A stretch of DNA of 64,000 bases from IMG/VR virus record IMGVR_UViG_3300008117_004020, positions 1 to 64,000 of that record; one strand, written 5' to 3'. The first letter of the stretch is position 1. Every line of letters starts with the position of its first letter. The DNA comes from a virus. Below are positions 1 to 64,000 of the stretch, one piece after another. The position numbers and the translations under genes are program-made. The notes under the pieces were generated by a model. It was not told where the DNA came from and did no database searches. It saw only the letters and a program-made list of their open reading frames with translations.

Positions 1-91
1 AGACATGATAAATATTTTTAATATATTAAGAACCCTATTAACTAGAAGTTCCTAATTATAATATAAGAAATTTTGATGTATTTTCCAAGAA

Positions 92-122
92 AAAAGGGAG
101 GGACATTAGTCCACTCCCCTTT
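92..122 (-). terminator. Terminator after the 459-residue structural gene
   Basis: Read on the minus strand, a GC-rich stem (AAAGGGGAG pairing with CTCCCTTT, plus inner GGAC/GTCC with loop TAAT) is followed by a run of T. It lies 20 bases past the stop of the last minus-strand structural gene, so it likely ends the virion-gene transcript. Confidence 0.75.
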
Positions 123-141
123 GTCTTTCATAGGAAATATC

Positions 142-1521
142 TTACAGGATAGGAGCTGCTGTAGTAGTTGTTGTAGTTTCTACAGAAACAGGATTTAAAC
201 ATCCATCGCCAGCATCAATTCCAAAGTCCATATCTGGACAAGGACGACCACCATCAAAGTTCTCAATTTCCAGACCATTACCAGCGCAATTCAGGATCTC
301 CTGGAGGCTATCCAAGAATGTGCTAGCTGATACTCCAGTTGGAACATAGATAGTCAGCAAATACTGATCATTATCAAATGTACCACTTGGATTGTTAAAG
401 CGAGGAACACTGTGAAGAATGTTGATAGTGTTGTAAAGACCTGTCCTAATAGCATATCCTTCTGCACCAATCAAAGCTGGGTTAGATTCAATCTCCCTCA
501 TCCTCAAATGGTTAACATTCATGCTATCTGGGAACGCCTCTTGACGATACCTACCAGACAAGATCAAGTCACGAATAACAGTCTCACCAACACCCTGTGC
601 TTGTGCAGGCTCTTGTACAGTAGTAACCAAGTCACTATCTACAGAACTTACATCACCAGTAGCAGAGTTACCAACAGGCTTAATAGCGCAAGGCTCACCT
701 GTCTCATCTACTACAGACACAAGAATCTTCAAAGGCTGCAATTCATAATGATCCCTAGGAGTGAAAGTACACTGACCAAACTTAGTGTCTTCGTATGCAG
801 CTTCCAATACCAAACCTGCAACTACATCACCTGCGCCTGCGCCAGTAACACATGTGTACTCACCTTCACCTTCATCCCTACCCATTTCTACGTCCAAAGC
901 AGAGAATACTTCTATAGCATCTGTACCATCTTGAACAAATACTTTAGGAAGAATGAATTGACTAAGAATAGGGTTAGTCATAATCCTGTCTTTCCAACCT
1001 AACAATACACAAGCTGCATCAACTGGATCGCCTGTACAAGCTGCAGAGCAGTCATCAGCGCAACATCCAGAGAATACATCTACAGTGTTGTAAATGTTGT
1101 GAGACAAGAAACGCAATGCAGGAGAACCTTTCAGGTCAATCCTCAAGCGATAGGTTTTACCACACTCAAACTGGAATCCAGATCCACCATCCAAATCCCA
1201 ACCTACAGCAACCACATGGTTAGCAGGTTCTACAGCACATGTAGTGAATACACGTGAGATGTACTTTGGATTGATCACCTTGGACTTTACAGATTCAGTG
1301 TAACCACCATGATAAGGTCCAATCTTATCATTAGTGTAGTAAGAACCTTGAGCCAGAATAAAAGGCTTACCTGTTGAGGTGACAGCCTGATAAGTGCTAG
1401 CATCAAACAATCCCAACTGACCAGCAGCTAGGTCTGCAGTGCTACCAGTAGTAGCCACTGACAAATCGCCTTCCACATCTTTACCAAGGAAGGACTTTCT
1501 AAAGGCATGATTAAAATACAT
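142..1521 (-). CDS. Virion structural protein with C-terminal poly-Thr tract
   Basis: A 459-residue protein at the end of the virion gene block. It has no recognised catalytic motif and no signal peptide. It is rich in beta-type sequence and has cysteine clusters (GCCADDCSAAC near residue 155, further cysteines near 430 and 445). It ends in six threonines followed by AAPIL, with codons alternating ACT and ACA; the same DNA pattern recurs in two appendage genes near 39.5-39.9 kb. Position after capsid and connector genes suggests a capsid-decorating, tail or fibre component. That role is inference from gene order; the family is not recognised with certainty. The start is the ATG at 1521, following an AT-rich leader. 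Confidence 0.6.
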   Translation of the reverse strand: MYFNHAFRKSFLGKDVEGDLSVATTGSTADLAAGQLGLFDASTYQAVTSTGKPFILAQGSYYTNDKIGPYHGGYTESVKSKVINPKYISRVFTTCAVEPANHVVAVGWDLDGGSGFQFECGKTYRLRIDLKGSPALRFLSHNIYNTVDVFSGCCADDCSAACTGDPVDAACVLLGWKDRIMTNPILSQFILPKVFVQDGTDAIEVFSALDVEMGRDEGEGEYTCVTGAGAGDVVAGLVLEAAYEDTKFGQCTFTPRDHYELQPLKILVSVVDETGEPCAIKPVGNSATGDVSSVDSDLVTTVQEPAQAQGVGETVIRDLILSGRYRQEAFPDSMNVNHLRMREIESNPALIGAEGYAIRTGLYNTINILHSVPRFNNPSGTFDNDQYLLTIYVPTGVSASTFLDSLQEILNCAGNGLEIENFDGGRPCPDMDFGIDAGDGCLNPVSVETTTTTTAAPIL

Positions 1522-1560
1522 GATTTTAAAAATTTAGGGTTAAAAAATAAATAAAAAAGT

Positions 1561-2145
1561 TTATAAATAGTCTTTGATTTCATGATCCAACAGTCTCATT
1601 GCTATCTTATCTTCACCAAATGCATTAAGCTGATCCATCCAGTTTTGCATTTTACCATGCTCCTCATTCTGCTCTTTAAGATAGTGTAGAGCTAATTCAT
1701 ACAACATATGTGATCCATCTTTCATAGCATGTGTAGCTAAATCGCTACATTGATTAGTAATATCAATTTCATGCTGATAAGATTGTCTAATAATATCAGG
1801 AAGACCTGTGTATGTTTCAGATGGTTGTTCCAACATTGGTGTTGCAGGTTGAACTCCCATATTTAACAAATAAGTGCGTGCAATATTTGAATGCGCCATC
1901 TCTTCATCTGAATACTTTTTCCAAAGTTTAGCAGCATTTACATATCCATTATTATCAAGCCACATAGACATTGACAAATAAATACGAGATGAATACTCCT
2001 CCTGTTGAACCCTATAATTTAGAAAACTAATACATGAATCATCAATAAGAGGGTTTTTACCTGTTATTGGAGCTGTCTTAATATCAGTTTTCATAGGTTC
2101 TGCTGTAACCACTTTAAGTGATCTTTTTAAAACATTTCCTTCCAT
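1561..2145 (-). CDS. Ferritin with complete ferroxidase centre
   Basis: A 194-residue protein whose residues 36-175 match the bacterial ferritin four-helix fold. Iron ligands by spacing are E49, E82 and H85 (in DEEMAHSN), E126, Q159 and E162. The intervals 33, 3, 44, 33 and 3 equal those of E. coli FtnA (E17, E50, H53, E94, Q127, E130). It should oxidise Fe(II) and store Fe(III) in a 24-subunit shell. An N-terminal extension of about 35 residues, rich in Lys and Thr, is absent from usual ferritins of about 165 residues. The ATG overlaps the stop of the connector gene, so it is translated with virion genes. Whether it acts in the cell or is packaged is unknown. Confidence 0.88.
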   Translation of the reverse strand: MEGNVLKRSLKVVTAEPMKTDIKTAPITGKNPLIDDSCISFLNYRVQQEEYSSRIYLSMSMWLDNNGYVNAAKLWKKYSDEEMAHSNIARTYLLNMGVQPATPMLEQPSETYTGLPDIIRQSYQHEIDITNQCSDLATHAMKDGSHMLYELALHYLKEQNEEHGKMQNWMDQLNAFGEDKIAMRLLDHEIKDYL

Positions 2146-2843
2146 TAGTTAGATTTTTGCGCGTTTTGTGCTGCTCTAGTAAACTGGTTAAATGACTCAA
2201 TATCACCAGCTAAAATTGAAACAGCTTCATCTATAATAAGCTCCACCACATCATCTTTAAACTCACACTCTGTATTTAGAGTTAATTGTCCTGTAGAAGG
2301 ATTAACACAACCATCAAACGCTATATCTGCTGGTTTTCTATAGTACATCAAGTTTGCTTCTTTTATTACAAAATCATCTGTTTTATAGATCTTTATCTTA
2401 TTATTTGATATTGTAGCAAAAGTCTCTCCCCACTCAAAACTAGGTCCCTTATAATTATCTCCATAGATGATGTCTGCATTTGCTTCCTCACCCATATAAA
2501 CTGTCATAAATCTACCTTTGCATTTACTAGAATCAGCTATTGCTGTCACTCTTACAAAGTACATATAGTCAGTTGGAAAACTATCAGCCTCAAAGTATCT
2601 GGTTTCAGATTTACCCTTAACATCCTTGGATTTAATAAACTTCTGCAAATCATCAATTAAACTTAGTGTTTGTTCTGATCCTTGCTTCATCATATTAATC
2701 CCTTTCACCTGCCTTCTAAACCATTCTCTTTGTGCTTTGTTAAATGCCTCAGTAATTTGCCAACATTCAATGTTGTCATAGTCCATTGAAGAAAGTTTGT
2801 TAAGTCTTTCTTTAATCTTTATTTGAACTAGATTATTAGTCAT
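2145..2843 (-). CDS. Head-tail connector (adaptor/ring) protein, probable
   Basis: A 232-residue protein with a helical N-terminal part (residues 1-75), a beta-rich middle and a helical C-terminus containing DDVVELIIDEAVSILAGDIESFNQF. This helix-beta-helix layout and the position downstream of portal and capsid genes match adaptor/ring proteins that extend the portal in crAss-like phages. It would sit in the virion neck. The assignment rests on gene order and recalled family sequence style, not a search. Its last codon overlaps the ferritin start. Confidence 0.6.
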   Translation of the reverse strand: MTNNLVQIKIKERLNKLSSMDYDNIECWQITEAFNKAQREWFRRQVKGINMMKQGSEQTLSLIDDLQKFIKSKDVKGKSETRYFEADSFPTDYMYFVRVTAIADSSKCKGRFMTVYMGEEANADIIYGDNYKGPSFEWGETFATISNNKIKIYKTDDFVIKEANLMYYRKPADIAFDGCVNPSTGQLTLNTECEFKDDVVELIIDEAVSILAGDIESFNQFTRAAQNAQKSN

Positions 2844-3252
2844 AAGTTTTTATATAACTATTATATTCTTCAATATGCTCTTTTTTATCACTATTTGCAA
2901 GTAAATATATTCGAGCAAACTCTAGTAATTCAGGATCATCTTTAAATTTACCTAATCCTAAATTGCAAGATCCACATAACATTCCTCTAACTTTATTTGT
3001 ACTATGGCAATGATCAACAACTAATTCTGTAGAATCACCACAAATAACACATTCTTTAATAGAAGTTACAATATCTTTAAGATCTTCATCAGAAATCATA
3101 GTTCTGTATAATCCTCTTCGTGTTTCACTTCTATAAGAAGATCTACACTTTCTGCACCAACTATCAAAACCTGATTTAGTTTTATTATGCAAAGGAAAAT
3201 TTTCTGCATCTAAAGGTTTTTCAACCTTACATTTTGTACAGATTTTAACCAT
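2836..3252 (-). CDS. Recombination endonuclease VII-like nuclease
   Basis: A 138-residue HNH-type nuclease of the phage T4 endonuclease VII group. It has an N-terminal zinc ribbon (CTKC near residue 4 and CRKC near residue 34) and a second zinc site made of CVIC and CGSC around the catalytic VDHCHSTNKVRGMLCGSCN segment. Such enzymes cut branched DNA such as Holliday junctions, often to clear replicating DNA before packaging. The ATG at 3252 overlaps the preceding stop; an in-frame ATG four codons earlier is less likely. A selfish homing-type role is an alternative. Confidence 0.8.
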   Translation of the reverse strand: MVKICTKCKVEKPLDAENFPLHNKTKSGFDSWCRKCRSSYRSETRRGLYRTMISDEDLKDIVTSIKECVICGDSTELVVDHCHSTNKVRGMLCGSCNLGLGKFKDDPELLEFARIYLLANSDKKEHIEEYNSYIKTYD

Positions 3253-3494
3253 TAGCACTTCCATTTTTTTCTAGCAAGTCTTAATCTACTATTAGGATCT
3301 TTTGCTGCTTTAGGCCACATTTTCATTTGACCTGCAGACCTAGCACAAAATGACTTTTTTCTAGGACCTCCCTCAGGTTGAGGAGCTTTAAGATTACCAC
3401 CTGTAGCTTTATTGTAAGAAGCTCTACCTTTAGCATTAAGACCACCACTAGGTGATTTTCCCTCTTTTCTCTGCCAAGCTAGACTCTTTGCCAT
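3252..3494 (-). CDS. Small basic conserved phage protein
   Basis: An 80-residue Lys/Arg-rich protein beginning MAKSLAWQRKEGKSPSGG. The GLNAKGR and KSFCARSAGQ segments are of a kind seen in many tailed phages as a short basic protein in the virion region. No function is known to me. The ATG at 3494 is chosen because an upstream extension would cover the neighbouring gene. It is one of a run of seven short Lys-rich genes (3252-4382, 5537-5683). Confidence 0.75.
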   Translation of the reverse strand: MAKSLAWQRKEGKSPSGGLNAKGRASYNKATGGNLKAPQPEGGPRKKSFCARSAGQMKMWPKAAKDPNSRLRLARKKWKC

Positions 3495-3495
3495 A

Positions 3496-3735
3496 TTACT
3501 TCTTTTTAGGGTAGGGGTTTTGTTTGTGCCATTTCTTAGTAGCAGCCACTCCTTGAGCAACAGTCTTAGCTTTAGCTTCTTTAGTTAAATCTATGGTGTC
3601 CCATTTACCCTTATCTTTTGTAGGGTGATTCACCATAATATTTCCCTTTTTACCTTCCCCTCTTTCTGTAGTTTTTTTGTAAACTACATGTTTCTCTCCA
3701 CCAGCTACCACTGTCTTTTTCTTAGACTTAGCCAC
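3496..3735 (-). CDS. Small Lys-rich protein
   Basis: A 79-residue basic protein with a GTG start at 3735 (VAKSKKKTVV...), ending KQNPYPKKK. The frame is open further upstream, but that would overlap the next gene, and the AKSKKK start resembles its neighbours. No domain recognised. High Lys content suggests nucleic-acid contact inside the virion (inference). Confidence 0.65.
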   Translation of the reverse strand: MAKSKKKTVVAGGEKHVVYKKTTERGEGKKGNIMVNHPTKDKGKWDTIDLTKEAKAKTVAQGVAATKKWHKQNPYPKKK

Positions 3736-3739
3736 TTTA

Positions 3740-3889
3740 CTACTTCTTAGATTTAGCTTTAATCTTGCGCTCTTGTTTAAGCATTTCCTTAGTTGGCGCT
3801 TTTCCACTTCCTTTGTTGGCGCGAATATTATCCCAAAGTCCCCTCTGAGAATAAGATCCATCCTTACGCTTGATCATTTCTTTTGCCAT
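3740..3889 (-). CDS. Small Lys-rich protein
   Basis: A 49-residue protein, MAKEMIKRKDGSYSQRGL onward, containing WDNIRANKGSGKAPTKEM. This short sequence type recurs in Bacteroidota phages next to structural genes; function unknown. The ATG at 3889 is preferred over an upstream one at 3922, which would run into the lipoprotein gene. Confidence 0.7.
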   Translation of the reverse strand: MAKEMIKRKDGSYSQRGLWDNIRANKGSGKAPTKEMLKQERKIKAKSKK

Positions 3890-3890
3890 A

Positions 3891-4055
3891 TTACTTGATG
3901 CTATCAGTTTTAACACTATCAACTACAACAGTGCTGTCCACCTTAACTGTATCTACAGTGGTAGAATCAGCTGTAACAACCTCAGATTCTGTAGAACCTG
4001 ATGTGCAACCATTGAATAATCCTACACCTAACAAGGTAATAAATAAATACTTCAT
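3891..4055 (-). CDS. Small lipoprotein
   Basis: A 54-residue protein with a lipoprotein signal: MKYLFITLLGVGLFNGC, a hydrophobic stretch with the lipobox cysteine at residue 17. The rest is a low-complexity Ser/Thr/Val/Asp tail with alternating VD and TD. It would be lipid-anchored in the host envelope. Placed among virion genes, so it could assist superinfection exclusion or lysis; both are guesses. Confidence 0.7.
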   Translation of the reverse strand: MKYLFITLLGVGLFNGCTSGSTESEVVTADSTTVDTVKVDSTVVVDSVKTDSIK

Positions 4056-4059
4056 ACTA

Positions 4060-4227
4060 TTATTTTTTCTTTTTAGCTCCTGCAATTCTATCTGCAAAAG
4101 TGATTTTATTTTTAGGGGGTGCCAAAGAAGCAAACTTTTTTTGAGCTGGTGTCTTTGGTACTTTACCACCTTTTTCCATCTTTTTCATAATTTGTGTTGG
4201 AGTTTCCACTCCTTTAAATTGTCCCAT
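4060..4227 (-). CDS. Small basic protein
   Basis: A 55-residue protein starting MGQFKGVETPTQIMKKMEKG and ending in AGAKKKK. No domain recognised. It is flush with its neighbours on both sides with intergenic gaps of a few bases, which supports it as a real gene in the same transcript. Confidence 0.65.
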   Translation of the reverse strand: MGQFKGVETPTQIMKKMEKGGKVPKTPAQKKFASLAPPKNKITFADRIAGAKKKK

Positions 4228-4229
4228 AA

Positions 4230-4382
4230 TTATTTACCTTTAGCCATTTTTCTAAATGTCTTAGCCAGATTGTAACGCTTACTACCTGGAGGACAGGTAG
4301 AGCTTCCAAATTTAGATCCTGTGCAGGGTTTGTCTTGACGCATTCCCTTGACAGCTTTTTGAATCCATTTTTTCTCTGCCAT
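4230..4382 (-). CDS. Small basic cysteine-containing protein
   Basis: A 50-residue protein, MAEKKWIQKAVKGM then KPCTGSKFG and STCPPGSKRYNLAKTFRKMA. Two cysteines ten residues apart and a basic character resemble other short proteins found in phage virion clusters. Function unknown. Starts 11 bases after the 4394-5413 gene ends. Confidence 0.65.
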   Translation of the reverse strand: MAEKKWIQKAVKGMRQDKPCTGSKFGSSTCPPGSKRYNLAKTFRKMAKGK

Positions 4383-4393
4383 ATAAATAAGTT

Positions 4394-5413
4394 TTATTTA
4401 GTCCAATTCTTCTCCACCTTAGTCTGAAGATCAACTAAAAGTTGTTCATTCAGTGGATTTTTTAAATACTCTACAGCATCAGGAACAGTCTTACCTAAAA
4501 TTGTTGAGCTTTCCATGTGATAGATGAACCCATCAGATCTAGAAGCAATCAATTTCAAAGATGTCGCATCTTTAACAATTGCCCTAATCTTTAAGCTTTC
4601 CATATCCAAAGAACTAATTTCTAGGAATCTTTCAGCTGTCTTTTTCTTATTTGTATCTACTGTCTCCCCGTTGATATACTTATCCATGTTGTCATAGATG
4701 ATGTCATTAGGAGTTGACTTTTTATACTGCGTACCATTGATATCCACCAACTTAGCAACATAAAACAGTTTGTTCTGATTTTTGTCAAAGAGCTTTTGAA
4801 GTTCAGCCAAAGCTTTATTTCTAAGTTTCTTCACTTCAGTTTTAGTAGAAACAGTTTCTTCCATTTTGTCTAAGTAGAACTTAGGAGGAACTGGTAATTG
4901 TCTTGCTACATCATAAGATTTAGCTACAATAGAAAACCCACCTGATTCAATAGCAATAAGCTTAATAAGATCATAAGGGTCTTTATCAGGCTCTAAGAAA
5001 AGAGGTTCATTGCTACATGCTATTTTAATCCTACTCCAGAAATCATCATTATCAGGTTTAAGGAGTTTAATCTTATTCCAAAATTCTGGGTCATCAGGAT
5101 TAACTACGTTAGCAGCCAACTCTTTCTCTAATTGAGATACAATACTTCTAATTTGTTTAATCTTAGCAGCTTGCTCATCTGGGTCAGCAATATTCTTAAC
5201 TTCAGGAGCAAACTCATTAAGACCAGTCACATATCTTTTAATACCATTAACTTCCAGACATGCTAATTGTTCCTCATGGAATGTGTTATCAAAGAGCGAA
5301 AGTCCATACTTTTCAAGACCCATGTTTGAAGCACTAGATTCAAAAAATGGTCTTATTGAAATACTAGACTTTTTGTTTTGTGGATAGCGTTCCACCATTG
5401 TAATACTACTCAT
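4394..5413 (-). CDS. Virion-associated protein, uncharacterised
   Basis: A 339-residue mainly helical protein, first sizeable gene after the capsid gene. A short direct repeat is visible: PDDPEFWNKIKLLKPDNDDFWSRIKI near residue 110. No signal peptide or catalytic motif. Gene position suggests a capsid-associated or auxiliary structural protein. It is preceded by a 120-bp structured leader (5414-5536). An alternative start at residue 6 exists. Confidence 0.6.
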   Translation of the reverse strand: MSSITMVERYPQNKKSSISIRPFFESSASNMGLEKYGLSLFDNTFHEEQLACLEVNGIKRYVTGLNEFAPEVKNIADPDEQAAKIKQIRSIVSQLEKELAANVVNPDDPEFWNKIKLLKPDNDDFWSRIKIACSNEPLFLEPDKDPYDLIKLIAIESGGFSIVAKSYDVARQLPVPPKFYLDKMEETVSTKTEVKKLRNKALAELQKLFDKNQNKLFYVAKLVDINGTQYKKSTPNDIIYDNMDKYINGETVDTNKKKTAERFLEISSLDMESLKIRAIVKDATSLKLIASRSDGFIYHMESSTILGKTVPDAVEYLKNPLNEQLLVDLQTKVEKNWTK

Positions 5414-5442
5414 AGTTGGTTTGTTTTTATGAAGTGTTGTAG

Positions 5443-5500
5443 AACCTATTTAGAGTTGCAAACTCTACACCTGATCAGGGTGGTATGCGTACTATAGGTT
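5443..5500. other. Cloverleaf-like inverted-repeat element
   Basis: A 7-bp outer stem (AACCTAT/ATAGGTT) encloses three hairpins: TAGAGTT-GCA-AACTCTA, CACC-TGATCAG-GGTG (7-base loop) and GTA-TGCG-TAC. It lies in the leader of the minus-strand gene 4394-5413. It can form on either strand; on the minus strand it would be a 5' leader structure. Confidence 0.5.
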
Positions 5501-5503
5501 GGA

Positions 5504-5524
5504 CCTTAGAATACTATTCTAAGG
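5504..5524. other. Perfect 9-bp hairpin
   Basis: CCTTAGAAT and ATTCTAAGG separated by ACT, next to a G6 run. It lies between the small gene 5537-5683 and the cloverleaf element. A U-run is absent on the minus strand, so it is more likely a processing or leader structure than a terminator. Confidence 0.5.
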
Positions 5525-5536
5525 GGGGAACTTTTA

Positions 5537-5683
5537 TTACTTTTTCTTGCCTTTAGTCATACCACCGCTTTTGTAAGCTGGCATTGCACTCTTAGGCGCA
5601 GAAGATTTAGTAACTGATTCTTTTTTGGTAGGAGATTTAACTACGATCCCCTTACCCATAGCTGCTTTGTTTTTACCTGCCAT
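5537..5683 (-). CDS. Small Lys-rich protein beside capsid gene
   Basis: A 48-residue protein, MAGKNKAAMGKGIVVKSPTK to GGMTKGKKK. It is short, basic and glycine-rich like the neighbouring 3.2-4.4 kb group. It follows the capsid gene terminator hairpin. Function unknown. Confidence 0.65.
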   Translation of the reverse strand: MAGKNKAAMGKGIVVKSPTKKESVTKSSAPKSAMPAYKSGGMTKGKKK

Positions 5684-5718
5684 TTTTTTAAATTTTATGT
5701 TGGTTTATTAATAAATGT

Positions 5719-5746
5719 GAGGGAGATCTTACGGGATCTCCCCCTC
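5719..5746 (-). terminator. Hairpin after major capsid gene
   Basis: GAGGGAGATC pairs with GATCTCCCCCTC (one bulged C) around a 6-base loop, 11 bases past the capsid stop. On the minus strand it is followed by an AT-rich but not pure T tail, so it may attenuate rather than stop transcription. Confidence 0.6.
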
Positions 5747-5756
5747 ATAATATATA

Positions 5757-7382
5757 TTAGAATGAACCTCCAGTGATAGGATTGCGCATAACAATCTTCA
5801 ACACTTTGGTAGGATCTTTTACCCAGATAGCTGGCATAGTCTGAGTCATGAACACTCTATAACCATTGAATTGTCCACTAGACTGGAAGCCTTGTGTACG
5901 ACCCATATAGTCCATAGTACCATTTTGATAGAACCACTTCAGTTGGTTATCCCAACCCAACTTCAACAAGTAGATGTTGTCATTAGTGTTATCAGTGATA
6001 TCAAAGATGATAAAGTTATAAGATGACAGAGGGAAACCATCAATGATTGGATTCTCAATATCATTAGTGTGTACATTATCAAACGCAGGATTCAAAACAA
6101 ACTGAATGTTTGCCAAGAATGGGATGGTGTAGCTAGTGTAAGCATATCCAAAGTTCAAGTCCATGCCCTGACCAGTGATAGCACCAATCTCAGAAGCATT
6201 GATAATCAAACCACTGTTGATAGCCTCTTTCTTAATAGCTTCATTAACCATTCTCATACCACCCATACCAGTCTGAACAACCAGCTTGCGCTTAGGATCA
6301 GGTCCTTTGAACTCCACACGACCATTGAAGAAGTTGAAGATCTCAGACTTAAACAGATCCAAGTTAAAGCTAGATTTGTTGTAGATGCGCTTGTAAGAGT
6401 TATCCAACTGCTTCCAAAGACCTACAGACAAACGAATATCATCTGGACCATCTTGCTTAACACGACCACCATGTCCCCACATCAAGTAGGTCTCAATGTC
6501 AGTAGCAATCTTAGTGAGGTGAGCAGCTTCCAAGCTAGTCAAGAATGTACGTGAAAGTGTACCACCTTGGATAGCACGCTTAACATACTCTTTACCCATC
6601 TTAGCAGCCAGACCTTCCAAGTTTGTGATAGAAGGATCATTGCTCTTGTCAAAGTTACGCCAGATTTCAATAACTGGAACAGAACCATCATTTTGCATAC
6701 CACCCTTCATCATCAAGTCAGCACGACTAGAAATGCTATAGTGTACGTGAGCTTCAGCTCCTCCTACATAGTTGTAGAACTCCCTGAAACCAGCGCCATA
6801 TGCACCAATGTCAGAGAAACGCTCACCATATTCACCACGCGCAGAACCTTTGCGGAAGAACTTGGTACCAATTTTCAAATACTTGTCACCATCCAACCAC
6901 TTAGTGTTGTCGTTGTTAACAAGCTGTACAGTGTAAATTACACCATCAGTCAAAGGAACGATGTCTTCTGTAGGAACAACATACAATTCCACGCCATTGT
7001 ACTTATCATAAGTGATGATATCACCATGACCAAATACACGCCTGTTCATTTTAATTTTAAATGTTTGACCATCAATACCCAATTGAGCACCAGGAGTTTC
7101 AATGTTCTCAACGATGTAAGGAAGATCTTGAGAAACTGGAACTTGCCATTTGTACTCTCCGCGAGCATTGTCAACCATAATTACATTCTTGCCACCAAAG
7201 CTAGACATTTGGTACAAAGGCATTTCTACCTTTTGCGCCATTGCCCAAAGATCAACTGGACCCATATCTGTAGGTTCAGCAGACTTCAGCATGTTTACTA
7301 GGTGGTAAGAATCTACGTGTGAGCTAGCTTGGTAGCTGGTATCCCGTAGAAATATACCATTGTTTAAAACTGGAGTTGCCAT
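5757..7382 (-). CDS. Major capsid protein
   Basis: A 541-residue protein in the slot after the portal and scaffold genes. The sequence (start MATPVLNNGIFLRDTSYQAS; later MSSFGGKNVIMVDNARGEY, and GNAGMGG-type loops such as VVQTGMGGMRMVNEAIK) is that of crAss-like capsid proteins with the HK97 fold. It forms the icosahedral shell. Codon choice is more GC-rich than neighbouring accessory genes, in keeping with very high expression. No cleavage site can be judged by eye. Confidence 0.85.
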   Translation of the reverse strand: MATPVLNNGIFLRDTSYQASSHVDSYHLVNMLKSAEPTDMGPVDLWAMAQKVEMPLYQMSSFGGKNVIMVDNARGEYKWQVPVSQDLPYIVENIETPGAQLGIDGQTFKIKMNRRVFGHGDIITYDKYNGVELYVVPTEDIVPLTDGVIYTVQLVNNDNTKWLDGDKYLKIGTKFFRKGSARGEYGERFSDIGAYGAGFREFYNYVGGAEAHVHYSISSRADLMMKGGMQNDGSVPVIEIWRNFDKSNDPSITNLEGLAAKMGKEYVKRAIQGGTLSRTFLTSLEAAHLTKIATDIETYLMWGHGGRVKQDGPDDIRLSVGLWKQLDNSYKRIYNKSSFNLDLFKSEIFNFFNGRVEFKGPDPKRKLVVQTGMGGMRMVNEAIKKEAINSGLIINASEIGAITGQGMDLNFGYAYTSYTIPFLANIQFVLNPAFDNVHTNDIENPIIDGFPLSSYNFIIFDITDNTNDNIYLLKLGWDNQLKWFYQNGTMDYMGRTQGFQSSGQFNGYRVFMTQTMPAIWVKDPTKVLKIVMRNPITGGSF

Positions 7383-7414
7383 AGGAAATTTAGATTTTTA
7401 TTATTAAATTTTGT

Positions 7415-8647
7415 TTACCTTTTAAAAATATTTGTAGATCTACTAATCTTTCTTTGTTGTGCTGGTTCATATTCTTCTGAAGATGAACTAGCTATCTTAT
7501 TTGCTTGTTCTGTTTTGAGTTGCCTTACTGTTTGTTCTACAGCTTGATTTTTACCTTGCTTTACCAGATTCTGACGATATGCATCTGGATCTGACAATAA
7601 CCAAAGAGCTTCAGCTATAAGAGAGTAGTTGGGCTCAACAAACTGGTACTTCTCTAAAAGATGTCCCAACAAGTTTGTAGGCTTACCACTAATAGAAGGA
7701 TATTGTGGTTGCACTAACCCTGTATATAAATTAGCTTGTGTCTTTTTATCAAGCTTGATTCCATTAATCTCAGCTGTTTTAAGAGCTGTATATACATGGC
7801 TAACATACTCCTCTGCTGCTTCTTGCTGTTGTTGCTTAAGTTCTTCCTGCCTTGCAAGCTGTTGTTTAACAACTTGTTCTTGCATTGCATCCAATTTTGG
7901 TTTGAACTTTTTAGCTTGTTGTTCAAGTTTACCAAGGTCTTTCCATGTAGAGATTTCTTCATCAATCTCAGAATCATTACCAAAACCTGTAGCTCTCAAA
8001 TAACTTCTAATGATGTATTCTTGGTCCCCATCATCTGTAGGATCCATTTCCCTCACTTGTTCCACTTGGGCAAGTGCTGCAAACAAACCTTTCAAATCCT
8101 GACCACCATCAGCAACATACTTTGCAGCATATTGTAATTCTTCAGGCAAACTCTCAAAGAACTGGCGGGGAGTCTCTTGTCTTACAGCTTTCTCTCTTTC
8201 TTGGAAGTTAGCTTCTAATAGCTCCTTCCAATCTTTAATAGAGTACTCCTCCATGGGTTTCTCATCTTCAAAAGGAATAATAAGTCCTTCTTCAATGAGC
8301 TTAGACATTGTATCAACCAGTGCTGATTTATCAGTGCGTGGTCTTCCAGCTGTCTTAGTTTTATCTTCATCCTCAGGCAGATCCAAAATAGCATCTAAAT
8401 CTTCTTTTGTAACTGTCTTCTGAGCGTCTTCTTTATTTTCATCCTCCTCATCATTTTTAGCATTGGGATCTAGAAAAGATAGATCTACTGCGTTCTTACT
8501 AAAAATGCTGGGTTTTTTATCTTCTTCTTTTGCTGCTGGTGTAGATGTTATTACACTGTCAGCACTTGGGGCTCCCTCAAAAAGAGAGTCAACATCGAAG
8601 TCAATTTGTTGTACAACTGTCTGTGTACTACTGTTTTGTGTGTCCAT
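7415..8647 (-). CDS. Scaffold-like protein between portal and capsid
   Basis: A 410-residue hydrophilic protein. Residues 1-100 are acidic and low-complexity (EEDENKEDAQ), residues 230-290 are a Q/E/K-rich coiled coil (QQLARQEELKQQQQEAAEEY), and the C-terminus is Ser/Gln/Arg-rich. Position between portal and capsid and this composition fit an internal scaffolding protein. No protease motif seen. A promoter-like sequence lies about 25-35 bases upstream. Confidence 0.65.
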   Translation of the reverse strand: MDTQNSSTQTVVQQIDFDVDSLFEGAPSADSVITSTPAAKEEDKKPSIFSKNAVDLSFLDPNAKNDEEDENKEDAQKTVTKEDLDAILDLPEDEDKTKTAGRPRTDKSALVDTMSKLIEEGLIIPFEDEKPMEEYSIKDWKELLEANFQEREKAVRQETPRQFFESLPEELQYAAKYVADGGQDLKGLFAALAQVEQVREMDPTDDGDQEYIIRSYLRATGFGNDSEIDEEISTWKDLGKLEQQAKKFKPKLDAMQEQVVKQQLARQEELKQQQQEAAEEYVSHVYTALKTAEINGIKLDKKTQANLYTGLVQPQYPSISGKPTNLLGHLLEKYQFVEPNYSLIAEALWLLSDPDAYRQNLVKQGKNQAVEQTVRQLKTEQANKIASSSSEEYEPAQQRKISRSTNIFKR

Positions 8648-8670
8648 AATGTTGGTTTTATTCTACACTA

Positions 8671-8683
8671 TTAATATACGAAA
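8671..8683 (-). promoter_or_regulatory. Promoter core upstream of scaffold gene
   Basis: On the minus strand this reads TTTCGTATATTAA. Its first 11 bases equal those upstream of the tmRNA and of the 31256 beta-barrel gene (TTTCGTATATTTG). It approximates the Bacteroidota -7 box TAnnTTTG, ending A in place of G, so it may start capsid-operon transcription. Confidence 0.5.
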
Positions 8684-8749
8684 TATAAATTCATAAACAT
8701 TAAAAATGTACGCAAAAAATAGAAATTTTGCTAGTATAACGCTATAAAA

Positions 8750-11482
8750 TTACTTCTTCTTTTTACTATTGTCTGGTTTGTCGTATTTATTCTTGTTAGT
8801 TCTAGCAATCTGCAATTGTTTGTCAGCAATACGTTCTCTAGCAGATATCTCTCTTTCTTTTAGATTGTTAGTCTCACGCTGAGAAATTTGCTTGTTAACT
8901 TCCCTCTCTCTATCTAAATTCATTTGCTCTCTGTAGTTCTCTTGCTTTTGAATATTCTCCATTGCATCTTGATAGTCAGACATTTGATTTTGGTTAATAT
9001 CTGCCATTGAACCATATCCTGCAGATTTAATCTGAGAAACAAGAATATTATTTTGTCTGTCTTTCTCAGCCTCTTCAGCTTTAAACTGCATCTCCATTTG
9101 CTTTTGTTTCTCTTGAGAAGCCAGAAGCTCTTGTTGCATTTGCTGTTGATGCTGCTGTTCTTGTTGTTTTTGAGCAAGTACTTTTTCTTCAGATGATTTA
9201 AGTACACCTGTAAGTTCAGCAATAGATTCAGATTTAATAACATTGCCAAGGTCATAAATAGATGCGCCTGTAGTATTATTCTGAATAGCAAGTTGTTTAA
9301 GTTGCTCTAACACTGTTCTATGATTGCTCTTAGTACTAGCAAATATGTTAAACTCTCTAGCCAATAGATTAACTCCATTAATTTCAAAGTTGACCTTTTC
9401 CTCAGCTGATGTCATATACTGAAGTCTCACTGAAGGTTTCTTAGAATGATAATACTGAGCTAAGTCAGTTCTCATCTGATGCACCCTAGGCATTAGATAG
9501 TCAGTGTGCTGGACAAAATAATGTTCTGTCTGCGCGTGCGAGTTGACAACAGCTTGTTCAATACCCATAGCTGTTTGTTGCCCCACCACTTCTCCTAATC
9601 TCTGTGGAGAAATTCCTATCGTTTCAAAAGCTTGTTGTTTAAAATATGTAGCCAACTGTATCCTAGAAAGCAAACGCTGGGTTTGTTCAAGATTCAACAC
9701 TTGGTAGTGTTGGAAGTTTAGAGCATTCTCTGTATTGGTGATGCTTGTATCTAAAGCCAGCATCTGGAAGTTCTTCATTGCTACATATGCCTTAGAAAGA
9801 TTATGTTTTCCCCAATCTTCTCCCATAGAATGTCTAGGTAGAGCATTCTGGTCTAACATAATCACTGTACCCAACTCATCTACCAGGATGTCAGCTATCT
9901 GATTGTTTACAATGTTATAACCAATCTGGAATGGTTTCATTAAATCCACCAAGCTCACTGACCTAGTATTACGATCTGAGAATACAGATCCTTCCACTGG
10001 CAGTTTGCATCCATAAATAGTGCTGTCTCCTTTAAACTGGAATGGAAGCTTCTTTACATCAAGATAGATGGGAGCAAGTCCTCCTGGATTATTCATACCC
10101 CAGAATGATGGTCTGTTAGGACCAATCTTAACACCACCCCAAGTTTCATTAATCCATATCCAATCTATATGTTCACCAAAGACCAAGTTATCCTTGCTCT
10201 TTGTTTTAATTGTAGTTGTATTATAAAGAGGCTTTTCAGTGATTTTATATGTCTCGTCCACTATGTCTTGGACAATCTCTCCCTCATCAGTGATTCTAGT
10301 GAGATGCCCCACCTTACGCTGAGACTTCCAATAACATGTGGTAGCCCTTAGCATATGACTAGGACCATAGTCAAGAAAGTCTTCTCCCTCAGCCAATATC
10401 CATTGTACAATATCACCATTGTATGGCATATTCTCATATGCTGACAAAAACTGACGATATGCTAAAGATGGACCCTGAACATTGTATTCATGTGATCTTG
10501 TAGGATCATAGTAAGATCCATCATTTTGTAAACCTTGTATAGGAAGACCCACTGATCTTACAGGGTAGATTGCCTCTAGCGCCTCTAGTTGATCCTGAGT
10601 CATCTTATATCCATACTGGTCTATGATGTCAGAAACTGTAAGAATCTCAATCTTACCCACCCAGTTACCTTGAGAAATATATCTTGCACTTGGAGATTTA
10701 TGATAGAACGTCAACAGAGGATTCCACAATTCAATATCATAGTCATCCTCATTCATTTTGAAATGCCAGAACTCCCTGTCAGTGATTAACATATCTCTGA
10801 AAGCCATGTTCTCCAGCTCATACATGTGGAATCTTTCTTCATCCACTTTATGCTGGTGATTAGCCCATATCTCTACAATATTCCTATAATCTTTTTTAAA
10901 GAAACTCTCAATTTCAGGTAGTGACTTTAGACTAGAAGGATCCATCATCTTTTGACCATCCTCAGATTCTGGGTCTATTCCCTGTGCTATAAGATTCTCC
11001 ATCATCCTCTTCTCAGCTTTAGCAAGCAGAGTTTCCTCAATCATTGATCGTTTTTCCTCAAGCATCTCATTATATGAGATATCATCAACTGCTCTAAAAA
11101 TAATTTTAGAACTACGTTTTGCAAATTCTCCTGTGAGGACATTGATTACATTTGGAATGATTGGGTAAAATTTAAGTTCTAGCGCAGACTGATCTTCTTT
11201 AGTGAGGGTTTCAATAAGATCTGCATACTCATTGTCATCTTCTACTATATAGTCATTTCTATCAATAATACCTTTAGCAAGCTTGTAGTTTTTTAGAAGT
11301 TTTCTAGCATTTCTTCTAATCTGCTTAATACCCTGCCATTCCAGCCAGTCCATATTCCAAGCTCCCCACTCTCCATCTTTTTCTTTCCTAGGTAAAAATT
11401 GGATGGGCTGAGTGAGCGTACCCATCTTATTATATGACGTCTTTTTACCAGCTTTAAGGTCTAGGGCGTTATATACTTGCAT
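8750..11482 (-). CDS. Portal protein
   Basis: A 910-residue protein directly downstream of the large terminase, the usual place of the portal. N-terminal and central segments (WGAWNMDWLEWQG, MKPFQIGYNIVNNQIADILVDELG, IGISPQRLGEVVGQQTAMGIEQ) match the portal style of crAss-like phages; the last 170 residues are a Q/E/K-rich coiled coil that would line the internal barrel. It forms the dodecameric DNA channel. The ATG at 11482 is chosen over one at 11536 because the latter lies inside the upstream small gene. Confidence 0.85.
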   Translation of the reverse strand: MQVYNALDLKAGKKTSYNKMGTLTQPIQFLPRKEKDGEWGAWNMDWLEWQGIKQIRRNARKLLKNYKLAKGIIDRNDYIVEDDNEYADLIETLTKEDQSALELKFYPIIPNVINVLTGEFAKRSSKIIFRAVDDISYNEMLEEKRSMIEETLLAKAEKRMMENLIAQGIDPESEDGQKMMDPSSLKSLPEIESFFKKDYRNIVEIWANHQHKVDEERFHMYELENMAFRDMLITDREFWHFKMNEDDYDIELWNPLLTFYHKSPSARYISQGNWVGKIEILTVSDIIDQYGYKMTQDQLEALEAIYPVRSVGLPIQGLQNDGSYYDPTRSHEYNVQGPSLAYRQFLSAYENMPYNGDIVQWILAEGEDFLDYGPSHMLRATTCYWKSQRKVGHLTRITDEGEIVQDIVDETYKITEKPLYNTTTIKTKSKDNLVFGEHIDWIWINETWGGVKIGPNRPSFWGMNNPGGLAPIYLDVKKLPFQFKGDSTIYGCKLPVEGSVFSDRNTRSVSLVDLMKPFQIGYNIVNNQIADILVDELGTVIMLDQNALPRHSMGEDWGKHNLSKAYVAMKNFQMLALDTSITNTENALNFQHYQVLNLEQTQRLLSRIQLATYFKQQAFETIGISPQRLGEVVGQQTAMGIEQAVVNSHAQTEHYFVQHTDYLMPRVHQMRTDLAQYYHSKKPSVRLQYMTSAEEKVNFEINGVNLLAREFNIFASTKSNHRTVLEQLKQLAIQNNTTGASIYDLGNVIKSESIAELTGVLKSSEEKVLAQKQQEQQHQQQMQQELLASQEKQKQMEMQFKAEEAEKDRQNNILVSQIKSAGYGSMADINQNQMSDYQDAMENIQKQENYREQMNLDREREVNKQISQRETNNLKEREISARERIADKQLQIARTNKNKYDKPDNSKKKK

Positions 11483-11487
11483 GATTA

Positions 11488-11673
11488 TTAAATAGTTAGG
11501 GTGTAATTTTGATCCCAGCTCATTGTTGTAACCCAACTAGGATCTGTAGGAATATCATCAAAGTCATCAATTTCAACAGCCTCTTGTTCATCACTTAAAA
11601 GAATAAGTGCTTCTTCTAGATTGATGTGTCCCAGCTTAATTAACTTTTCAATTAGTTCTTTTTTAATTGACAT
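11488..11673 (-). CDS. Small acidic protein between terminase and portal
   Basis: A 61-residue protein, helical N-terminus (KKELIEKLIKLGHINLEEAL) and an acidic stretch EIDDFDDIPTDPSW. It overlaps the terminase stop by one base and ends 5 bases before the portal ATG, so it is translationally coupled. Function unknown. Confidence 0.7.
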   Translation of the reverse strand: MSIKKELIEKLIKLGHINLEEALILLSDEQEAVEIDDFDDIPTDPSWVTTMSWDQNYTLTI

Positions 11674-13880
11674 TATTTTATGTTTTTAAAGGCTGAACGA
11701 TGACTATTGTATTTGCTTCTTACAGTAGAAGAGTGACCCATATGTCTAAATGGGTTCAATTTTAATTTATGACTTTTTTCTGAATTTTCCAAATTATCCT
11801 TCTTAACTTCTACACGTTTAGCCAGTCCTCTGTTGGACTGCTGCACTTTAGCAAAAGCTATAAGAGCACAAAATGATACTATCCTATCCACGTTTAGTCC
11901 ATCCCTATATGCTTGCATTTCTTTAAGAAGCATTGGGTCAGGTATCCTCTCCACTCCATAAATAGTCTTCACTATTGTACCATCAGGTAGAGTTTCATGG
12001 TCTAATTCCTCTTTAAGAAATTCAATACCATATGATAGAATTGTGCCCTTGAATATTGTACCCACATTCTTCCATCCATACTCTTGGAATACATTCCTAT
12101 TAGCTCCTATGTCTTTGAGAAACAATATCATGTCTTTAGGAACCAGATACCTTTGTTTCTTCTTAGATATCATGTATTGGATGAACAGAGCTACGTTGTT
12201 CTCCACTATAGTCCAAGCATTATACCATTCTATAAGAAGCTCTAGTCTTTCATGTGTCTTGTTAATATCATCAAACCTACCGCACCAAGACGCCACTATC
12301 CTATCTCTCTCAATTGTGTTTTTAACCTTACCATCTCCTTCATCTTCAATCACTTCTACTGGATTCTTATATATGTAAATAGAACATAGAGAATCAGATG
12401 TAGTTGTCTTACCCTCACCTACAGGATCCACAGAGGCATAATACATCCCAAACGTAGGATCTTTATGTGGTCTTTCATATACACATATCACACCCTCTTT
12501 ATCTTCTGTCTTTTTAGAAATAGGGAAGTCCATGATGGGAAGCTTCCTGGATGAGGATGCTACAATCTTACCCTCTGCATTTCTAGACAGGTCCAAATAC
12601 TCAACTGAATAATCCTTATCTGAGATTCTTTGTAATTGTTTTGTAACTAAGTGGGAAGGGAACACACTCACTTTTCTAGAAGCAAATGCTTCTTCTATAT
12701 TGCGGGGGTGCTGAGATATTTCTAGTTGATATGCTTCTGGTGCTAAGTTCTTCTTTTGTTTAGTGAACTCCTCATCCAAAGCTTCTAATGCTTCTCCCAC
12801 TAGTGAATTACCATACCCATCTATGTATGGAGGCATAGACCACTGTTCTGGAATAAACAATCCTGTTTTTCCTAGGGTGCCTTCTGTATCTATAAGATTG
12901 GACTCCACCCCAAAAAATCCATTCTCTTCAGGATGTAAGATGTATTCTTTCAATGGTTCACACTGATCCAAGTCACCCACTGATCCTGCTGCAATAAACT
13001 GACCTGTGATGATGTGACCAGACTTAAGAGCTGGTTTCATGAATCCATAGGTGTCATTCATCTTAGGAGCAATACCAGCCTCCTCATGAAAGAAGTAGGT
13101 GACAGGACCACCCACACCATGTGTAGGATCTTTTTCAAAGGAGTAGAGATTTATAGTGGACTTTAGTCCCTTATATGTATCCCTACCATTTATCCTCACT
13201 TTAATCTGCTGTTGCCATGCTCCCACCTTGTCTGGTTCAGCTGGTCTATACCAAGCAGTGTGTTCATTAAGGAAGTTTTTATACTCATTCAAAAACTTCC
13301 ATGAACCTTTCTCATTTATATAGTCTTTTAGACTCGCTCCTATTTTTAACACTGCACCCTCTTCAAACCAATATTGGTTAATGAGTTTAGCCATGTGAAA
13401 ATAGGAGGAGGCTATCTGACGTTTTTTAAGGATAATGGCATGTTTATAATTAAGCTCAGCTAAATGTTCATATAGAGCCATGTGATACTGAGCATCTCTC
13501 ACTTTTGCAAAGTCAAATCTCTTTTCCTCCTTATCGTATATAGGCAGGAAATTAAGCCACATATAATAATCACGACTAATATACCAAGTGTTACCATTAG
13601 AGTGTACAATAATCCCCTTACGACATTTATTTTTCTGATCATCCCAGTAGGTAATGAAATCTTTTGTTTTAACTGGTGCAGAACAGTAATACTTTTGTCT
13701 TTGAAACTTTCTAGCTTCTGCATTAAATATGAGACTGCTTTCATCAAAATTGTATTGACCAGGTTCTTTAAATATAGAAGACACGAAGGCTTTAAACTCT
13801 TCTCTGGAAGAAAAGGTTGTTATACTCCATTCCCCATCTTTGTATGTAGGGATATCAGTATAATTATTTATTTCTTGCAT
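11673..13880 (-). CDS. terL: Terminase large subunit
   Basis: A 735-residue DNA-packaging motor. ATPase half: a divergent Walker A-like segment LKKRQIASS near residues 151-159 and Walker B VTYFFHEEAG near residue 260. Nuclease half: MYYASVDPVGEGKTTTSDS near residue 475 (first metal-binding Asp) and IVENN near residue 560. The missing GKS in Walker A is typical of the crAss-like terminase group as I know it. It cuts concatemers and pumps DNA through the portal. It overlaps the stop of the next upstream gene by 17 bases. Confidence 0.88.
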   Translation of the reverse strand: MQEINNYTDIPTYKDGEWSITTFSSREEFKAFVSSIFKEPGQYNFDESSLIFNAEARKFQRQKYYCSAPVKTKDFITYWDDQKNKCRKGIIVHSNGNTWYISRDYYMWLNFLPIYDKEEKRFDFAKVRDAQYHMALYEHLAELNYKHAIILKKRQIASSYFHMAKLINQYWFEEGAVLKIGASLKDYINEKGSWKFLNEYKNFLNEHTAWYRPAEPDKVGAWQQQIKVRINGRDTYKGLKSTINLYSFEKDPTHGVGGPVTYFFHEEAGIAPKMNDTYGFMKPALKSGHIITGQFIAAGSVGDLDQCEPLKEYILHPEENGFFGVESNLIDTEGTLGKTGLFIPEQWSMPPYIDGYGNSLVGEALEALDEEFTKQKKNLAPEAYQLEISQHPRNIEEAFASRKVSVFPSHLVTKQLQRISDKDYSVEYLDLSRNAEGKIVASSSRKLPIMDFPISKKTEDKEGVICVYERPHKDPTFGMYYASVDPVGEGKTTTSDSLCSIYIYKNPVEVIEDEGDGKVKNTIERDRIVASWCGRFDDINKTHERLELLIEWYNAWTIVENNVALFIQYMISKKKQRYLVPKDMILFLKDIGANRNVFQEYGWKNVGTIFKGTILSYGIEFLKEELDHETLPDGTIVKTIYGVERIPDPMLLKEMQAYRDGLNVDRIVSFCALIAFAKVQQSNRGLAKRVEVKKDNLENSEKSHKLKLNPFRHMGHSSTVRSKYNSHRSAFKNIK

Positions 13881-14130
13881 TCACCAACTTTTCAAGTTTT
13901 TCAACATCTCCCTTTGTCTTATGCAAAAGCTCTATAAGTGTGTTAATAGATTTACTTCTGATTATTTGAGGATGGTGATAGTCTTCCCAGTATTCATATT
14001 TTAAATCCTTTGGGATGGCTGCCCATTGTTTTGTATATGGATTGAAATGAAACATCCAATCATACATAAATAAATCTGATGGGTCATACCCAGGTTCTAC
14101 ATCTTGATAAGTTTCTTGTTTCTTTGCCAT
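13864..14130 (-). CDS. Uncharacterised small protein upstream of terminase
   Basis: An 88-residue protein with aromatic-rich middle (FMYDWMFHFNPYTKQWAAIPKDLKYEYWEDYHHPQ) and a helical C-terminus. It is coupled to terL by a 17-base overlap. Place and size would allow a small terminase subunit, but no HTH is visible, so I leave it unnamed. Confidence 0.65.
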   Translation of the reverse strand: MAKKQETYQDVEPGYDPSDLFMYDWMFHFNPYTKQWAAIPKDLKYEYWEDYHHPQIIRSKSINTLIELLHKTKGDVEKLEKLVNARNK

Positions 14131-14137
14131 ATTAATT

Positions 14138-14650
14138 TTATTGATCGTATGCTAATGACTGTCCTCCTCTGACAGATGATTGTTGTTCTTCCATTAAATC
14201 TTTATACACACCTTTATAACTTTGTCGTATTGCATCAAAATCTTTTGCTATTCTACCTATCTGTGCAATGTTACCATCGCGCCCATCTGTAATCTGTGTT
14301 GTGGACATATAGAATGCAATATTGTCCAGCGCTTTTTTAATACCGTAATATGCCCTAGAGGTTTCTGTTTGATACATCTTGTTGCACATATTAAGCGCTT
14401 TAACCACATCATCATCCTCTGGTAAGAATGTAGCCTCTATCTCTTTTAGTATCACTTCCTCTTTCTCCTCATCTGGAAAATGAAAGAATGGGTTTAAATC
14501 TGGATTGGGGCATGTCATATAAAACAGATAGGTGTACACTTGGACATGGTCATCAGGATGGTTGTCTAATATATCCTTTAAAAATTTTAACGTATAACAA
14601 TGCTCAGATGGAACCACCTTACCATTTTGTATATCAAATAATCTTATCAT
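14138..14650 (-). CDS. Conserved protein of packaging region, unknown
   Basis: A 170-residue protein, MIRLFDIQNGKVVPSEHCYT..., containing YTYLFYMTCPNPDLNPFFHFPDEEKEE. Predicted helical. Known to me only as a sequence type common in crAss-like genomes upstream of terL. Overlaps the next upstream gene by 4 bases. Could be a small terminase or head-morphogenesis factor; not established. Confidence 0.65.
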   Translation of the reverse strand: MIRLFDIQNGKVVPSEHCYTLKFLKDILDNHPDDHVQVYTYLFYMTCPNPDLNPFFHFPDEEKEEVILKEIEATFLPEDDDVVKALNMCNKMYQTETSRAYYGIKKALDNIAFYMSTTQITDGRDGNIAQIGRIAKDFDAIRQSYKGVYKDLMEEQQSSVRGGQSLAYDQ

Positions 14651-15021
14651 ATTGTTCTGTATAACATTGCCAGCGCTTCAAATCTACCAGCAGTTTTTTG
14701 TAATGTGACAATAGTGTCCCTACTCTTACGCATTGCATAGTCTAGTTCTAAGCTAGAAGCTATGAACAATTGTGTTGATAGTTCATCCAGTTGTTTCTCA
14801 TCCATACTGTTCTTAAGAATAGACAGCAACTCTTTAGACAAAGACTCCATTGCTGAACATTTACCATGAGGGTAGATGTCATTCTGTAAATCTATCGCTG
14901 TATCTTCTAGTAATTTAGCTATGTCAAAGAATAGCTGAGAAAGCTTGGTGCGCTTTTTTTCATCAGATGACAGCTTCTTGCCTATAACTGTAATGATTGT
15001 ATCCACTATATCAAGCCACAT
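14647..15021 (-). CDS. Uncharacterised helical protein
   Basis: A 124-residue all-helical protein (MWLDIVDTIITVIGKKLSSDEKKRTKLSQL...). No signal peptide and no motif recognised. Overlaps both neighbours by one to four bases in a tightly coupled operon. Confidence 0.65.
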   Translation of the reverse strand: MWLDIVDTIITVIGKKLSSDEKKRTKLSQLFFDIAKLLEDTAIDLQNDIYPHGKCSAMESLSKELLSILKNSMDEKQLDELSTQLFIASSLELDYAMRKSRDTIVTLQKTAGRFEALAMLYRTI

Positions 15022-15845
15022 TATTTCTTAGATTTTATTTTGTTATTAGCAGCATAATTAATCAAAGATATGATTTCTCTTTTTAAATAGTCTACACTGT
15101 AAGGCACTACATCCTTCACTATGGGATCGCCATTGTTATCCAATGCTGTTATAGGATTGTCATACTTATCACGTCCCACCTCCTCAAATATAATATGATG
15201 CAGTGTCATACTTCCTGGGGATAGTGTAGGATTGTGCTTTAATATCATATACATGTACAATGACAATTGAAGAGAATAGTGATTGAAGTTGCAATCATCC
15301 AGATGTGCAACAGGATGGGCCATCTTTTGTTTAAGCCCTTCCCAGTTTGTGAAACTTTCTGTCTTTATCTCTTTGTTTGTTTTATAGTCTGTTATATTCA
15401 CCCTACCATTTACCACTTCCACCAAATCAGACTGACCACACAGTCCTGCTGATTTAAGATAGACCAGATGTTCTGGATAGACACCATCTGTTAGTTTCTG
15501 AGAAGGAGCATGTTTGATTCCATCCTTCTCAATAGGTTTGAATACAGGAACCACCACTCCCTCACGCTCTATTGTCTCCAGTCCACACAAGTCAGCTTCC
15601 CTTTGATTATGATACCATGTCCCTAATGTCGTAGCTCTGTCAGCCTCAGCCTTCCAGAGATTTTTAATTTCCTCAGGATCAATACCACACCACTTAGACT
15701 TCTTGTTTTTAGAAGCCTTCTTAGATATGGTGTCAGCGTCAAATGGTTGCTTAAAATTTCCAATAAAACTTGTTACGCTTAGCCAATTTATATCATCGTC
15801 ACTTACATATTTATGGTCATGTGCTGTAAACTTTAATATACTCAT
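15021..15845 (-). CDS. PD-(D/E)XK nuclease, Cas4/RecB-like
   Basis: A 274-residue nuclease. The catalytic core is GLCGQSDLVEVVNGRVNITDYKTNKE near residue 130-155 (Asp of SDLVE, then D-Y-K), with a preceding GTWYHNQREAD segment holding the His/Glu of motif I and a following YSLQLSLYMY (QxxxY motif). These are the RecB/Cas4-type exonuclease signatures. It could process DNA ends for recombination or packaging. ATG at 15845 chosen because the longer frame overlaps the upstream gene. Confidence 0.75.
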   Translation of the reverse strand: MSILKFTAHDHKYVSDDDINWLSVTSFIGNFKQPFDADTISKKASKNKKSKWCGIDPEEIKNLWKAEADRATTLGTWYHNQREADLCGLETIEREGVVVPVFKPIEKDGIKHAPSQKLTDGVYPEHLVYLKSAGLCGQSDLVEVVNGRVNITDYKTNKEIKTESFTNWEGLKQKMAHPVAHLDDCNFNHYSLQLSLYMYMILKHNPTLSPGSMTLHHIIFEEVGRDKYDNPITALDNNGDPIVKDVVPYSVDYLKREIISLINYAANNKIKSKK

Positions 15846-15849
15846 AATA

Positions 15850-16059
15850 TTATTTTTTAAATAAAAACTTAAAAGCATCTATTATGTTTTTTGGCATATA
15901 CCAATCATATAAATAAATACTTTTTGGTGCTACTATCACTCCTACATTTTTAACCCATAGCATCCACTTTTTATTCCATTTAAAAAGAAGAATACCTTTT
16001 ACTGGAAACTCCTCTGGATTTTTAAAGTCTGCATTTCTAAAATCATAAAAAGTTTTCAT
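15850..16059 (-). CDS. Small uncharacterised protein
   Basis: A 69-residue aromatic-rich basic protein (MKTFYDFRNADFKNPEEF, KWNKKWMLWVKNVG, AFKFLFKK). No transmembrane helix clear. Overlaps upstream stop by 4 bases. Function unknown. Confidence 0.6.
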   Translation of the reverse strand: MKTFYDFRNADFKNPEEFPVKGILLFKWNKKWMLWVKNVGVIVAPKSIYLYDWYMPKNIIDAFKFLFKK

Positions 16060-16382
16060 ATTCCTAATTTTTGGTTTAATTTATCTTCTTCCTCCTCTGT
16101 AAGAAGAGCCTCCCATTTGTTCAAGGGACATTCTGAAGACATGCTTCTGGTCTTTAACTTTAAAGAGCAACCACATCCTCCTTTAGTTTCATCGCAACAG
16201 GGTTGTGTACCTGGCAACATGCATCCTGTACCATGCACATCATAAAGGTGACAATCCATGCAAATCTGCATTCTCTGATGTGCAACTTCCTCCACATCCT
16301 CTTTCTTAAAGATGGAATTGGTGATGCCCTCTAGGATTTGTCCCTTACTTTTCCAAATCTGTAGTATGTTCTTGAATGTCAT
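16056..16382 (-). CDS. Cysteine-rich zinc-binding protein
   Basis: A 108-residue protein with nine to ten cysteines: CMDCHLYDVHGTGC, then PCCDETKGGCGC, then SECPLNKW. The CxxC plus CGC arrangement suggests two zinc sites. Such proteins recur in crAss-like packaging/early operons with unknown role. N-terminal 35 residues are helical. Its end overlaps the gene below by 4 bases. Confidence 0.7.
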   Translation of the reverse strand: MTFKNILQIWKSKGQILEGITNSIFKKEDVEEVAHQRMQICMDCHLYDVHGTGCMLPGTQPCCDETKGGCGCSLKLKTRSMSSECPLNKWEALLTEEEEDKLNQKLGI

Positions 16383-16743
16383 TGTTAAATCTTTTATTTA
16401 TAACTTCTGATCTTCTTTGTCTTTCCTCTAATAAAAACTCTTTCATTTTTTCTATTAGCTTGAGTTTTTCCTGGTATTCCTGTTTAATAGAATACTCCCT
16501 GATAGTATCATTTGACATTATGGAGATGAGCTTGTTACACTTCTCTTCATAGTTAATCAGGGCTTTTTCCTTAATGTAGAAATGTCCCAGATTCTCTAGA
16601 TGAACATTGACAGCCTCTAGATTGGACAGCTTCTGTCTTATTGTTTTATAATAAAAAGACATCACTGTCTGCACTTCATCTACAGACTTCTCCATTTCCA
16701 TAGCATAGCTAGGAATAAGATTTCTCACTTTAGTTGGATGCAA
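16345..16743 (-). CDS. IHF/HU-like DNA-bending protein, probable
   Basis: A 132-residue protein. Residues 15-65 (KSVDEVQTVMSFYYKTIRQKLSNL then VHLENLGHFYIKEKAL) resemble the HU/IHF helical body and the start of the beta arm (GxGxF-type turn). The C-terminal 60 residues form a charged coiled coil. crAss-like phages are reported to carry IHF-like subunits, which supports the call; similarity is weak by eye. Expected to bend DNA for packaging or replication. Confidence 0.5.
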   Translation of the reverse strand: MHPTKVRNLIPSYAMEMEKSVDEVQTVMSFYYKTIRQKLSNLEAVNVHLENLGHFYIKEKALINYEEKCNKLISIMSNDTIREYSIKQEYQEKLKLIEKMKEFLLEERQRRSEVINKRFNNDIQEHTTDLEK

Positions 16744-17095
16744 CGCTTAGGAATTTATAGTCAAGCAATATATTACCCTCAGTTTGTATCTTAATCTCAG
16801 GATTGATGTAAATCTTCTTCTTACTCTTTCCCTCCTTAATTACAAGTTTGTTTTTCTCTGCTCTAGCTATAGCATTCCTAGCTGACTGCGAAGATTTAAA
16901 CACACCCTTCTCATGCACCTTGGTGCAGAATGCATTCAAGTCTTGCACTCCATCAATGGCTAACATAATCAGACAAATTATTTCTGAGCTGCTAAGTACA
17001 ATTCCAGACAAAAAACAATGGGTTATTATCTGAAATTGCACCGCAGCTTGCTTGTCTAACTTAGCCTTTTTTTCTACTAGGTTAACAACGGCCAT
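16730..17095 (-). CDS. Winged-helix-like DNA-binding protein, probable
   Basis: A 121-residue protein with helices at residues 14-55 and a helix-turn-helix-like stretch GVFKSSQSARNAIARAEKNKLVIKEG followed by the beta wing KSKKKIYINPEI. It could be a transcription regulator or replication accessory factor. Starts 2 bases past the stop of the upstream gene. Confidence 0.55.
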   Translation of the reverse strand: MAVVNLVEKKAKLDKQAAVQFQIITHCFLSGIVLSSSEIICLIMLAIDGVQDLNAFCTKVHEKGVFKSSQSARNAIARAEKNKLVIKEGKSKKKIYINPEIKIQTEGNILLDYKFLSVASN

Positions 17096-17097
17096 AA

Positions 17098-17418
17098 CTA
17101 TTGAGCAGTTTCTGTTTTAAGTTTTCTTTTCAGAGTCTTTGGTACAGGTATCTCATCACCTACATTAATACCAGCATCCTTAAGATCAGGATTGTTTGCC
17201 ATATCCTCTTCTGTGATGATATGATTCTCCATCTCCTCTTGAGGCTGTGGGTTGGTGATTTGACCAATCATCACCAATGCTCTAAGCTCATCAGCCCTAC
17301 CCATGGCAATCTTGGTGTTTAACTCTTGCAACTCAGCTCTTAGTTTAGCCAGCTCAATTGACTCATTTAGAAAATCAATAAGCTCTTCTCTGGTTGGTTG
17401 TTTTTGTTCTTCTGACAT
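17098..17418 (-). CDS. Conserved small helical protein
   Basis: A 106-residue protein, first of the operon running down to terminase. N-terminal helix TREELIDFLNESIELAKLRAELQEL then MGRADELRALVMIGQITNP and a charged tail KTLKRKLKTE. Sequence type common in crAss-like phages; function unknown. A TATATTTA element sits 22-29 bases upstream. Confidence 0.65.
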   Translation of the reverse strand: MSEEQKQPTREELIDFLNESIELAKLRAELQELNTKIAMGRADELRALVMIGQITNPQPQEEMENHIITEEDMANNPDLKDAGINVGDEIPVPKTLKRKLKTETAQ

Positions 17419-17439
17419 AATAAATTTGGTTTTATACTA

Positions 17440-17447
17440 TAAATATA
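17440..17447 (-). promoter_or_regulatory. Candidate promoter for the terminase operon
   Basis: On the minus strand TATATTTA, one base off the Bacteroidota -7 consensus TAnnTTTG. It lies in the only gap between the PhoH terminator and the 17098-17418 gene, where a new transcript must start if the terminator works. Confidence 0.4.
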
Positions 17448-17497
17448 CATAATATGTTTAAACTTTCCAAATTTATTTTTTAAACATAAAATAAAAA

Positions 17498-17516
17498 AGG
17501 GAGATTATCTCTCCCT
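17498..17516 (-). terminator. Terminator after phoH
   Basis: On the minus strand AGGGAGA pairs with TCTCCCT around a 5-base loop and is followed by T6. It abuts the PhoH stop codon, separating PhoH from the terminase operon. Confidence 0.8.
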
Positions 17517-18174
17517 ATTTACCATATTCAAAGTCTAGTATTTTCCCCACCAGGTCTGAGCGGTGGTTATGTTTGAGCTTCACCCATTGTATCTCTTTAA
17601 TCTTCTTTGATAATTCTATAACGTAGGATAGACCGTTCATCTCCCCATTTCTGGTGGTGATGTCAGTCTGTTCATTATCCCCATTAATGATTATCTTACC
17701 TGTCTTACCCAGTCTTGTAAGGATGGCTAGCATCTCAGCCTTTGTCAGGTTCTGTGCTTCTTCCACCACCAAGACATCATCTATTGTCTTACCCCTTATA
17801 TATTGTACTGGCAGTGCCACCACTTGTTGCTGGTTGACCAGCGCCTCAATCTTTTCTTTGGAATAGCACTTAGTGAGGTTTTCCAAGAAGGCTTCTAGGT
17901 AGGGGTTAAACTTATCATTCAATGATCCTGGTAGAAATCCCAGGGAATGTCCCACTTCTACAGCTGCCCTGGTCACTAGGATTTGCTCACATTCCTTTTT
18001 AAATAGAAAGTCCAAAGCTGTCTGTGCTGACACTAGAGACTTACCACAGCCTGCCCTCCCTGTAATCACCACTATTTGGTTCTCCCTTATTATCCTCTTA
18101 GCTTCCTTTTGTTCTTCATTGAGGGTGACACTATACTTAATCTCATTCTTACGTTCTCTATTTGGTTCTTTCAT
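17515..18174 (-). CDS. phoH: PhoH-family ATPase
   Basis: A 219-residue P-loop protein. Walker A is TGRAGCGKS near residue 40, followed by the PhoH hallmark TRAAVEVGHSLGFLPGSLNDK and Walker B DDVLVVEEAQNL. Sensor segment IIINGDNEQTDI is also present. PhoH proteins are ATPases with RNA helicase-like signatures and are common phage auxiliary genes; exact role is unsettled. It is the first leftward gene from the divergent region holding parS, with its own terminator, so it is probably an early gene. Confidence 0.85.
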   Translation of the reverse strand: MKEPNRERKNEIKYSVTLNEEQKEAKRIIRENQIVVITGRAGCGKSLVSAQTALDFLFKKECEQILVTRAAVEVGHSLGFLPGSLNDKFNPYLEAFLENLTKCYSKEKIEALVNQQQVVALPVQYIRGKTIDDVLVVEEAQNLTKAEMLAILTRLGKTGKIIINGDNEQTDITTRNGEMNGLSYVIELSKKIKEIQWVKLKHNHRSDLVGKILDFEYGK

Positions 18175-18200
18175 ATATTAGCGTTTTATACAAGACAGAC

Positions 18201-18244
18201 CTCTAGTTCCCCTGTGTCCTTTTAATTGCACACTTCAACTAGAG
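18201..18244. repeat. Nested inverted repeat upstream of phoH
   Basis: CTCTAGTT (18201-18208) pairs perfectly with AACTAGAG (18237-18244), enclosing a second pair TGTG/CACA placed symmetrically. It lies 27 bases upstream of the phoH start, so it can act as an operator or as a leader hairpin. Confidence 0.6.
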
Positions 18245-18512
18245 CTGTACGTCAGACTTTGCGTCTTTACACCCCCTTGGAAACTCATCTCCCTGTCAAT
18301 TCAGGACACTCTACCTATGTGTATTGTTCCAACCTCTATGTCTATAATGCAACCAGTTTTGTACCTATTGGAGAAAACCCTGGGATCTATTTGACCCCTC
18401 CAACCCAACTTCTGGTCCACTACTCACTATATAGCCCCTCGTGGACGTCCTCTGTGGTATAACAGATGGTACAATACAAATATACTACATACCCTGGACA
18501 TACCCAAATTTA

Positions 18513-18528
18513 TGTTCCACGTGAAACA
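18513..18528. promoter_or_regulatory. parS: parS centromere site (ParB binding)
   Basis: The 16 bases TGTTCCACGTGAAACA equal the bacterial chromosomal parS sequence bound by ParB/Spo0J, including the CACGTG core and both GTT/AAC flanks. Chance of an exact match in 64 kb is far below one in a thousand. No ParA or ParB gene is visible in this window. Confidence 0.85.
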
Positions 18529-18628
18529 TATCCCCCCTAAGTCACCCCTCAAGTACACCCCCCTAGTTACCCCCTAGGTCCCTATGATAATTTGGTGTAT
18601 GTTAGATGTTGTGAGTACCTTATAATAA

Positions 18629-18675
18629 CAAGACCCCCCAGTCAGAGACAGCGAGGGCTACCCCCCTAGGTCTTG
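18629..18675. repeat. Inverted repeat enclosing C-tracts
   Basis: CAAGACC (18629-18635) pairs with GGTCTTG (18669-18675). The 33-base loop holds two C6 runs and an adjacent CCTAGG palindrome. It lies about 100 bases from parS. Confidence 0.5.
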
Positions 18676-18758
18676 GGGACAAGAGACTGAATCTATACAA
18701 TCTAAGGGGGAGGGGGTGACACAAGGGGAAGACAAGGACTTCTACTCATCCATCAGTC

Positions 18759-18775
18759 TGCATGCTTCGCATGCA
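18759..18775. repeat. Perfect 7-bp hairpin with 3-base loop
   Basis: TGCATGC-TTC-GCATGCA. The short triloop resembles hairpins extruded in supercoiled DNA. It is followed 11 bases later by GGACACCTATAT, similar to the motif at 19654 and 20161. Confidence 0.6.
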
Positions 18776-18816
18776 TCCTGCTGTCTGGACACCTATATGG
18801 TATTAGTGAAGGAGAG

Positions 18817-18856
18817 TAGATAGATTATGGTGGACACACGTGTCATCTTCTATCTA
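18817..18856. repeat. Nested palindromes
   Basis: TAGATAGA (18817-18824) pairs with TCTATCTA (18849-18856), enclosing the palindrome ACACGTGT (18836-18843) extended to GACAC/GTGTC. Candidate protein-binding site. Confidence 0.55.
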
Positions 18857-18970
18857 TTGTATTGTATATTAGTCCTTTTGTATATTGAGGATATGCGCAA
18901 CCTTGGGTTCATTGGGAGTTAAAGTGTAGTTTCGCCCATGAATCACATAACAGAATAATCTACACACATC

Positions 18971-19001
18971 CTAGGTCTCTGTATTATATGCAGGGACCTA
19001 G
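18971..19001 (+). terminator. 11-bp hairpin, possible small-RNA terminator
   Basis: CTAGGTCTCTG pairs with CAGGGACCTAG (one G-U), loop TATTATATG, followed by TTTCATTT. Upstream at 18916-18957 another stem (TTCATTGGG/CCCATGAA with a bulge) suggests a short structured transcript ending here. Confidence 0.55.
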
Positions 19002-19074
19002 TTTCATTTAATCACAAATGGTTGAGTCTTAATGCTTTGACTCGTAATACCACAACAGCCTTAGCAGGCACACA

Positions 19075-19096
19075 GGGAACATGTAATAGTGTTCCC
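19075..19096 (+). other. Hairpin upstream of first rightward gene
   Basis: GGGAACA pairs with TGTTCCC around an 8-base loop, then TTCATTTTG. It lies 35 bases before the ATG at 19131, so it is either a terminator of a preceding small RNA or part of the promoter/leader. Confidence 0.5.
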
Positions 19097-19130
19097 TTCA
19101 TTTTGTATTCTTTAACCTAAATATATTCAA

Positions 19131-19421
19131 ATGAAGAAGATTGTCTACTATCTTATGGGTGTTGTCAGCACTACATCATCCATAATGTTCATCTATTACA
19201 TCTTTAATCTGTCAGAAGAACCTAGACCCAAAGACAATGATATTCAGAGAAGATATGATAAGAATATCAAGAGTCAGGGGTATAGTCTGCTTATGCTTAT
19301 ATCAGCAGCAGTCATTATTATTCTATTCATGTCTAGTTGTAGCGCCTCTAAAACACGCTGGGGCTGCACAGGTAGTAAATACCAGACAGGATATAAGAGT
19401 AAACTGGGGTATGGCTATTAA
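19131..19421 (+). CDS. Small two-helix membrane protein
   Basis: A 96-residue protein with two hydrophobic helices (residues 5-25 and 52-70) around a charged loop. A cysteine after the second helix (FMSSCSASKTRWGC) looks like an internal lipobox but is too far from the N-terminus. The tail is glycine/tyrosine-rich (KYQTGYKSKLGYGY). First rightward gene after the parS region, so probably early. Its leader shares TTTAACCTAAAT with the gene at 19707. Function unknown. Confidence 0.6.
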   Translation: MKKIVYYLMGVVSTTSSIMFIYYIFNLSEEPRPKDNDIQRRYDKNIKSQGYSLLMLISAAVIIILFMSSCSASKTRWGCTGSKYQTGYKSKLGYGY

Positions 19422-19438
19422 TCCTTTATCATCTTAGT

Positions 19439-19576
19439 ATGAAACGTCTATTCATGTCCATCATGGAGTTCATGAACTTCAAGGACATAGCCAATTTCAA
19501 CTATGACTTCACCATATCTAATGGTGAGGTGATAGTAGATGCGCAGGCAGAAATGCTTGCTGCAATAGGCTATTAA
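19439..19576 (+). CDS. Small protein
   Basis: A 45-residue frame, MKRLFMSIMEFMNFKDIANF ... VIVDAQAEMLAAIGY. It follows the upstream gene by 17 bases and is closed by a terminator 15 bases later, which supports it as a gene. Function unknown. Confidence 0.55.
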   Translation: MKRLFMSIMEFMNFKDIANFNYDFTISNGEVIVDAQAEMLAAIGY

Positions 19577-19590
19577 AATCAGCACAGGTT

Positions 19591-19628
19591 AAGAACCCTA
19601 ATGGAGCAATCCAAAGGGGTTCTTTTTT
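19591..19628 (+). terminator. Rho-independent terminator
   Basis: AAGAACCC pairs with GGGTTCTT around an 18-base loop and runs into T6. It ends the 19131-19576 transcript. Confidence 0.85.
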
Positions 19629-19644
19629 AAGACAGTATTCTACT

Positions 19645-19680
19645 CTGCTACGCAGGACACCTTTATCATATTGGTATATT
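19645..19680 (+). promoter_or_regulatory. Hairpin-type phage promoter candidate, copy 1
   Basis: A CTGC-TAC-GCAG triloop hairpin runs into AGGACACCTTTAT (19654-19666) and, 21 bases after its start, TATATT. The same three parts with the same spacing occur at 20147-20187. The gene starts 27 bases further on. Confidence 0.55.
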
Positions 19681-19706
19681 ATTCTTTTTAACCTAAATCT
19701 TTTATT

Positions 19707-20090
19707 ATGGCACAGCACATCAAAGGCAAGTTTGGTTTTACCACAGTTGTTATTGACCAAACCTACTATCTCTTCACTTGTAAGATTATTACTAGCGCAG
19801 ACACAGCACTACCTATTATTCAGGGTGTAAGCGCTAGAAATATCACAGACAAGAAGGGTAATGTCAGATCTCTCATCACTTATTGCACCATGGACTACAC
19901 AGAGCATCGTAGAATGCAGATTGCTATTGCAAAGCATTTAGAGGACCATGCTATGTATAAGTTGAAGCGTAAGTATGCGTGGGCGCATGAAGATGATAAA
20001 TTACCAAGGATTGTTGGTAAAATAGAACTGCCTGAACTATCTCTTGAAGATAGAGACATTCCTTCGTGGGGAGATGATTTGCCTTATTAA
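19707..20090 (+). CDS. Uncharacterised early protein
   Basis: A 127-residue protein with alternating beta segments (GKFGFTTVVIDQTYYLFTCKIIT), a helical middle (RRMQIAIAKHLEDHAMYKLKRKY) and an acidic tail ending SWGDDLPY. No family recognised. Flanked by its own promoter-like hairpin element and a terminator, so it is a single-gene unit, probably early. Confidence 0.7.
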   Translation: MAQHIKGKFGFTTVVIDQTYYLFTCKIITSADTALPIIQGVSARNITDKKGNVRSLITYCTMDYTEHRRMQIAIAKHLEDHAMYKLKRKYAWAHEDDKLPRIVGKIELPELSLEDRDIPSWGDDLPY

Positions 20091-20096
20091 TCTCAC

Positions 20097-20126
20097 AGAC
20101 CTCTGTAGCAATACAGGGGTCTTTTA
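20097..20126 (+). terminator. Rho-independent terminator
   Basis: AGACC(T)CTGTA pairs with TACAG(G)GGTCT and is followed by TTTATTTG, 7 bases after the stop of 19707-20090. Confidence 0.75.
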
Positions 20127-20146
20127 TTTGTTAGAAAACTTCCACT

Positions 20147-20187
20147 CTGTACTATCGTACAGGACACCTTTATGTTTTTGCTATATT
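20147..20187 (+). promoter_or_regulatory. Hairpin-type phage promoter candidate, copy 2
   Basis: CTGTAC-TATC-GTACAG hairpin running into AGGACACCTTTAT (20161-20173), then TATATT starting 21 bases after that motif. The stem sequence differs from copy 1 while pairing is kept. Gene start is 51 bases downstream. Confidence 0.55.
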
Positions 20188-20237
20188 GTCCTTTTATAGT
20201 TAGTTATTTTATTATTTAATCTTTAAATGTTTATTTT

Positions 20238-20768
20238 ATGCAATTGACCTTAACAGCATTAAACAATGTATGTCAATTTTTTGGTAGCAGCGCCTATGTA
20301 ATGTTCAGTGCTACCACTCCTAATGGAGACACTATTGAAATCGGAATCACAGAGAATTCCCTCAATAGAGTAGGTGCAGACATCTTATCTCCTGATAGTC
20401 TGATTGGTTGCAAGATTACCACCAAGGAGTATGTTGACAATCGCACAGGTGAGATTGTCAATGTAGATGATAGGATAGAGAGTAATGTTCTTGCAGGTAA
20501 GGGTGTCACCTTGCTTAATTCGCTGAACCATGTTCTCACCTTCTCTGAACTATTTAAAGCACAGCGCTTTGAAGCAAATGCTGCTATCAACGGTAGAGTA
20601 AAAGCAGAGCGCGAAAGAGAAAAGCGCATGATTCAAATGCAAAAGCAAATGGAAAGGTTAGCACTCAAAACACAAACCCTTGCAGTTGCAGACGCACCTA
20701 TTGATGAAGCACCTTTGGTAGAAGAAACTCCTACACAAGAGTTGTCTATTGAAGAAGAAGCATTCTAA
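20238..20768 (+). CDS. Uncharacterised early protein
   Basis: A 176-residue protein. Residues 1-95 are mixed beta and include ITTKEYVDNRTGEIVNVDDR; residues 95-145 form a charged helix (FEANAAINGRVKAEREREKR then MIQMQKQMERLALK); the tail is acidic (EAPLVEETPTQELSIEEEAF). Acidic tails of this kind occur in DNA mimics and ssDNA-binding proteins, but no family is recognised. Own promoter-like element and terminator. Confidence 0.7.
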   Translation: MQLTLTALNNVCQFFGSSAYVMFSATTPNGDTIEIGITENSLNRVGADILSPDSLIGCKITTKEYVDNRTGEIVNVDDRIESNVLAGKGVTLLNSLNHVLTFSELFKAQRFEANAAINGRVKAEREREKRMIQMQKQMERLALKTQTLAVADAPIDEAPLVEETPTQELSIEEEAF

Positions 20769-20780
20769 TTTGAGATGATA

Positions 20781-20818
20781 TACAGGGGTCCCTCTAATAT
20801 ATAGGGGGACTCTTGTAT
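20781..20818 (+). terminator. Long-stem terminator
   Basis: ATACAGGGGTCCCTCT pairs with AGGGGGACTCTTGTAT over 16 positions with wobbles. Lacks a pure T run after it. It ends the 20238-20768 unit. Confidence 0.6.
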
Positions 20819-20863
20819 AATCATACAACCTGCAACCCCTGCCCTCCACACAATGCTGCGCTA

Positions 20864-20929
20864 CATACGAACACATAAGGACAACATATGGACAATATAG
20901 CAGTCCTCGTGTGCAGTGTAAAGCGTATG
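20864..20929. other. Interrupted long stem, possible structured RNA
   Basis: Three nested pairings in register: CATACG/CGTATG, ACACA/TGTG and AGGAC/GTCCT, closing a 20-base loop. May be a small RNA or leader; no similarity to a known class noticed. Confidence 0.4.
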
Positions 20930-21164
20930 ACACAAAAGGGTGAATAAAATCTCTATAACTAATTGATAATCAAGAGGTTGTTAGTGACAGGAAAACAAGG
21001 GGTGTTTTTATAATCATCTGACAATCAGTGTGATTGTAGAAAAAATTCGAGCGTGAGTATATGGCTATATGAGACAATGTGTGTATGTGTGTGGTGTATT
21101 ATGTCTCTATATATACATATGTCATGCTATGAGAATATTGGTTTTGGAGTATCAGTTTACATCG

Positions 21165-21196
21165 CCCTATATATGTCTATATATTAGGGGCCTTTT
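21165..21196 (+). terminator. Terminator-like stem
   Basis: CCCTATATA pairs with TATATTAGGG across a short loop; GGCC then TTTTATT follows. It lies 40 bases before the gene at 21238. Confidence 0.5.
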
Positions 21197-21237
21197 ATTA
21201 ACACAGACCAAAATGGCTGTATACAGCTGTGATTCTT

Positions 21238-21477
21238 ATGGACTATACTAAACCACACAATTTAAAACTAGCCAGGAAAGCATTTTTAAAGGATTTACAT
21301 AAAGATAATGACTTCATTGAGTTTAGGAAGAACAATAGTTTTGTAATTGGTTACTTTGGTTATGATATAGAGCGTCTTCCTAACACATCAGCTCAATATC
21401 TTGTTACGCGATATGTTAAGACCACCAAAAATGTACGTAAAATTAAGGTGGTATTAGTAGATGAAGAACAAATCTGA
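21238..21477 (+). CDS. Small uncharacterised protein
   Basis: A 79-residue basic protein, MDYTKPHNLKLARKAFLKDL, then GYFGYDIERLPNTSAQYLVTRY and KNVRKIKVVLVDEEQI. ATG at 21238 is preferred to a GTG three codons earlier. No family recognised. First of a run of small genes to 23616. Confidence 0.6.
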   Translation: MDYTKPHNLKLARKAFLKDLHKDNDFIEFRKNNSFVIGYFGYDIERLPNTSAQYLVTRYVKTTKNVRKIKVVLVDEEQI

Positions 21478-21501
21478 TTTAAAACTTAAAAACCCACACA
21501 C

Positions 21502-21663
21502 GTGAACAAAAAGATTCAGAGCCTATTAGATGGAGGCTTTATAACCATCGAAGACATACTAGAATATGCTCAGCAGTATATGGATGCTGTAGACAAATAT
21601 GATGATGAGCAACTGGATAAGTATACACACAATTTAGAGGACCAAAAAACAGATGTACAATGA
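21502..21663 (+). CDS. Small acidic protein
   Basis: A 53-residue protein with GTG start, helical and acidic (LDGGFITIEDILEYAQQYMDA). Its TGA overlaps the ATG of the following lipoprotein gene (ATGA), supporting translation coupling. Function unknown. Confidence 0.55.
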   Translation: MNKKIQSLLDGGFITIEDILEYAQQYMDAVDKYDDEQLDKYTHNLEDQKTDVQ

Positions 21664-22001
21664 AAAAGTTGTTAATTATTGCCGTTGTATTAGCCTCATG
21701 TACTAAAGAAGACATATATCAGGCTAGACCTATTAAGAGAGACACCACAGCCCCAAAAGCGTCCATACAGTATAATAGTAGTTTCACCACTATTAACGCT
21801 ACAGACAATATGGGACTGAAAACTATGTACTACTATGAGAATAATGTCCTATCTAGGACATTCACCACCTCCAACACCCCTGGATCCACTGCCACCAATT
21901 GGACATATACATTCCCTTCTACCACTATATCACCATGCACCCTCAAAGTCATGGCTGTGGACCTGGCAGGTAATTATGTCGAAGTGTTTAAATCCATATA
22001 G
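21660..22001 (+). CDS. Lipoprotein with Ig-like fold
   Basis: A 113-residue protein. MKKLLIIAVVLASC is a lipoprotein signal with the lipobox cysteine at 14. The remainder reads like a bacterial Ig-like repeat: DTTAPKASIQYNSSFTTINA, TDNMGLKTMYYYENN and ending VMAVDLAGNYVEVFKSI. It would be displayed on the host envelope after infection, for example as an exclusion or adhesion factor (inference). Confidence 0.7.
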   Translation: MKKLLIIAVVLASCTKEDIYQARPIKRDTTAPKASIQYNSSFTTINATDNMGLKTMYYYENNVLSRTFTTSNTPGSTATNWTYTFPSTTISPCTLKVMAVDLAGNYVEVFKSI

Positions 22002-22004
22002 TGT

Positions 22005-22229
22005 ATGGAAGACCTGAACATACAAAATGCTGTTAAAATACTTATTGTGAAAGCCATGGTTAAATACAATGGCAATCATAGAAAAGCAGCCAAAGCATTA
22101 GAAATCAGCGAGCGCACCCTATATAGAATGATTCATGATTATGACATAAAATCAGCCATATGGGACATCAAAACATCAAAGTATTTAACCAAAAAACAGA
22201 GAAATGAAGACAATAATGTTATGGTATAG
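22005..22229 (+). CDS. Fis-type helix-turn-helix regulator
   Basis: A 74-residue DNA-binding protein consisting almost only of the Fis/NtrC C-terminal HTH: VKYNGNHRKAAKALEISERT then LYRMIHDYDI. The NGNHRKAAKALEISERTLYR core matches the family (AAxxLGISRxTLYRKI). It would dimerise and bind DNA as a regulator or nucleoid factor. Overlaps the next gene by 26 bases. Confidence 0.75.
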   Translation: MEDLNIQNAVKILIVKAMVKYNGNHRKAAKALEISERTLYRMIHDYDIKSAIWDIKTSKYLTKKQRNEDNNVMV

Positions 22230-22470
22230 CATTGCAGTAATATTTACAGGTGGTATTATAGGGTATATGATAGGTGTTGTTTCAGCAAAGCGTTATGTCA
22301 AACAGGAGAATTGTAACAGATTACATGTGCTGCCATATGAATATCGTGTCATATGTGATGGTACAGACAGTGTTGCAGTGTATACACTCATATCTCCTGA
22401 AAATGACACATTAGGGTCCTTTAGTAACCCAATGGAATTAGAAACTCTCATCCTAAATGACAATTTATGA
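22204..22470 (+). CDS. Membrane-anchored small protein
   Basis: An 88-residue protein with one N-terminal membrane helix (MLWYSIAVIFTGGIIGYMIGVVSA) and a soluble remainder. Translationally coupled to both neighbours by overlaps. Function unknown. Confidence 0.6.
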   Translation: MKTIMLWYSIAVIFTGGIIGYMIGVVSAKRYVKQENCNRLHVLPYEYRVICDGTDSVAVYTLISPENDTLGSFSNPMELETLILNDNL

Positions 22471-22670
22471 GCGAACACACACCAAGATTCCCTGATGATA
22501 CAGACTGGGAATACAAAAAGCATGAACTAGAGCCTGTGCCAATTGAAATTGATATAATCACAGGCAAAAAAACATGGGAAGTGAATGGTTGTAGACTAAC
22601 TGCTGATACATATGTAGAAGCCCTTAGACTACTACCACTTATTGAAGATGTTAACAAGGACTTAGATTAG
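22467..22670 (+). CDS. Small acidic protein
   Basis: A 67-residue protein, MSEHTPRFPDDTDWEYKKHE ... KTWEVNGCRLTADTYVEALR. Overlaps the upstream stop by 4 bases. No family recognised. Confidence 0.55.
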   Translation: MSEHTPRFPDDTDWEYKKHELEPVPIEIDIITGKKTWEVNGCRLTADTYVEALRLLPLIEDVNKDLD

Positions 22671-22694
22671 TTGGACTTCACGCAACTAACAGTT

Positions 22695-23306
22695 ATGGCA
22701 GGTAAACTACAAACCTGCCCCAGCACACCTGGTAAAAAACCAAATGTCATGAAAACAGATTATACAACATCCCACAACAAAAAGATTGTACAAAAGATCA
22801 TCTATAAAAGATTTAAGAAAAAGGGGATAAAAAATCTAATTGGACTGGCTGGACCTAACATAAGCAACTATCTATCATTTGTAAAATCAATGGGCATAAA
22901 GATGGCAAACATCTATGAGAAAAACCCAACGCAATTATTATTGCAAATACTTGATTATAAGTTTCTTATGAGGACTAGCGTCAAATTTGAAGACATATTC
23001 CAAGCAAACCCACACCTGAAAGACACTGTTTATGATTTGGATTTTGATTGCAGCATTCTGCATGTCAAAAGACACATCAAAAGATTTGTAAATAATGCCA
23101 TCATCACATTAGCAATCAGACCAGTAGGTTTAGAACTTACACTTAAAATGTTTAGCAAACTTGTGTCAAAACATAAGGCTACAATATTATATAATGTGAA
23201 AACAACAGACAATTACAAATTGCATGAAATCCAATTCCCAGAGAAAACCTATCTATGTTATCAATACAAAGATAAATCAAACATGTTATCATTAACCATT
23301 AAATAA
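22695..23306 (+). CDS. Uncharacterised protein, weakly methyltransferase-like
   Basis: A 203-residue basic protein (ATG at 22695; a TTG eight codons earlier is possible). The segment LIGLAGPNISNYLSFVKSMG and later YDLDFDCSI recall motif I and a following acidic motif of SAM-dependent methyltransferases, and the C-terminus YKLHEIQFPEKTYLCYQYKD ends in a beta pair. This is a weak resemblance, not an assignment. Confidence 0.55.
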   Translation: MAGKLQTCPSTPGKKPNVMKTDYTTSHNKKIVQKIIYKRFKKKGIKNLIGLAGPNISNYLSFVKSMGIKMANIYEKNPTQLLLQILDYKFLMRTSVKFEDIFQANPHLKDTVYDLDFDCSILHVKRHIKRFVNNAIITLAIRPVGLELTLKMFSKLVSKHKATILYNVKTTDNYKLHEIQFPEKTYLCYQYKDKSNMLSLTIK

Positions 23307-23313
23307 AAACAAC

Positions 23314-23616
23314 GTGGCAAAAACAATCAAATTTTACAGTAGAAAAGAATTGGCAGCATTAAAACCATTCATTACAAAAAAAGCAAAATTGACTAAAGAA
23401 TCATTAGATGCATTCTGTAGTGAGTTTGGCAGGAAACCATCAGCAGTGAGAGCAATTGTTTCTTACAAGCGCAAAACATCAGGTTTGTCTGTTAAACGTG
23501 TGTCTAAACCCACCACTGCAAAAGTCACTAAGAACGAGTTTGTTATTCCTATATCAAAATGGGAAATTAGGAATGACAATGGTACAAATAGCCTTGTATT
23601 GCATTTTTCAAAATAA
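23314..23616 (+). CDS. Small basic protein
   Basis: A 100-residue protein with GTG start, MAKTIKFYSRKELAALKPFI, a helix-rich N-terminal half with HTH-like spacing (LTKESLDAFCSEFGRKPSAV) and a beta C-terminus. Possibly DNA-binding. It precedes the MoxR-type ATPase by 28 bases and may be co-transcribed. Confidence 0.6.
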   Translation: MAKTIKFYSRKELAALKPFITKKAKLTKESLDAFCSEFGRKPSAVRAIVSYKRKTSGLSVKRVSKPTTAKVTKNEFVIPISKWEIRNDNGTNSLVLHFSK

Positions 23617-23644
23617 ACCAACCATTTAAACAAAAATCAAGAAG

Positions 23645-24664
23645 ATGAGTAACACTTCACCAACAAATTCAGGTTTTCAAGTGCTAATTCCTGAAACAGC
23701 CATCCAAGAAAGGGTGGACAAATTAGTCATGTATAAATTGAGACATGACAAATTACATGGTATTTTAAGCGATGTGATCGCGAAAGAAAGGTCTAAAGTA
23801 GTGGATGACCTAAAAGACAAATGTCTAGAACAAGTTAAAGATGATTTCTTAGGCGTAAAAGAAAGAATCATCAATGCTTATTTGGAGAGCAAAAAGTCTG
23901 AGATTATTCTTAAGGGTGAGGTGTTAGCCACTGTAGAAGATGGCACATCTCATAAAGAACTCCCTAAACTCATCAGTTTTTTGTCTTTATTCAAGCAAGC
24001 AATGATCGTAGGTCCCACAGGTTCAGGTAAATCAACATTGGCAAAACAGGCTGCTAAGAGTCTCAATCTGAGATATGGCAGTTTCTCATGTAATATGGAA
24101 GCAAGCAAATCAGAATTGGTGGGCTTTGCTAACATAAATGGGTATGTTACCAGTCAATTTCTTGATTTTTATGAGAATGGTGGTGTGTTTCTTGTTGACG
24201 AGTATGATGCTATGTCTCCATCTATTGCTGTAGTGTTAAACGCAGCATTTGACAGGACCAATCAACTCAGTGTGTCTAACAGGACAGAGAATCCAATTGC
24301 TAAAAAGCATAAGGATTTCTATTGCATCCTGGCAGGTAACACCTGGGGCTCTGGTTCTGTGGAATATCAGGGTAGAGAGATGCAAGACATGGCGTTCCTT
24401 GATAGATTTAAACTTTGTAGACTGTTCATTGATTATGATGCAAACATTGAGAAAATGATTGCAGGTGATAATTATGCATGGTTTATGAAGATTAGAGAGT
24501 TTGTGGAAAAGAATGTGGATAGTGAGAAGTTCTCTACAAGATCTATTCATGATGCTGCTACACTGTTGTTCAATGGCTTCACAAAGCAAGATGTCATTGA
24601 CATGATAGCGCATCATTGGGACAAGGAATTGAGGAAGAAGATTATTGGTGCCGTGGGTGTTTAA
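23645..24664 (+). CDS. MoxR-type AAA+ ATPase
   Basis: A 339-residue protein. The AAA+ core starts near residue 115: Walker A VGPTGSGKST, pore-loop region MEASKSELVGFANINGYV, Walker B GGVFLVDEYD, sensor 1 ILAGNTWG, and the arginine finger region FLDRFKLCRL. These are MoxR/CbbQ-group signatures. Such ATPases usually remodel complexes together with a VWA-domain partner encoded next door, as seen here. N-terminal 100 residues form a helical arm. Terminator follows. Confidence 0.8.
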   Translation: MSNTSPTNSGFQVLIPETAIQERVDKLVMYKLRHDKLHGILSDVIAKERSKVVDDLKDKCLEQVKDDFLGVKERIINAYLESKKSEIILKGEVLATVEDGTSHKELPKLISFLSLFKQAMIVGPTGSGKSTLAKQAAKSLNLRYGSFSCNMEASKSELVGFANINGYVTSQFLDFYENGGVFLVDEYDAMSPSIAVVLNAAFDRTNQLSVSNRTENPIAKKHKDFYCILAGNTWGSGSVEYQGREMQDMAFLDRFKLCRLFIDYDANIEKMIAGDNYAWFMKIREFVEKNVDSEKFSTRSIHDAATLLFNGFTKQDVIDMIAHHWDKELRKKIIGAVGV

Positions 24665-24670
24665 TAAAAA

Positions 24671-24697
24671 AGGGGGAGATGTAACAGTCTCCTCCCT
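24671..24697 (+). terminator. Terminator after MoxR-type gene
   Basis: AGGGGGAGA pairs with TCTCCTCCCT around an 8-base loop, then ATTTTCT. Confidence 0.75.
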
Positions 24698-24724
24698 ATT
24701 TTCTAAATCTTTAAATTATATAAC

Positions 24725-25576
24725 GTGAAAGTTATTGAACAAAAAGAACACAAAGGAGACGTAATTCATTTCATATATGATAGCGTAGGAGATTTCTTTG
24801 AGAACACTGACCCAACTAAAACCTATAACTGTCACTCAGGTAATAAAAGCGATCAAAAAGAAATACTTAATGGAGATAGAGACTGGCGCTTTGGTGAAGA
24901 TAGATCAAGATCTGTGTTTTATGAGAACAGATTTGACCCTATGAATGGTAAAAAGATGTGTGAGAGTGAAGTGAAAAAGGTTCTTTCTAGCAAAGAGTAT
25001 AAAAAACTCATACAACAAGCTCTGACATATAAGAAAAAAATCACATTTGAAGATTTGGGATTTAGACTTAATGTTGCCAGAGCAATTAGTGGGGATGATA
25101 AATACTTTGTTAAGTATAAGAATGCTAAAAGACCTACAGTGAAGATTGCCATCAACATATGTGGCTCTGCTTGTGTAGATGAAGATGCCTTTAGAAAAGT
25201 GGCTATGACTGCTGTACCAACTATTTATGCGTTGGAGTTAGCAGGTATTGCCACTGAGGTGTATTATACAGCATTTGCCACTGGTACACATTCAGATGAC
25301 TTTGAGCACTCATGTACACATGTAAAAATCAAATCAGCGCAACAAAGATTTAATTGGACCACATTTGCTCCAATATTCTGTCTAGGTTCATATCGCGAAA
25401 GTGTTTTTATGTCATGGGTGAGCAGTCAGTATGAAGTGAGCAATGGATTAGGCAGACCTATGAATGAGCGTGATATATCAAATTATGACAATTTTGGTTA
25501 TTCTGCTGTAATAGGACTCAATGCAGTGGGTGCAGTGGATCAAGTACAAGAATTATTCATTAAAATTAAAAACTAA
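24725..25576 (+). CDS. VWA-like partner of MoxR ATPase, degenerate MIDAS
   Basis: A 283-residue protein with GTG start. The central part VKIAINICGSACVDEDAFRK, then GIATEVYYTAFATG and later FAPIFCLGSYRESVF, follows the alternating strand-helix pattern of von Willebrand A domains; the metal motif DxSGS reads NICGS here, so the metal site looks altered. Adjacent to a MoxR-type ATPase, as VWA partners usually are. Family is known to me from phage genomes without a function. Confidence 0.5.
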   Translation: MKVIEQKEHKGDVIHFIYDSVGDFFENTDPTKTYNCHSGNKSDQKEILNGDRDWRFGEDRSRSVFYENRFDPMNGKKMCESEVKKVLSSKEYKKLIQQALTYKKKITFEDLGFRLNVARAISGDDKYFVKYKNAKRPTVKIAINICGSACVDEDAFRKVAMTAVPTIYALELAGIATEVYYTAFATGTHSDDFEHSCTHVKIKSAQQRFNWTTFAPIFCLGSYRESVFMSWVSSQYEVSNGLGRPMNERDISNYDNFGYSAVIGLNAVGAVDQVQELFIKIKN

Positions 25577-25581
25577 AAATC

Positions 25582-25980
25582 ATGGAAATAAAATTTAACC
25601 ATGCTAAATCAACAGTTAGCGATGCTATTGGTGTTGAAAAATTTACAGCAAATCAGATTACAGGCAAAATCATGTTTGAAATCATTAATCAGCAGTTTAT
25701 GGTGCAAGAACTGTATGACAATCCTTATGACGCACCAGATGAATTGCGTAAAAAAAGTGTGGTATTGGAAAATGTTATAAAAGACTGCGCTAATCAAGCA
25801 GAAGTTATGCTTGCAGCATGGGAGTATTCAAGAATTGATTCAATGATGACATTAGACAATGGCCAAGCAGATAATATTCTTAAAATGATCACCATGTTTT
25901 ATGCTATGAGTGACAAAAAGCGTGATGCCTTTGTTAAGTTGTTTGTTGAGCGTGCTTGTGCAGATAGAGATGATGACTAA
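25582..25980 (+). CDS. Uncharacterised helical protein
   Basis: A 132-residue mainly helical acidic protein starting MEIKFNHAKSTVSDAIGVEK. It follows the VWA-like gene by 5 bases and precedes a terminator, so it likely belongs to the same three-gene unit. No family recognised. Confidence 0.65.
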   Translation: MEIKFNHAKSTVSDAIGVEKFTANQITGKIMFEIINQQFMVQELYDNPYDAPDELRKKSVVLENVIKDCANQAEVMLAAWEYSRIDSMMTLDNGQADNILKMITMFYAMSDKKRDAFVKLFVERACADRDDD

Positions 25981-25992
25981 TTATTAAAAATA

Positions 25993-26023
25993 AACCCCTG
26001 TAGTTTAAATGCTGCAGGGGTTT
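25993..26023 (+). terminator. Rho-independent terminator
   Basis: AACCCCTG pairs perfectly with CAGGGGTT, then TTAAAT. Ends the MoxR/VWA unit. Confidence 0.75.
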
Positions 26024-26038
26024 TAAATATCTCAGCCA

Positions 26039-26764
26039 ATGAACGATAATACGCTTATAATTGATGGTGTTACATATAGAACTGGTGATAAAGTGTCTTG
26101 CACTCTTATGAATTCTGATGGTATTCAAGAGAAAGGTGTGATAAAAGACGCTAAAATTTACATTCCTAGTGATGGAGAAGTTAACTATGGTGAAGATGAA
26201 GATAAAGAAGTTAAAAAATGTTTTATATGCCAAAATATATACAGTGGATCAACCTCTCCTGATAAACTTGGATATAAATACAGCTGGGTTTTTCATGTTC
26301 ACGATGGAAAAATAATCAAATGCATCAAAGACTTAAAACTTGTAGAGTCAAGAAAAGTGGAAGAAAAAACAATAGTGATAAATGGTATAAGATTTACACA
26401 TGGAGAAACAGTACTCACTATGTTTAACAATAATCCTCATGATATTGAAGAGGATGAAGATGACTATTCAGGAAAAGAAGTTGAAGCAATCCTTTATGTG
26501 GAGAGTGAAAATAGAGCATATTTATGCCAGGATTATTTTTCAGGAGCAGGTTCTCCACATAGGTTTGGTAAAGATTGCAGTTGGGTGTTTGATTTAGAAG
26601 AAGATGGACAAATAAGTAGTGATTATTCTGAAATAGAATACATTAAAAAGTGTAAAGAAGAGCCACCATCTAAAATCATTACAACAACATCTGAAGACTA
26701 TGATGACGACCCAATGCCTGAGGATTGGGTGTGTGATGAAAAATTTCCTATTTCATTAGATTGA
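26039..26764 (+). CDS. Protein with two copies of a ~110-residue domain
   Basis: A 241-residue acidic protein made of two related halves. Copy 1 (residues 2-105): TLIIDGVTYRTGDKVSC ... CQNIYSGSTSPDKLGYKYSWVF. Copy 2 (about 115-205): TIVINGIRFTHGETVLT ... CQDYFSGAGSPHRFGKDCSWVF. The shared CQxxxSGxxSPxxxGxxxSWVF core ends each copy. Function unknown. The stop codon overlaps the promoter of the tmRNA. Confidence 0.7.
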   Translation: MNDNTLIIDGVTYRTGDKVSCTLMNSDGIQEKGVIKDAKIYIPSDGEVNYGEDEDKEVKKCFICQNIYSGSTSPDKLGYKYSWVFHVHDGKIIKCIKDLKLVESRKVEEKTIVINGIRFTHGETVLTMFNNNPHDIEEDEDDYSGKEVEAILYVESENRAYLCQDYFSGAGSPHRFGKDCSWVFDLEEDGQISSDYSEIEYIKKCKEEPPSKIITTTSEDYDDDPMPEDWVCDEKFPISLD

Positions 26765-26777
26765 TTTCGTATATTTG
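26765..26777 (+). promoter_or_regulatory. tmRNA promoter (TAnnTTTG)
   Basis: TTTCGTATATTTG, containing the -7 box TATATTTG, ends 10 bases before the tmRNA 5' end. The same 13 bases lie upstream of the beta-barrel gene at 31220-31232. Confidence 0.7.
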
Positions 26778-26787
26778 CACTATACAA

Positions 26788-27256
26788 GGGGGTGACAGGT
26801 ATAGACCTGCATCTAAGAGGTATCATCACATGCAAGAGGTAGCCAATACTCAAAGCAATTGGTTAAAATTAAAGGACAACACTACTGTTGAACTTTCTGA
26901 GTATACCATTGACTCTCTGCTTGCAGAGTTGTCTGGTGCTGAGCTTGAATTAGCTTAGGTCAGAGGAGGAGCTATCCTTTGCAACAGAAAATAGCAAATG
27001 TAAAGACATAGGACCATTCCTGTGACACTGACCATCCAAGACTATATGATGTAAAAAGATAGCAAGTAATAGTTTCCTGGAGTTATACTAATAAACCAGG
27101 TGGTGGAGCTGGTGGCTTCTAAACCACTGGTTAGTTCCCTTACGGTGCAAAAATGTCTAGTTTTTGACACAGAAAACTTGACAAATTAGTACTAAGCATG
27201 TAAGAATGGTGGTATTGCTTGATGTAGACACAGGGGTTCGAATCCCCTCACCTCCT
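26788..27256 (+). ncRNA. ssrA: Transfer-messenger RNA (tmRNA)
   Basis: A 469-nt RNA. Acceptor stem GGGGGTG (26788-26794) pairs with CACCTCC (27249-27255) and has the G3-U70 wobble read by alanyl-tRNA synthetase. T arm AGGGG-TTCGAAT-CCCCT is canonical. Helix P2 pairs 26807-26827 with 27208-27227 over about 19 pairs. Pseudoknot PK1 uses GAG/CTC and CCAAT/ATTGG (26836-26862). A reading frame resumes 12 nt later and ends at TAG 26956. P5 pairs GGTCAG (26958-26963) with CTGACC (27028-27033). CCA is not encoded and the discriminator reads T. It should rescue stalled ribosomes and tag proteins. Confidence 0.88.
26875..26958 (+). other. tmRNA tag-peptide reading frame
   Basis: If translation resumes at GAC 26875, 12 nt after PK1, the tag has 27 residues, begins DNTTVELSEY and ends SGAELELA before TAG. 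The usual C-terminal LAA (or ALAA) is replaced by ELA preceded by glutamates. The resume codon is inferred from spacing; a later in-frame codon would give a shorter tag with the same end. Confidence 0.6.
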
Positions 27257-27297
27257 CAGACTTGTGTAGTTTTAAAGCAAAGGTCTCAGAGGTACAC

Positions 27298-27325
27298 GGT
27301 CCCTATGTCTATGGGGACCTTTTTA
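27298..27325 (+). terminator. tmRNA terminator
   Basis: GGTCCC pairs with GGGACC around a 10-base loop and is followed by T6, 42 bases past the tmRNA 3' end. Confidence 0.85.
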
Positions 27326-27344
27326 TTATTTAAAAAACAAGATT

Positions 27345-27548
27345 ATGTTGCAAAAGATTAAAAACTTATTTAAGAGCACCTGTGAAGATGAATTGAAGCA
27401 ACTTGAGATGAATGTTAAAGAACTAGTAGATGAAGTTGTGAGTTTGAGAGTGAAACTTGAAGAAAAACAAGAGCAGATCAACAAAACAAATTCATACTAT
27501 AAGAAGAAACTCTATAACATGAAACTTAAGCTGAAAGGGGAGAAATAG
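27345..27548 (+). CDS. Small coiled-coil protein
   Basis: A 67-residue protein consisting of one charged coiled coil (LEMNVKELVDEVVSLRVKLE) and a basic tail. Function unknown. Separated from the tmRNA by its terminator. Confidence 0.6.
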   Translation: MLQKIKNLFKSTCEDELKQLEMNVKELVDEVVSLRVKLEEKQEQINKTNSYYKKKLYNMKLKLKGEK

Positions 27549-27636
27549 TATTTATAGCGTTATACTGCAGTATTTTTAACATAACTCATTGATATTTAAT
27601 GAGATATGCTTAAGTTTGAAGTATAACCTATTAATT

Positions 27637-27882
27637 ATGCTATTTAGCTTACCTAATGGCAAAGTTATAGAAATATCAGTGGAACAGTTTTTTGAGATGA
27701 CAGATGAAGATCTGGAGTATTTAATTGGACTAAATTATGGAGAAGCAATTCAAAATCCATTCTTTGGTTCTATAATAGAAACTCCAGATATTTTTGAAAC
27801 ACCTGAAGTCTTTTTGGAACTTGAGATTCCACCCTCTGATGAAATTGATATATCTATAGACTATACGCCAGATGAAGAATAA
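27637..27882 (+). CDS. Small acidic protein
   Basis: An 81-residue very acidic protein, MLFSLPNGKVIEISVEQFFE and ending SIDYTPDEE, with a short repeat of TPDIFETPEVF type. The N-terminal segment is of a kind found in phage structural or regulatory small proteins; no assignment. ATG at 27637 preferred over upstream starts. Confidence 0.6.
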   Translation: MLFSLPNGKVIEISVEQFFEMTDEDLEYLIGLNYGEAIQNPFFGSIIETPDIFETPEVFLELEIPPSDEIDISIDYTPDEE

Positions 27883-27923
27883 TTGACGAGTTGATTACAT
27901 AGTATTTAATCCTTTAGAAATAT

Positions 27924-27957
27924 GGGATGGGGAACTTTTATCCTCATCCCTTTTTTT
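27924..27957 (+). terminator. Rho-independent terminator
   Basis: GGGATG pairs with CATCCC (loop 15 bases), then T7. Confidence 0.85.
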
Positions 27958-27990
27958 ATATATATTTAATAACGCTTAAATTTTCAGTAA

Positions 27991-28518
27991 ATGAAAAAAG
28001 AAAACAAATCAATAACTGTGGGAAAAGATTTTCTTACAGTTAATTACCATGACACTAAAAAGCATTTTGTCTATCCTATTCAGAAGGACCATGATGCTTT
28101 GAAAGAAGTTAAGTTGTTTGGTAAATCACTCAAAGGAGTAAAAGCGACAGATGTTAAAAAAGATTTTCTAACACCCAAACAAAGAGAGGTATTAGATGAT
28201 TTATTGTATGCAAAACATCGCATGACACCAAAAGAAATTAATGATCTCCCTGTTAGTAGAAAATATAGGGTGAAGGTTATTTCTAAAGAAGTGGAGAGAA
28301 CATTGACAGAATGGAAAAAAGAGATTATCTTTGGCAAGATAGATAGTTTGCTTTTAAAGATGTTCCCTAATTCTAGTGTTGTTAAACAATTTATAGATGC
28401 GGGTGTAAACTATGAAAACGCAGACTATCTTAATAACATTAGTATTCACAGTTTAGTCTCTGAAGAACAGATAGTATCCTATCTTACATCAAAGGGACTA
28501 TTCGCAAAATTTAGTTAA
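27991..28518 (+). CDS. Uncharacterised protein
   Basis: A 175-residue basic protein (MKKENKSITVGKDFLTVNYH). A stretch TPKQREVLDDLLYAKHRMTP resembles the recognition part of some HTH proteins (LTPxQrevL), and the second half is helical. It shares one base with the next gene. No confident family. Confidence 0.6.
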   Translation: MKKENKSITVGKDFLTVNYHDTKKHFVYPIQKDHDALKEVKLFGKSLKGVKATDVKKDFLTPKQREVLDDLLYAKHRMTPKEINDLPVSRKYRVKVISKEVERTLTEWKKEIIFGKIDSLLLKMFPNSSVVKQFIDAGVNYENADYLNNISIHSLVSEEQIVSYLTSKGLFAKFS

Positions 28519-28838
28519 TGGGATATCACAACTTATCAAACGAAGAGATTGTATTTCTTTACAATGTAGCCAAATCTGTTGTAAAGCAATATGAAGAGAC
28601 ATTCATCAGTAATAGTTTAAAACAATCACTATCCACAGATGTGGGAATCATTGAAGTGAGAACTAGCATATCTGATGATATCATTGAAACATTGTCTAAA
28701 AGCAAACATTACACCATCATGAAGGATGTAATGGGTAAACTTGAAAAGATATATGATCTCATCGTTGATACAGATCCAGAATTAGTAGAAGAAATAAACA
28801 AAATTTTTGACCTTAAAATAGAAGACACAGAAGAATGA
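28518..28838 (+). CDS. Uncharacterised helical protein
   Basis: A 106-residue helical acidic protein, MGYHNLSNEEIVFLYNVAKS. Overlaps both neighbours, so part of a coupled operon 27991-29408. Function unknown. Confidence 0.6.
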   Translation: MGYHNLSNEEIVFLYNVAKSVVKQYEETFISNSLKQSLSTDVGIIEVRTSISDDIIETLSKSKHYTIMKDVMGKLEKIYDLIVDTDPELVEEINKIFDLKIEDTEE

Positions 28839-29107
28839 ACCATATATTCTTACAAAACGGAATTACACAATTAGTGTTAAAAGCAGATACAGAAGTAGAA
28901 AGAATGCTCTTAGATGCTTTATTGAGTCAAGGACCACTTGAAATCACTTATATAAGACAACCAGTTGGTGTTCTTGGTGTATCAGTTAAGGATGGAATAG
29001 TTATTAGAAAATTAAAGACAGATGATACAAGCAAAACAGAAAATGTGTGCAGGGTGCAACCAGATGAAACACATTTGGAAGAGTCAGGGGAAGGAGAAGT
29101 TCTGTAA
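28835..29107 (+). CDS. Small uncharacterised protein
   Basis: A 90-residue beta-rich protein, MNHIFLQNGITQLVLKADTE then VGVLGVSVKDGIVIRKLK. Its last 28 codons overlap the HNH gene in another frame. Function unknown. Confidence 0.55.
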   Translation: MNHIFLQNGITQLVLKADTEVERMLLDALLSQGPLEITYIRQPVGVLGVSVKDGIVIRKLKTDDTSKTENVCRVQPDETHLEESGEGEVL

Positions 29108-29408
29108 AGAATGTTGGTATAAGCAAGAACCTCCTAAAAAAATAAAACCAGTTTCACAAAAGATGCGTGGTGTTATGGATGAATACACTAAAAAGCGTAC
29201 AGCATATTTAGCATTACATCCTAATTGTCAAGCAAAACTTGTTGGTTGTACTGGTAAAGCAACAGATGTGCATCATAAGAAAGGAAGAGGGGAAAATCAT
29301 AATAATATGTCTTCATGGATAGCAGTATGCAGAGAATGTCACACATATATAGAACTTAATCCATTGAATGCCAAAGAGTTAGGATTTTCTGAAAATAGAC
29401 TTGATTAA
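29022..29408 (+). CDS. HNH endonuclease
   Basis: A 128-residue protein with an N-terminal zinc ribbon (CAGC ... CKEC) and an HNH core: CTGKATDVHHKKGRGENHNN with the HH pair, then WIAVCRECHTYIE. Zinc-binding cysteines flank the core. Could be a free-standing homing endonuclease or a resolvase-type nuclease. The start may instead be the ATG at 29043. Confidence 0.75.
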   Translation: MIQAKQKMCAGCNQMKHIWKSQGKEKFCKECWYKQEPPKKIKPVSQKMRGVMDEYTKKRTAYLALHPNCQAKLVGCTGKATDVHHKKGRGENHNNMSSWIAVCRECHTYIELNPLNAKELGFSENRLD

Positions 29409-29450
29409 TTGTGTAAAATTTGTATCTTTATATCTTAAAATCAATTTACT

Positions 29451-29681
29451 ATGAAAAGATCTACAATTTACACGATTGGTCTTGTTGTTTCCTTGCTTGT
29501 TGCCTTTTTAGGAACATTTGGAAGTGAACCAACTACACACTTATGGCATTGGTTTGGGTATGACTTTGGTATCTCTACTAAAGGTGTATTTACAAACATT
29601 GTACCAAAGATTAGCGCAGCAGTATTTATTTTGTTAATGCTTATTGATCCTTTTAAAAAGAAGGAAGAGGTGAGTAATTAA
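29451..29681 (+). CDS. Two-helix membrane protein
   Basis: A 76-residue protein with membrane helices at residues 5-24 and 47-66 and a lysine-rich C-terminus (DPFKKKEEVSN). The layout is like small phage holins, but it is far from the lysis genes. Function unknown. Confidence 0.6.
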   Translation: MKRSTIYTIGLVVSLLVAFLGTFGSEPTTHLWHWFGYDFGISTKGVFTNIVPKISAAVFILLMLIDPFKKKEEVSN

Positions 29682-29712
29682 TTTAAACTTTGTTTTATTT
29701 TTGAGTAATTTT

Positions 29713-29745
29713 CCCCTGATGTGTCTACATTGGGGGTTTTAATTT
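29713..29745 (+). terminator. Rho-independent terminator
   Basis: CCCC..ATGT pairs with ACAT..GGGG around GTCT, followed by TTTTAATTT. Confidence 0.75.
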
Positions 29746-29752
29746 AAAAGAC

Positions 29753-29944
29753 ATGGAAGCAAGAAAAATAACATGCCCTTATTGTCAAAAAGAATTTGTT
29801 ACAACAAACAAACAAAGAGTTTATTGTAGTAATAAATGTGCTATGGCTAAGGGATATAGAGAACATTTAAAAAGAAAAGAAGCTAAGAAAGTTTCATCAG
29901 AATTCTTCAACTTCGATGATTATAAAGATGGAATCATCGTATAA
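29753..29944 (+). CDS. Small zinc-finger protein
   Basis: A 63-residue protein with one zinc site (CPYCQKEF ... YCSNKCAMAKGYREH). The second half is lysine-rich then acidic. Likely a nucleic-acid-binding accessory protein. Confidence 0.7.
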   Translation: MEARKITCPYCQKEFVTTNKQRVYCSNKCAMAKGYREHLKRKEAKKVSSEFFNFDDYKDGIIV

Positions 29945-29954
29945 AATCAAAAAC

Positions 29955-30332
29955 ATGAAAAAATTCGTATTGCTATGTATTGTGTTTCTATCATTGGGAG
30001 CATCAGCACAAACTTATAAAATTAGGAAAACCTATTCAGCCACTTATAATAGGGTGACTGATGCGTATAGTTATGAATCATCATCATTACCAGAGGGTAT
30101 GTATATCACCTTTATAACTAAAAATCATTTTAAAATAAATGACAAAGCTAAAAGTGAATATCATACACAACAGATGTTGTCAGAAGATAAAGATGTAAGT
30201 TGTACAAATTTTCTTGCAGTGGATGAAAAAGATGAAACTATGGGTGTAAAGGTGTGTAATGTAGATGGAGTGAAGAGCATCACTGTATTGTATCCTGATA
30301 AATATTACATCATCTATTATTTAGAAGATTAA
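29955..30332 (+). CDS. Secreted periplasmic protein
   Basis: A 125-residue protein with a classic signal peptide (MKKFVLLCIVFLSLGASAQ, cleavage after ASA). Mature part is beta-rich with two cysteines (DVSCTNF, VKVCNVDG) that could form a disulfide. Phage-encoded exported protein of unknown role, perhaps acting on the envelope or blocking other phages. ATG at 29955 chosen since the upstream extension lies in the previous gene. Confidence 0.7.
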   Translation: MKKFVLLCIVFLSLGASAQTYKIRKTYSATYNRVTDAYSYESSSLPEGMYITFITKNHFKINDKAKSEYHTQQMLSEDKDVSCTNFLAVDEKDETMGVKVCNVDGVKSITVLYPDKYYIIYYLED

Positions 30333-30337
30333 TGATA

Positions 30338-30410
30338 TTCCCAAGTAGCTCCAACATTTAGAGCCCCATATTGGTATGGGAGTGTATGGGTGAAAATCCC
30401 ATCTTGGGAA
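30338..30410 (+). ncRNA. tRNA-like cloverleaf without a normal anticodon loop
   Basis: Acceptor TTCCCAAG/CTTGGGAA (8 bp), D-like arm GCTC/GAGC with 9-base loop, middle arm CCCATA/TATGGG closing the tetraloop TTGG, and T-like arm ATGGG-TGAAAAT-CCCAT. Arm order and lengths are those of a tRNA of 72 nt, but the D loop lacks GG, the T loop lacks TTC and the anticodon loop is 4 or 6 bases. It is therefore a tRNA-like structure or degenerate tRNA. Confidence 0.6.
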
Positions 30411-30442
30411 ACTTTATTTAAACTTATTAAAACCAAACAAAC

Positions 30443-30754
30443 ATGAGAGAAATGACAGAACCAGCAATTGCTAGAGAAGAACTAACTCCAGTTAGACAAC
30501 CACAACAATTTGATGATTTAGTAGGACATAAGCCTCTAACTTACGAGCAACAAGTGGCAGGGTTAACAGACCAACAGATTCTTAAAGAGTATGAAATTAG
30601 AATTCAGTTCTTGGACCTTGGATGTATTGTAAATGTTGGATGCAAGTCTATAGCTTTTGATGACCCTTATAAGGCAATAGAGGAAGTAAAAGCCTATATA
30701 CTAAACCCTAAACAAGTAGCTCCTAAATGGAGGGGTTATTTTAATATGGGATAA
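30443..30754 (+). CDS. Small uncharacterised protein
   Basis: A 103-residue protein, MREMTEPAIAREELTPVRQP then LTDQQILKEYEIRIQFLDLG and a C-terminal PKWRGYFNMG. It is set between two tRNA-like structures. No family recognised. Confidence 0.65.
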   Translation: MREMTEPAIAREELTPVRQPQQFDDLVGHKPLTYEQQVAGLTDQQILKEYEIRIQFLDLGCIVNVGCKSIAFDDPYKAIEEVKAYILNPKQVAPKWRGYFNMG

Positions 30755-30760
30755 AATCCT

Positions 30761-30827
30761 TGTGCTGTCCCTTGAGAAAGGACCGAACATACTTTAGTAG
30801 TAAGGTGATAGTGGGTCTACCAGCACA
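30761..30827 (+). ncRNA. tRNA-like element closed by 7-bp stem
   Basis: TGTGCTG pairs with CAGCACA. Inside are CCTT-GAGA-AAGG (GNRA loop), CTT-TAGTAGT-AAG (7-base loop) and a weak TAG-TGGGT-CTA. Three internal arms recall a cloverleaf, but the loops are not canonical. The 7-bp hairpin GAGGAGT/ACTCCTC (30828-30846) abuts its 3' end. Confidence 0.4.
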
Positions 30828-30851
30828 GAGGAGTATCTCACTCCTCATTTA

Positions 30852-30953
30852 TAGTCAGGTGGCGTTATATCCGCAGCAAGTAACACAATGGTGTCTTGAA
30901 TTATGTGAAATTCATAGACTTAGGAACTGGTGATTCGAATTCACCCCTGACTA
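30852..30953 (+). ncRNA. tRNA-like RNA with 8-bp acceptor and five arms
   Basis: TAGTCAGG pairs with CCTGACTA (8 bp), stacked directly on the T arm GGTGA-TTCGAAT-TCACC. Further arms: GCG-TTATATC-CGC, CAAG..CTTG holding an inner ACAC-AATG-GTGT, and TTATG-TGAAATT-CATAG in the variable-arm position. The 8+5 stack is that of selenocysteine tRNA, but no UCA anticodon in a 7-base loop is seen. CCA is not encoded. Confidence 0.6.
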
Positions 30954-30954
30954 C

Positions 30955-31206
30955 ACGTTCTGTAGTCGCTAACAGATAGTCCCATCCTGGATGATGAGAA
31001 ATAGGGTAGCTCCTATATGGTTAAGTGTTAGTTACTTGGTAACTATAGGTTGATTTACCTAATGGTGTATTCCTGAACAATCTATTCCTAACCCTTCTAG
31101 TGTAACTAGAACAGTAAGAATCTATATTGGACTTTGTCCTAACAAGTGAATTACTATGGGGACAGCCATGACACCTGTAAGCTGGATAAATTAGGGTGTA
31201 TTTTTT
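30955..31206 (+). ncRNA. Multi-hairpin RNA with terminator
   Basis: Clear stems: ATAGG-GTAGCT-CCTAT (31001-31016), TAGTTAC-TTG-GTAACTA (31029-31045), TTCTAGT-GTA-ACTAGAA (31095-31111), GGAC-TTT-GTCC (31129-31139). GTCCCAT near 30979 can pair with ATGGGGAC near 31156 to close the set. It ends with ACACCT/AGGGTGT followed by T7. Class not recognised. Confidence 0.5.
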
Positions 31207-31219
31207 TATTTAGAGAACT

Positions 31220-31232
31220 TTTCGTATATTTG
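31220..31232 (+). promoter_or_regulatory. TAnnTTTG promoter of beta-barrel gene
   Basis: TTTCGTATATTTG, identical to the sequence upstream of the tmRNA, 24 bases before the ATG at 31256. Confidence 0.7.
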
Positions 31233-31255
31233 TATATAACTAAAATTCAAATATT

Positions 31256-31729
31256 ATGAAAAAACTGGTTTTATTTAGTGTTCTTACACTAGTCGCACTG
31301 ATTACATTTGGTCAAAATTATGCAGTTAAAGTTGGAACAATGATTCCCCTTCCTGTAACTTTGCAACAAAACTATCGTGCTGATGTAGGATCTTCACTAG
31401 CTACATTGTCTCATGCTGCATGCAAAAAGATGGATGTGACATTCACAAGTGGTTTTATGAGGTTCCAAGGCTTTAATGGTCAAGCAGACTTCACTAATGT
31501 TCCTTTATTAGCTGGTATGCGTTATAATGTAAGCAAAAAGGTTTATTTTGGTGCAGATGCTGGTATTGCATTATTTAACAAAGAAGCTGATGTGGACAAC
31601 AGGTTGCTTTACACTCCTTATTTAGGATGCCACCTGGGTCAATTCACTGTTGATATGCGTTATTTTAATTGGTATGATTATGATAACAAGTATAATAACA
31701 TTGGATTGTGCATATCATATAAACTCTAA
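31256..31729 (+). CDS. Outer-membrane beta-barrel protein
   Basis: A 157-residue protein with a signal peptide (MKKLVLFSVLTLVALITFGQ, cleavage near residue 20) and alternating amphipathic strands, e.g. MRYNVSKKVYFGADAGIALF, ending in a strand with NIGLCISYKL as small outer-membrane barrels do. Expected in the host outer membrane. It has its own promoter and terminator, so it may be expressed separately from the phage programme, for example to mask a receptor. That role is inference. Confidence 0.75.
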   Translation: MKKLVLFSVLTLVALITFGQNYAVKVGTMIPLPVTLQQNYRADVGSSLATLSHAACKKMDVTFTSGFMRFQGFNGQADFTNVPLLAGMRYNVSKKVYFGADAGIALFNKEADVDNRLLYTPYLGCHLGQFTVDMRYFNWYDYDNKYNNIGLCISYKL

Positions 31730-31758
31730 TGTTTTGGGTATATTTATAGTTCTAGTAT

Positions 31759-31788
31759 AACCCGCTGTTTCTACAGTGGGTTTTTTGT
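31759..31788 (+). terminator. Terminator of beta-barrel gene
   Basis: AACCCGCTGT pairs with ACAGTGGGTT (one mismatch) around TTCT, then T6. Confidence 0.85.
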
Positions 31789-31860
31789 TTTCAAACAGCA
31801 ATCTGCATGAATTTTGCCAAAAAACTCATGCAAAATCACATTATAGTATGATAAGTCATT

Positions 31861-31924
31861 TAAAAATGCCCCTTTTAGGGTATAATGTGTCATAAATCAC
31901 ACTAAAATGTACCTTTTAGGGTAT
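31861..31924. repeat. Direct repeats in promoter/operator region
   Basis: TAAAAATGCCCCTTTTAGGG (31861-31880) and TAAAATGTACCTTTTAGGG (31903-31921), each followed by TAT. TGTG..CACA (31887-31902) between them and CGGA-CATTA-TCCG (31930-31942) after them are inverted repeats. The block lies 25-110 bases upstream of the gene at 31968. Confidence 0.55.
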
Positions 31925-31967
31925 TTTATCGGACATTATCCGTTATAATCAACAAAATTTAACAACT

Positions 31968-32165
31968 ATGATACAGTTTAAAGACCTACAGGTAGGAGAT
32001 AGGGTTAAGACTCATTATAGTGGATGGGCAACAGTAGTTAGTGTGGGATGTTATAATGGAACTATGGTTAGACTTAAATGTGACAACCCCAAGTGGGCTT
32101 GTCCATACTTCTATGAGAGTGAGATAGACCTTAAGCAAACCATTTCGTTGACATCACCAATATGA
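31968..32165 (+). CDS. Small SH3-like protein
   Basis: A 65-residue beta-rich protein (MIQFKDLQVGDRVKTHYSGW, then ATVVSVGCYNGTMVRLKC), with the VGDRVKTxxxGWATVVSV pattern of SH3-like barrels. First gene after a repeat-bearing control region. Function unknown. Confidence 0.6.
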   Translation: MIQFKDLQVGDRVKTHYSGWATVVSVGCYNGTMVRLKCDNPKWACPYFYESEIDLKQTISLTSPI

Positions 32166-32177
32166 TAAATTTATAAT

Positions 32178-32405
32178 ATGATAGAAGCATCAGATATGAT
32201 TACAGCAGAGGATAAAGCCAAAGAGCTAGTAAAATACTTTACAGATAACATCATGTCATTCTTAAACGACAGGATGAAGGATATGAATGCTAAGATGTGT
32301 GCTACTAAAGTGGTAGATGAACTACTACATTATTCTAAACAACATGGATTCATAGGGCTGACTGAGTTCTATGAGGAAGTTAAAACTGAAATAAAAAAAC
32401 TTTAA
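32178..32405 (+). CDS. Small helical protein
   Basis: A 75-residue helical protein, MIEASDMITAEDKAKELVKY. The sequence kind (AKELVxxF...KqcALIaVdEil) is frequent among short proteins of Bacteroidota phages; function unknown. Confidence 0.65.
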   Translation: MIEASDMITAEDKAKELVKYFTDNIMSFLNDRMKDMNAKMCATKVVDELLHYSKQHGFIGLTEFYEEVKTEIKKL

Positions 32406-32417
32406 ACAACCTAAACA

Positions 32418-32651
32418 ATGACAGCAGTAGAATGGTTAATTGACGAGTTGAGTAAACCACAATACCCACATGATTTGCGTAAAATTTGCAACCAAGCCCT
32501 TGAAATGGAGAAGCAGCAGATGGAAATATCAGATGAAGAAATAGAGAAAGCAGCAAAAGAATATATTATAAAATTCAATCTTGATGTTCAATTTTATACA
32601 TTTATAGATGGAGCAAAATGGTATCGTGAACAATTAAAACAAAGGAAATGA
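32418..32651 (+). CDS. Small helical protein
   Basis: A 77-residue protein, MTAVEWLIDELSKPQYPHDL with ALEMEKQQMEISDEEIEKAA and FIDGAKWYREQL at the end. The EWL...A..mEk....F..GakWYReQL pattern is common in short phage proteins of Bacteroidota; function unknown. Overlaps the next ATG by 4 bases. Confidence 0.7.
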   Translation: MTAVEWLIDELSKPQYPHDLRKICNQALEMEKQQMEISDEEIEKAAKEYIIKFNLDVQFYTFIDGAKWYREQLKQRK

Positions 32652-32773
32652 CAGCATTTATAAAGTTTATGATTGGGTTTGCAGCTGTAATAGTTGTAAT
32701 AGGATCTATAGACATGATAGTACAATTATTTATAAAAAATAAAAAGGATGAAAACAAAGAAACACAACTATGA
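32648..32773 (+). CDS. Very small membrane protein
   Basis: A 41-residue protein with one membrane helix (FMIGFAAVIVVIGSIDMIVQ) and a charged tail. Overlaps the preceding stop by 4 bases and the next gene by 26, fitting the compact operon. Confidence 0.55.
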   Translation: MTAFIKFMIGFAAVIVVIGSIDMIVQLFIKNKKDENKETQL

Positions 32774-33002
32774 TCTAACTATCTACAATGGTAGAGTCAA
32801 AGTTTACATTGATGGTTATGTAGCATTTACATTCAATCAAATAGATTTTAAGGGGTATTATGCCTATAAGGATGACACAGACTTATATGGGCTAGATATA
32901 TACCTTATGAATGAGAAAGGGGGTGCTACAACCATGGAAGTATATTTTAAAACAAAAGAGAACTGGTTAAACGTTCTTAAAATATTAGATCAAAAACTAT
33001 GA
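32748..33002 (+). CDS. Small uncharacterised protein
   Basis: An 84-residue beta-rich protein, MKTKKHNYDLTIYNGRVKVY. A VYFKTKENWLNVLKILDQKL helix ends it. Overlaps both neighbours. Function unknown. Confidence 0.6.
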   Translation: MKTKKHNYDLTIYNGRVKVYIDGYVAFTFNQIDFKGYYAYKDDTDLYGLDIYLMNEKGGATTMEVYFKTKENWLNVLKILDQKL

Positions 33003-33187
33003 CAATAATTGACCCACCATCAGGATGGAAATATGGGTTTCCTAAACCCATTCCTGAAGACAGAAAGAAAGATAGTACTGTGTGGCTAGTAGAACAAGGC
33101 TATCCACAAAGTCTTATAGATGAACTGGGTGAATACTTTCACTGCAGATACTGGGAACAATCAGAAGATAACACTGAAAATCAATAA
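32999..33187 (+). CDS. Small uncharacterised protein
   Basis: A 62-residue protein, MTIIDPPSGWKYGFPKPIPE then WLVEQGYPQSLIDELGEYFH. The DPPSGWxYGFPK start is a recurrent short phage protein type. Function unknown. Confidence 0.65.
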   Translation: MTIIDPPSGWKYGFPKPIPEDRKKDSTVWLVEQGYPQSLIDELGEYFHCRYWEQSEDNTENQ

Positions 33188-33190
33188 GTT

Positions 33191-33421
33191 ATGACAGAAC
33201 AAGATCTTATAAACATTGGGTTTGAACAAGAACCCACAGATGATGGTGATTACTATTATTCCTTTAGTATAGGAGATTTAAGATTGATCACTAATCAATG
33301 TAAATCAGAAACACCTAATGATGAATGGTCTGTAGATATATTTGATAATGATACATTCAAATTTACTAATATATTGGATGTAATGGAACTAATAAGTATA
33401 TTAGAAAGAAACAAAAAATAG
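33191..33421 (+). CDS. Small acidic protein
   Basis: A 76-residue acidic protein, MTEQDLINIGFEQEPTDDGD then YYYSFSIGDLRLITN. Type seen in many Bacteroidota phages and prophages; function unknown. Confidence 0.65.
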   Translation: MTEQDLINIGFEQEPTDDGDYYYSFSIGDLRLITNQCKSETPNDEWSVDIFDNDTFKFTNILDVMELISILERNKK

Positions 33422-33424
33422 ATT

Positions 33425-33841
33425 ATGAGCCATCCTTACCACCACAGTATTTCATCTGCTAGAAAATATGGAGGCAGATGGGAAGATTATATAAAAATTC
33501 ATGATTTTTTTGATGAAACAAAGGCACACTTTCCAGACATGCGACATAGAGCCCTCAGACACCATGCTGAGGGTATTTTTTGGTGTGAACAGCAGTTTGG
33601 AACAGTAATTACCAATTCAGATGGTAAAGAGGTACCTGTAAGATTTATAGGAGAACAGCATTTAATGGAGGATATAGGATTTATCCCCACTATTGCTGAT
33701 TATCTCAAAGAGATGAACCAGGCAGGCTGGATGTATAAACCTGGAGAAGGTAGAAAATTATTAAAAGAAATTAAAGAACAAAAATTAGACTATGTCAGAG
33801 AAAAATCAACAACAGACTGGGTCGAACCTCACATTGGTTGA
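33425..33841 (+). CDS. Conserved phage protein, DUF6915-like
   Basis: A 138-residue protein, MSHPYHHSISSARKYGGRWE then RALRHHAEGIFWCEQQFG. The HHSxSSARKxGG and RHRALRHHAEGIF motifs are those I associate with the DUF6915 family. Histidine-rich motifs suggest metal binding, unproven. The 3' end overlaps the next gene by 50 bases. Confidence 0.7.
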   Translation: MSHPYHHSISSARKYGGRWEDYIKIHDFFDETKAHFPDMRHRALRHHAEGIFWCEQQFGTVITNSDGKEVPVRFIGEQHLMEDIGFIPTIADYLKEMNQAGWMYKPGEGRKLLKEIKEQKLDYVREKSTTDWVEPHIG

Positions 33842-34490
33842 GTGGTGTGACCAACAAGTAAAAGATGGTAAAGAACTTATGATTAGATGGGATGGTGGAG
33901 GAGATTCAGGTTGGGTTTATTTTGAAATAGATGGAGACACTGTAGAAAATGAGTATACAGAAATGCTTATAGATCATATGTATTCCACTTTAGACTATGG
34001 ATCATGGGCAGGAGAGTTTCATGCTAGTGGTTCAGCTATATATAGTATGGAAGAAAAAGCTTTTGTAGGCACAGACTTTTACAATGAAGACAGCACTATA
34101 AGCTGGAAGGTAAATGCAGAAATCAGAATACCTAAACGCATATGGTTTGATGACTTCCGTTTCTTTATAGATGGCTATGAAGAACCTACAGCTGACTTTG
34201 ACTTCTTTATAAAAAATGGCTTTAGAACTCCAGAACATGATGAGATTCTTAAAGACTTAAATAGCAAAATGAATGTAGTTATAGATGATGCTATTGATGA
34301 CTTTAAAAAATATAATGAGTTTAGAAGCCTTTATGAAAGTGTAAGTATATCCAGATCAGAGTTTGTAGAAGATGGAGATGATATAGTGTATAAAGTGGAA
34401 CATCTTGAAATGGGTACTACACATGGGAATGATAATGACATCTATTTAAATGTAGAAGATATTGATAATCATAGAATAAAAGAATCATGA
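33792..34490 (+). CDS. Uncharacterised acidic protein
   Basis: A 232-residue strongly acidic protein. Segments MIRWDGGGDSGWVYFEIDGD and DYGSWAGEFHASGSAIYSME are glycine- and aromatic-rich; the C-terminus is acidic. The GGGDSG-x-GEFxAxGxA pattern recurs in phage proteins of unknown role. Overlaps both neighbours. Confidence 0.6.
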   Translation: MSEKNQQQTGSNLTLVEWCDQQVKDGKELMIRWDGGGDSGWVYFEIDGDTVENEYTEMLIDHMYSTLDYGSWAGEFHASGSAIYSMEEKAFVGTDFYNEDSTISWKVNAEIRIPKRIWFDDFRFFIDGYEEPTADFDFFIKNGFRTPEHDEILKDLNSKMNVVIDDAIDDFKKYNEFRSLYESVSISRSEFVEDGDDIVYKVEHLEMGTTHGNDNDIYLNVEDIDNHRIKES

Positions 34491-35052
34491 ATTACGCAGA
34501 TTATACATATTTAGTGAATGGTGTGTCAGGCTTTGACCTGACCACCGCTCTTAGACTATGGAAGACTAAGTATGCTGAAGACTATAGAGATTTTCAAAAG
34601 GATGTTATCACCAATGTTAGCTTGAATGACTTTGATCAGTTTGTACAAGAATGTTGGAATAAGATAAAACATGTCACTGTACAAGAAGCTCTTCAAGTGG
34701 AAAATACAGAAGAAAGAAGAGCATACTTTGATGCTATAGGTATAGAAAAATTGTTTAAGTCATTGGATCCCAAGCTGTTAGATAAACAAGTGATTAATAA
34801 AAAGCGCACTAAATGGGATGATGCTAATGATCCTATAGAATATGATGGTCTAGTGATGAAAAAGAAAGGACTAAACCAGATGCTATCAGAGCTATAGCTT
34901 GGACTATTAGACTAGATGTAGAAGACCCTGAAAGAATCTACAGACAAGGTGATATTATTGTAGCTAAAATTGGTAGAAAAACCACTGAATATAGCTTCTT
35001 TAGACATCTTGACAAGGATAAATATCTTAAATTAATGTATTCAGAAACCTAA
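34487..35052 (+). CDS. Uncharacterised protein with -1 frameshift
   Basis: The first frame (34487-34897) gives 136 residues. After GAAAAAG near 34860 the -1 frame stays open for another 64 codons to TAA 35050-35052 and reads as protein (DEKERTKPDAIRAIAW ... IYRQGDIIVAKIGRKTTEYS). The zero-frame end (KKKGLNQMLSEL) looks like out-of-frame sequence. Either programmed slippage at AAA-AAG or a one-base indel. Function unknown. Confidence 0.5.
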
Positions 35053-35055
35053 ATT

Positions 35056-35223
35056 ATGGAAAATTTAAGAGAACTACTTATTGATAAAATTATAGAATAC
35101 TCAGGTGAAGAATTTGAAGATAAAGCATCTCTAATTGATTTAGCTAAAGAATCAGATAATTCATTGATTACTAGAGTAATAACTCTTTTAGATTGGTATC
35201 ATGAACAATATAATCAAAGTTAA
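35056..35223 (+). CDS. Small helical acidic protein
   Basis: A 55-residue protein, MENLRELLIDKIIEYSGEEF ... LLDWYHEQYNQS. It starts 3 bases after the preceding frame ends. Function unknown. Confidence 0.55.
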   Translation: MENLRELLIDKIIEYSGEEFEDKASLIDLAKESDNSLITRVITLLDWYHEQYNQS

Positions 35224-35226
35224 AGT

Positions 35227-35691
35227 ATGAATACAGAAGTTATAGGTTACGTAGGAGTTGATTCAGGTCAACTCCTACTATGTGACCCATGTTATATAGA
35301 CAGTGAATGGGAGAAAGAAGAGTTCCGAGATATCAGAGTATATGAACACAAGACTACTAAGGATAAACTAACCTTTGGTAAAGACTTTGCTAACTATGAA
35401 CAAGTCATAGATAGGTATAACAAAACTATGAATGAATTAAACGCTACAGGAGATTGGGAAGAAGCACCTAGACCATATGCTGAACATGGGTTTAGTTATA
35501 ATGCTTGTGCTCAAGCTACTCTATCTGATAGAGGACATGGTGGACTAAGATTTAAGATGGGACATCTAGGTGTAGGTGTAGCATTTACAACAGCATTTGG
35601 AGATGGTATGTATCCAGTAGTAGCCCATTATTTAGATGATGGTACATTAAAAAGTGTTGAGGTAATATTTCAAGATGACGAAGAAATTTAA
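35227..35691 (+). CDS. Conserved phage protein, unknown
   Basis: A 154-residue protein. It begins with GYVGVDSGQLLLCDPCYI and has GLRFKMGHLGVGVAFTTAFG near the end, a beta-barrel-like pattern seen in DUF4241-type proteins. Function unknown. The C-terminus is acidic. Confidence 0.6.
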   Translation: MNTEVIGYVGVDSGQLLLCDPCYIDSEWEKEEFRDIRVYEHKTTKDKLTFGKDFANYEQVIDRYNKTMNELNATGDWEEAPRPYAEHGFSYNACAQATLSDRGHGGLRFKMGHLGVGVAFTTAFGDGMYPVVAHYLDDGTLKSVEVIFQDDEEI

Positions 35692-35710
35692 TAACTTTAA
35701 ACAAAAAAAA

Positions 35711-36025
35711 ATGGCAAAAAGAGGTAGACCTAAAAAGATACAGTCTGATAATCAAGCTAAGACTGAATTACAAATGCTTCATACTGTTAGAACTACAGAA
35801 CGACACATTCTTTATAAAGATTTAGCTAATTTAAGAACTGGTATACTTAGTGCTCTTCAGCATGTAAGTGACATGGATAATTCTAGAGAATTAGCTGATG
35901 CAGCATTTAAAGCTGGTAGAGCATATGAACATTTAAATAAAGCTTCTGATCAATTAGAAGAAATGTTAGAGAGCATGTATGAAGCTAATGACTTTGATCA
36001 CTATGATGATTTAGGAGATAATTAA
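35711..36025 (+). CDS. AT-hook-like small protein
   Basis: A 104-residue protein starting MAKRGRPKKIQ, whose RGRPKK is an AT-hook minor-groove DNA-binding motif, followed by long helices and an acidic tail. Probably binds DNA. ATG at 35711 chosen for this start over one overlapping the previous gene. Confidence 0.6.
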   Translation: MAKRGRPKKIQSDNQAKTELQMLHTVRTTERHILYKDLANLRTGILSALQHVSDMDNSRELADAAFKAGRAYEHLNKASDQLEEMLESMYEANDFDHYDDLGDN

Positions 36026-36026
36026 T

Positions 36027-36248
36027 ATGAAAAAACTATTGTTAATCATCCTTATTTTTAGTATATTTGGATGCAGTAAAGAAGCTCCCAGATGTGGAGT
36101 GATAGTGGCAATTCCTCCTCCATATGTGTTTACAGATACTGCATGGTATTCTGTAGCAATAATAAATGATGAGGGTTATACAGATTGGTTAAGAGTTGAT
36201 AGTGCTTATTATTTAACTTTAACAGAAGGAATGTACATTTGTAAATAA
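36027..36248 (+). CDS. Small lipoprotein
   Basis: A 73-residue protein with a lipoprotein signal, MKKLLLIILIFSIFGC, lipobox cysteine at 16. Mature part is short and contains two further cysteines (PRCG, YICK). Envelope-located; role unknown. Confidence 0.65.
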   Translation: MKKLLLIILIFSIFGCSKEAPRCGVIVAIPPPYVFTDTAWYSVAIINDEGYTDWLRVDSAYYLTLTEGMYICK

Positions 36249-36254
36249 AATAAT

Positions 36255-36500
36255 ATGAAAAAAGCTAAACGCATTGTGCTTGGTGAAGGAGAAATCATTG
36301 GGCACAAACACATTCTAGAGTCTAATAAAGACATAGAATATTCTGAAGATCAGAATGGTATTACATTCATGCTGAAGTCCATGGGTATTCTTACACATGA
36401 TGAACATGCTAAGATGGTGTTTCCTAAAGGGAAATATAGATCTTACAATCAAGTGGAGTTTAATCCTTTTGATAATACAGTAAATAGAGTGTTTGACTAA
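36255..36500 (+). CDS. Small uncharacterised protein
   Basis: An 81-residue beta-rich protein (GEGEIIGHKHILESNKDIEY, then HDEHAKMVFPKGKYRSYNQV). Its final base is shared with the start of the SNF2-type helicase gene. The GHxH...HxxxxFPxGxYr pattern suggests a metal- or ligand-binding beta-barrel, unproven. Confidence 0.6.
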   Translation: MKKAKRIVLGEGEIIGHKHILESNKDIEYSEDQNGITFMLKSMGILTHDEHAKMVFPKGKYRSYNQVEFNPFDNTVNRVFD

Positions 36501-37612
36501 TGAGTAAAAGAGATCAAGTCCAGAATGAAGCTTTAGAAAAAGCATTGAAACATAGCAGATGTGGACTAGGCATCAGTATGGGCGTTGGTAAAACTCTCAT
36601 AGGATTAAAGTATATTGATCATTTACAAGGACACAATATGGGTATGCTTAGGGTGCTAGTAGTAGCCCCTAAGCTGTCCATATTTGATTCTTGGAAAGAT
36701 GACGCTGCTAAGTTTGGTATAAATATAGACAGGATAACCTTCACTACATATCTATCCCTAAATAAACTCAGTCCTAAAGATTATGAGATAATAGTTCTTG
36801 ACGAGTGTCATAGCCTATTATACTCACATAAAGAGTTTTTGGATGAGTTTGAGGGAAGAATACTTGGTTTGACAGGTACACCACCCAGGTTCAATAACTC
36901 TGAGAAAGGGGAGATGGTGCAAAGATTTTGTCCCATCATATATAAGTATATCACTGATGAGGCTGTAGAGGCTAATATTCTTAATGACTACCATATAGTG
37001 GTTCATTTATTGAATCTGAGCCCACACAAGACTATACCAATGGAATTCAAAGGAAAGCGTTGGAAAACATCAGAAATAGAGTCTTATTATTATTGGACAA
37101 ATAGAGTGAATGAGTCTTCTACAGCTAAACAAAAGCAGATTAATAGCATTATGAGGATGAAAACTCTAATGAATTTTGTCACCAAAGAAACTTATACGCT
37201 AAAACTCCTTTCTAATATTGAGGAAAAATGTATAGTGTTTGCTAATACACAGGACCAAGCTGATAAGCTATGCAACTATTCATATCATTCAGGTAATCCT
37301 GACTCAGAAGAAAACTTAGAAATGTTTAAGAAAGGTAATATCACTCAGCTCAGCTGTGTACTACAGCTTAATGAGGGTGTAAACATACCCAATCTTAAAG
37401 AAGGGATTATCATGCATGCTTATGGTAATGAGCGTAAAAGTAGTCAGCGTATAGGTAGGCTATTAAGACTTAATCCTGATGATAAGGCTACTGTCCATGT
37501 ATTATGTTATGCTGGCACTATAGATGAATCTTGGACAAAGTCTGCCTTAAAAGATTTTGACCAGTCTAAGATTACATACATTAAAGAGAATGAACAAATC
37601 TTAAAATTATGA
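36500..37612 (+). CDS. SF2 (SNF2-like) helicase
   Basis: A 370-residue helicase. Motif I GISMGVGKT near residue 25, motif Ia VVAPKLS, motif II LDECHS, motif III LTGTPPR, motif V QLNEGVNIPN, motif VI SQRIGRLLRL. Both RecA-like lobes are present in a compact form. It likely translocates on dsDNA in replication or recombination. crAss-like phages typically encode such an enzyme. Overlaps both neighbours by 1-4 bases. Confidence 0.85.
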   Translation: MSKRDQVQNEALEKALKHSRCGLGISMGVGKTLIGLKYIDHLQGHNMGMLRVLVVAPKLSIFDSWKDDAAKFGINIDRITFTTYLSLNKLSPKDYEIIVLDECHSLLYSHKEFLDEFEGRILGLTGTPPRFNNSEKGEMVQRFCPIIYKYITDEAVEANILNDYHIVVHLLNLSPHKTIPMEFKGKRWKTSEIESYYYWTNRVNESSTAKQKQINSIMRMKTLMNFVTKETYTLKLLSNIEEKCIVFANTQDQADKLCNYSYHSGNPDSEENLEMFKKGNITQLSCVLQLNEGVNIPNLKEGIIMHAYGNERKSSQRIGRLLRLNPDDKATVHVLCYAGTIDESWTKSALKDFDQSKITYIKENEQILKL

Positions 37613-38001
37613 AAGCATACACAGGAATGCTCAGAAAATCAGGAGATCTGTTAGAATATGCGTCTAAAAAAGATGAAACAGGGTATAATATGTTTAGAGA
37701 CCATCTCTCTGAGGGAACCCTTGTGGAGATTTATATGGACATACAAACAGATGATGGGTCACTAGCACAATTAGCTAAAATTCATGCTATGATTAGACAG
37801 CTGTCCTCACATACAGGTGATAGCTTTGAAGATATGAAGCTGATTATTAAAAAGAGAGCTGGACTATGTATAGAGAAAGAACTAGATGGGAGCAGATTCC
37901 TTTATTGTAAAAGTCTAGGAAAGTGTAATAAAGAAGAACTGTCGCATGTTATTCAGGCGATTCAGGAGATATCTCTTGTTCTGGAATATCCTCTTCAATA
38001 G
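37609..38001 (+). CDS. Conserved small replication-module protein, unknown
   Basis: A 130-residue protein, MKAYTGMLRKSGDLLEYASK; the second half LAKIHAMIRQLSSHTGDSFE followed by KKRAGLCI resembles the NinB-like recombination-protein pattern seen in phages (IRxLaxxtG...K..i....). Similarity is weak. It overlaps tail-to-tail with the minus-strand gene 37949-38251 by 53 bases. Confidence 0.55.
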   Translation: MKAYTGMLRKSGDLLEYASKKDETGYNMFRDHLSEGTLVEIYMDIQTDDGSLAQLAKIHAMIRQLSSHTGDSFEDMKLIIKKRAGLCIEKELDGSRFLYCKSLGKCNKEELSHVIQAIQEISLVLEYPLQ

Positions 38002-38251
38002 TAAATCCTTGTTCTTTAGCGTTTTTCTCAATATTTGTAACTAGTACTAACATAGTGTACATAGCTCTTTCCCAGTCATTTAAATCATCCATATTAAACT
38101 CTGGGGACTCTATCTTCTTTAAGATGTCTGCTGTACTCTCAGGAGGCTGCATCATCCCTAAAAATACTGTTACATATTGTAGATCCATTAAGAATTGATT
38201 ACCAATCTTAATGTCTATAATAGCGCCTCCTTTAATAGTTTCAATTTTCAT
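37949..38251 (-). CDS. Small acidic protein on opposite strand
   Basis: A 100-residue protein, MKIETIKGGAIIDIKIGNQF ending in a Glu/Pro-rich tail (EEDIPEQEISPESPE). The only minus-strand gene between 19 and 39 kb. Coding potential is good (regular amphipathic helices, acidic tail). It starts 13 bases from the start of the UDG gene, in a divergent arrangement. Function unknown. Confidence 0.6.
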   Translation of the reverse strand: MKIETIKGGAIIDIKIGNQFLMDLQYVTVFLGMMQPPESTADILKKIESPEFNMDDLNDWERAMYTMLVLVTNIEKNAKEQGFTIEEDIPEQEISPESPE

Positions 38252-38263
38252 ATATAATAATTT

Positions 38264-38974
38264 ATGACAGATACAAATATAAGCATTATTACAGACACAA
38301 AAGAAAAAATCATTGCGAAGTTGACACCATCAGGATGGGCTGACAAGCTTAGAATGTTTCTTAAGGGAGAAGAAATGAATATACTATTAGAGAAGCTTTT
38401 AACAGAGTCTCAGGAAGGTAGACATTTTACTCCTACATTAAAAGATGTATTTGCAGCATTTGAAAAGTGTCCATTTGACAAAACTAAGGTGGTACTAATG
38501 GGACAAGATCCCTATCCTTATTTAGGAGTGGCTGATGGACTAGCATTCTCATGCAGTAAGACAGGCAAAATACAGCCTAGTTTGCGCTATATATTCAAAG
38601 CGCTTGAGAATCAGACTGGTGTAGAGCAAACCAACCCAGACTTGACTAGATGGGCAGAACAAGGCGTATTAATGCTTAATACAGCTCTTACATGTCAAAT
38701 AGATAAAGTGGGGTCTCATTATGATATATGGAAAGATTTTCTATTTATGGTGATTGATGCCTTAAATTATCATAGTGAGGGAACAATATATGTTCTAATG
38801 GGTAAGCAAGCTCATTCTTTTGGGTCTTATATTACACCAACAAGTCCTATTATAAAAATATCCCATCCAGCTTCAGCAGCATATGCTAAAGCTAATGAAT
38901 GGGATTGTGATGATTGTTTTAATAAGGTGAATCAAACATTGATGATTCAAAGAAGACAGCCTATAAACTGGTAG
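38264..38974 (+). CDS. ung: Uracil-DNA glycosylase
   Basis: A 236-residue family 1 UDG. Catalytic motif GQDPYPYLGVADGLAFSC near residue 82 (Asp as general base), NTALTC segment, and ISHPAS (catalytic His) near residue 205. It removes uracil from DNA. A terminator follows. crAss-like phages commonly encode UDG. The PYP in place of PYH is a tolerated variation. Confidence 0.92.
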   Translation: MTDTNISIITDTKEKIIAKLTPSGWADKLRMFLKGEEMNILLEKLLTESQEGRHFTPTLKDVFAAFEKCPFDKTKVVLMGQDPYPYLGVADGLAFSCSKTGKIQPSLRYIFKALENQTGVEQTNPDLTRWAEQGVLMLNTALTCQIDKVGSHYDIWKDFLFMVIDALNYHSEGTIYVLMGKQAHSFGSYITPTSPIIKISHPASAAYAKANEWDCDDCFNKVNQTLMIQRRQPINW

Positions 38975-38979
38975 TAAAA

Positions 38980-39010
38980 AGGCCCCTTAAGTGGGGCCTA
39001 TATTTTTTCT
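38980..39010 (+). terminator. Terminator after ung
   Basis: AGGCCCC pairs with GGGGCCT around TTAAGT, then ATATTTTTTCT. Confidence 0.85.
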
Positions 39011-39038
39011 AGTTAAAGATATTTCAACTTCTGTACTA

Positions 39039-39100
39039 CTTAACTGGCTTAACTGAGTTAACTAGGATTATTCTTAGTTAAGCTAGTTAACCTAGTTAAG
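39039..39100. repeat. 28-bp inverted repeat made of six TTAACT sites
   Basis: Three TTAACT at 39040, 39049 and 39058 and three AGTTAA at 39076, 39085 and 39094, each set at an exact 9-bp period. Arms 39039-39066 and 39073-39100 pair at about 25 of 28 positions around ATTATT. Two more related sites, TAGTTAA at 39010 and GTTAACTAG at 39122, flank it. It lies where two gene blocks converge. Confidence 0.75.
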
Positions 39101-39132
39101 CAGTTTAGGTATGGATTATACGTTAACTAGAC

Positions 39133-39255
39133 TTATCTTCCTTGTCCTCTATATTTAGAGACTTTCTTACATTTTGGTCCACTAGATTTAGAAGCTTTAC
39201 CTCCTTTGCGCTTACCAAATGTAACCTTATTAGCTCCAGAAATTGATTTTGCCAT
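39133..39255 (-). CDS. Small basic protein
   Basis: A 40-residue protein, MAKSISGANKVTFGKRKGGK and KCKKVSKYRGQGR, 12 bases after the stop of the appendage gene. Very basic, like the short proteins in the virion block. Function unknown. Confidence 0.55.
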   Translation of the reverse strand: MAKSISGANKVTFGKRKGGKASKSSGPKCKKVSKYRGQGR

Positions 39256-39267
39256 TGGTTATATAAT

Positions 39268-39873
39268 TTAATTTGTACAATCGTTACAATCTATCTTTTG
39301 AATAGCTGGGTATGTGGGATCTCCTTGAGGATAAGGAAAAAATGAAAATAACTGCCAACAACCATTAAATCCTGGTGTTGGGTAGTCAGGTATTAAAAAG
39401 ACATTATTTGATGATATACCTGTAAGAGATACAGTGGATGATATTGAAAATGTTGTACTTACAAAAGGGTCTATTGTTTGACCATTACAACCTAAAAATA
39501 TAGCATCAGCTCCATAATAATATATAGAAGGAGGTGCTTCTGTAGTGGTTGTAGTTGTTGTCTCACAATATTTTTGTTGACAGCAGATATCCACTGGTAT
39601 TTCTTTCCAACATCCTATTTCAGGAGGACAATAAGGGGTGATAAGCATACTTCCTGGAACTACATGACCATCATTAGCAAACCTAATATAAGCATGTTTG
39701 TCCCCATTAGCTACACAATCGCAGTCAGGTTCACAACATATGCTCTCTGTTACTTCCACCCATACACCACCATCTTTAGGGTGATTTCTAGCTATAATAA
39801 GACTACCAGAGACTAGTTTACCTTGCTTTGTGTATTTAACAAAGGCGTGTTGATATTTACGTTCTTTCTCCAT
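39268..39873 (-). CDS. Appendage protein: two modules, poly-Thr, variable domain
   Basis: A 201-residue protein. Two copies of a ~50-residue module: HAFVKYTKQGKLVSGSLIIA...GGVWVEVTESICC, and HAYIRFANDGHVVPGSMLIT...GCWKEIPVDICC. Then CETTTTTTTEAPP and a 90-residue C-terminal domain, beta-rich with cysteine pairs (IDCNDC at the end). Probably an extracellular adhesin or fibre component attached through the modules. No family recognised. Confidence 0.6.
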   Translation of the reverse strand: MEKERKYQHAFVKYTKQGKLVSGSLIIARNHPKDGGVWVEVTESICCEPDCDCVANGDKHAYIRFANDGHVVPGSMLITPYCPPEIGCWKEIPVDICCQQKYCETTTTTTTEAPPSIYYYGADAIFLGCNGQTIDPFVSTTFSISSTVSLTGISSNNVFLIPDYPTPGFNGCWQLFSFFPYPQGDPTYPAIQKIDCNDCTN

Positions 39874-39879
39874 TAACTA

Positions 39880-40509
39880 TTACGGGGTAGTAGTTGTAGT
39901 TGTTGTAGTTACATTAACATCATAACTCCAACCTTTTCCAAAAAGAACTGTAAGAGCAGTTAAACCAGCTGGACCAGGAACTGCATTAGTTCCTCCTGTA
40001 AGATCTACATATCCATTACTAATTGCATTATCAGCTAATGCTACAAGAATATTGTCCACTGCAGTTTGTGTCAAACCACAATCATATAAAATTATTGAAT
40101 CGCCATCACCTAAAGGTTGTGAACTTGATATAATCACTTCTGTTAATCCTGCATTACCATTAAGATCAAAACCTTTAAGCGCAGGTAGTCCTGATAAATC
40201 TACAGATCCTGATATATTAGATTGATCAACATCAAGCCAAATCAAATTATCAAGTCCTGAAAGATTAGGAAATCCTCCTGAAAAATCACTATCATCAAGA
40301 CGAAGTTGTTGAAGAGCTGTGCATCCTGATAAATTAACAGAAGTTAAGCTGTTAGTATTAGTGCCTGGAATATCACAGTCACTAATATCAACATTTATTA
40401 AATTAGGAAGATTTGATAAATTAACAGATTGAAAACCATTATAATCTATATTTATTGTTTGCAGATTTACAAGATTTTGCAAACCTGTTATTGATACTAT
40501 TTGTGCCAT
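39880..40509 (-). CDS. Leucine-rich repeat protein with poly-Thr end
   Basis: A 209-residue protein with about seven bacterial leucine-rich repeats of 20-24 residues (LQTINIDYNGFQSVNLSNLP, LTSVNLSGCTALQQLRLDDS, LIWLDVDQSNISGSVDLSGL). It ends VTTTTTTTTP and stop. LRR domains bind proteins or glycans, so it may be the receptor- or mucus-binding part of the appendage. It follows the PKD-like gene by 12 bases. Confidence 0.75.
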   Translation of the reverse strand: MAQIVSITGLQNLVNLQTINIDYNGFQSVNLSNLPNLINVDISDCDIPGTNTNSLTSVNLSGCTALQQLRLDDSDFSGGFPNLSGLDNLIWLDVDQSNISGSVDLSGLPALKGFDLNGNAGLTEVIISSSQPLGDGDSIILYDCGLTQTAVDNILVALADNAISNGYVDLTGGTNAVPGPAGLTALTVLFGKGWSYDVNVTTTTTTTTP

Positions 40510-40521
40510 ATTTTTTTAAAT

Positions 40522-41049
40522 TTAGTCAGGTGAAGAAGTAAAATTAATTACACTTTCAATGTTATCAAAACATACTTGTACAGTGTATTGAGTGTTAGAT
40601 TCTGGATATGTGTGGGTCTCTTCATAGAATCCACCAAGTCCTGCATCAACATGTGTAGTACCATCACCCCAATTAACAGTAAAGTTGATAGGTGTTGTGG
40701 TAACAAAGCTGAATACAAAGAATGTACCTTCAGTTGTATCTACAACAAACTCAATACAATTACTTTGACAACATAAATCTACACTCACTTGACGCCATAT
40801 ACCACCATCTTTTGGATAGGAACTTCCTATAATAAGAGATCCTGGTACTATTTTACCAGCTTTAGTGTAGCGAATAAATCCTTTAAGTCTTAAATTACTA
40901 GGATAAGAGGTGTCTTCACAGCACAAGTCTGTGTTCACTTCTTTCCATACAGCAGGACCACTTGGATATGTTCCCTGTGTTACTATCATACTACCAGGAA
41001 CTATTTTTCCTGATTTAGTATATTTTACAAATGCTCTTTGTTTTGACAT
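40522..41049 (-). CDS. Appendage protein: two modules plus PKD-like domain
   Basis: A 175-residue protein with two module copies (RAFVKYTKSGKIVPGSMIVT...VWKEVNTDLCC and GFIRYTKAGKIVPGSLIIG...IWRQVSVDLCC), then a PKD-like domain in the last 75 residues: FTVNWGDGTTHVDAG and EETHTYPESNTQYTVQVCF. PKD domains are extracellular spacers. In Bacteroidota surface proteins a PKD domain is often followed by LRRs; here the LRRs are in the next gene. Confidence 0.7.
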   Translation of the reverse strand: MSKQRAFVKYTKSGKIVPGSMIVTQGTYPSGPAVWKEVNTDLCCEDTSYPSNLRLKGFIRYTKAGKIVPGSLIIGSSYPKDGGIWRQVSVDLCCQSNCIEFVVDTTEGTFFVFSFVTTTPINFTVNWGDGTTHVDAGLGGFYEETHTYPESNTQYTVQVCFDNIESVINFTSSPD

Positions 41050-41067
41050 ATTATTAAGTTTTAAAGA

Positions 41068-41496
41068 TTAACCACCAAATCCAAATGGACCAATACTACC
41101 TCCTAATCCTGAACACTCAGGATTGTTTAATAGTGTATTGGCAATATCGTTAGACACAGCTAAAACAATATTACCATCACCATCTACACTAAATACACCC
41201 ATATAATCAAGCTGTTCATTTAAACCAGCAGCTAATTCTTCAGGTGTATTAAATTCTCCAAGTACAGCTCCAGCCACAAGTGTTGGTCCCATACCACAGA
41301 AAAACTGTACATATGGGGTGTTAATAGGATAGGTGATTTCTTCAAATGTAATTGTCACACCGCTATTACAACATAAGTCTGCTGGAACTTCCTTCCATGT
41401 AGATGGTCCTTGTGGGTATGAACCCCCAGTGAGGATCAAGCTACCAGGTACAATCTTGCCATTTTTACTGTACCTTACAAATGCTCTTTTTTTCAT
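41068..41496 (-). CDS. Appendage protein: one module
   Basis: A 142-residue protein with one module (RAFVRYSKNGKIVPGSLILT...PSTWKEVPADLCC) at residues 4-45, then an unrelated C-terminal region ending in glycine-rich LGGSIGPFGFGG. It belongs with 39268 and 40522 by its module. Confidence 0.65.
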   Translation of the reverse strand: MKKRAFVRYSKNGKIVPGSLILTGGSYPQGPSTWKEVPADLCCNSGVTITFEEITYPINTPYVQFFCGMGPTLVAGAVLGEFNTPEELAAGLNEQLDYMGVFSVDGDGNIVLAVSNDIANTLLNNPECSGLGGSIGPFGFGG

Positions 41497-41501
41497 TATT
41501 G

Positions 41502-41576
41502 TTATCTTTTAGGTTTAGATGATGTAGACTTAGGTTTACCACAGCCACAACCATAAATGTTAGTGTTCTTTATCAT
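41502..41576 (-). CDS. Very small cysteine-containing protein
   Basis: A 24-residue frame, MIKNTNIYGCGCGKPKSTSS then KPKR. It fits exactly between the endolysin and module genes with one base between it and the endolysin. Short, so support is mostly from context. Confidence 0.45.
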   Translation of the reverse strand: MIKNTNIYGCGCGKPKSTSSKPKR

Positions 41577-41577
41577 A

Positions 41578-42102
41578 TTAAGCTTCATTTTGAGAAGGTG
41601 ATCCTTCTATGTTAAGAAATATTTTTCTAATGTTTAATGGAGGAGTATGATAGGCAGGTCTTCTTGCATCTAAAAGTCTAGACTTAGCTATCTTAGCTAC
41701 ATTTACAGCATTACCCTGATTACCACCAAGAACAAAATAATTTTTATTGTCTTCTCCTACATAGAATCCTACATGTCCACCACCACCTGGTCTCGTAAAC
41801 ACAAGAATATCCCCAAGCATAGGACTAGGAGACTTAACACCAAAATTTACCCAATTGCGAGCACCTAATAACCATTCAACAGGTTGTCTATCTGCTCTTT
41901 TAATACACACACCTACAAAAAGTCCACACCATGGAGTTTCATCGTTTCTGTATGTAATACCAAGTTCTCTAGCCCATCCCATAATAATAGGATTGTGCTT
42001 AGGACCCACTGTTTCTTCTACACCATAAAGCTCTAAAGCTTTAACAAGATGCCTGGGAGCCCCTTCAAGAGCTAGCCATGCATATTTTTTAGGAAGTTTC
42101 AT
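41578..42102 (-). CDS. Endolysin, NlpC/P60-CHAP type
   Basis: A 174-residue peptidoglycan hydrolase of the TIGR02594 group. Catalytic Cys in ETPWCGLFVG near residue 58, catalytic His in GGGHVGFYVG near residue 112, and the LGDILVF strand between. Cleaves the cell wall for lysis. No signal peptide, so it depends on the holin. It lies next to spanin-like and holin-like genes. Confidence 0.85.
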   Translation of the reverse strand: MKLPKKYAWLALEGAPRHLVKALELYGVEETVGPKHNPIIMGWARELGITYRNDETPWCGLFVGVCIKRADRQPVEWLLGARNWVNFGVKSPSPMLGDILVFTRPGGGGHVGFYVGEDNKNYFVLGGNQGNAVNVAKIAKSRLLDARRPAYHTPPLNIRKIFLNIEGSPSQNEA

Positions 42103-42108
42103 TGGTTA

Positions 42109-42702
42109 TTATTTAAGTTTCCAATAGGTCTGTAATTGAGCGCCTAATTTATTCTCATTATCCACTGTTCCTGATAGAATGTAGATGCGTTGTTTCTTGT
42201 CTTTGTATAACAAGCCTGTGTTAAAGGTTCTGATTACACCACCTTGAAATCCTTGAATACCACCACCAAAATAGAATTCTCTTTGTGGAGCAGCATATTT
42301 AACCACGCTGTCATGGATGATGGGATATGTAAGATTGTAGTTATAAGTTCTACCTGTTAAGGCATTACTCATCACCTCATCTTTCACATAAACATATCCT
42401 ACACTATCTATTTTAAGACTGTCCTCATAAACATTCTTAGTCAAGTAGTTAGTTACTAAAGAGTTATACTGAGCTAGTAACTTATTATAATTTGTGTCAG
42501 GAAGATATTCCTTTAGAATCACACTGTCAACAGAACCTTCTCTTATAATCAACTTTGGATTAGAATAGATGGTGCTGTCTTTTTTCACCCATATAGTATC
42601 AGAATACACTATTGTGGTGGTAGTGTCTAGTGGTTTCTTACACATTTGTAAAAGTATGACCACCAGCAGTGCCACAATAATCATATCCAAATACTTTTTC
42701 AT
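42109..42702 (-). CDS. Membrane-anchored periplasmic protein, spanin-like
   Basis: A 197-residue protein with one N-terminal membrane helix (MIIVALLVVILLQMC) and a large periplasmic part of beta and coil segments (QLQTYWKLK at the end). A cysteine right after the helix may be lipidated. Position between endolysin and holin suggests an outer-membrane disrupting role, as spanins have; the sequence has no classic spanin coiled coil, so this is inference. Confidence 0.55.
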   Translation of the reverse strand: MKKYLDMIIVALLVVILLQMCKKPLDTTTTIVYSDTIWVKKDSTIYSNPKLIIREGSVDSVILKEYLPDTNYNKLLAQYNSLVTNYLTKNVYEDSLKIDSVGYVYVKDEVMSNALTGRTYNYNLTYPIIHDSVVKYAAPQREFYFGGGIQGFQGGVIRTFNTGLLYKDKKQRIYILSGTVDNENKLGAQLQTYWKLK

Positions 42703-42734
42703 ATCTCAGGATTTAACAGGTAAAATAGAATGTT

Positions 42735-42766
42735 CCAGGTGAGTTTTTATAATTTTTCTCACCTGG
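42735..42766 (-). other. 9-bp perfect hairpin between holin and spanin-like genes
   Basis: CCAGGTGAG pairs with CTCACCTGG around a 14-base AT loop. No T run follows on either strand, so it may slow or process the transcript that crosses it. Confidence 0.5.
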
Positions 42767-42781
42767 ACTTCTATTATTTCA

Positions 42782-43042
42782 TTAAGCTGTAACTGTTGTA
42801 TCAGCTTTAAAGCGACCAATGATAGATACAATTGTACCCAAAGCAGCCAACAATTGACCAACAATAACAGGCATAGAACCTTGAGAAGCTTTAATAGCTT
42901 CAGCATAAGCCTTCAATTGCTCAAAATCTGCATTAGCAGGAAGAGTGGGTTCTTCCACTCCAATCATTGACATTACAAATCCTAGAGCTGCAATTGCAAT
43001 ACCCCAGATTGTCTTAGATTGATACCACTTTTTTGTTTCCAT
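42782..43042 (-). CDS. Holin-like membrane protein
   Basis: An 86-residue protein with hydrophobic segments at residues 10-27 (KTIWGIAIAALGFVMSMIG) and 57-76 (MPVIVGQLLAALGTIVSIIG). Size, two helices and the WYQSKTIWG start match phage holins that sit beside endolysins. It would set lysis time. Confidence 0.75.
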   Translation of the reverse strand: METKKWYQSKTIWGIAIAALGFVMSMIGVEEPTLPANADFEQLKAYAEAIKASQGSMPVIVGQLLAALGTIVSIIGRFKADTTVTA

Positions 43043-43062
43043 TTTTATTTATATTTGGTGAA

Positions 43063-43593
43063 TTATATTATTTTATAGATATATGAAAAAGAGTAAAACC
43101 CACTTGTTGCAGTAGGATTATTATTTTCTACAGTTACTTTCCCAGATGAACCGCCTATTGCATAAATTTTACAAGAGGTATCATAAACAGCTACACCAGA
43201 TGCATCTGATTGTTCAACAAAATTACTAGCTATAGGTGTTTCCATATCAAATGCCCAAGCACCTGGGTCAATAATAACACTAACATCTAATACACCCCAT
43301 ACATACACCGTGTTTCCAATACGTATATAATTGACAAGTGATGGAAATAGTATTGAACAGTTGGATTGTGTCTGAAGAACTGGAGTAAAAGTACTTTGTA
43401 CAAAAGTTGGTGCTGGGTTAGCAACAGCTAGAGGACTACCCACTGTACCATTTCCTGTCAATGTAGCATCATGAGCCACTGCAGTGAGAGCAGTTCCACC
43501 AGATTCTAGAGCTGTCACTCTACCAGAGAGTCTTTTAATGAATTTAGTAAGCCAATCTAGCCTACCAAATATATCTGTAGATTTAGGATTCAT
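43063..43593 (-). CDS. Fibre-type structural protein, short
   Basis: A 176-residue protein. A short coiled-coil start (RLDWLTKFIKRLSGRVTALE), then the fibre linker motif VAHDATLTGNGTVGSPLAVA common in tail fibres, then a beta-rich C-terminal domain. Probably a trimeric fibre or tip component. Confidence 0.65.
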   Translation of the reverse strand: MNPKSTDIFGRLDWLTKFIKRLSGRVTALESGGTALTAVAHDATLTGNGTVGSPLAVANPAPTFVQSTFTPVLQTQSNCSILFPSLVNYIRIGNTVYVWGVLDVSVIIDPGAWAFDMETPIASNFVEQSDASGVAVYDTSCKIYAIGGSSGKVTVENNNPTATSGFYSFSYIYKII

Positions 43594-43906
43594 AAGATTC
43601 TGATATTATGTTTTTATTCACATCATAGTATTCCTCAGGCTTAAAATAAAGCCTCATAAACCATGGGTAGTGAGTGTTAGCTATTGGTTTTTTACCAAAG
43701 ACTTCCTGCTCTAATGATCTTGTAGTTCTCTCAAGATTCTCAATTTTGGTCTTATCAATGTTGCTTTGAGCCAATAATTGCTTAACATCTGAGCGCATTT
43801 CTGTAATATCACGCCAAATCATTAAAGCTAAGAACGACACTAAAGATGGGAATACATACACCTTTAGTTTGTTGATGAAAGAATTTTCTTTAATTTCTGC
43901 AGCCAT
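43583..43906 (-). CDS. Membrane protein with coiled coil
   Basis: A 107-residue protein with one membrane helix (LKVYVFPSLVSFLALMIW) and a coiled coil (SDVKQLLAQSNIDKTKIENL). First gene of the leftward appendage/lysis block. May be an inner-membrane spanin or a holin regulator; neither is proven. Confidence 0.55.
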   Translation of the reverse strand: MAAEIKENSFINKLKVYVFPSLVSFLALMIWRDITEMRSDVKQLLAQSNIDKTKIENLERTTRSLEQEVFGKKPIANTHYPWFMRLYFKPEEYYDVNKNIISESYES

Positions 43907-43953
43907 CTTTCAAAACAAATTTATATATTTACAAATAAAAATAATCACATTAT

Positions 43954-44077
43954 CAGACCATCCTACTGGGGTAAAACCCTGATTTACAATGAGTTATAGT
44001 TGTAGCACTGAGGATGTGCAAGTTAATCAGAACTGTTAACTTAGGGTTTTTTGTAGTCCCCAGCAGAAAATGGTCTG
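43954..44077. other. 124-nt structured element in divergent junction
   Basis: Outer stem of three in-register pairings: CAGACCAT/ATGGTCTG, CTGGGG/CCCCAG and AAACCCT/AGGGTTT. Inside are three hairpins: TACAA/TTGTA (10-base loop), GCAC-TGAGGAT-GTGC and AAGTTAA/TTAACTT (9-base loop). It lies between a leftward gene and the DnaA-like initiator gene and can form on either strand. Either a structured RNA or a cruciform at an origin. Confidence 0.7.
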
Positions 44078-44155
44078 TTAAGAACATTATTCTCTAATCA
44101 CTACTCCATATAATATAATATACTAAAATTTTACCTAATCTCCAATTTTAAAATT

Positions 44156-44623
44156 ATGATCAAAAAAGAAAACCTGCCTAGTGAAGACATTATAAAAATA
44201 CTTTCTAAGGAGTTTATTGAGCGAATTAAGAAGGAAACAGGCAAAGATTACAATATTCAAATCATCAATCACACTCTGATTGCCTCTAGAGTTGAGCAGA
44301 TTATTCCAAGAAAAATAGTGTCTCTTGATGATTTAGAGAAGATTATTCTACGCAATATGCCAGTTGAAATACCTAGTGGTAAGTTTAAGTCTAAGAGTAG
44401 AATTCGCGAGCTTGTGGATGCTAGGACCATATTCTGCTACATGGCCTGTAGGATATTTGGGTTCACTGTTACAAACGTAGGCAGATATCTAAAGAAGCAC
44501 CATACTAGCGTTATGTATCTAGTTAGAAAGTGCGAGATTCTTATGGAAGTTGATCCTGAATACTTGGGATTGTTTCAGTCAGTAAAAGACAAACTTAAAG
44601 AAGCATATGAAGAAGTTCTTTAA
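44156..44623 (+). CDS. DnaA domain IV-like DNA-binding protein
   Basis: A 155-residue protein. Residues 80-135 match the DnaA C-terminal DNA-binding domain: RIRELVDARTIFCYMACRIF then TVTNVGRYLKKHHTSVMYLV, the HHTSVMY replacing DHTTVLH of DnaA. There is no AAA+ ATPase domain. It is the first gene of the replication block and lies 79 bases from a structured element, so it is a candidate origin-binding initiator. Confidence 0.75.
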   Translation: MIKKENLPSEDIIKILSKEFIERIKKETGKDYNIQIINHTLIASRVEQIIPRKIVSLDDLEKIILRNMPVEIPSGKFKSKSRIRELVDARTIFCYMACRIFGFTVTNVGRYLKKHHTSVMYLVRKCEILMEVDPEYLGLFQSVKDKLKEAYEEVL

Positions 44624-45176
44624 TATGATTGTTAAGCTAGGTCTGTCTCCTAATGAAGCTTATGTGCTATTATGTTTGCACAATAAAGAGAAACCTCAGC
44701 AGGTTAATATAGACGAGTGTCTAAAATTCCTTTATAAAAAAGGGTTAATCACTACAGATTGTCATATAACTAGTAAGGGACTAAGTGTAGGTGACAAGCT
44801 AGAAAAGATAAAAAGATCATCTAAAAAACAATTAACAGACGAGGATAAAGTAAAAATCAAAGAGTATAGAGAACTGTTTCCAAAAGGTAAACTACCCTCT
44901 GGTTATCCCGCCAGAGTTACAGTGAAGGAACTAGAGAAGAAGTTTGAACATTTCTTCTCTAACTATGATTATGATTGGGACATAATCATAAAAGCCACCA
45001 AAAAGTATATACAAGAACATGAGCCTACATATGACTATATGAAGACCTCAAGTTATTTTATATTCAAGACTGGTGTAGACAAGACATCTGTTTCAGCACT
45101 GTCATCATATTGTGATATGATATTGGAATCAGATGAGGATGATAATCAAAATGTTACATTTTCAAGAGCAGTTTAA
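44607..45176 (+). CDS. Replication accessory / helicase-loader candidate
   Basis: A 189-residue protein. N-terminal winged-helix-like part (IVKLGLSPNEAYVLLCLHNK) and a C-terminal helical part with FPKGKLPSGYPARVTVKELE and YDWDIIIKATKKYIQEHE. Sequence type common next to DnaB helicase genes in Bacteroidota phages. Could load the helicase; inference. Confidence 0.55.
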   Translation: MKKFFNMIVKLGLSPNEAYVLLCLHNKEKPQQVNIDECLKFLYKKGLITTDCHITSKGLSVGDKLEKIKRSSKKQLTDEDKVKIKEYRELFPKGKLPSGYPARVTVKELEKKFEHFFSNYDYDWDIIIKATKKYIQEHEPTYDYMKTSSYFIFKTGVDKTSVSALSSYCDMILESDEDDNQNVTFSRAV

Positions 45177-45177
45177 T

Positions 45178-45477
45178 ATGAGTGTATTAAAAGTTTATCC
45201 AGCTAAATACTGGCATGATAGTCCAGTGATTATAGGAAGCAAAGAAGCGTTGATAAGACTTAGAGATTTAATAGATCGTAGTCTTATTAATCCTGCAGAT
45301 TGCTGCCATGATCATTTTATAGAAGCAGATGGTAAAGAATTCATAGTTAAAGTGAGAGTTTACGATAGTGAAGAACTCCAGCTAGAAGACTTGCCAGCAC
45401 ATTATGAAGATGAAGAGCTTACAGAATCAGAGAAGAAATTCCTTTATAATTTTGTAAATGAAAGTCATGGATCATAG
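45178..45477 (+). CDS. Small uncharacterised protein
   Basis: A 99-residue acidic protein (MSVLKVYPAKYWHDSPVIIG). The start at 45178 follows the previous stop by one base. The DSPVIIGxkeAL pattern is a recurrent phage type; function unknown. Confidence 0.65.
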   Translation: MSVLKVYPAKYWHDSPVIIGSKEALIRLRDLIDRSLINPADCCHDHFIEADGKEFIVKVRVYDSEELQLEDLPAHYEDEELTESEKKFLYNFVNESHGS

Positions 45478-45679
45478 AGTGATAAACAGAGTGTTGCTCT
45501 CAGGAGCATTCTCTGTTATGTTGTGGATGATTGTGGATATATTTCTGATAAATATTCCTTTCTGGAAGTGTTTTATTTTTGAAATTATTACTATTATCTT
45601 AACAAAATTATATATCTTTGTATGCACTAAACTAGGTTTAGTAAACTACACATATGGCCAACCTAATACACATCAGTGA
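45467..45679 (+). CDS. Two-helix membrane protein
   Basis: A 70-residue protein with membrane segments at residues 10-28 and 33-52. It overlaps the helicase start by 26 bases, and a TAnnTTTG promoter lies inside its 3' part. Function unknown. Confidence 0.55.
   Translation: MDHRVINRVLLSGAFSVMLWMIVDIFLINIPFWKCFIFEIITIILTKLYIFVCTKLGLVNYTYGQPNTHQ
45613..45620 (+). promoter_or_regulatory. TAnnTTTG box upstream of helicase
   Basis: TATCTTTG matches the Bacteroidota -7 consensus, 33 bases before the helicase ATG, inside the previous frame. May give a separate helicase transcript. Confidence 0.5.
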
Positions 45680-46589
45680 TGTCTACCAAGCAGGTCTCAC
45701 TTATATAGATCAACGCAAGAAAGGTGTTATCAAAAGCATCAAAACTCCATGGTCAAAGCTTAATGACATGACTATGAATGGTTTTGAGTGGAATAATATT
45801 ATTGTTATTGGAGGAAGACCTGGTTCAGGTAAAACCATGTTTACTAATATTATTACGCGTGATGCATTTAAAAACAATCCAGACCAAGAGTTTGGTGTAT
45901 TAGATTTTCAGTTTGAAATGATCTCTCGCAGTATTGCATTAAGAGAAATAGCAGCTCAGTTAGGTAAGGACATGAGAGTTTTATCTAGCTGCTACAATCC
46001 CATATCAGATGAAGATTTTACTGCTGCATACAAATATGCTCAGGAAAATAGACATAGGAACATATGGACTGTAGATAAGCCTTTGACAGTCAAAGAGATT
46101 CAACTTAAGATTGAAGAAGCGCTTAAGCTATATAACATGCCTTTTATTGTCACTTTAGACCACTCTGTGCTTGTAGCAAAAGGATCCACTGAAAAAGATC
46201 AGTTTGATACTCTGCACAATCTGTCTAAGATGATGACTCAGATGAAAAAACTTCCTGTAATGTTTATCGTTCTAACCCAACTAAATAGGGAAGTTGAGTC
46301 TGTAGAAAGACAAAGACCTGGTGTTTATGGTAATTACCTATTTGATTCAGACATATATGGAGGAGACGCTCTGCTGCAACACGCAGATCTTGTGTTAGGA
46401 CTTAACAAACCTTCCAAGTATAATCTTAACGTATATGGTCCAGAAAGACATCAGGTGAAACCTAATCATATAGTGCTACACTATCTTAAGAATAGAAATG
46501 GAGAGGCTGGTAAGTTTAGTTTCTTTGAGGAAGACTTTGCTCATGGTAGACTATACCAGGTAGAAGCTCCTGCCACAGTAAGATCATAA
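45654..46589 (+). CDS. DnaB-type replicative helicase
   Basis: A 311-residue SF4 helicase lacking the DnaB N-terminal domain. Walker A GGRPGSGKTMF near residue 53, the QFEMISRSIALRE segment, Walker B IVTLDHSVL near residue 165, QLNRE sensor and ADLVLGLNKP. Unwinds DNA at the phage fork. Adjacent to RecA-like ATPase, ssDNA-binding and primase genes. Confidence 0.88.
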   Translation: MANLIHISDVYQAGLTYIDQRKKGVIKSIKTPWSKLNDMTMNGFEWNNIIVIGGRPGSGKTMFTNIITRDAFKNNPDQEFGVLDFQFEMISRSIALREIAAQLGKDMRVLSSCYNPISDEDFTAAYKYAQENRHRNIWTVDKPLTVKEIQLKIEEALKLYNMPFIVTLDHSVLVAKGSTEKDQFDTLHNLSKMMTQMKKLPVMFIVLTQLNREVESVERQRPGVYGNYLFDSDIYGGDALLQHADLVLGLNKPSKYNLNVYGPERHQVKPNHIVLHYLKNRNGEAGKFSFFEEDFAHGRLYQVEAPATVRS

Positions 46590-46599
46590 ATTATATAAT

Positions 46600-47172
46600 A
46601 TGAAAGAAAAAGTAAAATTAGACAGAGACGTAGTATTAACAGCGTTAAAACAAAGAAATGAAGAAAACTTTAAAAACTTAGGGTTGCTAGACCCCTATTT
46701 TGTAGCAAAACTAGCATACAAACCTACAGGTAAAAATGAAATGCTGGTGAGCATGTTCATCTCTGAACTAGAAAGAAAAGATGGTGTGTACATTGAGTTC
46801 ATAGACTTTGACAATCATCCAGTTCATGACAAGCCTGTATTATATAAGTATAGACACAATCCTTATTACAAGACTGAGTATGTGTATGACCCTCCAAGAG
46901 AGAAGAAGAACTTTGAGACATACCTTGTGCCAGTATCAGAGCTTGAGATTGTAGGAGGTAAGCTTCCTATGGACATATCAGAGCCTAAAGTGGAGGTAAA
47001 ACCCAAGATATCTATTCCAGCTGAAATGAGGCAAGAGAATGAATCTCCTTTATCAGAGAAGGAAGATGTGCATTACTCTGAACTTACAGTGAGAGATATT
47101 GCAGCAATGATATTAAAAAAGCCTGTTAGTAATAAAAAATGGTTAAATCAATTAATAGCACAATCAATTTAA
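46600..47172 (+). CDS. Uncharacterised replication-module protein
   Basis: A 190-residue basic protein, MKEKVKLDRDVVLTALKQRN, with EYVYDPPREKKNFETYLVPV in the middle and a helical C-terminus (RDIAAMILKKPVSNKKWLNQ). Lies between helicase and RecA-like ATPase. No family recognised. Confidence 0.6.
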   Translation: MKEKVKLDRDVVLTALKQRNEENFKNLGLLDPYFVAKLAYKPTGKNEMLVSMFISELERKDGVYIEFIDFDNHPVHDKPVLYKYRHNPYYKTEYVYDPPREKKNFETYLVPVSELEIVGGKLPMDISEPKVEVKPKISIPAEMRQENESPLSEKEDVHYSELTVRDIAAMILKKPVSNKKWLNQLIAQSI

Positions 47173-47176
47173 AATT

Positions 47177-47860
47177 ATGGCACAATCAGTATTAGTTATC
47201 GCAGAGTCTGGATGTGGGAAGTCTACATCCATAGAATCCCTAGATCCCAAAGAAACATTCATTATTAACGTAGCAAATAAACCTCTACCATTTAAAGGTT
47301 GGAAGACTAAATATCCTATATTTGACTTAATTTCTAAGAAAGGAAATTGTGCAAATGTTAGTGCTCCTAAGGATATAGAAGCAGTCTTGAAGATCATTAA
47401 CAATGAGCGCAAGGAGATTAAAAATGTGGTTATTGATGATTTCCAGTATATGAGTTCATTTGAGTTCTTTAACAGGGCAGCAGAGAAAGGCTATGAGAAG
47501 TTTACACAAATGGGTGCTGCATTGGCACACATCGCTAAACTTCCTATATTAATGAGGGATGATTTGATGGTGTTCTACCTAACTCATGCAGAAGATGCCA
47601 CTGATTTAGATGGAAAAAGAAAAGTTAAAGCAAAAACTATTGGGAAATTAGTAGATGATAAGCTAACTTTGGAAGGTCTTTACTCTATTGTCCTTTTTGG
47701 TAAGGTTAAAAAAGATAAAGATGGTAACTTGAGATATGTATTTGAGACCCAAAACAATGGTGAGAATACATGTAAGAGTCCTAGAGGAATGTTTAGTACA
47801 TTTGAGATCCCAAATGATTTAAACTTTGTTAAAAACGCAATTATAGAATACGAAAAATAA
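47177..47860 (+). CDS. RecA-like ATPase (AAA_24/Sak4-type)
   Basis: A 227-residue P-loop protein: Walker A IAESGCGKST near residue 8, Walker B NVVIDDFQYM near residue 87, and the segment VFYLTHAEDA. Belongs with phage AAA_24/Sak4-like recombination ATPases, which act in strand annealing. Placed just before the ssDNA-binding candidate. Confidence 0.78.
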   Translation: MAQSVLVIAESGCGKSTSIESLDPKETFIINVANKPLPFKGWKTKYPIFDLISKKGNCANVSAPKDIEAVLKIINNERKEIKNVVIDDFQYMSSFEFFNRAAEKGYEKFTQMGAALAHIAKLPILMRDDLMVFYLTHAEDATDLDGKRKVKAKTIGKLVDDKLTLEGLYSIVLFGKVKKDKDGNLRYVFETQNNGENTCKSPRGMFSTFEIPNDLNFVKNAIIEYEK

Positions 47861-47871
47861 AATTTAAAACT

Positions 47872-48561
47872 ATGTTAAGTACAAAAGACATCCCAGTAAG
47901 TTCTGGCAAAACTCCTAAAACATTAAGACCTGGTAATGTAAATGCTAAAATCATTGACATCTCCTTGCAGCCATTGAAAAGTGATCCCCAAGCGTATTAT
48001 TTGATGCTTCATCTTGAGGGTGAAGACCAAGGTCCTGATTTTGAAGGATTCTTATATGACAAAGACAATCCTAATAAGGGTAGAGCAAAAGGTCAAGTGG
48101 GTAAGGTGAGATATTCCATCTATCCATATAGAGATGGTTTCACTAAAGCAGGTAAACCTAAGAACAGAGATATGGACATTCTGCGTTCTCTTGTAGAAAT
48201 CGCCACTCTCACTAATACAAGAGATCAAGTGAATAGTATTGAGGCTCAAACTATTGAGGAATTTGTCAAAATTGCAGCTAAAGCTGTATGCAGTGATAAG
48301 TTTTATTATTTCTGTATTGGTGGCAGTGCATATGTAAAAGATGATGGAAACAAAGACTTTACATTGAATCTTCCTAAGTATGATAAGAATTACAAGTATT
48401 TTGAGCCTATGGGTAACACCCCATCTCAAGTTGCTGTATTTGATTATGCCACACATGTGGAAGATAAAACAGAGTCCACTCCTAAGTCTGAACCTACATC
48501 AGGATGGGGAGCTGGAGAAACTAAATCAGATGGCTGGAAACCTACAGGCTTTAATATTTAA
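47872..48561 (+). CDS. Single-stranded DNA-binding protein candidate
   Basis: A 229-residue protein. Beta-rich core (PGNVNAKIIDISLQPLKSDP, YYLMLHLEGEDQG, FYYFCIGGSAYVK) of OB-fold character and a low-complexity Ser/Thr/Gly tail containing GWGAGETKSDGW. It follows the RecA-like ATPase and precedes primase. A terminator follows it. Function from context and composition. Confidence 0.55.
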   Translation: MLSTKDIPVSSGKTPKTLRPGNVNAKIIDISLQPLKSDPQAYYLMLHLEGEDQGPDFEGFLYDKDNPNKGRAKGQVGKVRYSIYPYRDGFTKAGKPKNRDMDILRSLVEIATLTNTRDQVNSIEAQTIEEFVKIAAKAVCSDKFYYFCIGGSAYVKDDGNKDFTLNLPKYDKNYKYFEPMGNTPSQVAVFDYATHVEDKTESTPKSEPTSGWGAGETKSDGWKPTGFNI

Positions 48562-48568
48562 TAAATTA

Positions 48569-48602
48569 AAGGGTGGGGGAACAGTCTCTCACCCTTATTT
48601 TT
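48569..48602 (+). terminator. Terminator between ssDNA-binding candidate and primase
   Basis: AAGGGTG pairs with CACCCTT around a 14-base loop, then TATTTTTT. The primase ATG is 7 bases on, so the frame's apparent upstream GTG start inside the stem is not used. Confidence 0.8.
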
Positions 48603-48608
48603 TATTTT

Positions 48609-49589
48609 ATGTTGTCTACAAAACATCTTGTACAAAATTATAGAGATGTTCCTACAAATTGGATTTTTGAGTATTATTGTAAACTACCTGAGAAACTGGT
48701 TGGTCAAGATGTAAAAATACATTCTTTATTCAATCCTAAAGATAAGACGCCAAGTATGTGCGTCTTTTTTCATCAGCAAGATTCTAAGTATTATTTTAAA
48801 GATTTCTCAACTGGTAAGGGTGGTACAGCTTTAAAGCTGGTACAAGAACTATTCAAAGAGAACATTAAAGAAGCATCTGGCAGAGTTATAAGTGATTATA
48901 ACCAGTATGTGTTATTACATAATGGCACTGAGCATTCTATTGCAGAATTTAAAGCTCACAGTCGTTACAAAGTGGTCGTTGCTACACCTAGAATGTGGAT
49001 GACTCATGACAAGAACTATTGGACTGAGTATGGTATATCCTCTAAATTATTAGAGAAATACAACATCCGCCCATTACAGTCCTATAAAATGGAAAAGACT
49101 GAAGATGGTGAACTTAAAAGTCTTGAGATAACAGGATCTTATATTTATGGATTTTACAAAAACAATGGGGAGATATACAAAATATATCAACCTAAAGTGA
49201 AAGAGTATAAGTTCATAAAGATTGCTCCTTACATTCAGGGCTATGAACAATTAGAAAAACACCAATTTTTATTAATTTGTTCAAGTTTAAAAGATGCTTT
49301 AACTATTAAATCAGCTGGTCTTGCTATTGATGTTATTGCTCCTGATTCAGAAAATACTCTCATCAAAGAAGAAATCCTACAAGAATTATCAGATAGATAT
49401 AAAAAAATCATAACTTTATTTGATAATGATGATGCGGGTGTTGCTGCTATGAAGAAGTATAAAGAGTTATATAATTTTGACTATGTATATTTTGACATGG
49501 AAAAGGATGTTGCTGACGCTGTAAAAAAGTATGGAGTATCAGCTGCGTTTGTCAAGTTGATACCTGCTATTAACAAAAAGCTTAATTGA
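48609..49589 (+). CDS. DNA primase with TOPRIM domain
   Basis: A 326-residue primase. The N-terminal part (LFNPKDKTPSMCVFFHQQDS then FSTGKGGTALKLV) matches the DnaG-type start but lacks the zinc-binding cysteines. The TOPRIM domain holds CSSLKDAL, where the usual catalytic Glu is Ser, and FDNDDAG with intact acidic motif. Makes primers for the DnaB-type helicase. ATG at 48609 chosen. Confidence 0.75.
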   Translation: MLSTKHLVQNYRDVPTNWIFEYYCKLPEKLVGQDVKIHSLFNPKDKTPSMCVFFHQQDSKYYFKDFSTGKGGTALKLVQELFKENIKEASGRVISDYNQYVLLHNGTEHSIAEFKAHSRYKVVVATPRMWMTHDKNYWTEYGISSKLLEKYNIRPLQSYKMEKTEDGELKSLEITGSYIYGFYKNNGEIYKIYQPKVKEYKFIKIAPYIQGYEQLEKHQFLLICSSLKDALTIKSAGLAIDVIAPDSENTLIKEEILQELSDRYKKIITLFDNDDAGVAAMKKYKELYNFDYVYFDMEKDVADAVKKYGVSAAFVKLIPAINKKLN

Positions 49590-49975
49590 TGGCAAAGAAA
49601 AAATCCAGAGTGGTAAAGACTAGAAATGCTGGCACTATGAGTGAATCAGCATTCTGGTCCTTTATTAGATCAGCCCTAAGGCAAAAGAGTAGATGGTGGA
49701 AGCCTATAGCATTGCGTAAACAAATGTCTAAAAGGAAATATGTTGGACCCAAACAGGGTAAAAATAGACAGCAATGGGAATATCAATGTGCTAGTTGTTT
49801 AGACTGGTTCCCTGATAAAAACATTAATGTTGACCATATTGTTCCAGCTGGTACACTCAGATGTGCTAATGATCTACCTGGATTTGTAGAAAGACTTTTT
49901 TGCGAAATTGATAATCTTCAAGTGCTTTGTTCAACTTGCCATGATAAAAAAACTAAGTCAGAAAAAAAGCGATAA
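49589..49975 (+). CDS. HNH endonuclease
   Basis: A 128-residue protein. A basic N-terminus, then zinc-bound HNH core: CASCLDWFPDKNINVDHIVP and NLQVLCSTCHDKKTK. The VDHI-N-CSTCH order is the HNH signature. Probably a homing or packaging-associated nuclease inserted into the replication operon. Its ATG overlaps the primase stop (TGATG). Confidence 0.8.
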   Translation: MAKKKSRVVKTRNAGTMSESAFWSFIRSALRQKSRWWKPIALRKQMSKRKYVGPKQGKNRQQWEYQCASCLDWFPDKNINVDHIVPAGTLRCANDLPGFVERLFCEIDNLQVLCSTCHDKKTKSEKKR

Positions 49976-50501
49976 CGAGTTGATTCAAGCATATCTCAAT
50001 GGAGATGCTAAAGCTTTTGATACACTTTATAAGAGATATCTAGGATTTCTCATCACTATAGCTAAAGCATACGCATGGGACAAATGTCTCGTAAAAGACT
50101 ATGTACAAGATACATGGTTAAAAGCTGTTAGTAGCTTTGATAAATTTGATGGTAAAAACTTCAAATCTTGGATAAGCAGAATAGCAATTAACATATGTAT
50201 TGATAGATATAGACAAAAAATGCGTAGACCTACAGATTATGAGAACACCTTTCCTACTATCTCATATACAAATAACATGTCATATATCAAGGATAAGGAA
50301 GAAAAGCTTGCTCTTGTATTAGAGAAGATTAAACTTCTAAATCCTACACAAAGAGATGTTATATTGTTAAGAATGAAAGATGTTGATTATAAAGTGATTA
50401 TGCAGAAATTAGATAAGCCCTTAGGTACATGCTTGTCAGCCTTTAGGGTGGGGGTTAACAGAATTAAAAAACTAATAGAACAAGATGAAAACGAAGAATG
50501 A
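49941..50501 (+). CDS. ECF-type RNA polymerase sigma factor
   Basis: A 186-residue sigma-70 family factor. Region 2: LIQAYLNGDAKAFDTLYKRY then VKDYVQDTWLKAV and RIAINICIDRYRQ. Region 4: LNPTQRDVILLRMKDVDYKV then LSAFRVGVNRIKKLI. Only regions 2 and 4 are present, so it is ECF type. It may redirect host RNA polymerase to phage promoters. ATG at 49941 overlaps the HNH gene by 35 bases. Confidence 0.85.
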   Translation: MIKKLSQKKSDNELIQAYLNGDAKAFDTLYKRYLGFLITIAKAYAWDKCLVKDYVQDTWLKAVSSFDKFDGKNFKSWISRIAINICIDRYRQKMRRPTDYENTFPTISYTNNMSYIKDKEEKLALVLEKIKLLNPTQRDVILLRMKDVDYKVIMQKLDKPLGTCLSAFRVGVNRIKKLIEQDENEE

Positions 50502-50694
50502 TCTTATAGAAATGGTTGTAGAGCAAATACAGCTCGATGTCCATTGTGGAGATGTTACAGCTATAGAAGAGCTGGTTAAAACATGTCCTATAGAAAATTT
50601 AGTTGCTTATCTACCAGATGATGAATGGAAAAAGTATTCACATCTAATAACAGAAGAATATTTAAAAAGAGAAGAAGATGACAGAACTTCATAA
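50485..50694 (+). CDS. Small acidic protein
   Basis: A 69-residue helical acidic protein (MKTKNDLIEMVVEQIQLDVH). Overlaps the sigma factor stop by 17 bases, so it may be a co-translated partner. The sequence type DLVExVvEQIkxDVxxGDxTAIEELL is common in Bacteroidota phages; function unknown. Confidence 0.7.
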   Translation: MKTKNDLIEMVVEQIQLDVHCGDVTAIEELVKTCPIENLVAYLPDDEWKKYSHLITEEYLKREEDDRTS

Positions 50695-50866
50695 CACAAT
50701 AATGGGTAGGAAGCTTATAGAACATGATATACCAGAAATAGCTAAACAACTTAAGAGAATAGCTGATATATTAGAAAAGCAAAAGATAAAAGAGTTGATG
50801 GAGCTATATCCTAATGATCAGGATTTAGGTAAAAAGATCAGAGAACATTACACTATTATGAAATGA
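50678..50866 (+). CDS. Small helical protein
   Basis: A 62-residue protein, with IPEIAKQLKRIADILEKQKI, a helix of coiled-coil type. ATG may instead be at 50702. Overlaps both neighbours. Function unknown. Confidence 0.55.
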   Translation: MTELHNTIMGRKLIEHDIPEIAKQLKRIADILEKQKIKELMELYPNDQDLGKKIREHYTIMK

Positions 50867-51714
50867 AGATAATCAATCAAAAGACCAAAACTCTTACAAC
50901 TAGAGATAATGGGAGAAGCTCAGATGCAGTTTCTCCCAATTTTATCTATGGTTGTTTAGGGGGTTGTATGAAGTCCTATTGCTATGTAGGAAGATATAAC
51001 CATGACAAAGTGTATATAAACCAGAATATAGAAAACATTCTAAATTCTATTTCAAAGTGGGCAGCTGATAGACCATGGCCTAAAGTTGCTAATCAAACAG
51101 ATGACACTTATTATACAATAGATATAGGATGTAGCACAGATGTACCCTTATTAGGTAAGCACTATGACTGGCAAAAAGTGTTTGATTTCTTTAATGATTC
51201 TCCAAAACTAAAGAGCACTTTTGCCACTAAGTATCCTACCAGATTTAAAGCAGATGAGTATAAGTTGTCACCAGGTAAGCATAGGATTAGAGTGAGTCTG
51301 ATGCCTCAGAAGTATTCTGATATACTAGAACCTGGTACAGATCTTATATCTGATCGCATACAATCTATACCAAATCTTCAAAAGTATATGGAAGTACATA
51401 TAAACTTCAGTCCTATTATATACACAGAGGGTTGGTTAGAAGAGTATGAAAGTTTATTTCAGGAACTAAAAACTGCTGGTGTTGATGTAAAATGTGAGTG
51501 TATTTTCTTAACTTACAATGTTATTCAGCATGAGCGTAATGAGTCTGAAATAGACAATATGCTATGGCAGCCAGATATACAAGAGGCTAAAGATTCTCAA
51601 TATGCTCCAGATAACATAAGGTATAAATATCAACTAAAAGCGAAGATGGTTAAAGATTTTACAGAGCTTTATAGTCATTACTTTAATCCTTTAAATATTA
51701 GGTATATATTTTAA
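50863..51714 (+). CDS. Radical SAM protein, spore photoproduct lyase family
   Basis: A 283-residue protein. Cluster cysteines C31, C35 and C40 in YGCLGGCMKSYCYVGRY. Later segments (CSTDVPLL, TFATKYPTRF, RIRVSLMPQKYSDILEPGTD, HINFSPIIYTEGWLEEYESL) follow the order of spore photoproduct lyase (RFSxNT.yv...fEPgT..., aPI.yEGWeegY.ell). The cysteine spacing reads CX3CX4C, not CX3CX2C. Expected to bind a [4Fe-4S] cluster; a DNA-repair role is inferred. Confidence 0.7.
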   Translation: MKIINQKTKTLTTRDNGRSSDAVSPNFIYGCLGGCMKSYCYVGRYNHDKVYINQNIENILNSISKWAADRPWPKVANQTDDTYYTIDIGCSTDVPLLGKHYDWQKVFDFFNDSPKLKSTFATKYPTRFKADEYKLSPGKHRIRVSLMPQKYSDILEPGTDLISDRIQSIPNLQKYMEVHINFSPIIYTEGWLEEYESLFQELKTAGVDVKCECIFLTYNVIQHERNESEIDNMLWQPDIQEAKDSQYAPDNIRYKYQLKAKMVKDFTELYSHYFNPLNIRYIF

Positions 51715-51725
51715 ACTAAAAGCAT

Positions 51726-51929
51726 ATGGCAATTTACAAAGATGAGAGAGACCCTAATGATGAGATGTGGGAGCGTCAAGCCACTACAAATGATCAGAGA
51801 GTCATAATTGATCCTATCAATGTTCAAGCTCTAATCAACTTTCTTGAATATGAGGAAGCATTGACACAGGATCCACAAACAGCTAATAGAATCAGATTAT
51901 TATTACAAAAAATAAAAATATGGGACTAG
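51726..51929 (+). CDS. Small acidic protein
   Basis: A 67-residue helical protein (MAIYKDERDPNDEMWERQAT). Overlaps the next gene by 10 bases. Function unknown. Confidence 0.6.
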   Translation: MAIYKDERDPNDEMWERQATTNDQRVIIDPINVQALINFLEYEEALTQDPQTANRIRLLLQKIKIWD

Positions 51930-52240
51930 AAGAAGAAGAAGTGAGAAGCTCTGACTCAGAGTTTATAAAAAACGTATATAAAAATGTTATACAAAAAGAT
52001 TATGATAAAGATATCAGGAAACTGAGCAAGTCTTTATTAAAGAAAATGGCAGAAGATGTTAAAAAATGGCGCACAGAAGGAAAAGGATATAGCTGGAGAT
52101 ACATTGCTATGCTGTTTGCAGACAAGTATCCAGAGTTTTCAGAGAAACACAATATAGTGGCTGAAAATCAACTATGTGGCATCTACTTATGTGAGGCAGC
52201 CATAATTAAATTAAATGAAACTGAACAAAATTGGAATTAA
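51920..52240 (+). CDS. Conserved small helical protein
   Basis: A 106-residue helical protein with VKKWRTEGKGYSWRYIAMLF and ENQLCGIYLCEAA. The YSWRYIAMLFADKYPE segment is recurrent in Bacteroidota phages next to exonuclease genes. Function unknown. Its last base is shared with the next ATG. Confidence 0.65.
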   Translation: MGLEEEEVRSSDSEFIKNVYKNVIQKDYDKDIRKLSKSLLKKMAEDVKKWRTEGKGYSWRYIAMLFADKYPEFSEKHNIVAENQLCGIYLCEAAIIKLNETEQNWN

Positions 52241-53289
52241 TGAAAGTAACAACTATCACCCCTCAGCAGTTTGTTGAGGGTTTTAAGTCAGAAGAAGTGT
52301 TCTTTTATGACAAGAAGTTTTATTTTTCCTACAGTAGTATAAACAAGCTGTTGTATTGTCCAGAAATATTTTACAAAGAATATATACTGGGTGAAAAGGA
52401 TGTCAAAGATGAAACCTATCTCACTGAAGGAAGACTTATTCATTGTTTATTGCTTGAACCAGATAAGTTTGAGCAACAATTTATTGTAATGACAGGCAAG
52501 CTACCATCTGAGAATACAAAGATTGTAGTGGACAGGGTGTATTCCCATCATATAGAATTAAAGGCATCTGGGGTACACAAAGGTGACACTCTTGTTGATT
52601 ATCAAAACGCAGTGATTGATGTGCTTTTAGACATGAATCTCCATCAGAGTCTAAAGACTGATGACCAGAGATTTGCTAAGATATACACTTCAGATTCAGC
52701 CATCTATTGGGAGTTCTTAACTAAAAGCGAAGGTAAAACTATAGTGGATGCTCAGATGTATGAGAAAGTGAAAGCTATAGTGGAAAAGATTAGACAAGAC
52801 TCAAAGGTGAGTAAGCTTCTAAAACTTGATCATTCTTCTGAGTGGTGGTCTACAGTGGAGGTGTTCAACGAGCAGCCCTTAGAAATGGAACTTAAAAAGT
52901 ATCCTTTTGGACTAAAGGGTATTATAGACAATTTTGTAGTGGATCCTATAGAGTCAAAGATTTATGTCAATGACTTTAAAACCACTAGCAAAACCCTGGA
53001 GGATTTCCCTGAAACAATAAAGTTCTATAGATATGATATCCAAGCTGCAATATATAACTTATTGGTTGTCAATAAGTACGCAGATTTAATTAAACAAGGA
53101 TATAAAGTAGAATTTAGATTTGTTGTTATAGATAAGAACCAACAGATCTATCCATTCTCAGTTTCAGAGGCTACAATGAAGGAGTGGACAAAAGGGTTGC
53201 AAGAGATATTAAAAGTCTGCGACTATCATTATTCAAATAAAGATTACACACTTCCTTTTAAATTCAAGATGGAAGATGTAATTTTATAA
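52240..53289 (+). CDS. PD-(D/E)XK exonuclease (RecE/exodeoxyribonuclease VIII type)
   Basis: A 349-residue nuclease. N-terminal YSSINKLLYCPEIFYKEYIL and TYLTEGRLIHCLLLEPDKF are the motifs of the PDDEXK-type exonuclease VIII family. Catalytic core is GLKGIIDNFVVDPIESKIYV then NDFKTTSKT (D...D-F-K), followed by IQAAIYNLLV (QxxxY). Produces 3' overhangs for recombination. ATG at 52240 preferred to TTG at 52231. Confidence 0.82.
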   Translation: MKVTTITPQQFVEGFKSEEVFFYDKKFYFSYSSINKLLYCPEIFYKEYILGEKDVKDETYLTEGRLIHCLLLEPDKFEQQFIVMTGKLPSENTKIVVDRVYSHHIELKASGVHKGDTLVDYQNAVIDVLLDMNLHQSLKTDDQRFAKIYTSDSAIYWEFLTKSEGKTIVDAQMYEKVKAIVEKIRQDSKVSKLLKLDHSSEWWSTVEVFNEQPLEMELKKYPFGLKGIIDNFVVDPIESKIYVNDFKTTSKTLEDFPETIKFYRYDIQAAIYNLLVVNKYADLIKQGYKVEFRFVVIDKNQQIYPFSVSEATMKEWTKGLQEILKVCDYHYSNKDYTLPFKFKMEDVIL

Positions 53290-53300
53290 CAAATTTGACT

Positions 53301-53864
53301 ATGACTGACAAAGAATTCAAGATTAGATTTCTAAACAAGAAATACTTTCAGAAGTCTACATTCTTTTTGTATCCGCTATTAAATATTCCAAAGACTATTC
53401 TTCCCAAGAATACATACATCACTTGGGAAGATACTTATGGAATAGATGATCTTGTTTTTATTTGTAAATTTGATAAGTTTAATTCTGAGACTCAGATTAA
53501 AACTGAAAAAGTACATTTGAAAGGACACCCTCTTCTTAAGGAAACAATGACATTAGAAGATGGTGGAACTATTTATTTTTTCAAGTTTGAGAAATATTCC
53601 AAATTATGGCATAATTTTGTCAATGGTAAATATTCTAAGATCTCAAAGAATCACAAGCTTGAAATAATCAAGTTTTACAAAAAGGGATCATTTACTGGGA
53701 CCTTAATAAAAAGCTATCTGTTTCCTGAAGATTATTATGCAGACTATGCTGAGTTGTTAAATGTTCCTTTAGAAGTTTTGATGGAATCAGGTGAACTAGC
53801 GGATGCACCTGATTTAAAACAAGAGAATCTAAATTTAAAATCTTTAATTAAAAAACAAAAGTAA
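53301..53864 (+). CDS. Uncharacterised protein
   Basis: A 187-residue basic/aromatic protein, MTDKEFKIRFLNKKYFQKST. It has a central segment EDGGTIYFFKFEKYSKLWHN. Position before PolB. No family recognised. Confidence 0.6.
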   Translation: MTDKEFKIRFLNKKYFQKSTFFLYPLLNIPKTILPKNTYITWEDTYGIDDLVFICKFDKFNSETQIKTEKVHLKGHPLLKETMTLEDGGTIYFFKFEKYSKLWHNFVNGKYSKISKNHKLEIIKFYKKGSFTGTLIKSYLFPEDYYADYAELLNVPLEVLMESGELADAPDLKQENLNLKSLIKKQK

Positions 53865-53867
53865 CAA

Positions 53868-54266
53868 ATGGAAAAATCAATGATGCTGTACACAACAGCA
53901 ACTAATGGTGCTAAGACATTTGGACTAATCCCTTTAAACGGGGATTGTCCTTTCAATGAAGCAATTTACATGCCTAATTTAGAAGCACTGGCTGTTTTGG
54001 GTAATAAAAACAGAGACACATTCACTATGTTAGAAAGACTGGATGAGAATGGTAATCCTTCAGGACAATCAGGTAAAGGTGGAGATCCTGCTAAACCTAA
54101 GATGCACAGAGTACAGATCTCATCACCATGGGAGTATTTTATTCATGAGCGTGAAGAAATCAAAGACTTTGTAAAAAGAATGGCAGTAAACGCAGATAGC
54201 TTTGATTATCAGCAGTTTATAAAGACAGAATCTGGTATTGAAATTGTAAGAGATATTGTACAATAA
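53868..54266 (+). CDS. Uncharacterised protein upstream of PolB
   Basis: A 132-residue protein, MEKSMMLYTTATNGAKTFGL then IPLNGDCPFNEAIYMPN. Last base is shared with the PolB ATG. Known to me only as a sequence type near phage polymerases; function unknown. Confidence 0.6.
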   Translation: MEKSMMLYTTATNGAKTFGLIPLNGDCPFNEAIYMPNLEALAVLGNKNRDTFTMLERLDENGNPSGQSGKGGDPAKPKMHRVQISSPWEYFIHEREEIKDFVKRMAVNADSFDYQQFIKTESGIEIVRDIVQ

Positions 54267-56197
54267 TGAATCATTGGGTAATGGACTATGAGACAATGTC
54301 AAGTTGTTTCATAGCAGTATTTGAACATTATAAAGATAAGACTAGGAAGGTCTTTGCTGTAAATCATCTTACAGCACGCTCTCAATTTGATGACTATGTA
54401 GTATTTCTACAAAGTAACATTGAGAAAGACGAGTGGCACATCTCCTTTAATGGTCTTGCATTTGATGCTCAAATAACCCAGTATATCTTAAAGAATTATG
54501 AGTCTTGGAAATATTCCACTAATGATGAAATAGCCAGACTCATATATGCTTATGCTCAATACATCATCTCAGGTCAAGAAGAAAGAAGACTGGACTATAA
54601 TGAACGAGATCTTTACATTAGACAGATTGATTTATTCAAACTAAATCACTGGGACAATGCTGCTAAAAGATCTGGTTTGAAATGGATACAGTATTCCATG
54701 GACTGGGATAATGTTGAGGATATGCCTATACATCACTCATATGAGATTAAGACAGTGGCTGAGCTAGAAACTGTAATTAAATATTGTATTAATGATGTGC
54801 AGTCTACCAAAAAGATATATGAAGCTAGCACTGAACAAATAGCTCTTAGGAAATCTCTATCTGAAGAATATGACATCAACTTATATTCAGCATCAGAGAC
54901 TAAGATTGCTAGAGAACTATTTGCACATTTTCTAGCCAAGGATTTGAAAATACCTAAATATGAACTTAAAAAGCTTAGAACAGAACGTGCATACATCAAT
55001 CTTAAGGATTGTATCCTGGACTATATAAGTTTTGAAAGTAAGGAGTTTAAAGATTTGCTGGAGTTCTTTAAAGGCAAGGTGGTCAAAGAAACCAAGGGAG
55101 CGCTAAACCACAAAATCACATATAAAGGATTAGACCTTTATTATGGCTTGGGTGGTATACATGGTGCTGTAGATTCTGGTATCTATAAGGCAGAAGAAGG
55201 ATATACTATCATGACATCAGATGTCGCTAGCTACTATCCTAATTTAGCTATTAGAAACAAGTTTTCCCCAGGTCACTTAAACAAAGAAGCATTTTGCAAT
55301 TTGTATGAGTGGTTCTTCAATGAAAGAAAGAAGATTCCAAAGACTGATCCTAAAAACTATGTTTATAAGATCATTTTGAATTCCACTTATGGTCTTTCTA
55401 ATGATGAGAACAGCTTCCTTTATGATCCTCAGCTTACTATGAGCATCACCATCAATGGTCAGCTATTGTTATCAAAGCTGCTAGAAATGGTGACACTAGG
55501 TATACCTGGAGCTCTTCCCATCATGATCAATACAGATGGTTTAGAGGTGATGATTCCTAATTGTTACAAGAATGAATATCTTAAGATATGTGAACAATGG
55601 GAAAAGATGACCAAGCTGTCTCTAGAGCATGATGAATATAGCAACGTGATTGTTGGCGATGTAAACAATTATATTGCCATATATCAAAATCCAGCTAAAA
55701 CTCCTAAATGTAAAGGTAGATTTGAATGGGAAGACTTACAAAAGAAGAAGGTTAGTATTCTTCACAAGAATAAAAGCTTCCTCATCATCCCTAAAGCCAT
55801 CTATCATTATTTTATTAATGGGACAAAACCAGAAAACTTCCTCAAGACAAACAGAGACATCTTTGACTATTGTGGAGGCATTAAGGTGAAGTCTGATTGG
55901 CAACTGTTAAACATCTACATTAAAGAGGGTGAAATTATAGAAGAACCCATGCAAAAGATATGTAGATATTATATCAGCAAATCAGGCACAAAACTTGTCA
56001 AGCGTAATAAAAAGGATGGTAGGGAGATTCAAATAGAATCTGGCAAGTGGTTACAGAGCATATATAATAAAAATTCAAATATGTCCTTTGAAGATATGGA
56101 TATAGATGAAGAATATTATATTGAAAGAATTTATAAGGAGATTCATAACATTGATAAGATAATTAAACGTAAATTTGAGCAACTAACATTATTTTAA
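54266..56197 (+). CDS. Family B DNA polymerase
   Basis: A 643-residue compact PolB. Exonuclease motifs: DYETMS (D7, E9), FNGLAFDAQ near 61 and YCINDVQS near 171. Polymerase motifs: A SDVASYYPNLA near 318, B KIILNSTYG near 369, C INTDGLEVMI near 420. All catalytic residues are present, so it should both synthesise and proofread. The distance from A to B is only about 50 residues, so no large finger insert. Main phage replicase. Confidence 0.9.
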   Translation: MNHWVMDYETMSSCFIAVFEHYKDKTRKVFAVNHLTARSQFDDYVVFLQSNIEKDEWHISFNGLAFDAQITQYILKNYESWKYSTNDEIARLIYAYAQYIISGQEERRLDYNERDLYIRQIDLFKLNHWDNAAKRSGLKWIQYSMDWDNVEDMPIHHSYEIKTVAELETVIKYCINDVQSTKKIYEASTEQIALRKSLSEEYDINLYSASETKIARELFAHFLAKDLKIPKYELKKLRTERAYINLKDCILDYISFESKEFKDLLEFFKGKVVKETKGALNHKITYKGLDLYYGLGGIHGAVDSGIYKAEEGYTIMTSDVASYYPNLAIRNKFSPGHLNKEAFCNLYEWFFNERKKIPKTDPKNYVYKIILNSTYGLSNDENSFLYDPQLTMSITINGQLLLSKLLEMVTLGIPGALPIMINTDGLEVMIPNCYKNEYLKICEQWEKMTKLSLEHDEYSNVIVGDVNNYIAIYQNPAKTPKCKGRFEWEDLQKKKVSILHKNKSFLIIPKAIYHYFINGTKPENFLKTNRDIFDYCGGIKVKSDWQLLNIYIKEGEIIEEPMQKICRYYISKSGTKLVKRNKKDGREIQIESGKWLQSIYNKNSNMSFEDMDIDEEYYIERIYKEIHNIDKIIKRKFEQLTLF

Positions 56198-56198
56198 A

Positions 56199-57074
56199 AT
56201 GACAGGTTTAAACGCAATGGAGAGGATGTTTTCAGCACCTCTCCCAGAAAAAACAGACAGCTATACACCAATAGCTCATGAAACTATAGACAAGATAACA
56301 AGAACAGCCCTCCAAGAGCAGGGCTTTGTGTTATCTAAAACATTTTATAGAAGTTCTACAGATGGTAGATTAGGACAAGCTGAGTATCACATTAACTATG
56401 GAGATGATCCAGAAATGGGACTGATGATTGCTTGGCAGAATAGTTACAACAAGCTTATATCATTTAAATACGCTATTGGAGCACACGTAATGGTGTGTTC
56501 TAATGGTGCTGTTTCAGGTGATATTGGAGCATATAAAAGAAAGCATACAGGTACAGCTGATGAAGAGGCTGCATCACAAATCAAGTATTATTTACAGAAT
56601 GCTAAGCAAATCTTTTTGAATTTAGTTAGAGACAGGGAGCATCTAAAGAAGATTGACTTATCTCCTGAAAGAATGGCTGAGATTATAGGTAGAATGTTTA
56701 TTCATAAAGAGATTATTACATCTACGCAAATCAATATCATGAAGCGTGAAATGGAAACTCCATCATTTGATTATGGTGTACCAGTACATAACGCATGGTC
56801 ATTGTATAATTTTGCAACACATGCTTTTAAAGAAGATAGTCCTAGAAACTGGATTTCTAGACATATAGATTTACATAGCTTCTTTGGAGAAGAGTTTGGA
56901 TTGGAAAGGTCTGAGGAATCACCTGAGCCTGTACAACCCACTTTGTTTCCTGAAGAAGCAACCCCTGAAGAAACCTCTCAACCACTTGAAGAAGTAATGG
57001 AAGAAGTCCCAGCTTTTTCATCCAATGAGGAGAGAGACTCTGACGAATTAATTGATTTGTTAGAAGATTTTTAA
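56199..57074 (+). CDS. DUF932-like protein with acidic tail
   Basis: A 291-residue protein. Residues 70-130 (IAWQNSYNKLISFKYAIGAH, MVCSNGAVSGDIGAYKRKHTG) resemble the phage/plasmid DUF932 family. The last 60 residues are very acidic and end DELIDLLEDF, like the C-terminal hook of ssDNA-binding proteins. It starts 1 base after the PolB stop, so it may be a polymerase-associated factor. Confidence 0.6.
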   Translation: MTGLNAMERMFSAPLPEKTDSYTPIAHETIDKITRTALQEQGFVLSKTFYRSSTDGRLGQAEYHINYGDDPEMGLMIAWQNSYNKLISFKYAIGAHVMVCSNGAVSGDIGAYKRKHTGTADEEAASQIKYYLQNAKQIFLNLVRDREHLKKIDLSPERMAEIIGRMFIHKEIITSTQINIMKREMETPSFDYGVPVHNAWSLYNFATHAFKEDSPRNWISRHIDLHSFFGEEFGLERSEESPEPVQPTLFPEEATPEETSQPLEEVMEEVPAFSSNEERDSDELIDLLEDF

Positions 57075-57082
57075 AACCAACA

Positions 57083-57120
57083 GAAGAGGGGGGGAGACTA
57101 CTAACCCCTCCCCCCTTCCT
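57083..57120 (+). terminator. Strong GC terminator
   Basis: GAGGGGGGGAG pairs with CTCCCCCCTTC-type sequence around a short loop, then TTCCTTCTC. Confidence 0.75.
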
Positions 57121-57146
57121 TCTCTATTAAAACCCCACACCACAAT

Positions 57147-57770
57147 ATGATATTAGGAATTAATGGTTACTCTGGATCAGGAAAAGACACTATAGGAAAA
57201 CTATTGCAGGATTTATATCCTGAAGAGAATTGGAAGATTAAAAAGTTTGCTGGTAAACTTAAAACTGTAGCAAGTTTGCTATCAGGAATACCACAGTCTA
57301 ATTTTGAAGATCAAGACTTTAAAAAAACACTACTAGGAACAGAATGGTGGACTGCTTGTGATGAGGGATTACAACCTATGACTGTAAGAGATTTCTTGCA
57401 GAAACTAGGTACTGAAGGACTGAGAGTGGGACTGCATGAAAACACCTGGGTGAATGCTCTAATGGCTGATTATAAGCCAGAAACAATGTATGTAGTCAAT
57501 CCTATAACAGGATCACTGGATGCAAAAGTGGACACTAAAATGCCTAATTGGGTGATTACAGATGTAAGATTCCCTAATGAAGCACAGGCTATCAAAGAGA
57601 AAGGTGGATATGTGATTAGAATAGACAGACCAGGCGTCAAGCCCATCAATGATCATCCATCTGAAACCAGTCTTGACACATGGAAATTTGACTATAAAAT
57701 TGCTAATGTATCAGATATAGTTTCATTAGCATTCACTTTAACGAATATTATATCTAAAATTAAAGAATAA
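57147..57770 (+). CDS. Deoxynucleoside monophosphate kinase
   Basis: A 207-residue P-loop kinase: GYSGSGKDTIG near residue 6, lid/acceptor regions MTVRDFLQKLGTEGLR and NTWVNALM, and VITDVRFPNEAQAI near residue 135 with ending D-HPSET. This matches T4 gp1-type dNMP kinases. It makes dNDPs for phage DNA synthesis. Confidence 0.85.
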   Translation: MILGINGYSGSGKDTIGKLLQDLYPEENWKIKKFAGKLKTVASLLSGIPQSNFEDQDFKKTLLGTEWWTACDEGLQPMTVRDFLQKLGTEGLRVGLHENTWVNALMADYKPETMYVVNPITGSLDAKVDTKMPNWVITDVRFPNEAQAIKEKGGYVIRIDRPGVKPINDHPSETSLDTWKFDYKIANVSDIVSLAFTLTNIISKIKE

Positions 57771-58039
57771 TGGAAGGACAATTAGTAAGAGTAACAGAGT
57801 TGTCACCTATTATTGTAAAAGTGTATAATCCTTTAAAACAAGAGCTGATAGGTGTTTTTGAGAACTATTCTAAGGCTGCTAGAGCACTAGGGCTTACGCC
57901 TAAGATTGTATATAACAAAGCCACCTCAAAGAAAAGAGTGATGTCACCCTATCTAGAAATTGAAGTGGCTATACGTATTACTAGAAAAAAACCAGAAGAT
58001 AAGTTCTTTATGAGCGAGATCTTCAAAAGAATATTATAA
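57770..58039 (+). CDS. NUMOD1-like DNA-binding protein
   Basis: An 89-residue protein with VKVYNPLKQELIGVFENYSK then AARALGLTPKIVYNKATSKK, the pattern of NUMOD1 helix-turn-helix repeats found beside homing endonucleases. No nuclease is joined to it. Shares one base with the dNMP kinase gene. Confidence 0.55.
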   Translation: MEGQLVRVTELSPIIVKVYNPLKQELIGVFENYSKAARALGLTPKIVYNKATSKKRVMSPYLEIEVAIRITRKKPEDKFFMSEIFKRIL

Positions 58040-58067
58040 TTACGCTGTGTTTTGTTAGTTAAGGTCA

Positions 58068-58104
58068 AAGGGGAGGATGTTTCTACATCTTCCCCTTATT
58101 TTTT
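58068..58104. terminator. Bidirectional terminator at convergent junction
   Basis: A 13-bp stem (58068-58080 with 58085-58097, one G-T) around TTCT, then T7 on the plus strand; A-rich on the other side. Serves the plus-strand replication operon and abuts the stop of the minus-strand giant gene. Confidence 0.8.
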
Positions 58105-61100
58105 TACTTAGCACGCTGCTGGTATTCAAATGACTGTATAGCATCAACAGGATGGAATGTCTTTCCTGTATATCCTATAAATGTCTGAACAAGCATAGCT
58201 AATAGTTTTGAATCACCTCTTTCTTTAAACTCTGACTCACCTGAATCGCGTTTGTAATATAAGCTTTCAGTGTCTCCTCCAAATAGCCCTAATAGATGAT
58301 CTATCATCAGTCCAGCCATTGACAAGAAGTTTGTATTGATGTTCAAAAGAATAGATGGGTTGGAGTAAATACGCTGAATCTCACCAAGACCTGCTTGTGG
58401 TAAAGGTATAAACTGTTCAGTCTCAGACCTCACCTTAAGCATAGTGTACACCATATATTGAGTGAACCAGCTCTTGCGTCTCAATTCTTTAAGTCTACCC
58501 TTCTCATCATCATCATATCCAAACATAACACCATAAATAATATAAGTTAGCAACATAGCACCAAGGTCAGCAAATGTGCGCTTTATAGCTGCTCTCTCCA
58601 TATCTGAATAATTCTCCCAATTCTTAACTACATTCAGACGCATCTTTATAAGATCTTTTCCTGCTGTTTGTAAGAATGTAAGATAGAACCCTTGTTCTAC
58701 ACTCATGCCTTCATAATCAGCTCTTCTTATACCCCATCTGTTCATACCAAGCTGCATAAAGTATTTTCTAAAGAAGAACATAGCTCTTCCAATAGATGAC
58801 TTAGCCTGATATGCAGCATCAAACTTAGCATAAGAACCATTTATACGCTTTTGCATAGCATGCAGCTTGCTGACAACATCAGAAAACTGTTTACTATTTA
58901 AGTCAAAAGCATTCTTATATTGGTCTTTAACTTGTACCTTCTTGTCTTTCATCTCAAATATATCAATGAGATTGACATCCAACTTATCAAATTCTCTCAA
59001 AGCCTCTAGCTTCTTTTCTCTGATTTGTTTAAGAGTCATACCACTAAAATCAGTACCCACTTTCATAGTGACAAATGTCTCTCTATCATACATCTTGCCA
59101 TTATAGAGTCTCACTGATTTCAAATATGCCAAGAAACTACTCATTTGAATCTCCCACTCACCCCACACTTTACCAGAATAAATACCCAGCTTTAAGATGT
59201 TCTTATAAGAGTTCCATGCTGTTTTATTACCAAACTCATTTTCAAATTCACCCTGTATAGGATCAAATATTTCCATCATTTGTCCCCAGAAAGACAGCTC
59301 ACCCACTTTATTAAAGTCAGCCATCATATCTTTCATAATGTGACCATTCTTTGAGTCTAGATATAAGTCTTTCTTTGCTTGCATGAAATCCTTATAATTG
59401 ATCACTCTACCTCCTGCAGCCTCCACCATATTCTGTACATTACCAGATATCCAGTTCACTGACCAGTTTAAAGGTGACAAACCTAACAAAGTAAAACTTG
59501 TCAATCCCATCATCTGATTAAGCATTTTTTGAGTGTTAAATCCTAATACATCATATCCCTCAAAGTGCTCTTCATTATATAATACAGAGTTGATAAAACT
59601 CTTAAACACCTCTAAACGAATATTACTACCAAGATTTATCCTTTGCTCTACCTCTGGAAGATATTTCTTCATGACATTATTGAGCATCAGGTTTTTACTC
59701 TCACTCTTAGGTTGATTCTCTTGGTCTGACAAAATTTGTTCTAACCCATTAATCAATGAAAGTTCTTTATCAAGTTCCTTCTTTCTAATAGTAGACCCTA
59801 CATAGTTAAGAACAGATCCCCATACATCATATGATGCATCTGAAGCTTGTCCTTTTGAGGTGTATTTCACAGGAACATATTTCACCTCATCATTATCAAT
59901 AGTGGCTAATTTAGCCATATCTCTAGAAACACCAGGATCACTTGCAAACCCTGTATCAACATCAGACTCAGTTCTACTAAGACTTCTCTTAATACCCTGC
60001 CAAACACTCTTAACACTTTCTTTAGTTTCAGATACCTTAACACCTAAAGCTCTTTCTGTCTTGCTCTTCTCCATAAATGGAACAGCTAAACCAAGTCTAT
60101 ATCTAGGTTCAATATCTTGCTGAGCATCTAACATTTCTTTATGTATGAATAGCAGATTCTCATAATCCACCTTCTCATACTCATTAGCTGTATTATTGTT
60201 ATACTTGTCCCTAAGTGATACAAAGTCTTTATTTAAATAAGGATGGTCAGTGCCATATTCTTTCCTATATTCTTCATTACTCTTAGGTTTATACCTATTT
60301 TGAATATCTCTATTATCTTTGTTAATAAGTTTAACCTCCTCACCCTTCTCATTAATATATGACTCTTTGAGTTTGCGAGAATAAAAATGCCTAGCTGGTT
60401 TCTCCTCAATATACTCCTCTAATGGGGCATTCCTAGTCCATATTGCTATAGGTGTAAAAGAAGCAGATGTAAGAGACTCTCCGTGTTCAGTGTCAAACAA
60501 AGACCTCACCTCTTTATTATGATTCTCTAAAAACCATGCTGATTCTCTAAATTGATCATATAAAGTGTCATCACGCCTTAGTTCTTCATGTGATACATCT
60601 AGCTCTTTAGCAAATGCTATTTCCTGCCTATCAAGCTCTTCATAGTAATACTTAGTGTATTCCATGTTACCCATAGCTTTAAGCTGTGCTTTGATTTCAC
60701 CCGCTCTTTCCACTTTAGCTCTTAAATCTGGGTCACTGCTCAATCTTTCATCTCTAGCTGCATAAATACTATTCACTGTATATTTATCATAGTTCTCAGG
60801 CTCATTAGTCCTAAAGTAAAACTGTTGCTTGAGAGTTTGTTTTTCAGCATAAGTAAATCCATCAGGTGTATATTCTTCCACTTCATCCCTTAAAGATTCA
60901 ATCTCTTGTTGTAAGTCTTTGATTCTCTGGATCTTATCTGAAGGCACCTTACTACCAACTACAGCACCATCATTATCTCTGTATGGTTTAGTCAATGCAT
61001 TTAGCTCCTTATAAAGTTCTGTTATCCTATCAGCATTAGGATTTTTTGATATCTCAGATAGTTCAGTGAACAAAGCAGCTCTTTCATCATAGTACCTTTG

Positions 61101-64000
61101 AGAAATCACCTGGCGGGTATTATTAGCCAGCCATCTTTTGTACATCTCACTGTCCTCACCATATGTTAGTTTCATCTTTGTCTTAGCTCTCTCAAACGCT
61201 GCTCTAAGTTCTACATCTTCATAGATGAGATTCTTGTTTTTCTGATACTCTCTCAAAGCCTGAGCTATCTTTAAGTCATCTCCTGTCTTATCTGTACCAT
61301 CTAGATTTTTTATTTCCATAAGAGAATAGTATTTCTCCCATAGCTCTTGTCTGGTTTTAAGATGATCTTCGCTAAGTTTACCCTCAGCAATAGCCTCATT
61401 ATCATACATCATCTCTATACCTCTGATTTCCTCAAATATCTTGCTGGTAATTTCTCTTATACTAGTCTTTTTATTACCATACATCACTTCTGTATCCAAC
61501 ATTTTAGTAAGATCAAAGTAAGCTTTTGTATAGTCTGACTCAAAATATTTACGCTCAAAGTCTTTAATTTCTTTTTTTACTCTTTTAACTTCATCTTCAG
61601 ACACCTCATCAGCCTCAAATTTCTTGTTTGTTAAATATAATTTACGCTTGAGTTTATCATACTCATAGTATAAACTTTCATCAAACTCAGATTTAAACAC
61701 CAGACCAAAACTCTCATCACCTGATGCTATATCCAGTCTTTTAGCCTCATAGACCAATGACTGATTGATTTCCTTAATATTAAGACCTCTACCATAAACT
61801 TTAGCACGTTTATTAAATTCAGGTGACAGTTTATCTCTAAAGTCTTTCATCTTTAATCTCACACCATCTAATACACGTTTTAATCTCTTAGCAACAGATG
61901 CTATAACAACATCTGGATTAGATATTGTAGGCAACCATTTGCTCAGAAACGCACCTGCATCACCCATGCCACCTGTCATAGTAGCTTTAATAACATCATA
62001 ACTTGCTAGCTGATCTCTCTCCTTTGTAAGTTCTGCCACTCTTTTTTTATCTTTTCTTTGCTCAGCAGCCTTAATAAGCTCATTGTATTCTCTCTTCATA
62101 TTATCTAATAAGTCTTTTGTAAACTCTTCAGATAATGTAGAAGCAACGTGTGGGGTGATAGCTTTAATATAACTAGTTCTTATGTTCTCAATAGCACCCA
62201 TCATTTGTGTAAGCCTGTCAACAAGAATATTATCTTCAGCTACAGTGGTACCTAAAGCATCCAACATTTCTTTAAATACATTCTCATAGCCTATTACAAA
62301 GTCCTTGATCTTTTCTAGCTCCTTAATCTTTTGAATAGCAGCCTGTTGTGTTGCAGGGGTTAACGCTTTGAGTCTATCAAACTCTTTAGATATAATATTA
62401 ATAATAGGCCCAGCAGAATCAACCAGCTCAATAAAAGCTTTTTGTATAGCCACCATATTACGCAAATCCCCATCTTCACCATAGTTTTCTAAGAATGTCT
62501 TAACAAGGCGTTCCATTTGTTCCACCTTGTTGACTTTATCCTCATCAGTTAATAAATCATATACATTCCTAACATCCTTGTTTTTCTTAAAATAAGCATA
62601 GATTTGATCCAACCTACCCTTCATTTTAGCAAACGCCTCTTTCATCCTAGGTTTACTAATATTCTCTAAAAGTTTAACCCTAGCATCTTCTTCTTTGGAT
62701 GTCTCCTCTTTTCTGTTAGCATCCATACTCATATCAAGATCTGGGAAATATCCATTTGCCAGCCTATCATTAAATGGTGTTGGAGCTGTCTGAAAAACAC
62801 CAATCTTATTAATCTTATTGGTTGCAGGGTCAATCTTATATCCTACACCAATAATAGTAGTGTCGCCCACCTTTACACCTTGAGACATCAATATCTTCTT
62901 ATAAATTGACATCTGCTGACTATATTTTTCCCTAAGTCTTCTTCTATTACCCACTAACTCAGGAAGAACACCTTCAGATTTTCTTACACCACCTGTTGAT
63001 AACAAATCAATTACATAGTTAAATTCATCCTCTAGATTAGTAAACTTTTTAAACTCAGGTCTATCTTTTAAAAATTTAGTTTTAAAGTCTAATATGTGTG
63101 CTACACCATTCTTGTCAATAGCAATAACGTCAGCCACACCACCCACTTCTAAATTACCTATCTCAGTCTCAGTCATTAAAATATGACCCTCATCAATAAG
63201 TTTCCTAATAATCCCTCTAATTCCAGGTTCTCTTAATGTACCATTGATAACTTTGTCTAGCGTAGACTTATCCATGAAAGTATAAATAATAGGGTCAAGA
63301 TTGTCTAAATCAATCTCTCTATCCATTATAATATTCTCCACTATACTATGTATAGCTGTACCAAAAAGAGTCTTCTTTTGATTTTCAGATGCAGAATATA
63401 ACAACTCTGTTATCCTATCTCCTAATACTGTCTGAATATCTTCTTTCTCATATTCACCCTTAATGATTTTATCAATCAAATGCGCTGCAATCTTTTTAGC
63501 AATCACTTCATCTGAGTCTCCAATATCATACACATCAGAAAACTCAATATCATAATTGCTCACCAATTGCAGTACAACATCTGGACTTTCAAGTTCACTA
63601 TAAAAGTCAGAGCCAAGCAGTCTACTAGGAGATTTAAGTCTTATTGGTTCACCTGTGATAGGATCTAATACAGTGAGACTATTGTTATCTTCACGCTTGA
63701 TTAAAGCTGATATAGCAATAATCTTATTTAACGTATCTTTTTGTGAATCATTCATAGACTGAGCCTCATAGAATGACTTAGCCTCATCTGTAAGTTGGTT
63801 ATAAACCTCACTAGATGTAAGGTTCATGTTAAGATTACTGATGTCCTCTGCCATAAACATCTCTTCTAAAATATCAATAGGGTCTCTTTTTAACTTAAGA
63901 GCTTTCACCCATGTCATGATTCTTTGTAAAAGAGCTCCCAGCCAAGATTCTTTTGCTTTGATGTTACTAGCCAGCTTTTTAGCCAATGCTTCACGCTGTA
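58104..64000 (-). CDS. Giant virion/cargo protein with RecB-like nuclease domain (partial)
   Basis: The C-terminal 1964 residues are present; the frame is open to the window edge, so the start lies outside. A PD-(D/E)XK domain: AIHSIVENIIMDREI near residue 207, GVADVIAIDKNGVAHILDFK near 285-305 and QQMSIYKKIL (QxxxY) near 358. About 1000 residues of charged helix and coiled coil follow. Near the C-terminus are hydrophobic stretches (GLTSFTLLGLSPLNW; MLLTYIIYGVMF). crAss-like phages carry such very large proteins that are packaged and injected; I see no RNA polymerase DFDGD motif in this part. Confidence 0.65.
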   Translation of the reverse strand, partial: QREALAKKLASNIKAKESWLGALLQRIMTWVKALKLKRDPIDILEEMFMAEDISNLNMNLTSSEVYNQLTDEAKSFYEAQSMNDSQKDTLNKIIAISALIKREDNNSLTVLDPITGEPIRLKSPSRLLGSDFYSELESPDVVLQLVSNYDIEFSDVYDIGDSDEVIAKKIAAHLIDKIIKGEYEKEDIQTVLGDRITELLYSASENQKKTLFGTAIHSIVENIIMDREIDLDNLDPIIYTFMDKSTLDKVINGTLREPGIRGIIRKLIDEGHILMTETEIGNLEVGGVADVIAIDKNGVAHILDFKTKFLKDRPEFKKFTNLEDEFNYVIDLLSTGGVRKSEGVLPELVGNRRRLREKYSQQMSIYKKILMSQGVKVGDTTIIGVGYKIDPATNKINKIGVFQTAPTPFNDRLANGYFPDLDMSMDANRKEETSKEEDARVKLLENISKPRMKEAFAKMKGRLDQIYAYFKKNKDVRNVYDLLTDEDKVNKVEQMERLVKTFLENYGEDGDLRNMVAIQKAFIELVDSAGPIINIISKEFDRLKALTPATQQAAIQKIKELEKIKDFVIGYENVFKEMLDALGTTVAEDNILVDRLTQMMGAIENIRTSYIKAITPHVASTLSEEFTKDLLDNMKREYNELIKAAEQRKDKKRVAELTKERDQLASYDVIKATMTGGMGDAGAFLSKWLPTISNPDVVIASVAKRLKRVLDGVRLKMKDFRDKLSPEFNKRAKVYGRGLNIKEINQSLVYEAKRLDIASGDESFGLVFKSEFDESLYYEYDKLKRKLYLTNKKFEADEVSEDEVKRVKKEIKDFERKYFESDYTKAYFDLTKMLDTEVMYGNKKTSIREITSKIFEEIRGIEMMYDNEAIAEGKLSEDHLKTRQELWEKYYSLMEIKNLDGTDKTGDDLKIAQALREYQKNKNLIYEDVELRAAFERAKTKMKLTYGEDSEMYKRWLANNTRQVISQRYYDERAALFTELSEISKNPNADRITELYKELNALTKPYRDNDGAVVGSKVPSDKIQRIKDLQQEIESLRDEVEEYTPDGFTYAEKQTLKQQFYFRTNEPENYDKYTVNSIYAARDERLSSDPDLRAKVERAGEIKAQLKAMGNMEYTKYYYEELDRQEIAFAKELDVSHEELRRDDTLYDQFRESAWFLENHNKEVRSLFDTEHGESLTSASFTPIAIWTRNAPLEEYIEEKPARHFYSRKLKESYINEKGEEVKLINKDNRDIQNRYKPKSNEEYRKEYGTDHPYLNKDFVSLRDKYNNNTANEYEKVDYENLLFIHKEMLDAQQDIEPRYRLGLAVPFMEKSKTERALGVKVSETKESVKSVWQGIKRSLSRTESDVDTGFASDPGVSRDMAKLATIDNDEVKYVPVKYTSKGQASDASYDVWGSVLNYVGSTIRKKELDKELSLINGLEQILSDQENQPKSESKNLMLNNVMKKYLPEVEQRINLGSNIRLEVFKSFINSVLYNEEHFEGYDVLGFNTQKMLNQMMGLTSFTLLGLSPLNWSVNWISGNVQNMVEAAGGRVINYKDFMQAKKDLYLDSKNGHIMKDMMADFNKVGELSFWGQMMEIFDPIQGEFENEFGNKTAWNSYKNILKLGIYSGKVWGEWEIQMSSFLAYLKSVRLYNGKMYDRETFVTMKVGTDFSGMTLKQIREKKLEALREFDKLDVNLIDIFEMKDKKVQVKDQYKNAFDLNSKQFSDVVSKLHAMQKRINGSYAKFDAAYQAKSSIGRAMFFFRKYFMQLGMNRWGIRRADYEGMSVEQGFYLTFLQTAGKDLIKMRLNVVKNWENYSDMERAAIKRTFADLGAMLLTYIIYGVMFGYDDDEKGRLKELRRKSWFTQYMVYTMLKVRSETEQFIPLPQAGLGEIQRIYSNPSILLNINTNFLSMAGLMIDHLLGLFGGDTESLYYKRDSGESEFKERGDSKLLAMLVQTFIGYTGKTFHPVDAIQSFEYQQRAK

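Follow-up and report, generated by a model that had tools for sequence, protein, structure and literature searches.

Phages that carry their own tmRNA are uncommon but well known. Such genes occur in about 2.3% of 18,146 phage genomes (PMC9004378), described carriers include Bacillus phage G, the mycobacteriophages Bxz1 and Wildcat and the methylophage Melnitz (PMC4131195, PMC9004378), and both tmRNA and SmpB are found in huge phages from metagenomes (PMC7162821). The kind of gene described here is therefore not new, and an earlier note on this DNA, which called phage copies rare, holds only in that they are uncommon. Tags in the tmRNA database are most often 10 residues long (PMC11915505).

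We analysed bases 1-64,000 (the window) of a 118,147-base virus record, which may be incomplete, and describe a tmRNA gene within it. Like bacterial one-piece tmRNAs (RF00023), it comprises a tRNA-like domain with G3-U70, P2, PK1, a tag frame with a stop, a downstream pseudoknot region (judged by eye) and a terminator; unlike them, it is phage-borne, specifies a 27-residue tag, has U73 and lies in a record with no SmpB gene. It shares with the known phage tmRNAs that it is phage-encoded and presumably used with host SmpB, but unlike that of Melnitz, which is two-piece with a glutamine riboswitch, it is one-piece with a TATATTTG box. As in the huge phages with tmRNA and SmpB, ribosome-rescue parts are here phage-encoded in metagenomic DNA, yet the window phage is without SmpB and its genome measures about 118 kb. 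Other uncultured phage contigs, such as L003, L090-L092, L133, L160 and L201, encode tmRNAs whose PK1 is laid out in the same way and whose tags also have about 22-27 residues; these tags, of families B, C and E, are unlike the window's family A in sequence.

Results

Detection and layout of the tmRNA gene

The earlier note had proposed a complete phage-encoded tmRNA at 26788-27256, to be checked with Rfam and ARAGORN. The Rfam search returned a match to RF00023 at 26788-27259 (+) that spans model positions 1-374 (48.2 bits, E=5.5e-16), barely above the gathering score of 47, and that is the sole RNA-family match within the 64,000-nt window, while ARAGORN reported no tmRNA in either the whole window or the isolated gene. 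A search for the tmRNA 3'-end pattern retrieved eight viral contigs, and a looser pattern more than 100. The proposal is borne out by the full-length RF00023 match together with these relatives: taking those in about 25 viral contigs as proof, we regard 26788-27259 (+) as confirmed, on sequence grounds, to be a complete one-piece tmRNA gene (ssrA). Its features, with the evidence for each, are as follows.

26770-26777 (+): TATATTTG, putative -7 promoter box of the Bacteroidota kind (TAnnTTTG), 10 nt upstream of the tmRNA
26788-27259 (+): one-piece tmRNA gene (ssrA); Rfam RF00023, full model
26788-26794 (+): acceptor stem, 5' strand GGGGGUG; pairs with 27249-27255
26806-26833 (+): P2, 5' strand; duplex fold with 27196-27231
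26836-26864 (+): PK1, H-type pseudoknot; covariation in relatives
26836-26839/26848-26851 and 26841-26847/26858-26864 (+): PK1 stems S1 and S2, respectively
26875-26958 (+): tag reading frame, 27 codons and TAG, DNTTVELSEYTIDSLLAELSGAELELA; ten relatives with the same tag family
26959-27190 (+): downstream pseudoknot region; aligned sequences, judged by eye
27196-27231 (+): P2, 3' strand, starting GCAUGUAA; RF00023 match and duplex fold
27232-27248 (+): T arm, AGGGGUUCGAAUCCCCU; pairing in relatives
27249-27255 (+): acceptor stem, 3' strand CACCUCC, with U at position 70; pairing in relatives
27256 (+): position 73, U (T in DNA), end of the RNA body
27298-27326 (+): intrinsic terminator, GGTCCCTATGTCTATGGGGACC TTTTTAT; terminator scan

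Inside the gene lies an optional block (GACATAGG...TTCCTGTGACACTGACCATCCAAGACTATATGATGTAAAAAGA, window 26997-27060) that is conserved in L005, L008, L101, L108, L128, L138 and L187 and missing from L115, L117 and L164 (roughly 60-90 nt; aligned sequences, by eye).

Helices, 3' end and flanking signals

Mutations that break the helices in related genomes would have spoken against the gene; the relatives instead carry compensatory changes, far beyond shuffled controls. The acceptor stem, foreseen with its G3-U70 pair, is fully paired across 22 aligned relatives (154/154 cells), and while pairs 4, 5 and 6 change on both sides, G3-U70 is invariant in 22/22. The T arm, likewise as predicted, is paired in 110/110 cells, with two-sided change in 3 pairs. 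P2 is present and conserved among relatives but longer than the 19 or so pairs first given, its duplex having 25 pairs including G-U (-26.0 kcal/mol versus -11.8 ± 3.3 in shuffles). The claimed H-type pseudoknot proved to be PK1, for which pairing in 20 distinct relatives holds in 76/80 cells of stem 1 and 119/120 of stem 2, with two-sided changes in 3 and 5 pairs, respectively, the best of 2000 shuffles reaching 63 (stem 1) and 92 (stem 2). This alignment was hand-set in three length classes and so leans towards structure; sliding it by one or two columns makes pairing far lower. The last pair of stem 1 is a G-A mismatch in the window copy.

The encoded 3' end reads TCAG, with neither A73 nor CCA, and thus CCA must be added. 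Many tmRNA and tRNA genes do not encode CCA, which can be attached post-transcriptionally, so that the missing A73 and CCA do not exclude the gene from the tmRNAs. Position 73 is U in the window copy and A in all other aligned relatives except L001. Since U73 may weaken charging by alanyl-tRNA synthetase, charging of this copy may be lowered.

As to the gene having its own host-type promoter, the TATATTTG box is promoter-like and stands 9-10 nt upstream of the gene in the window and in three relatives (L117, L138 and L187), though not in the others. Across the genome TAnnTTTG occurs 159 times against 150 expected, which is no enrichment. The terminator claimed in the earlier note was found as a hairpin at 27298-27319 followed by TTTTT, in a scan that expects 0.7 by chance in the scanned region, and the tmRNAs of L101, L005, L108, L115, L117, L164, L090 and L091 are likewise followed by terminators, with similar loops.

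The tag reading frame

A frame had been expected to resume 12 nt after the pseudoknot; it resumes at 26875, after a gap of 10 nt, and runs to 26958 including its stop, encoding a tag of 27 residues (DNTTVELSEYTIDSLLAELSGAELELA) that the earlier note did not contain. Tags of this family (A) occur in ten more contigs (L005, L008, L101, L108, L115, L117, L128, L138, L164 and L187). Compared with L005, the tag codons differ by 7 synonymous changes and 1 non-synonymous change, dN is below dS in 15/15 pairs tested, and variable tag columns fall at codon positions 1, 2 and 3 in the ratio 10/4/16 (P=0.004). Upstream of the resume codon, A(-4)A(-3) is present in all family A members and U(-5) in 9/11. 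The frame is thus kept by selection across relatives and, as read from its codons, appears to be translated as well as selected.

Further families occur in other phage contigs: B (for example AKTKSERVAEGGAIIASLFAGRVAVAA) and C, which are similar, as well as E and others. The terminases present on family A contigs are 82-91% identical to that of the window, and contigs whose terminase is 77-80% identical have B- or C-type tags. A pattern scan for family A tag DNA found none in bacterial genomes of 84,980 species, and a second pattern scan of bacterial genome contigs matched three proteobacterial contigs. Neither the gene nor the tag has a sequence match in annotated phages, no isolated phage with such a tag was found, a paper search with the tag strings returned nothing, and comparison of the tag with other proteins of the phage gave nothing convincing.

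Further tmRNAs came to light in viral contigs. The sister phage G035 (terminase about 77% identical) has one at locus L230, 8889-9657 (tag DNTVDHQEMGAKIINMAFAGRRVMAAA), which a group I intron of 259 nt splits between T-loop bases 1 and 2; the intron ends follow the U / terminal-G rule, and once the two parts are joined, the T arm and an acceptor stem with G3-U70 are restored. Bacteria are known to have intron-form tmRNAs; no case of an intron-split tmRNA in phages was found in the papers searched. The long-tag family GNTFAKLEAVGLLxTEEVTVA is present in L103, L106, L109, L121, L122, L146, L147, L152, L156, L161 and others, on contigs of which some are 120-200 kb and of which none of those searched has SmpB, and long tags of yet another kind (such as SVAEADAFLKAAGFVDAELLAA) are found in L134, L140, L148, L151, L159 and L186, on phage contigs that reach 204 kb. 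In Mycobacterium phage SlimJimmy (OQ995428.1), 35 bases at 56450-56484 that bear no annotated feature are 97% identical to a tmRNA 3' end and are probably part of an unannotated tmRNA.

The carrier phage and the gene neighbourhood

Two proteins place the phage, and their closest named phages differ.

5757-7382 (-) and 11673-13880 (-): capsid and terminase

The terminase is 24-26% identical over 84-93% to those of Flavobacterium and gut crAss-like phages (an IMG/VR search with it gave at least 600 matching places), whereas the capsid protein is 29% identical to that of Leptolyngbya phage Lbo-JY46 and matches one crAss-like phage, csAssE-Sib, only in part. The giant late proteins have no PHROG match. 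The phage thus appears distantly related to the crAss-like group, its terminase and capsid pointing to different phages. The earlier note knew of no tmRNA in crAss-like phages; we found no report of one in Crassvirales among open-licence papers either, but the crAss-likeness here rests on the 24-26% identity of the terminase.

A strong Shine-Dalgarno motif precedes 0/91 genes; the sequence before the genes is rich in A at -11 to -14 and -3 to -5, a pattern that we take to be associated with Bacteroidota. The capsid match to a Leptolyngbya phage made a cyanobacterial host worth considering; such a host was set aside against the Bacteroidota-like start-site signals, and the Leptolyngbya phage has no detectable tmRNA, its T-arm match being a tRNA-Leu.

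The order AAA ATPase, DUF7192, two unknown genes, tmRNA and a small conserved gene is the same in L005, L101 and L108. The small gene is also present in sister phages without a detected tmRNA, which argues that the tmRNA is accessory. Indeed, several close relatives seem to do without it, although G035, first scored as lacking a tmRNA, has the intron-split form, so that the other absences are provisional. We also weighed the small gene as a tag-binding adaptor and rejected it, as it has no family match and occurs in relatives without a detected tmRNA. Since no SmpB was detected in the phage record or in any other crAss-type tmRNA contig searched, host SmpB would be needed. The record has no detected tRNA genes. 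Among 45 tmRNA contigs searched, only G054, the contig of L104, encodes SmpB (tmRNA at 8856-9284, minus strand); its tag (AKNNLPTVASNDSDFHMAIAA) seems unlike the others, and this contig may be bacterial DNA or a phage of another kind.

Discussion

The locus is likely a working phage tmRNA gene that provides accessory trans-translation through host machinery and adds a 27-residue tag, phage-type in that it matches tags of viral contigs. In favour stand the RF00023 match, a G3-U70 pair fixed amid covariation, the covariation of PK1, selection on the tag, the context of the resume codon, the -7 box, the terminators and the shared neighbourhood. Against it stand a score near the cut-off, the missing ARAGORN call, U73, the mismatch in PK1 stem 1 and the close relatives that apparently do without a tmRNA.

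The anatomy, covarying helices, selected tag frame, promoter-like and terminator elements and accessory place are legible in the DNA itself; for transcription, charging, use of host SmpB, ribosome rescue and the fate of tagged chains we infer the following course. The tmRNA would be transcribed from its own host-type promoter, trimmed by host enzymes, given its CCA and charged with alanine by alanyl-tRNA synthetase. Host SmpB would deliver it to ribosomes that have stalled on mRNAs broken during infection, where the phage-type 27-residue tag, instead of the roughly 10-residue tag of most bacteria, would be added to the unfinished chain and would probably still direct it to a protease. Because selection maintains the long tag, it is probable that the infecting phage provides a tag version of its own. 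That the phage may take over ribosome rescue, as the earlier note suggested, is a fair reading of the locus; its suggestion that host proteins are tagged is unsupported as a selective function, because trans-translation targets stalled ribosomes regardless of where the protein comes from.

The tags themselves raise the question of whether rescue works but gives the chains a different fate, such as slower decay, sparing of the host's protease or binding to some factor of phage or host origin, instead of serving as a simple degradation signal. The tags of these viral contigs are long (about 22-27 residues), fall into distinct families and are kept by selection, and those of family A end in LELA, LALA, VLA or LEVA, unlike the LAA or AA of typical ssrA tags. 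All nonetheless still end in small hydrophobic residues and alanine, the different long tags of sister phages end in VAVAA, and some bacteria (Mycoplasma, Chlamydia) also have long tags, so we hold such a fate to be unlikely. The broader idea that widespread environmental phages have their own long tag families, exchanged among relatives, that steer chains away from host ssrA degradation is likewise doubtful. It is very improbable that the phage RNA is a decoy that competes for SmpB, alanyl-tRNA synthetase or ribosomes and so blocks host trans-translation: expression in E. coli of the tRNA-like piece from phage DS6A does inhibit tmRNA (PMC11915505, PMC4131195), but a decoy could dispense with a reading frame, whereas selection acts here on tag codons, resume context and PK1. 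A decaying remnant of a host ssrA acquired by integration is extremely improbable, for although mobile elements often integrate in ssrA (PMC11915505) and U73 and the low score could be decay, the gene is complete at both ends and has its own terminator, the record lacks a PF00589 integrase, helices and tag are under selection across the phage lineage, and the bacterial genomes scanned lack family A tag DNA.

The crAss-related carrier, the long selected tags and the intron-split sister form are unreported as far as open-licence papers were searched. Routine annotation misses such genes: ARAGORN fails on the window copy and the Rfam model on the intron-split sister copy. Why phages carry tmRNA is unsettled, and an accessory tmRNA with selected long tags, of differing families in close relatives, would make that question testable through the fate of tagged proteins.
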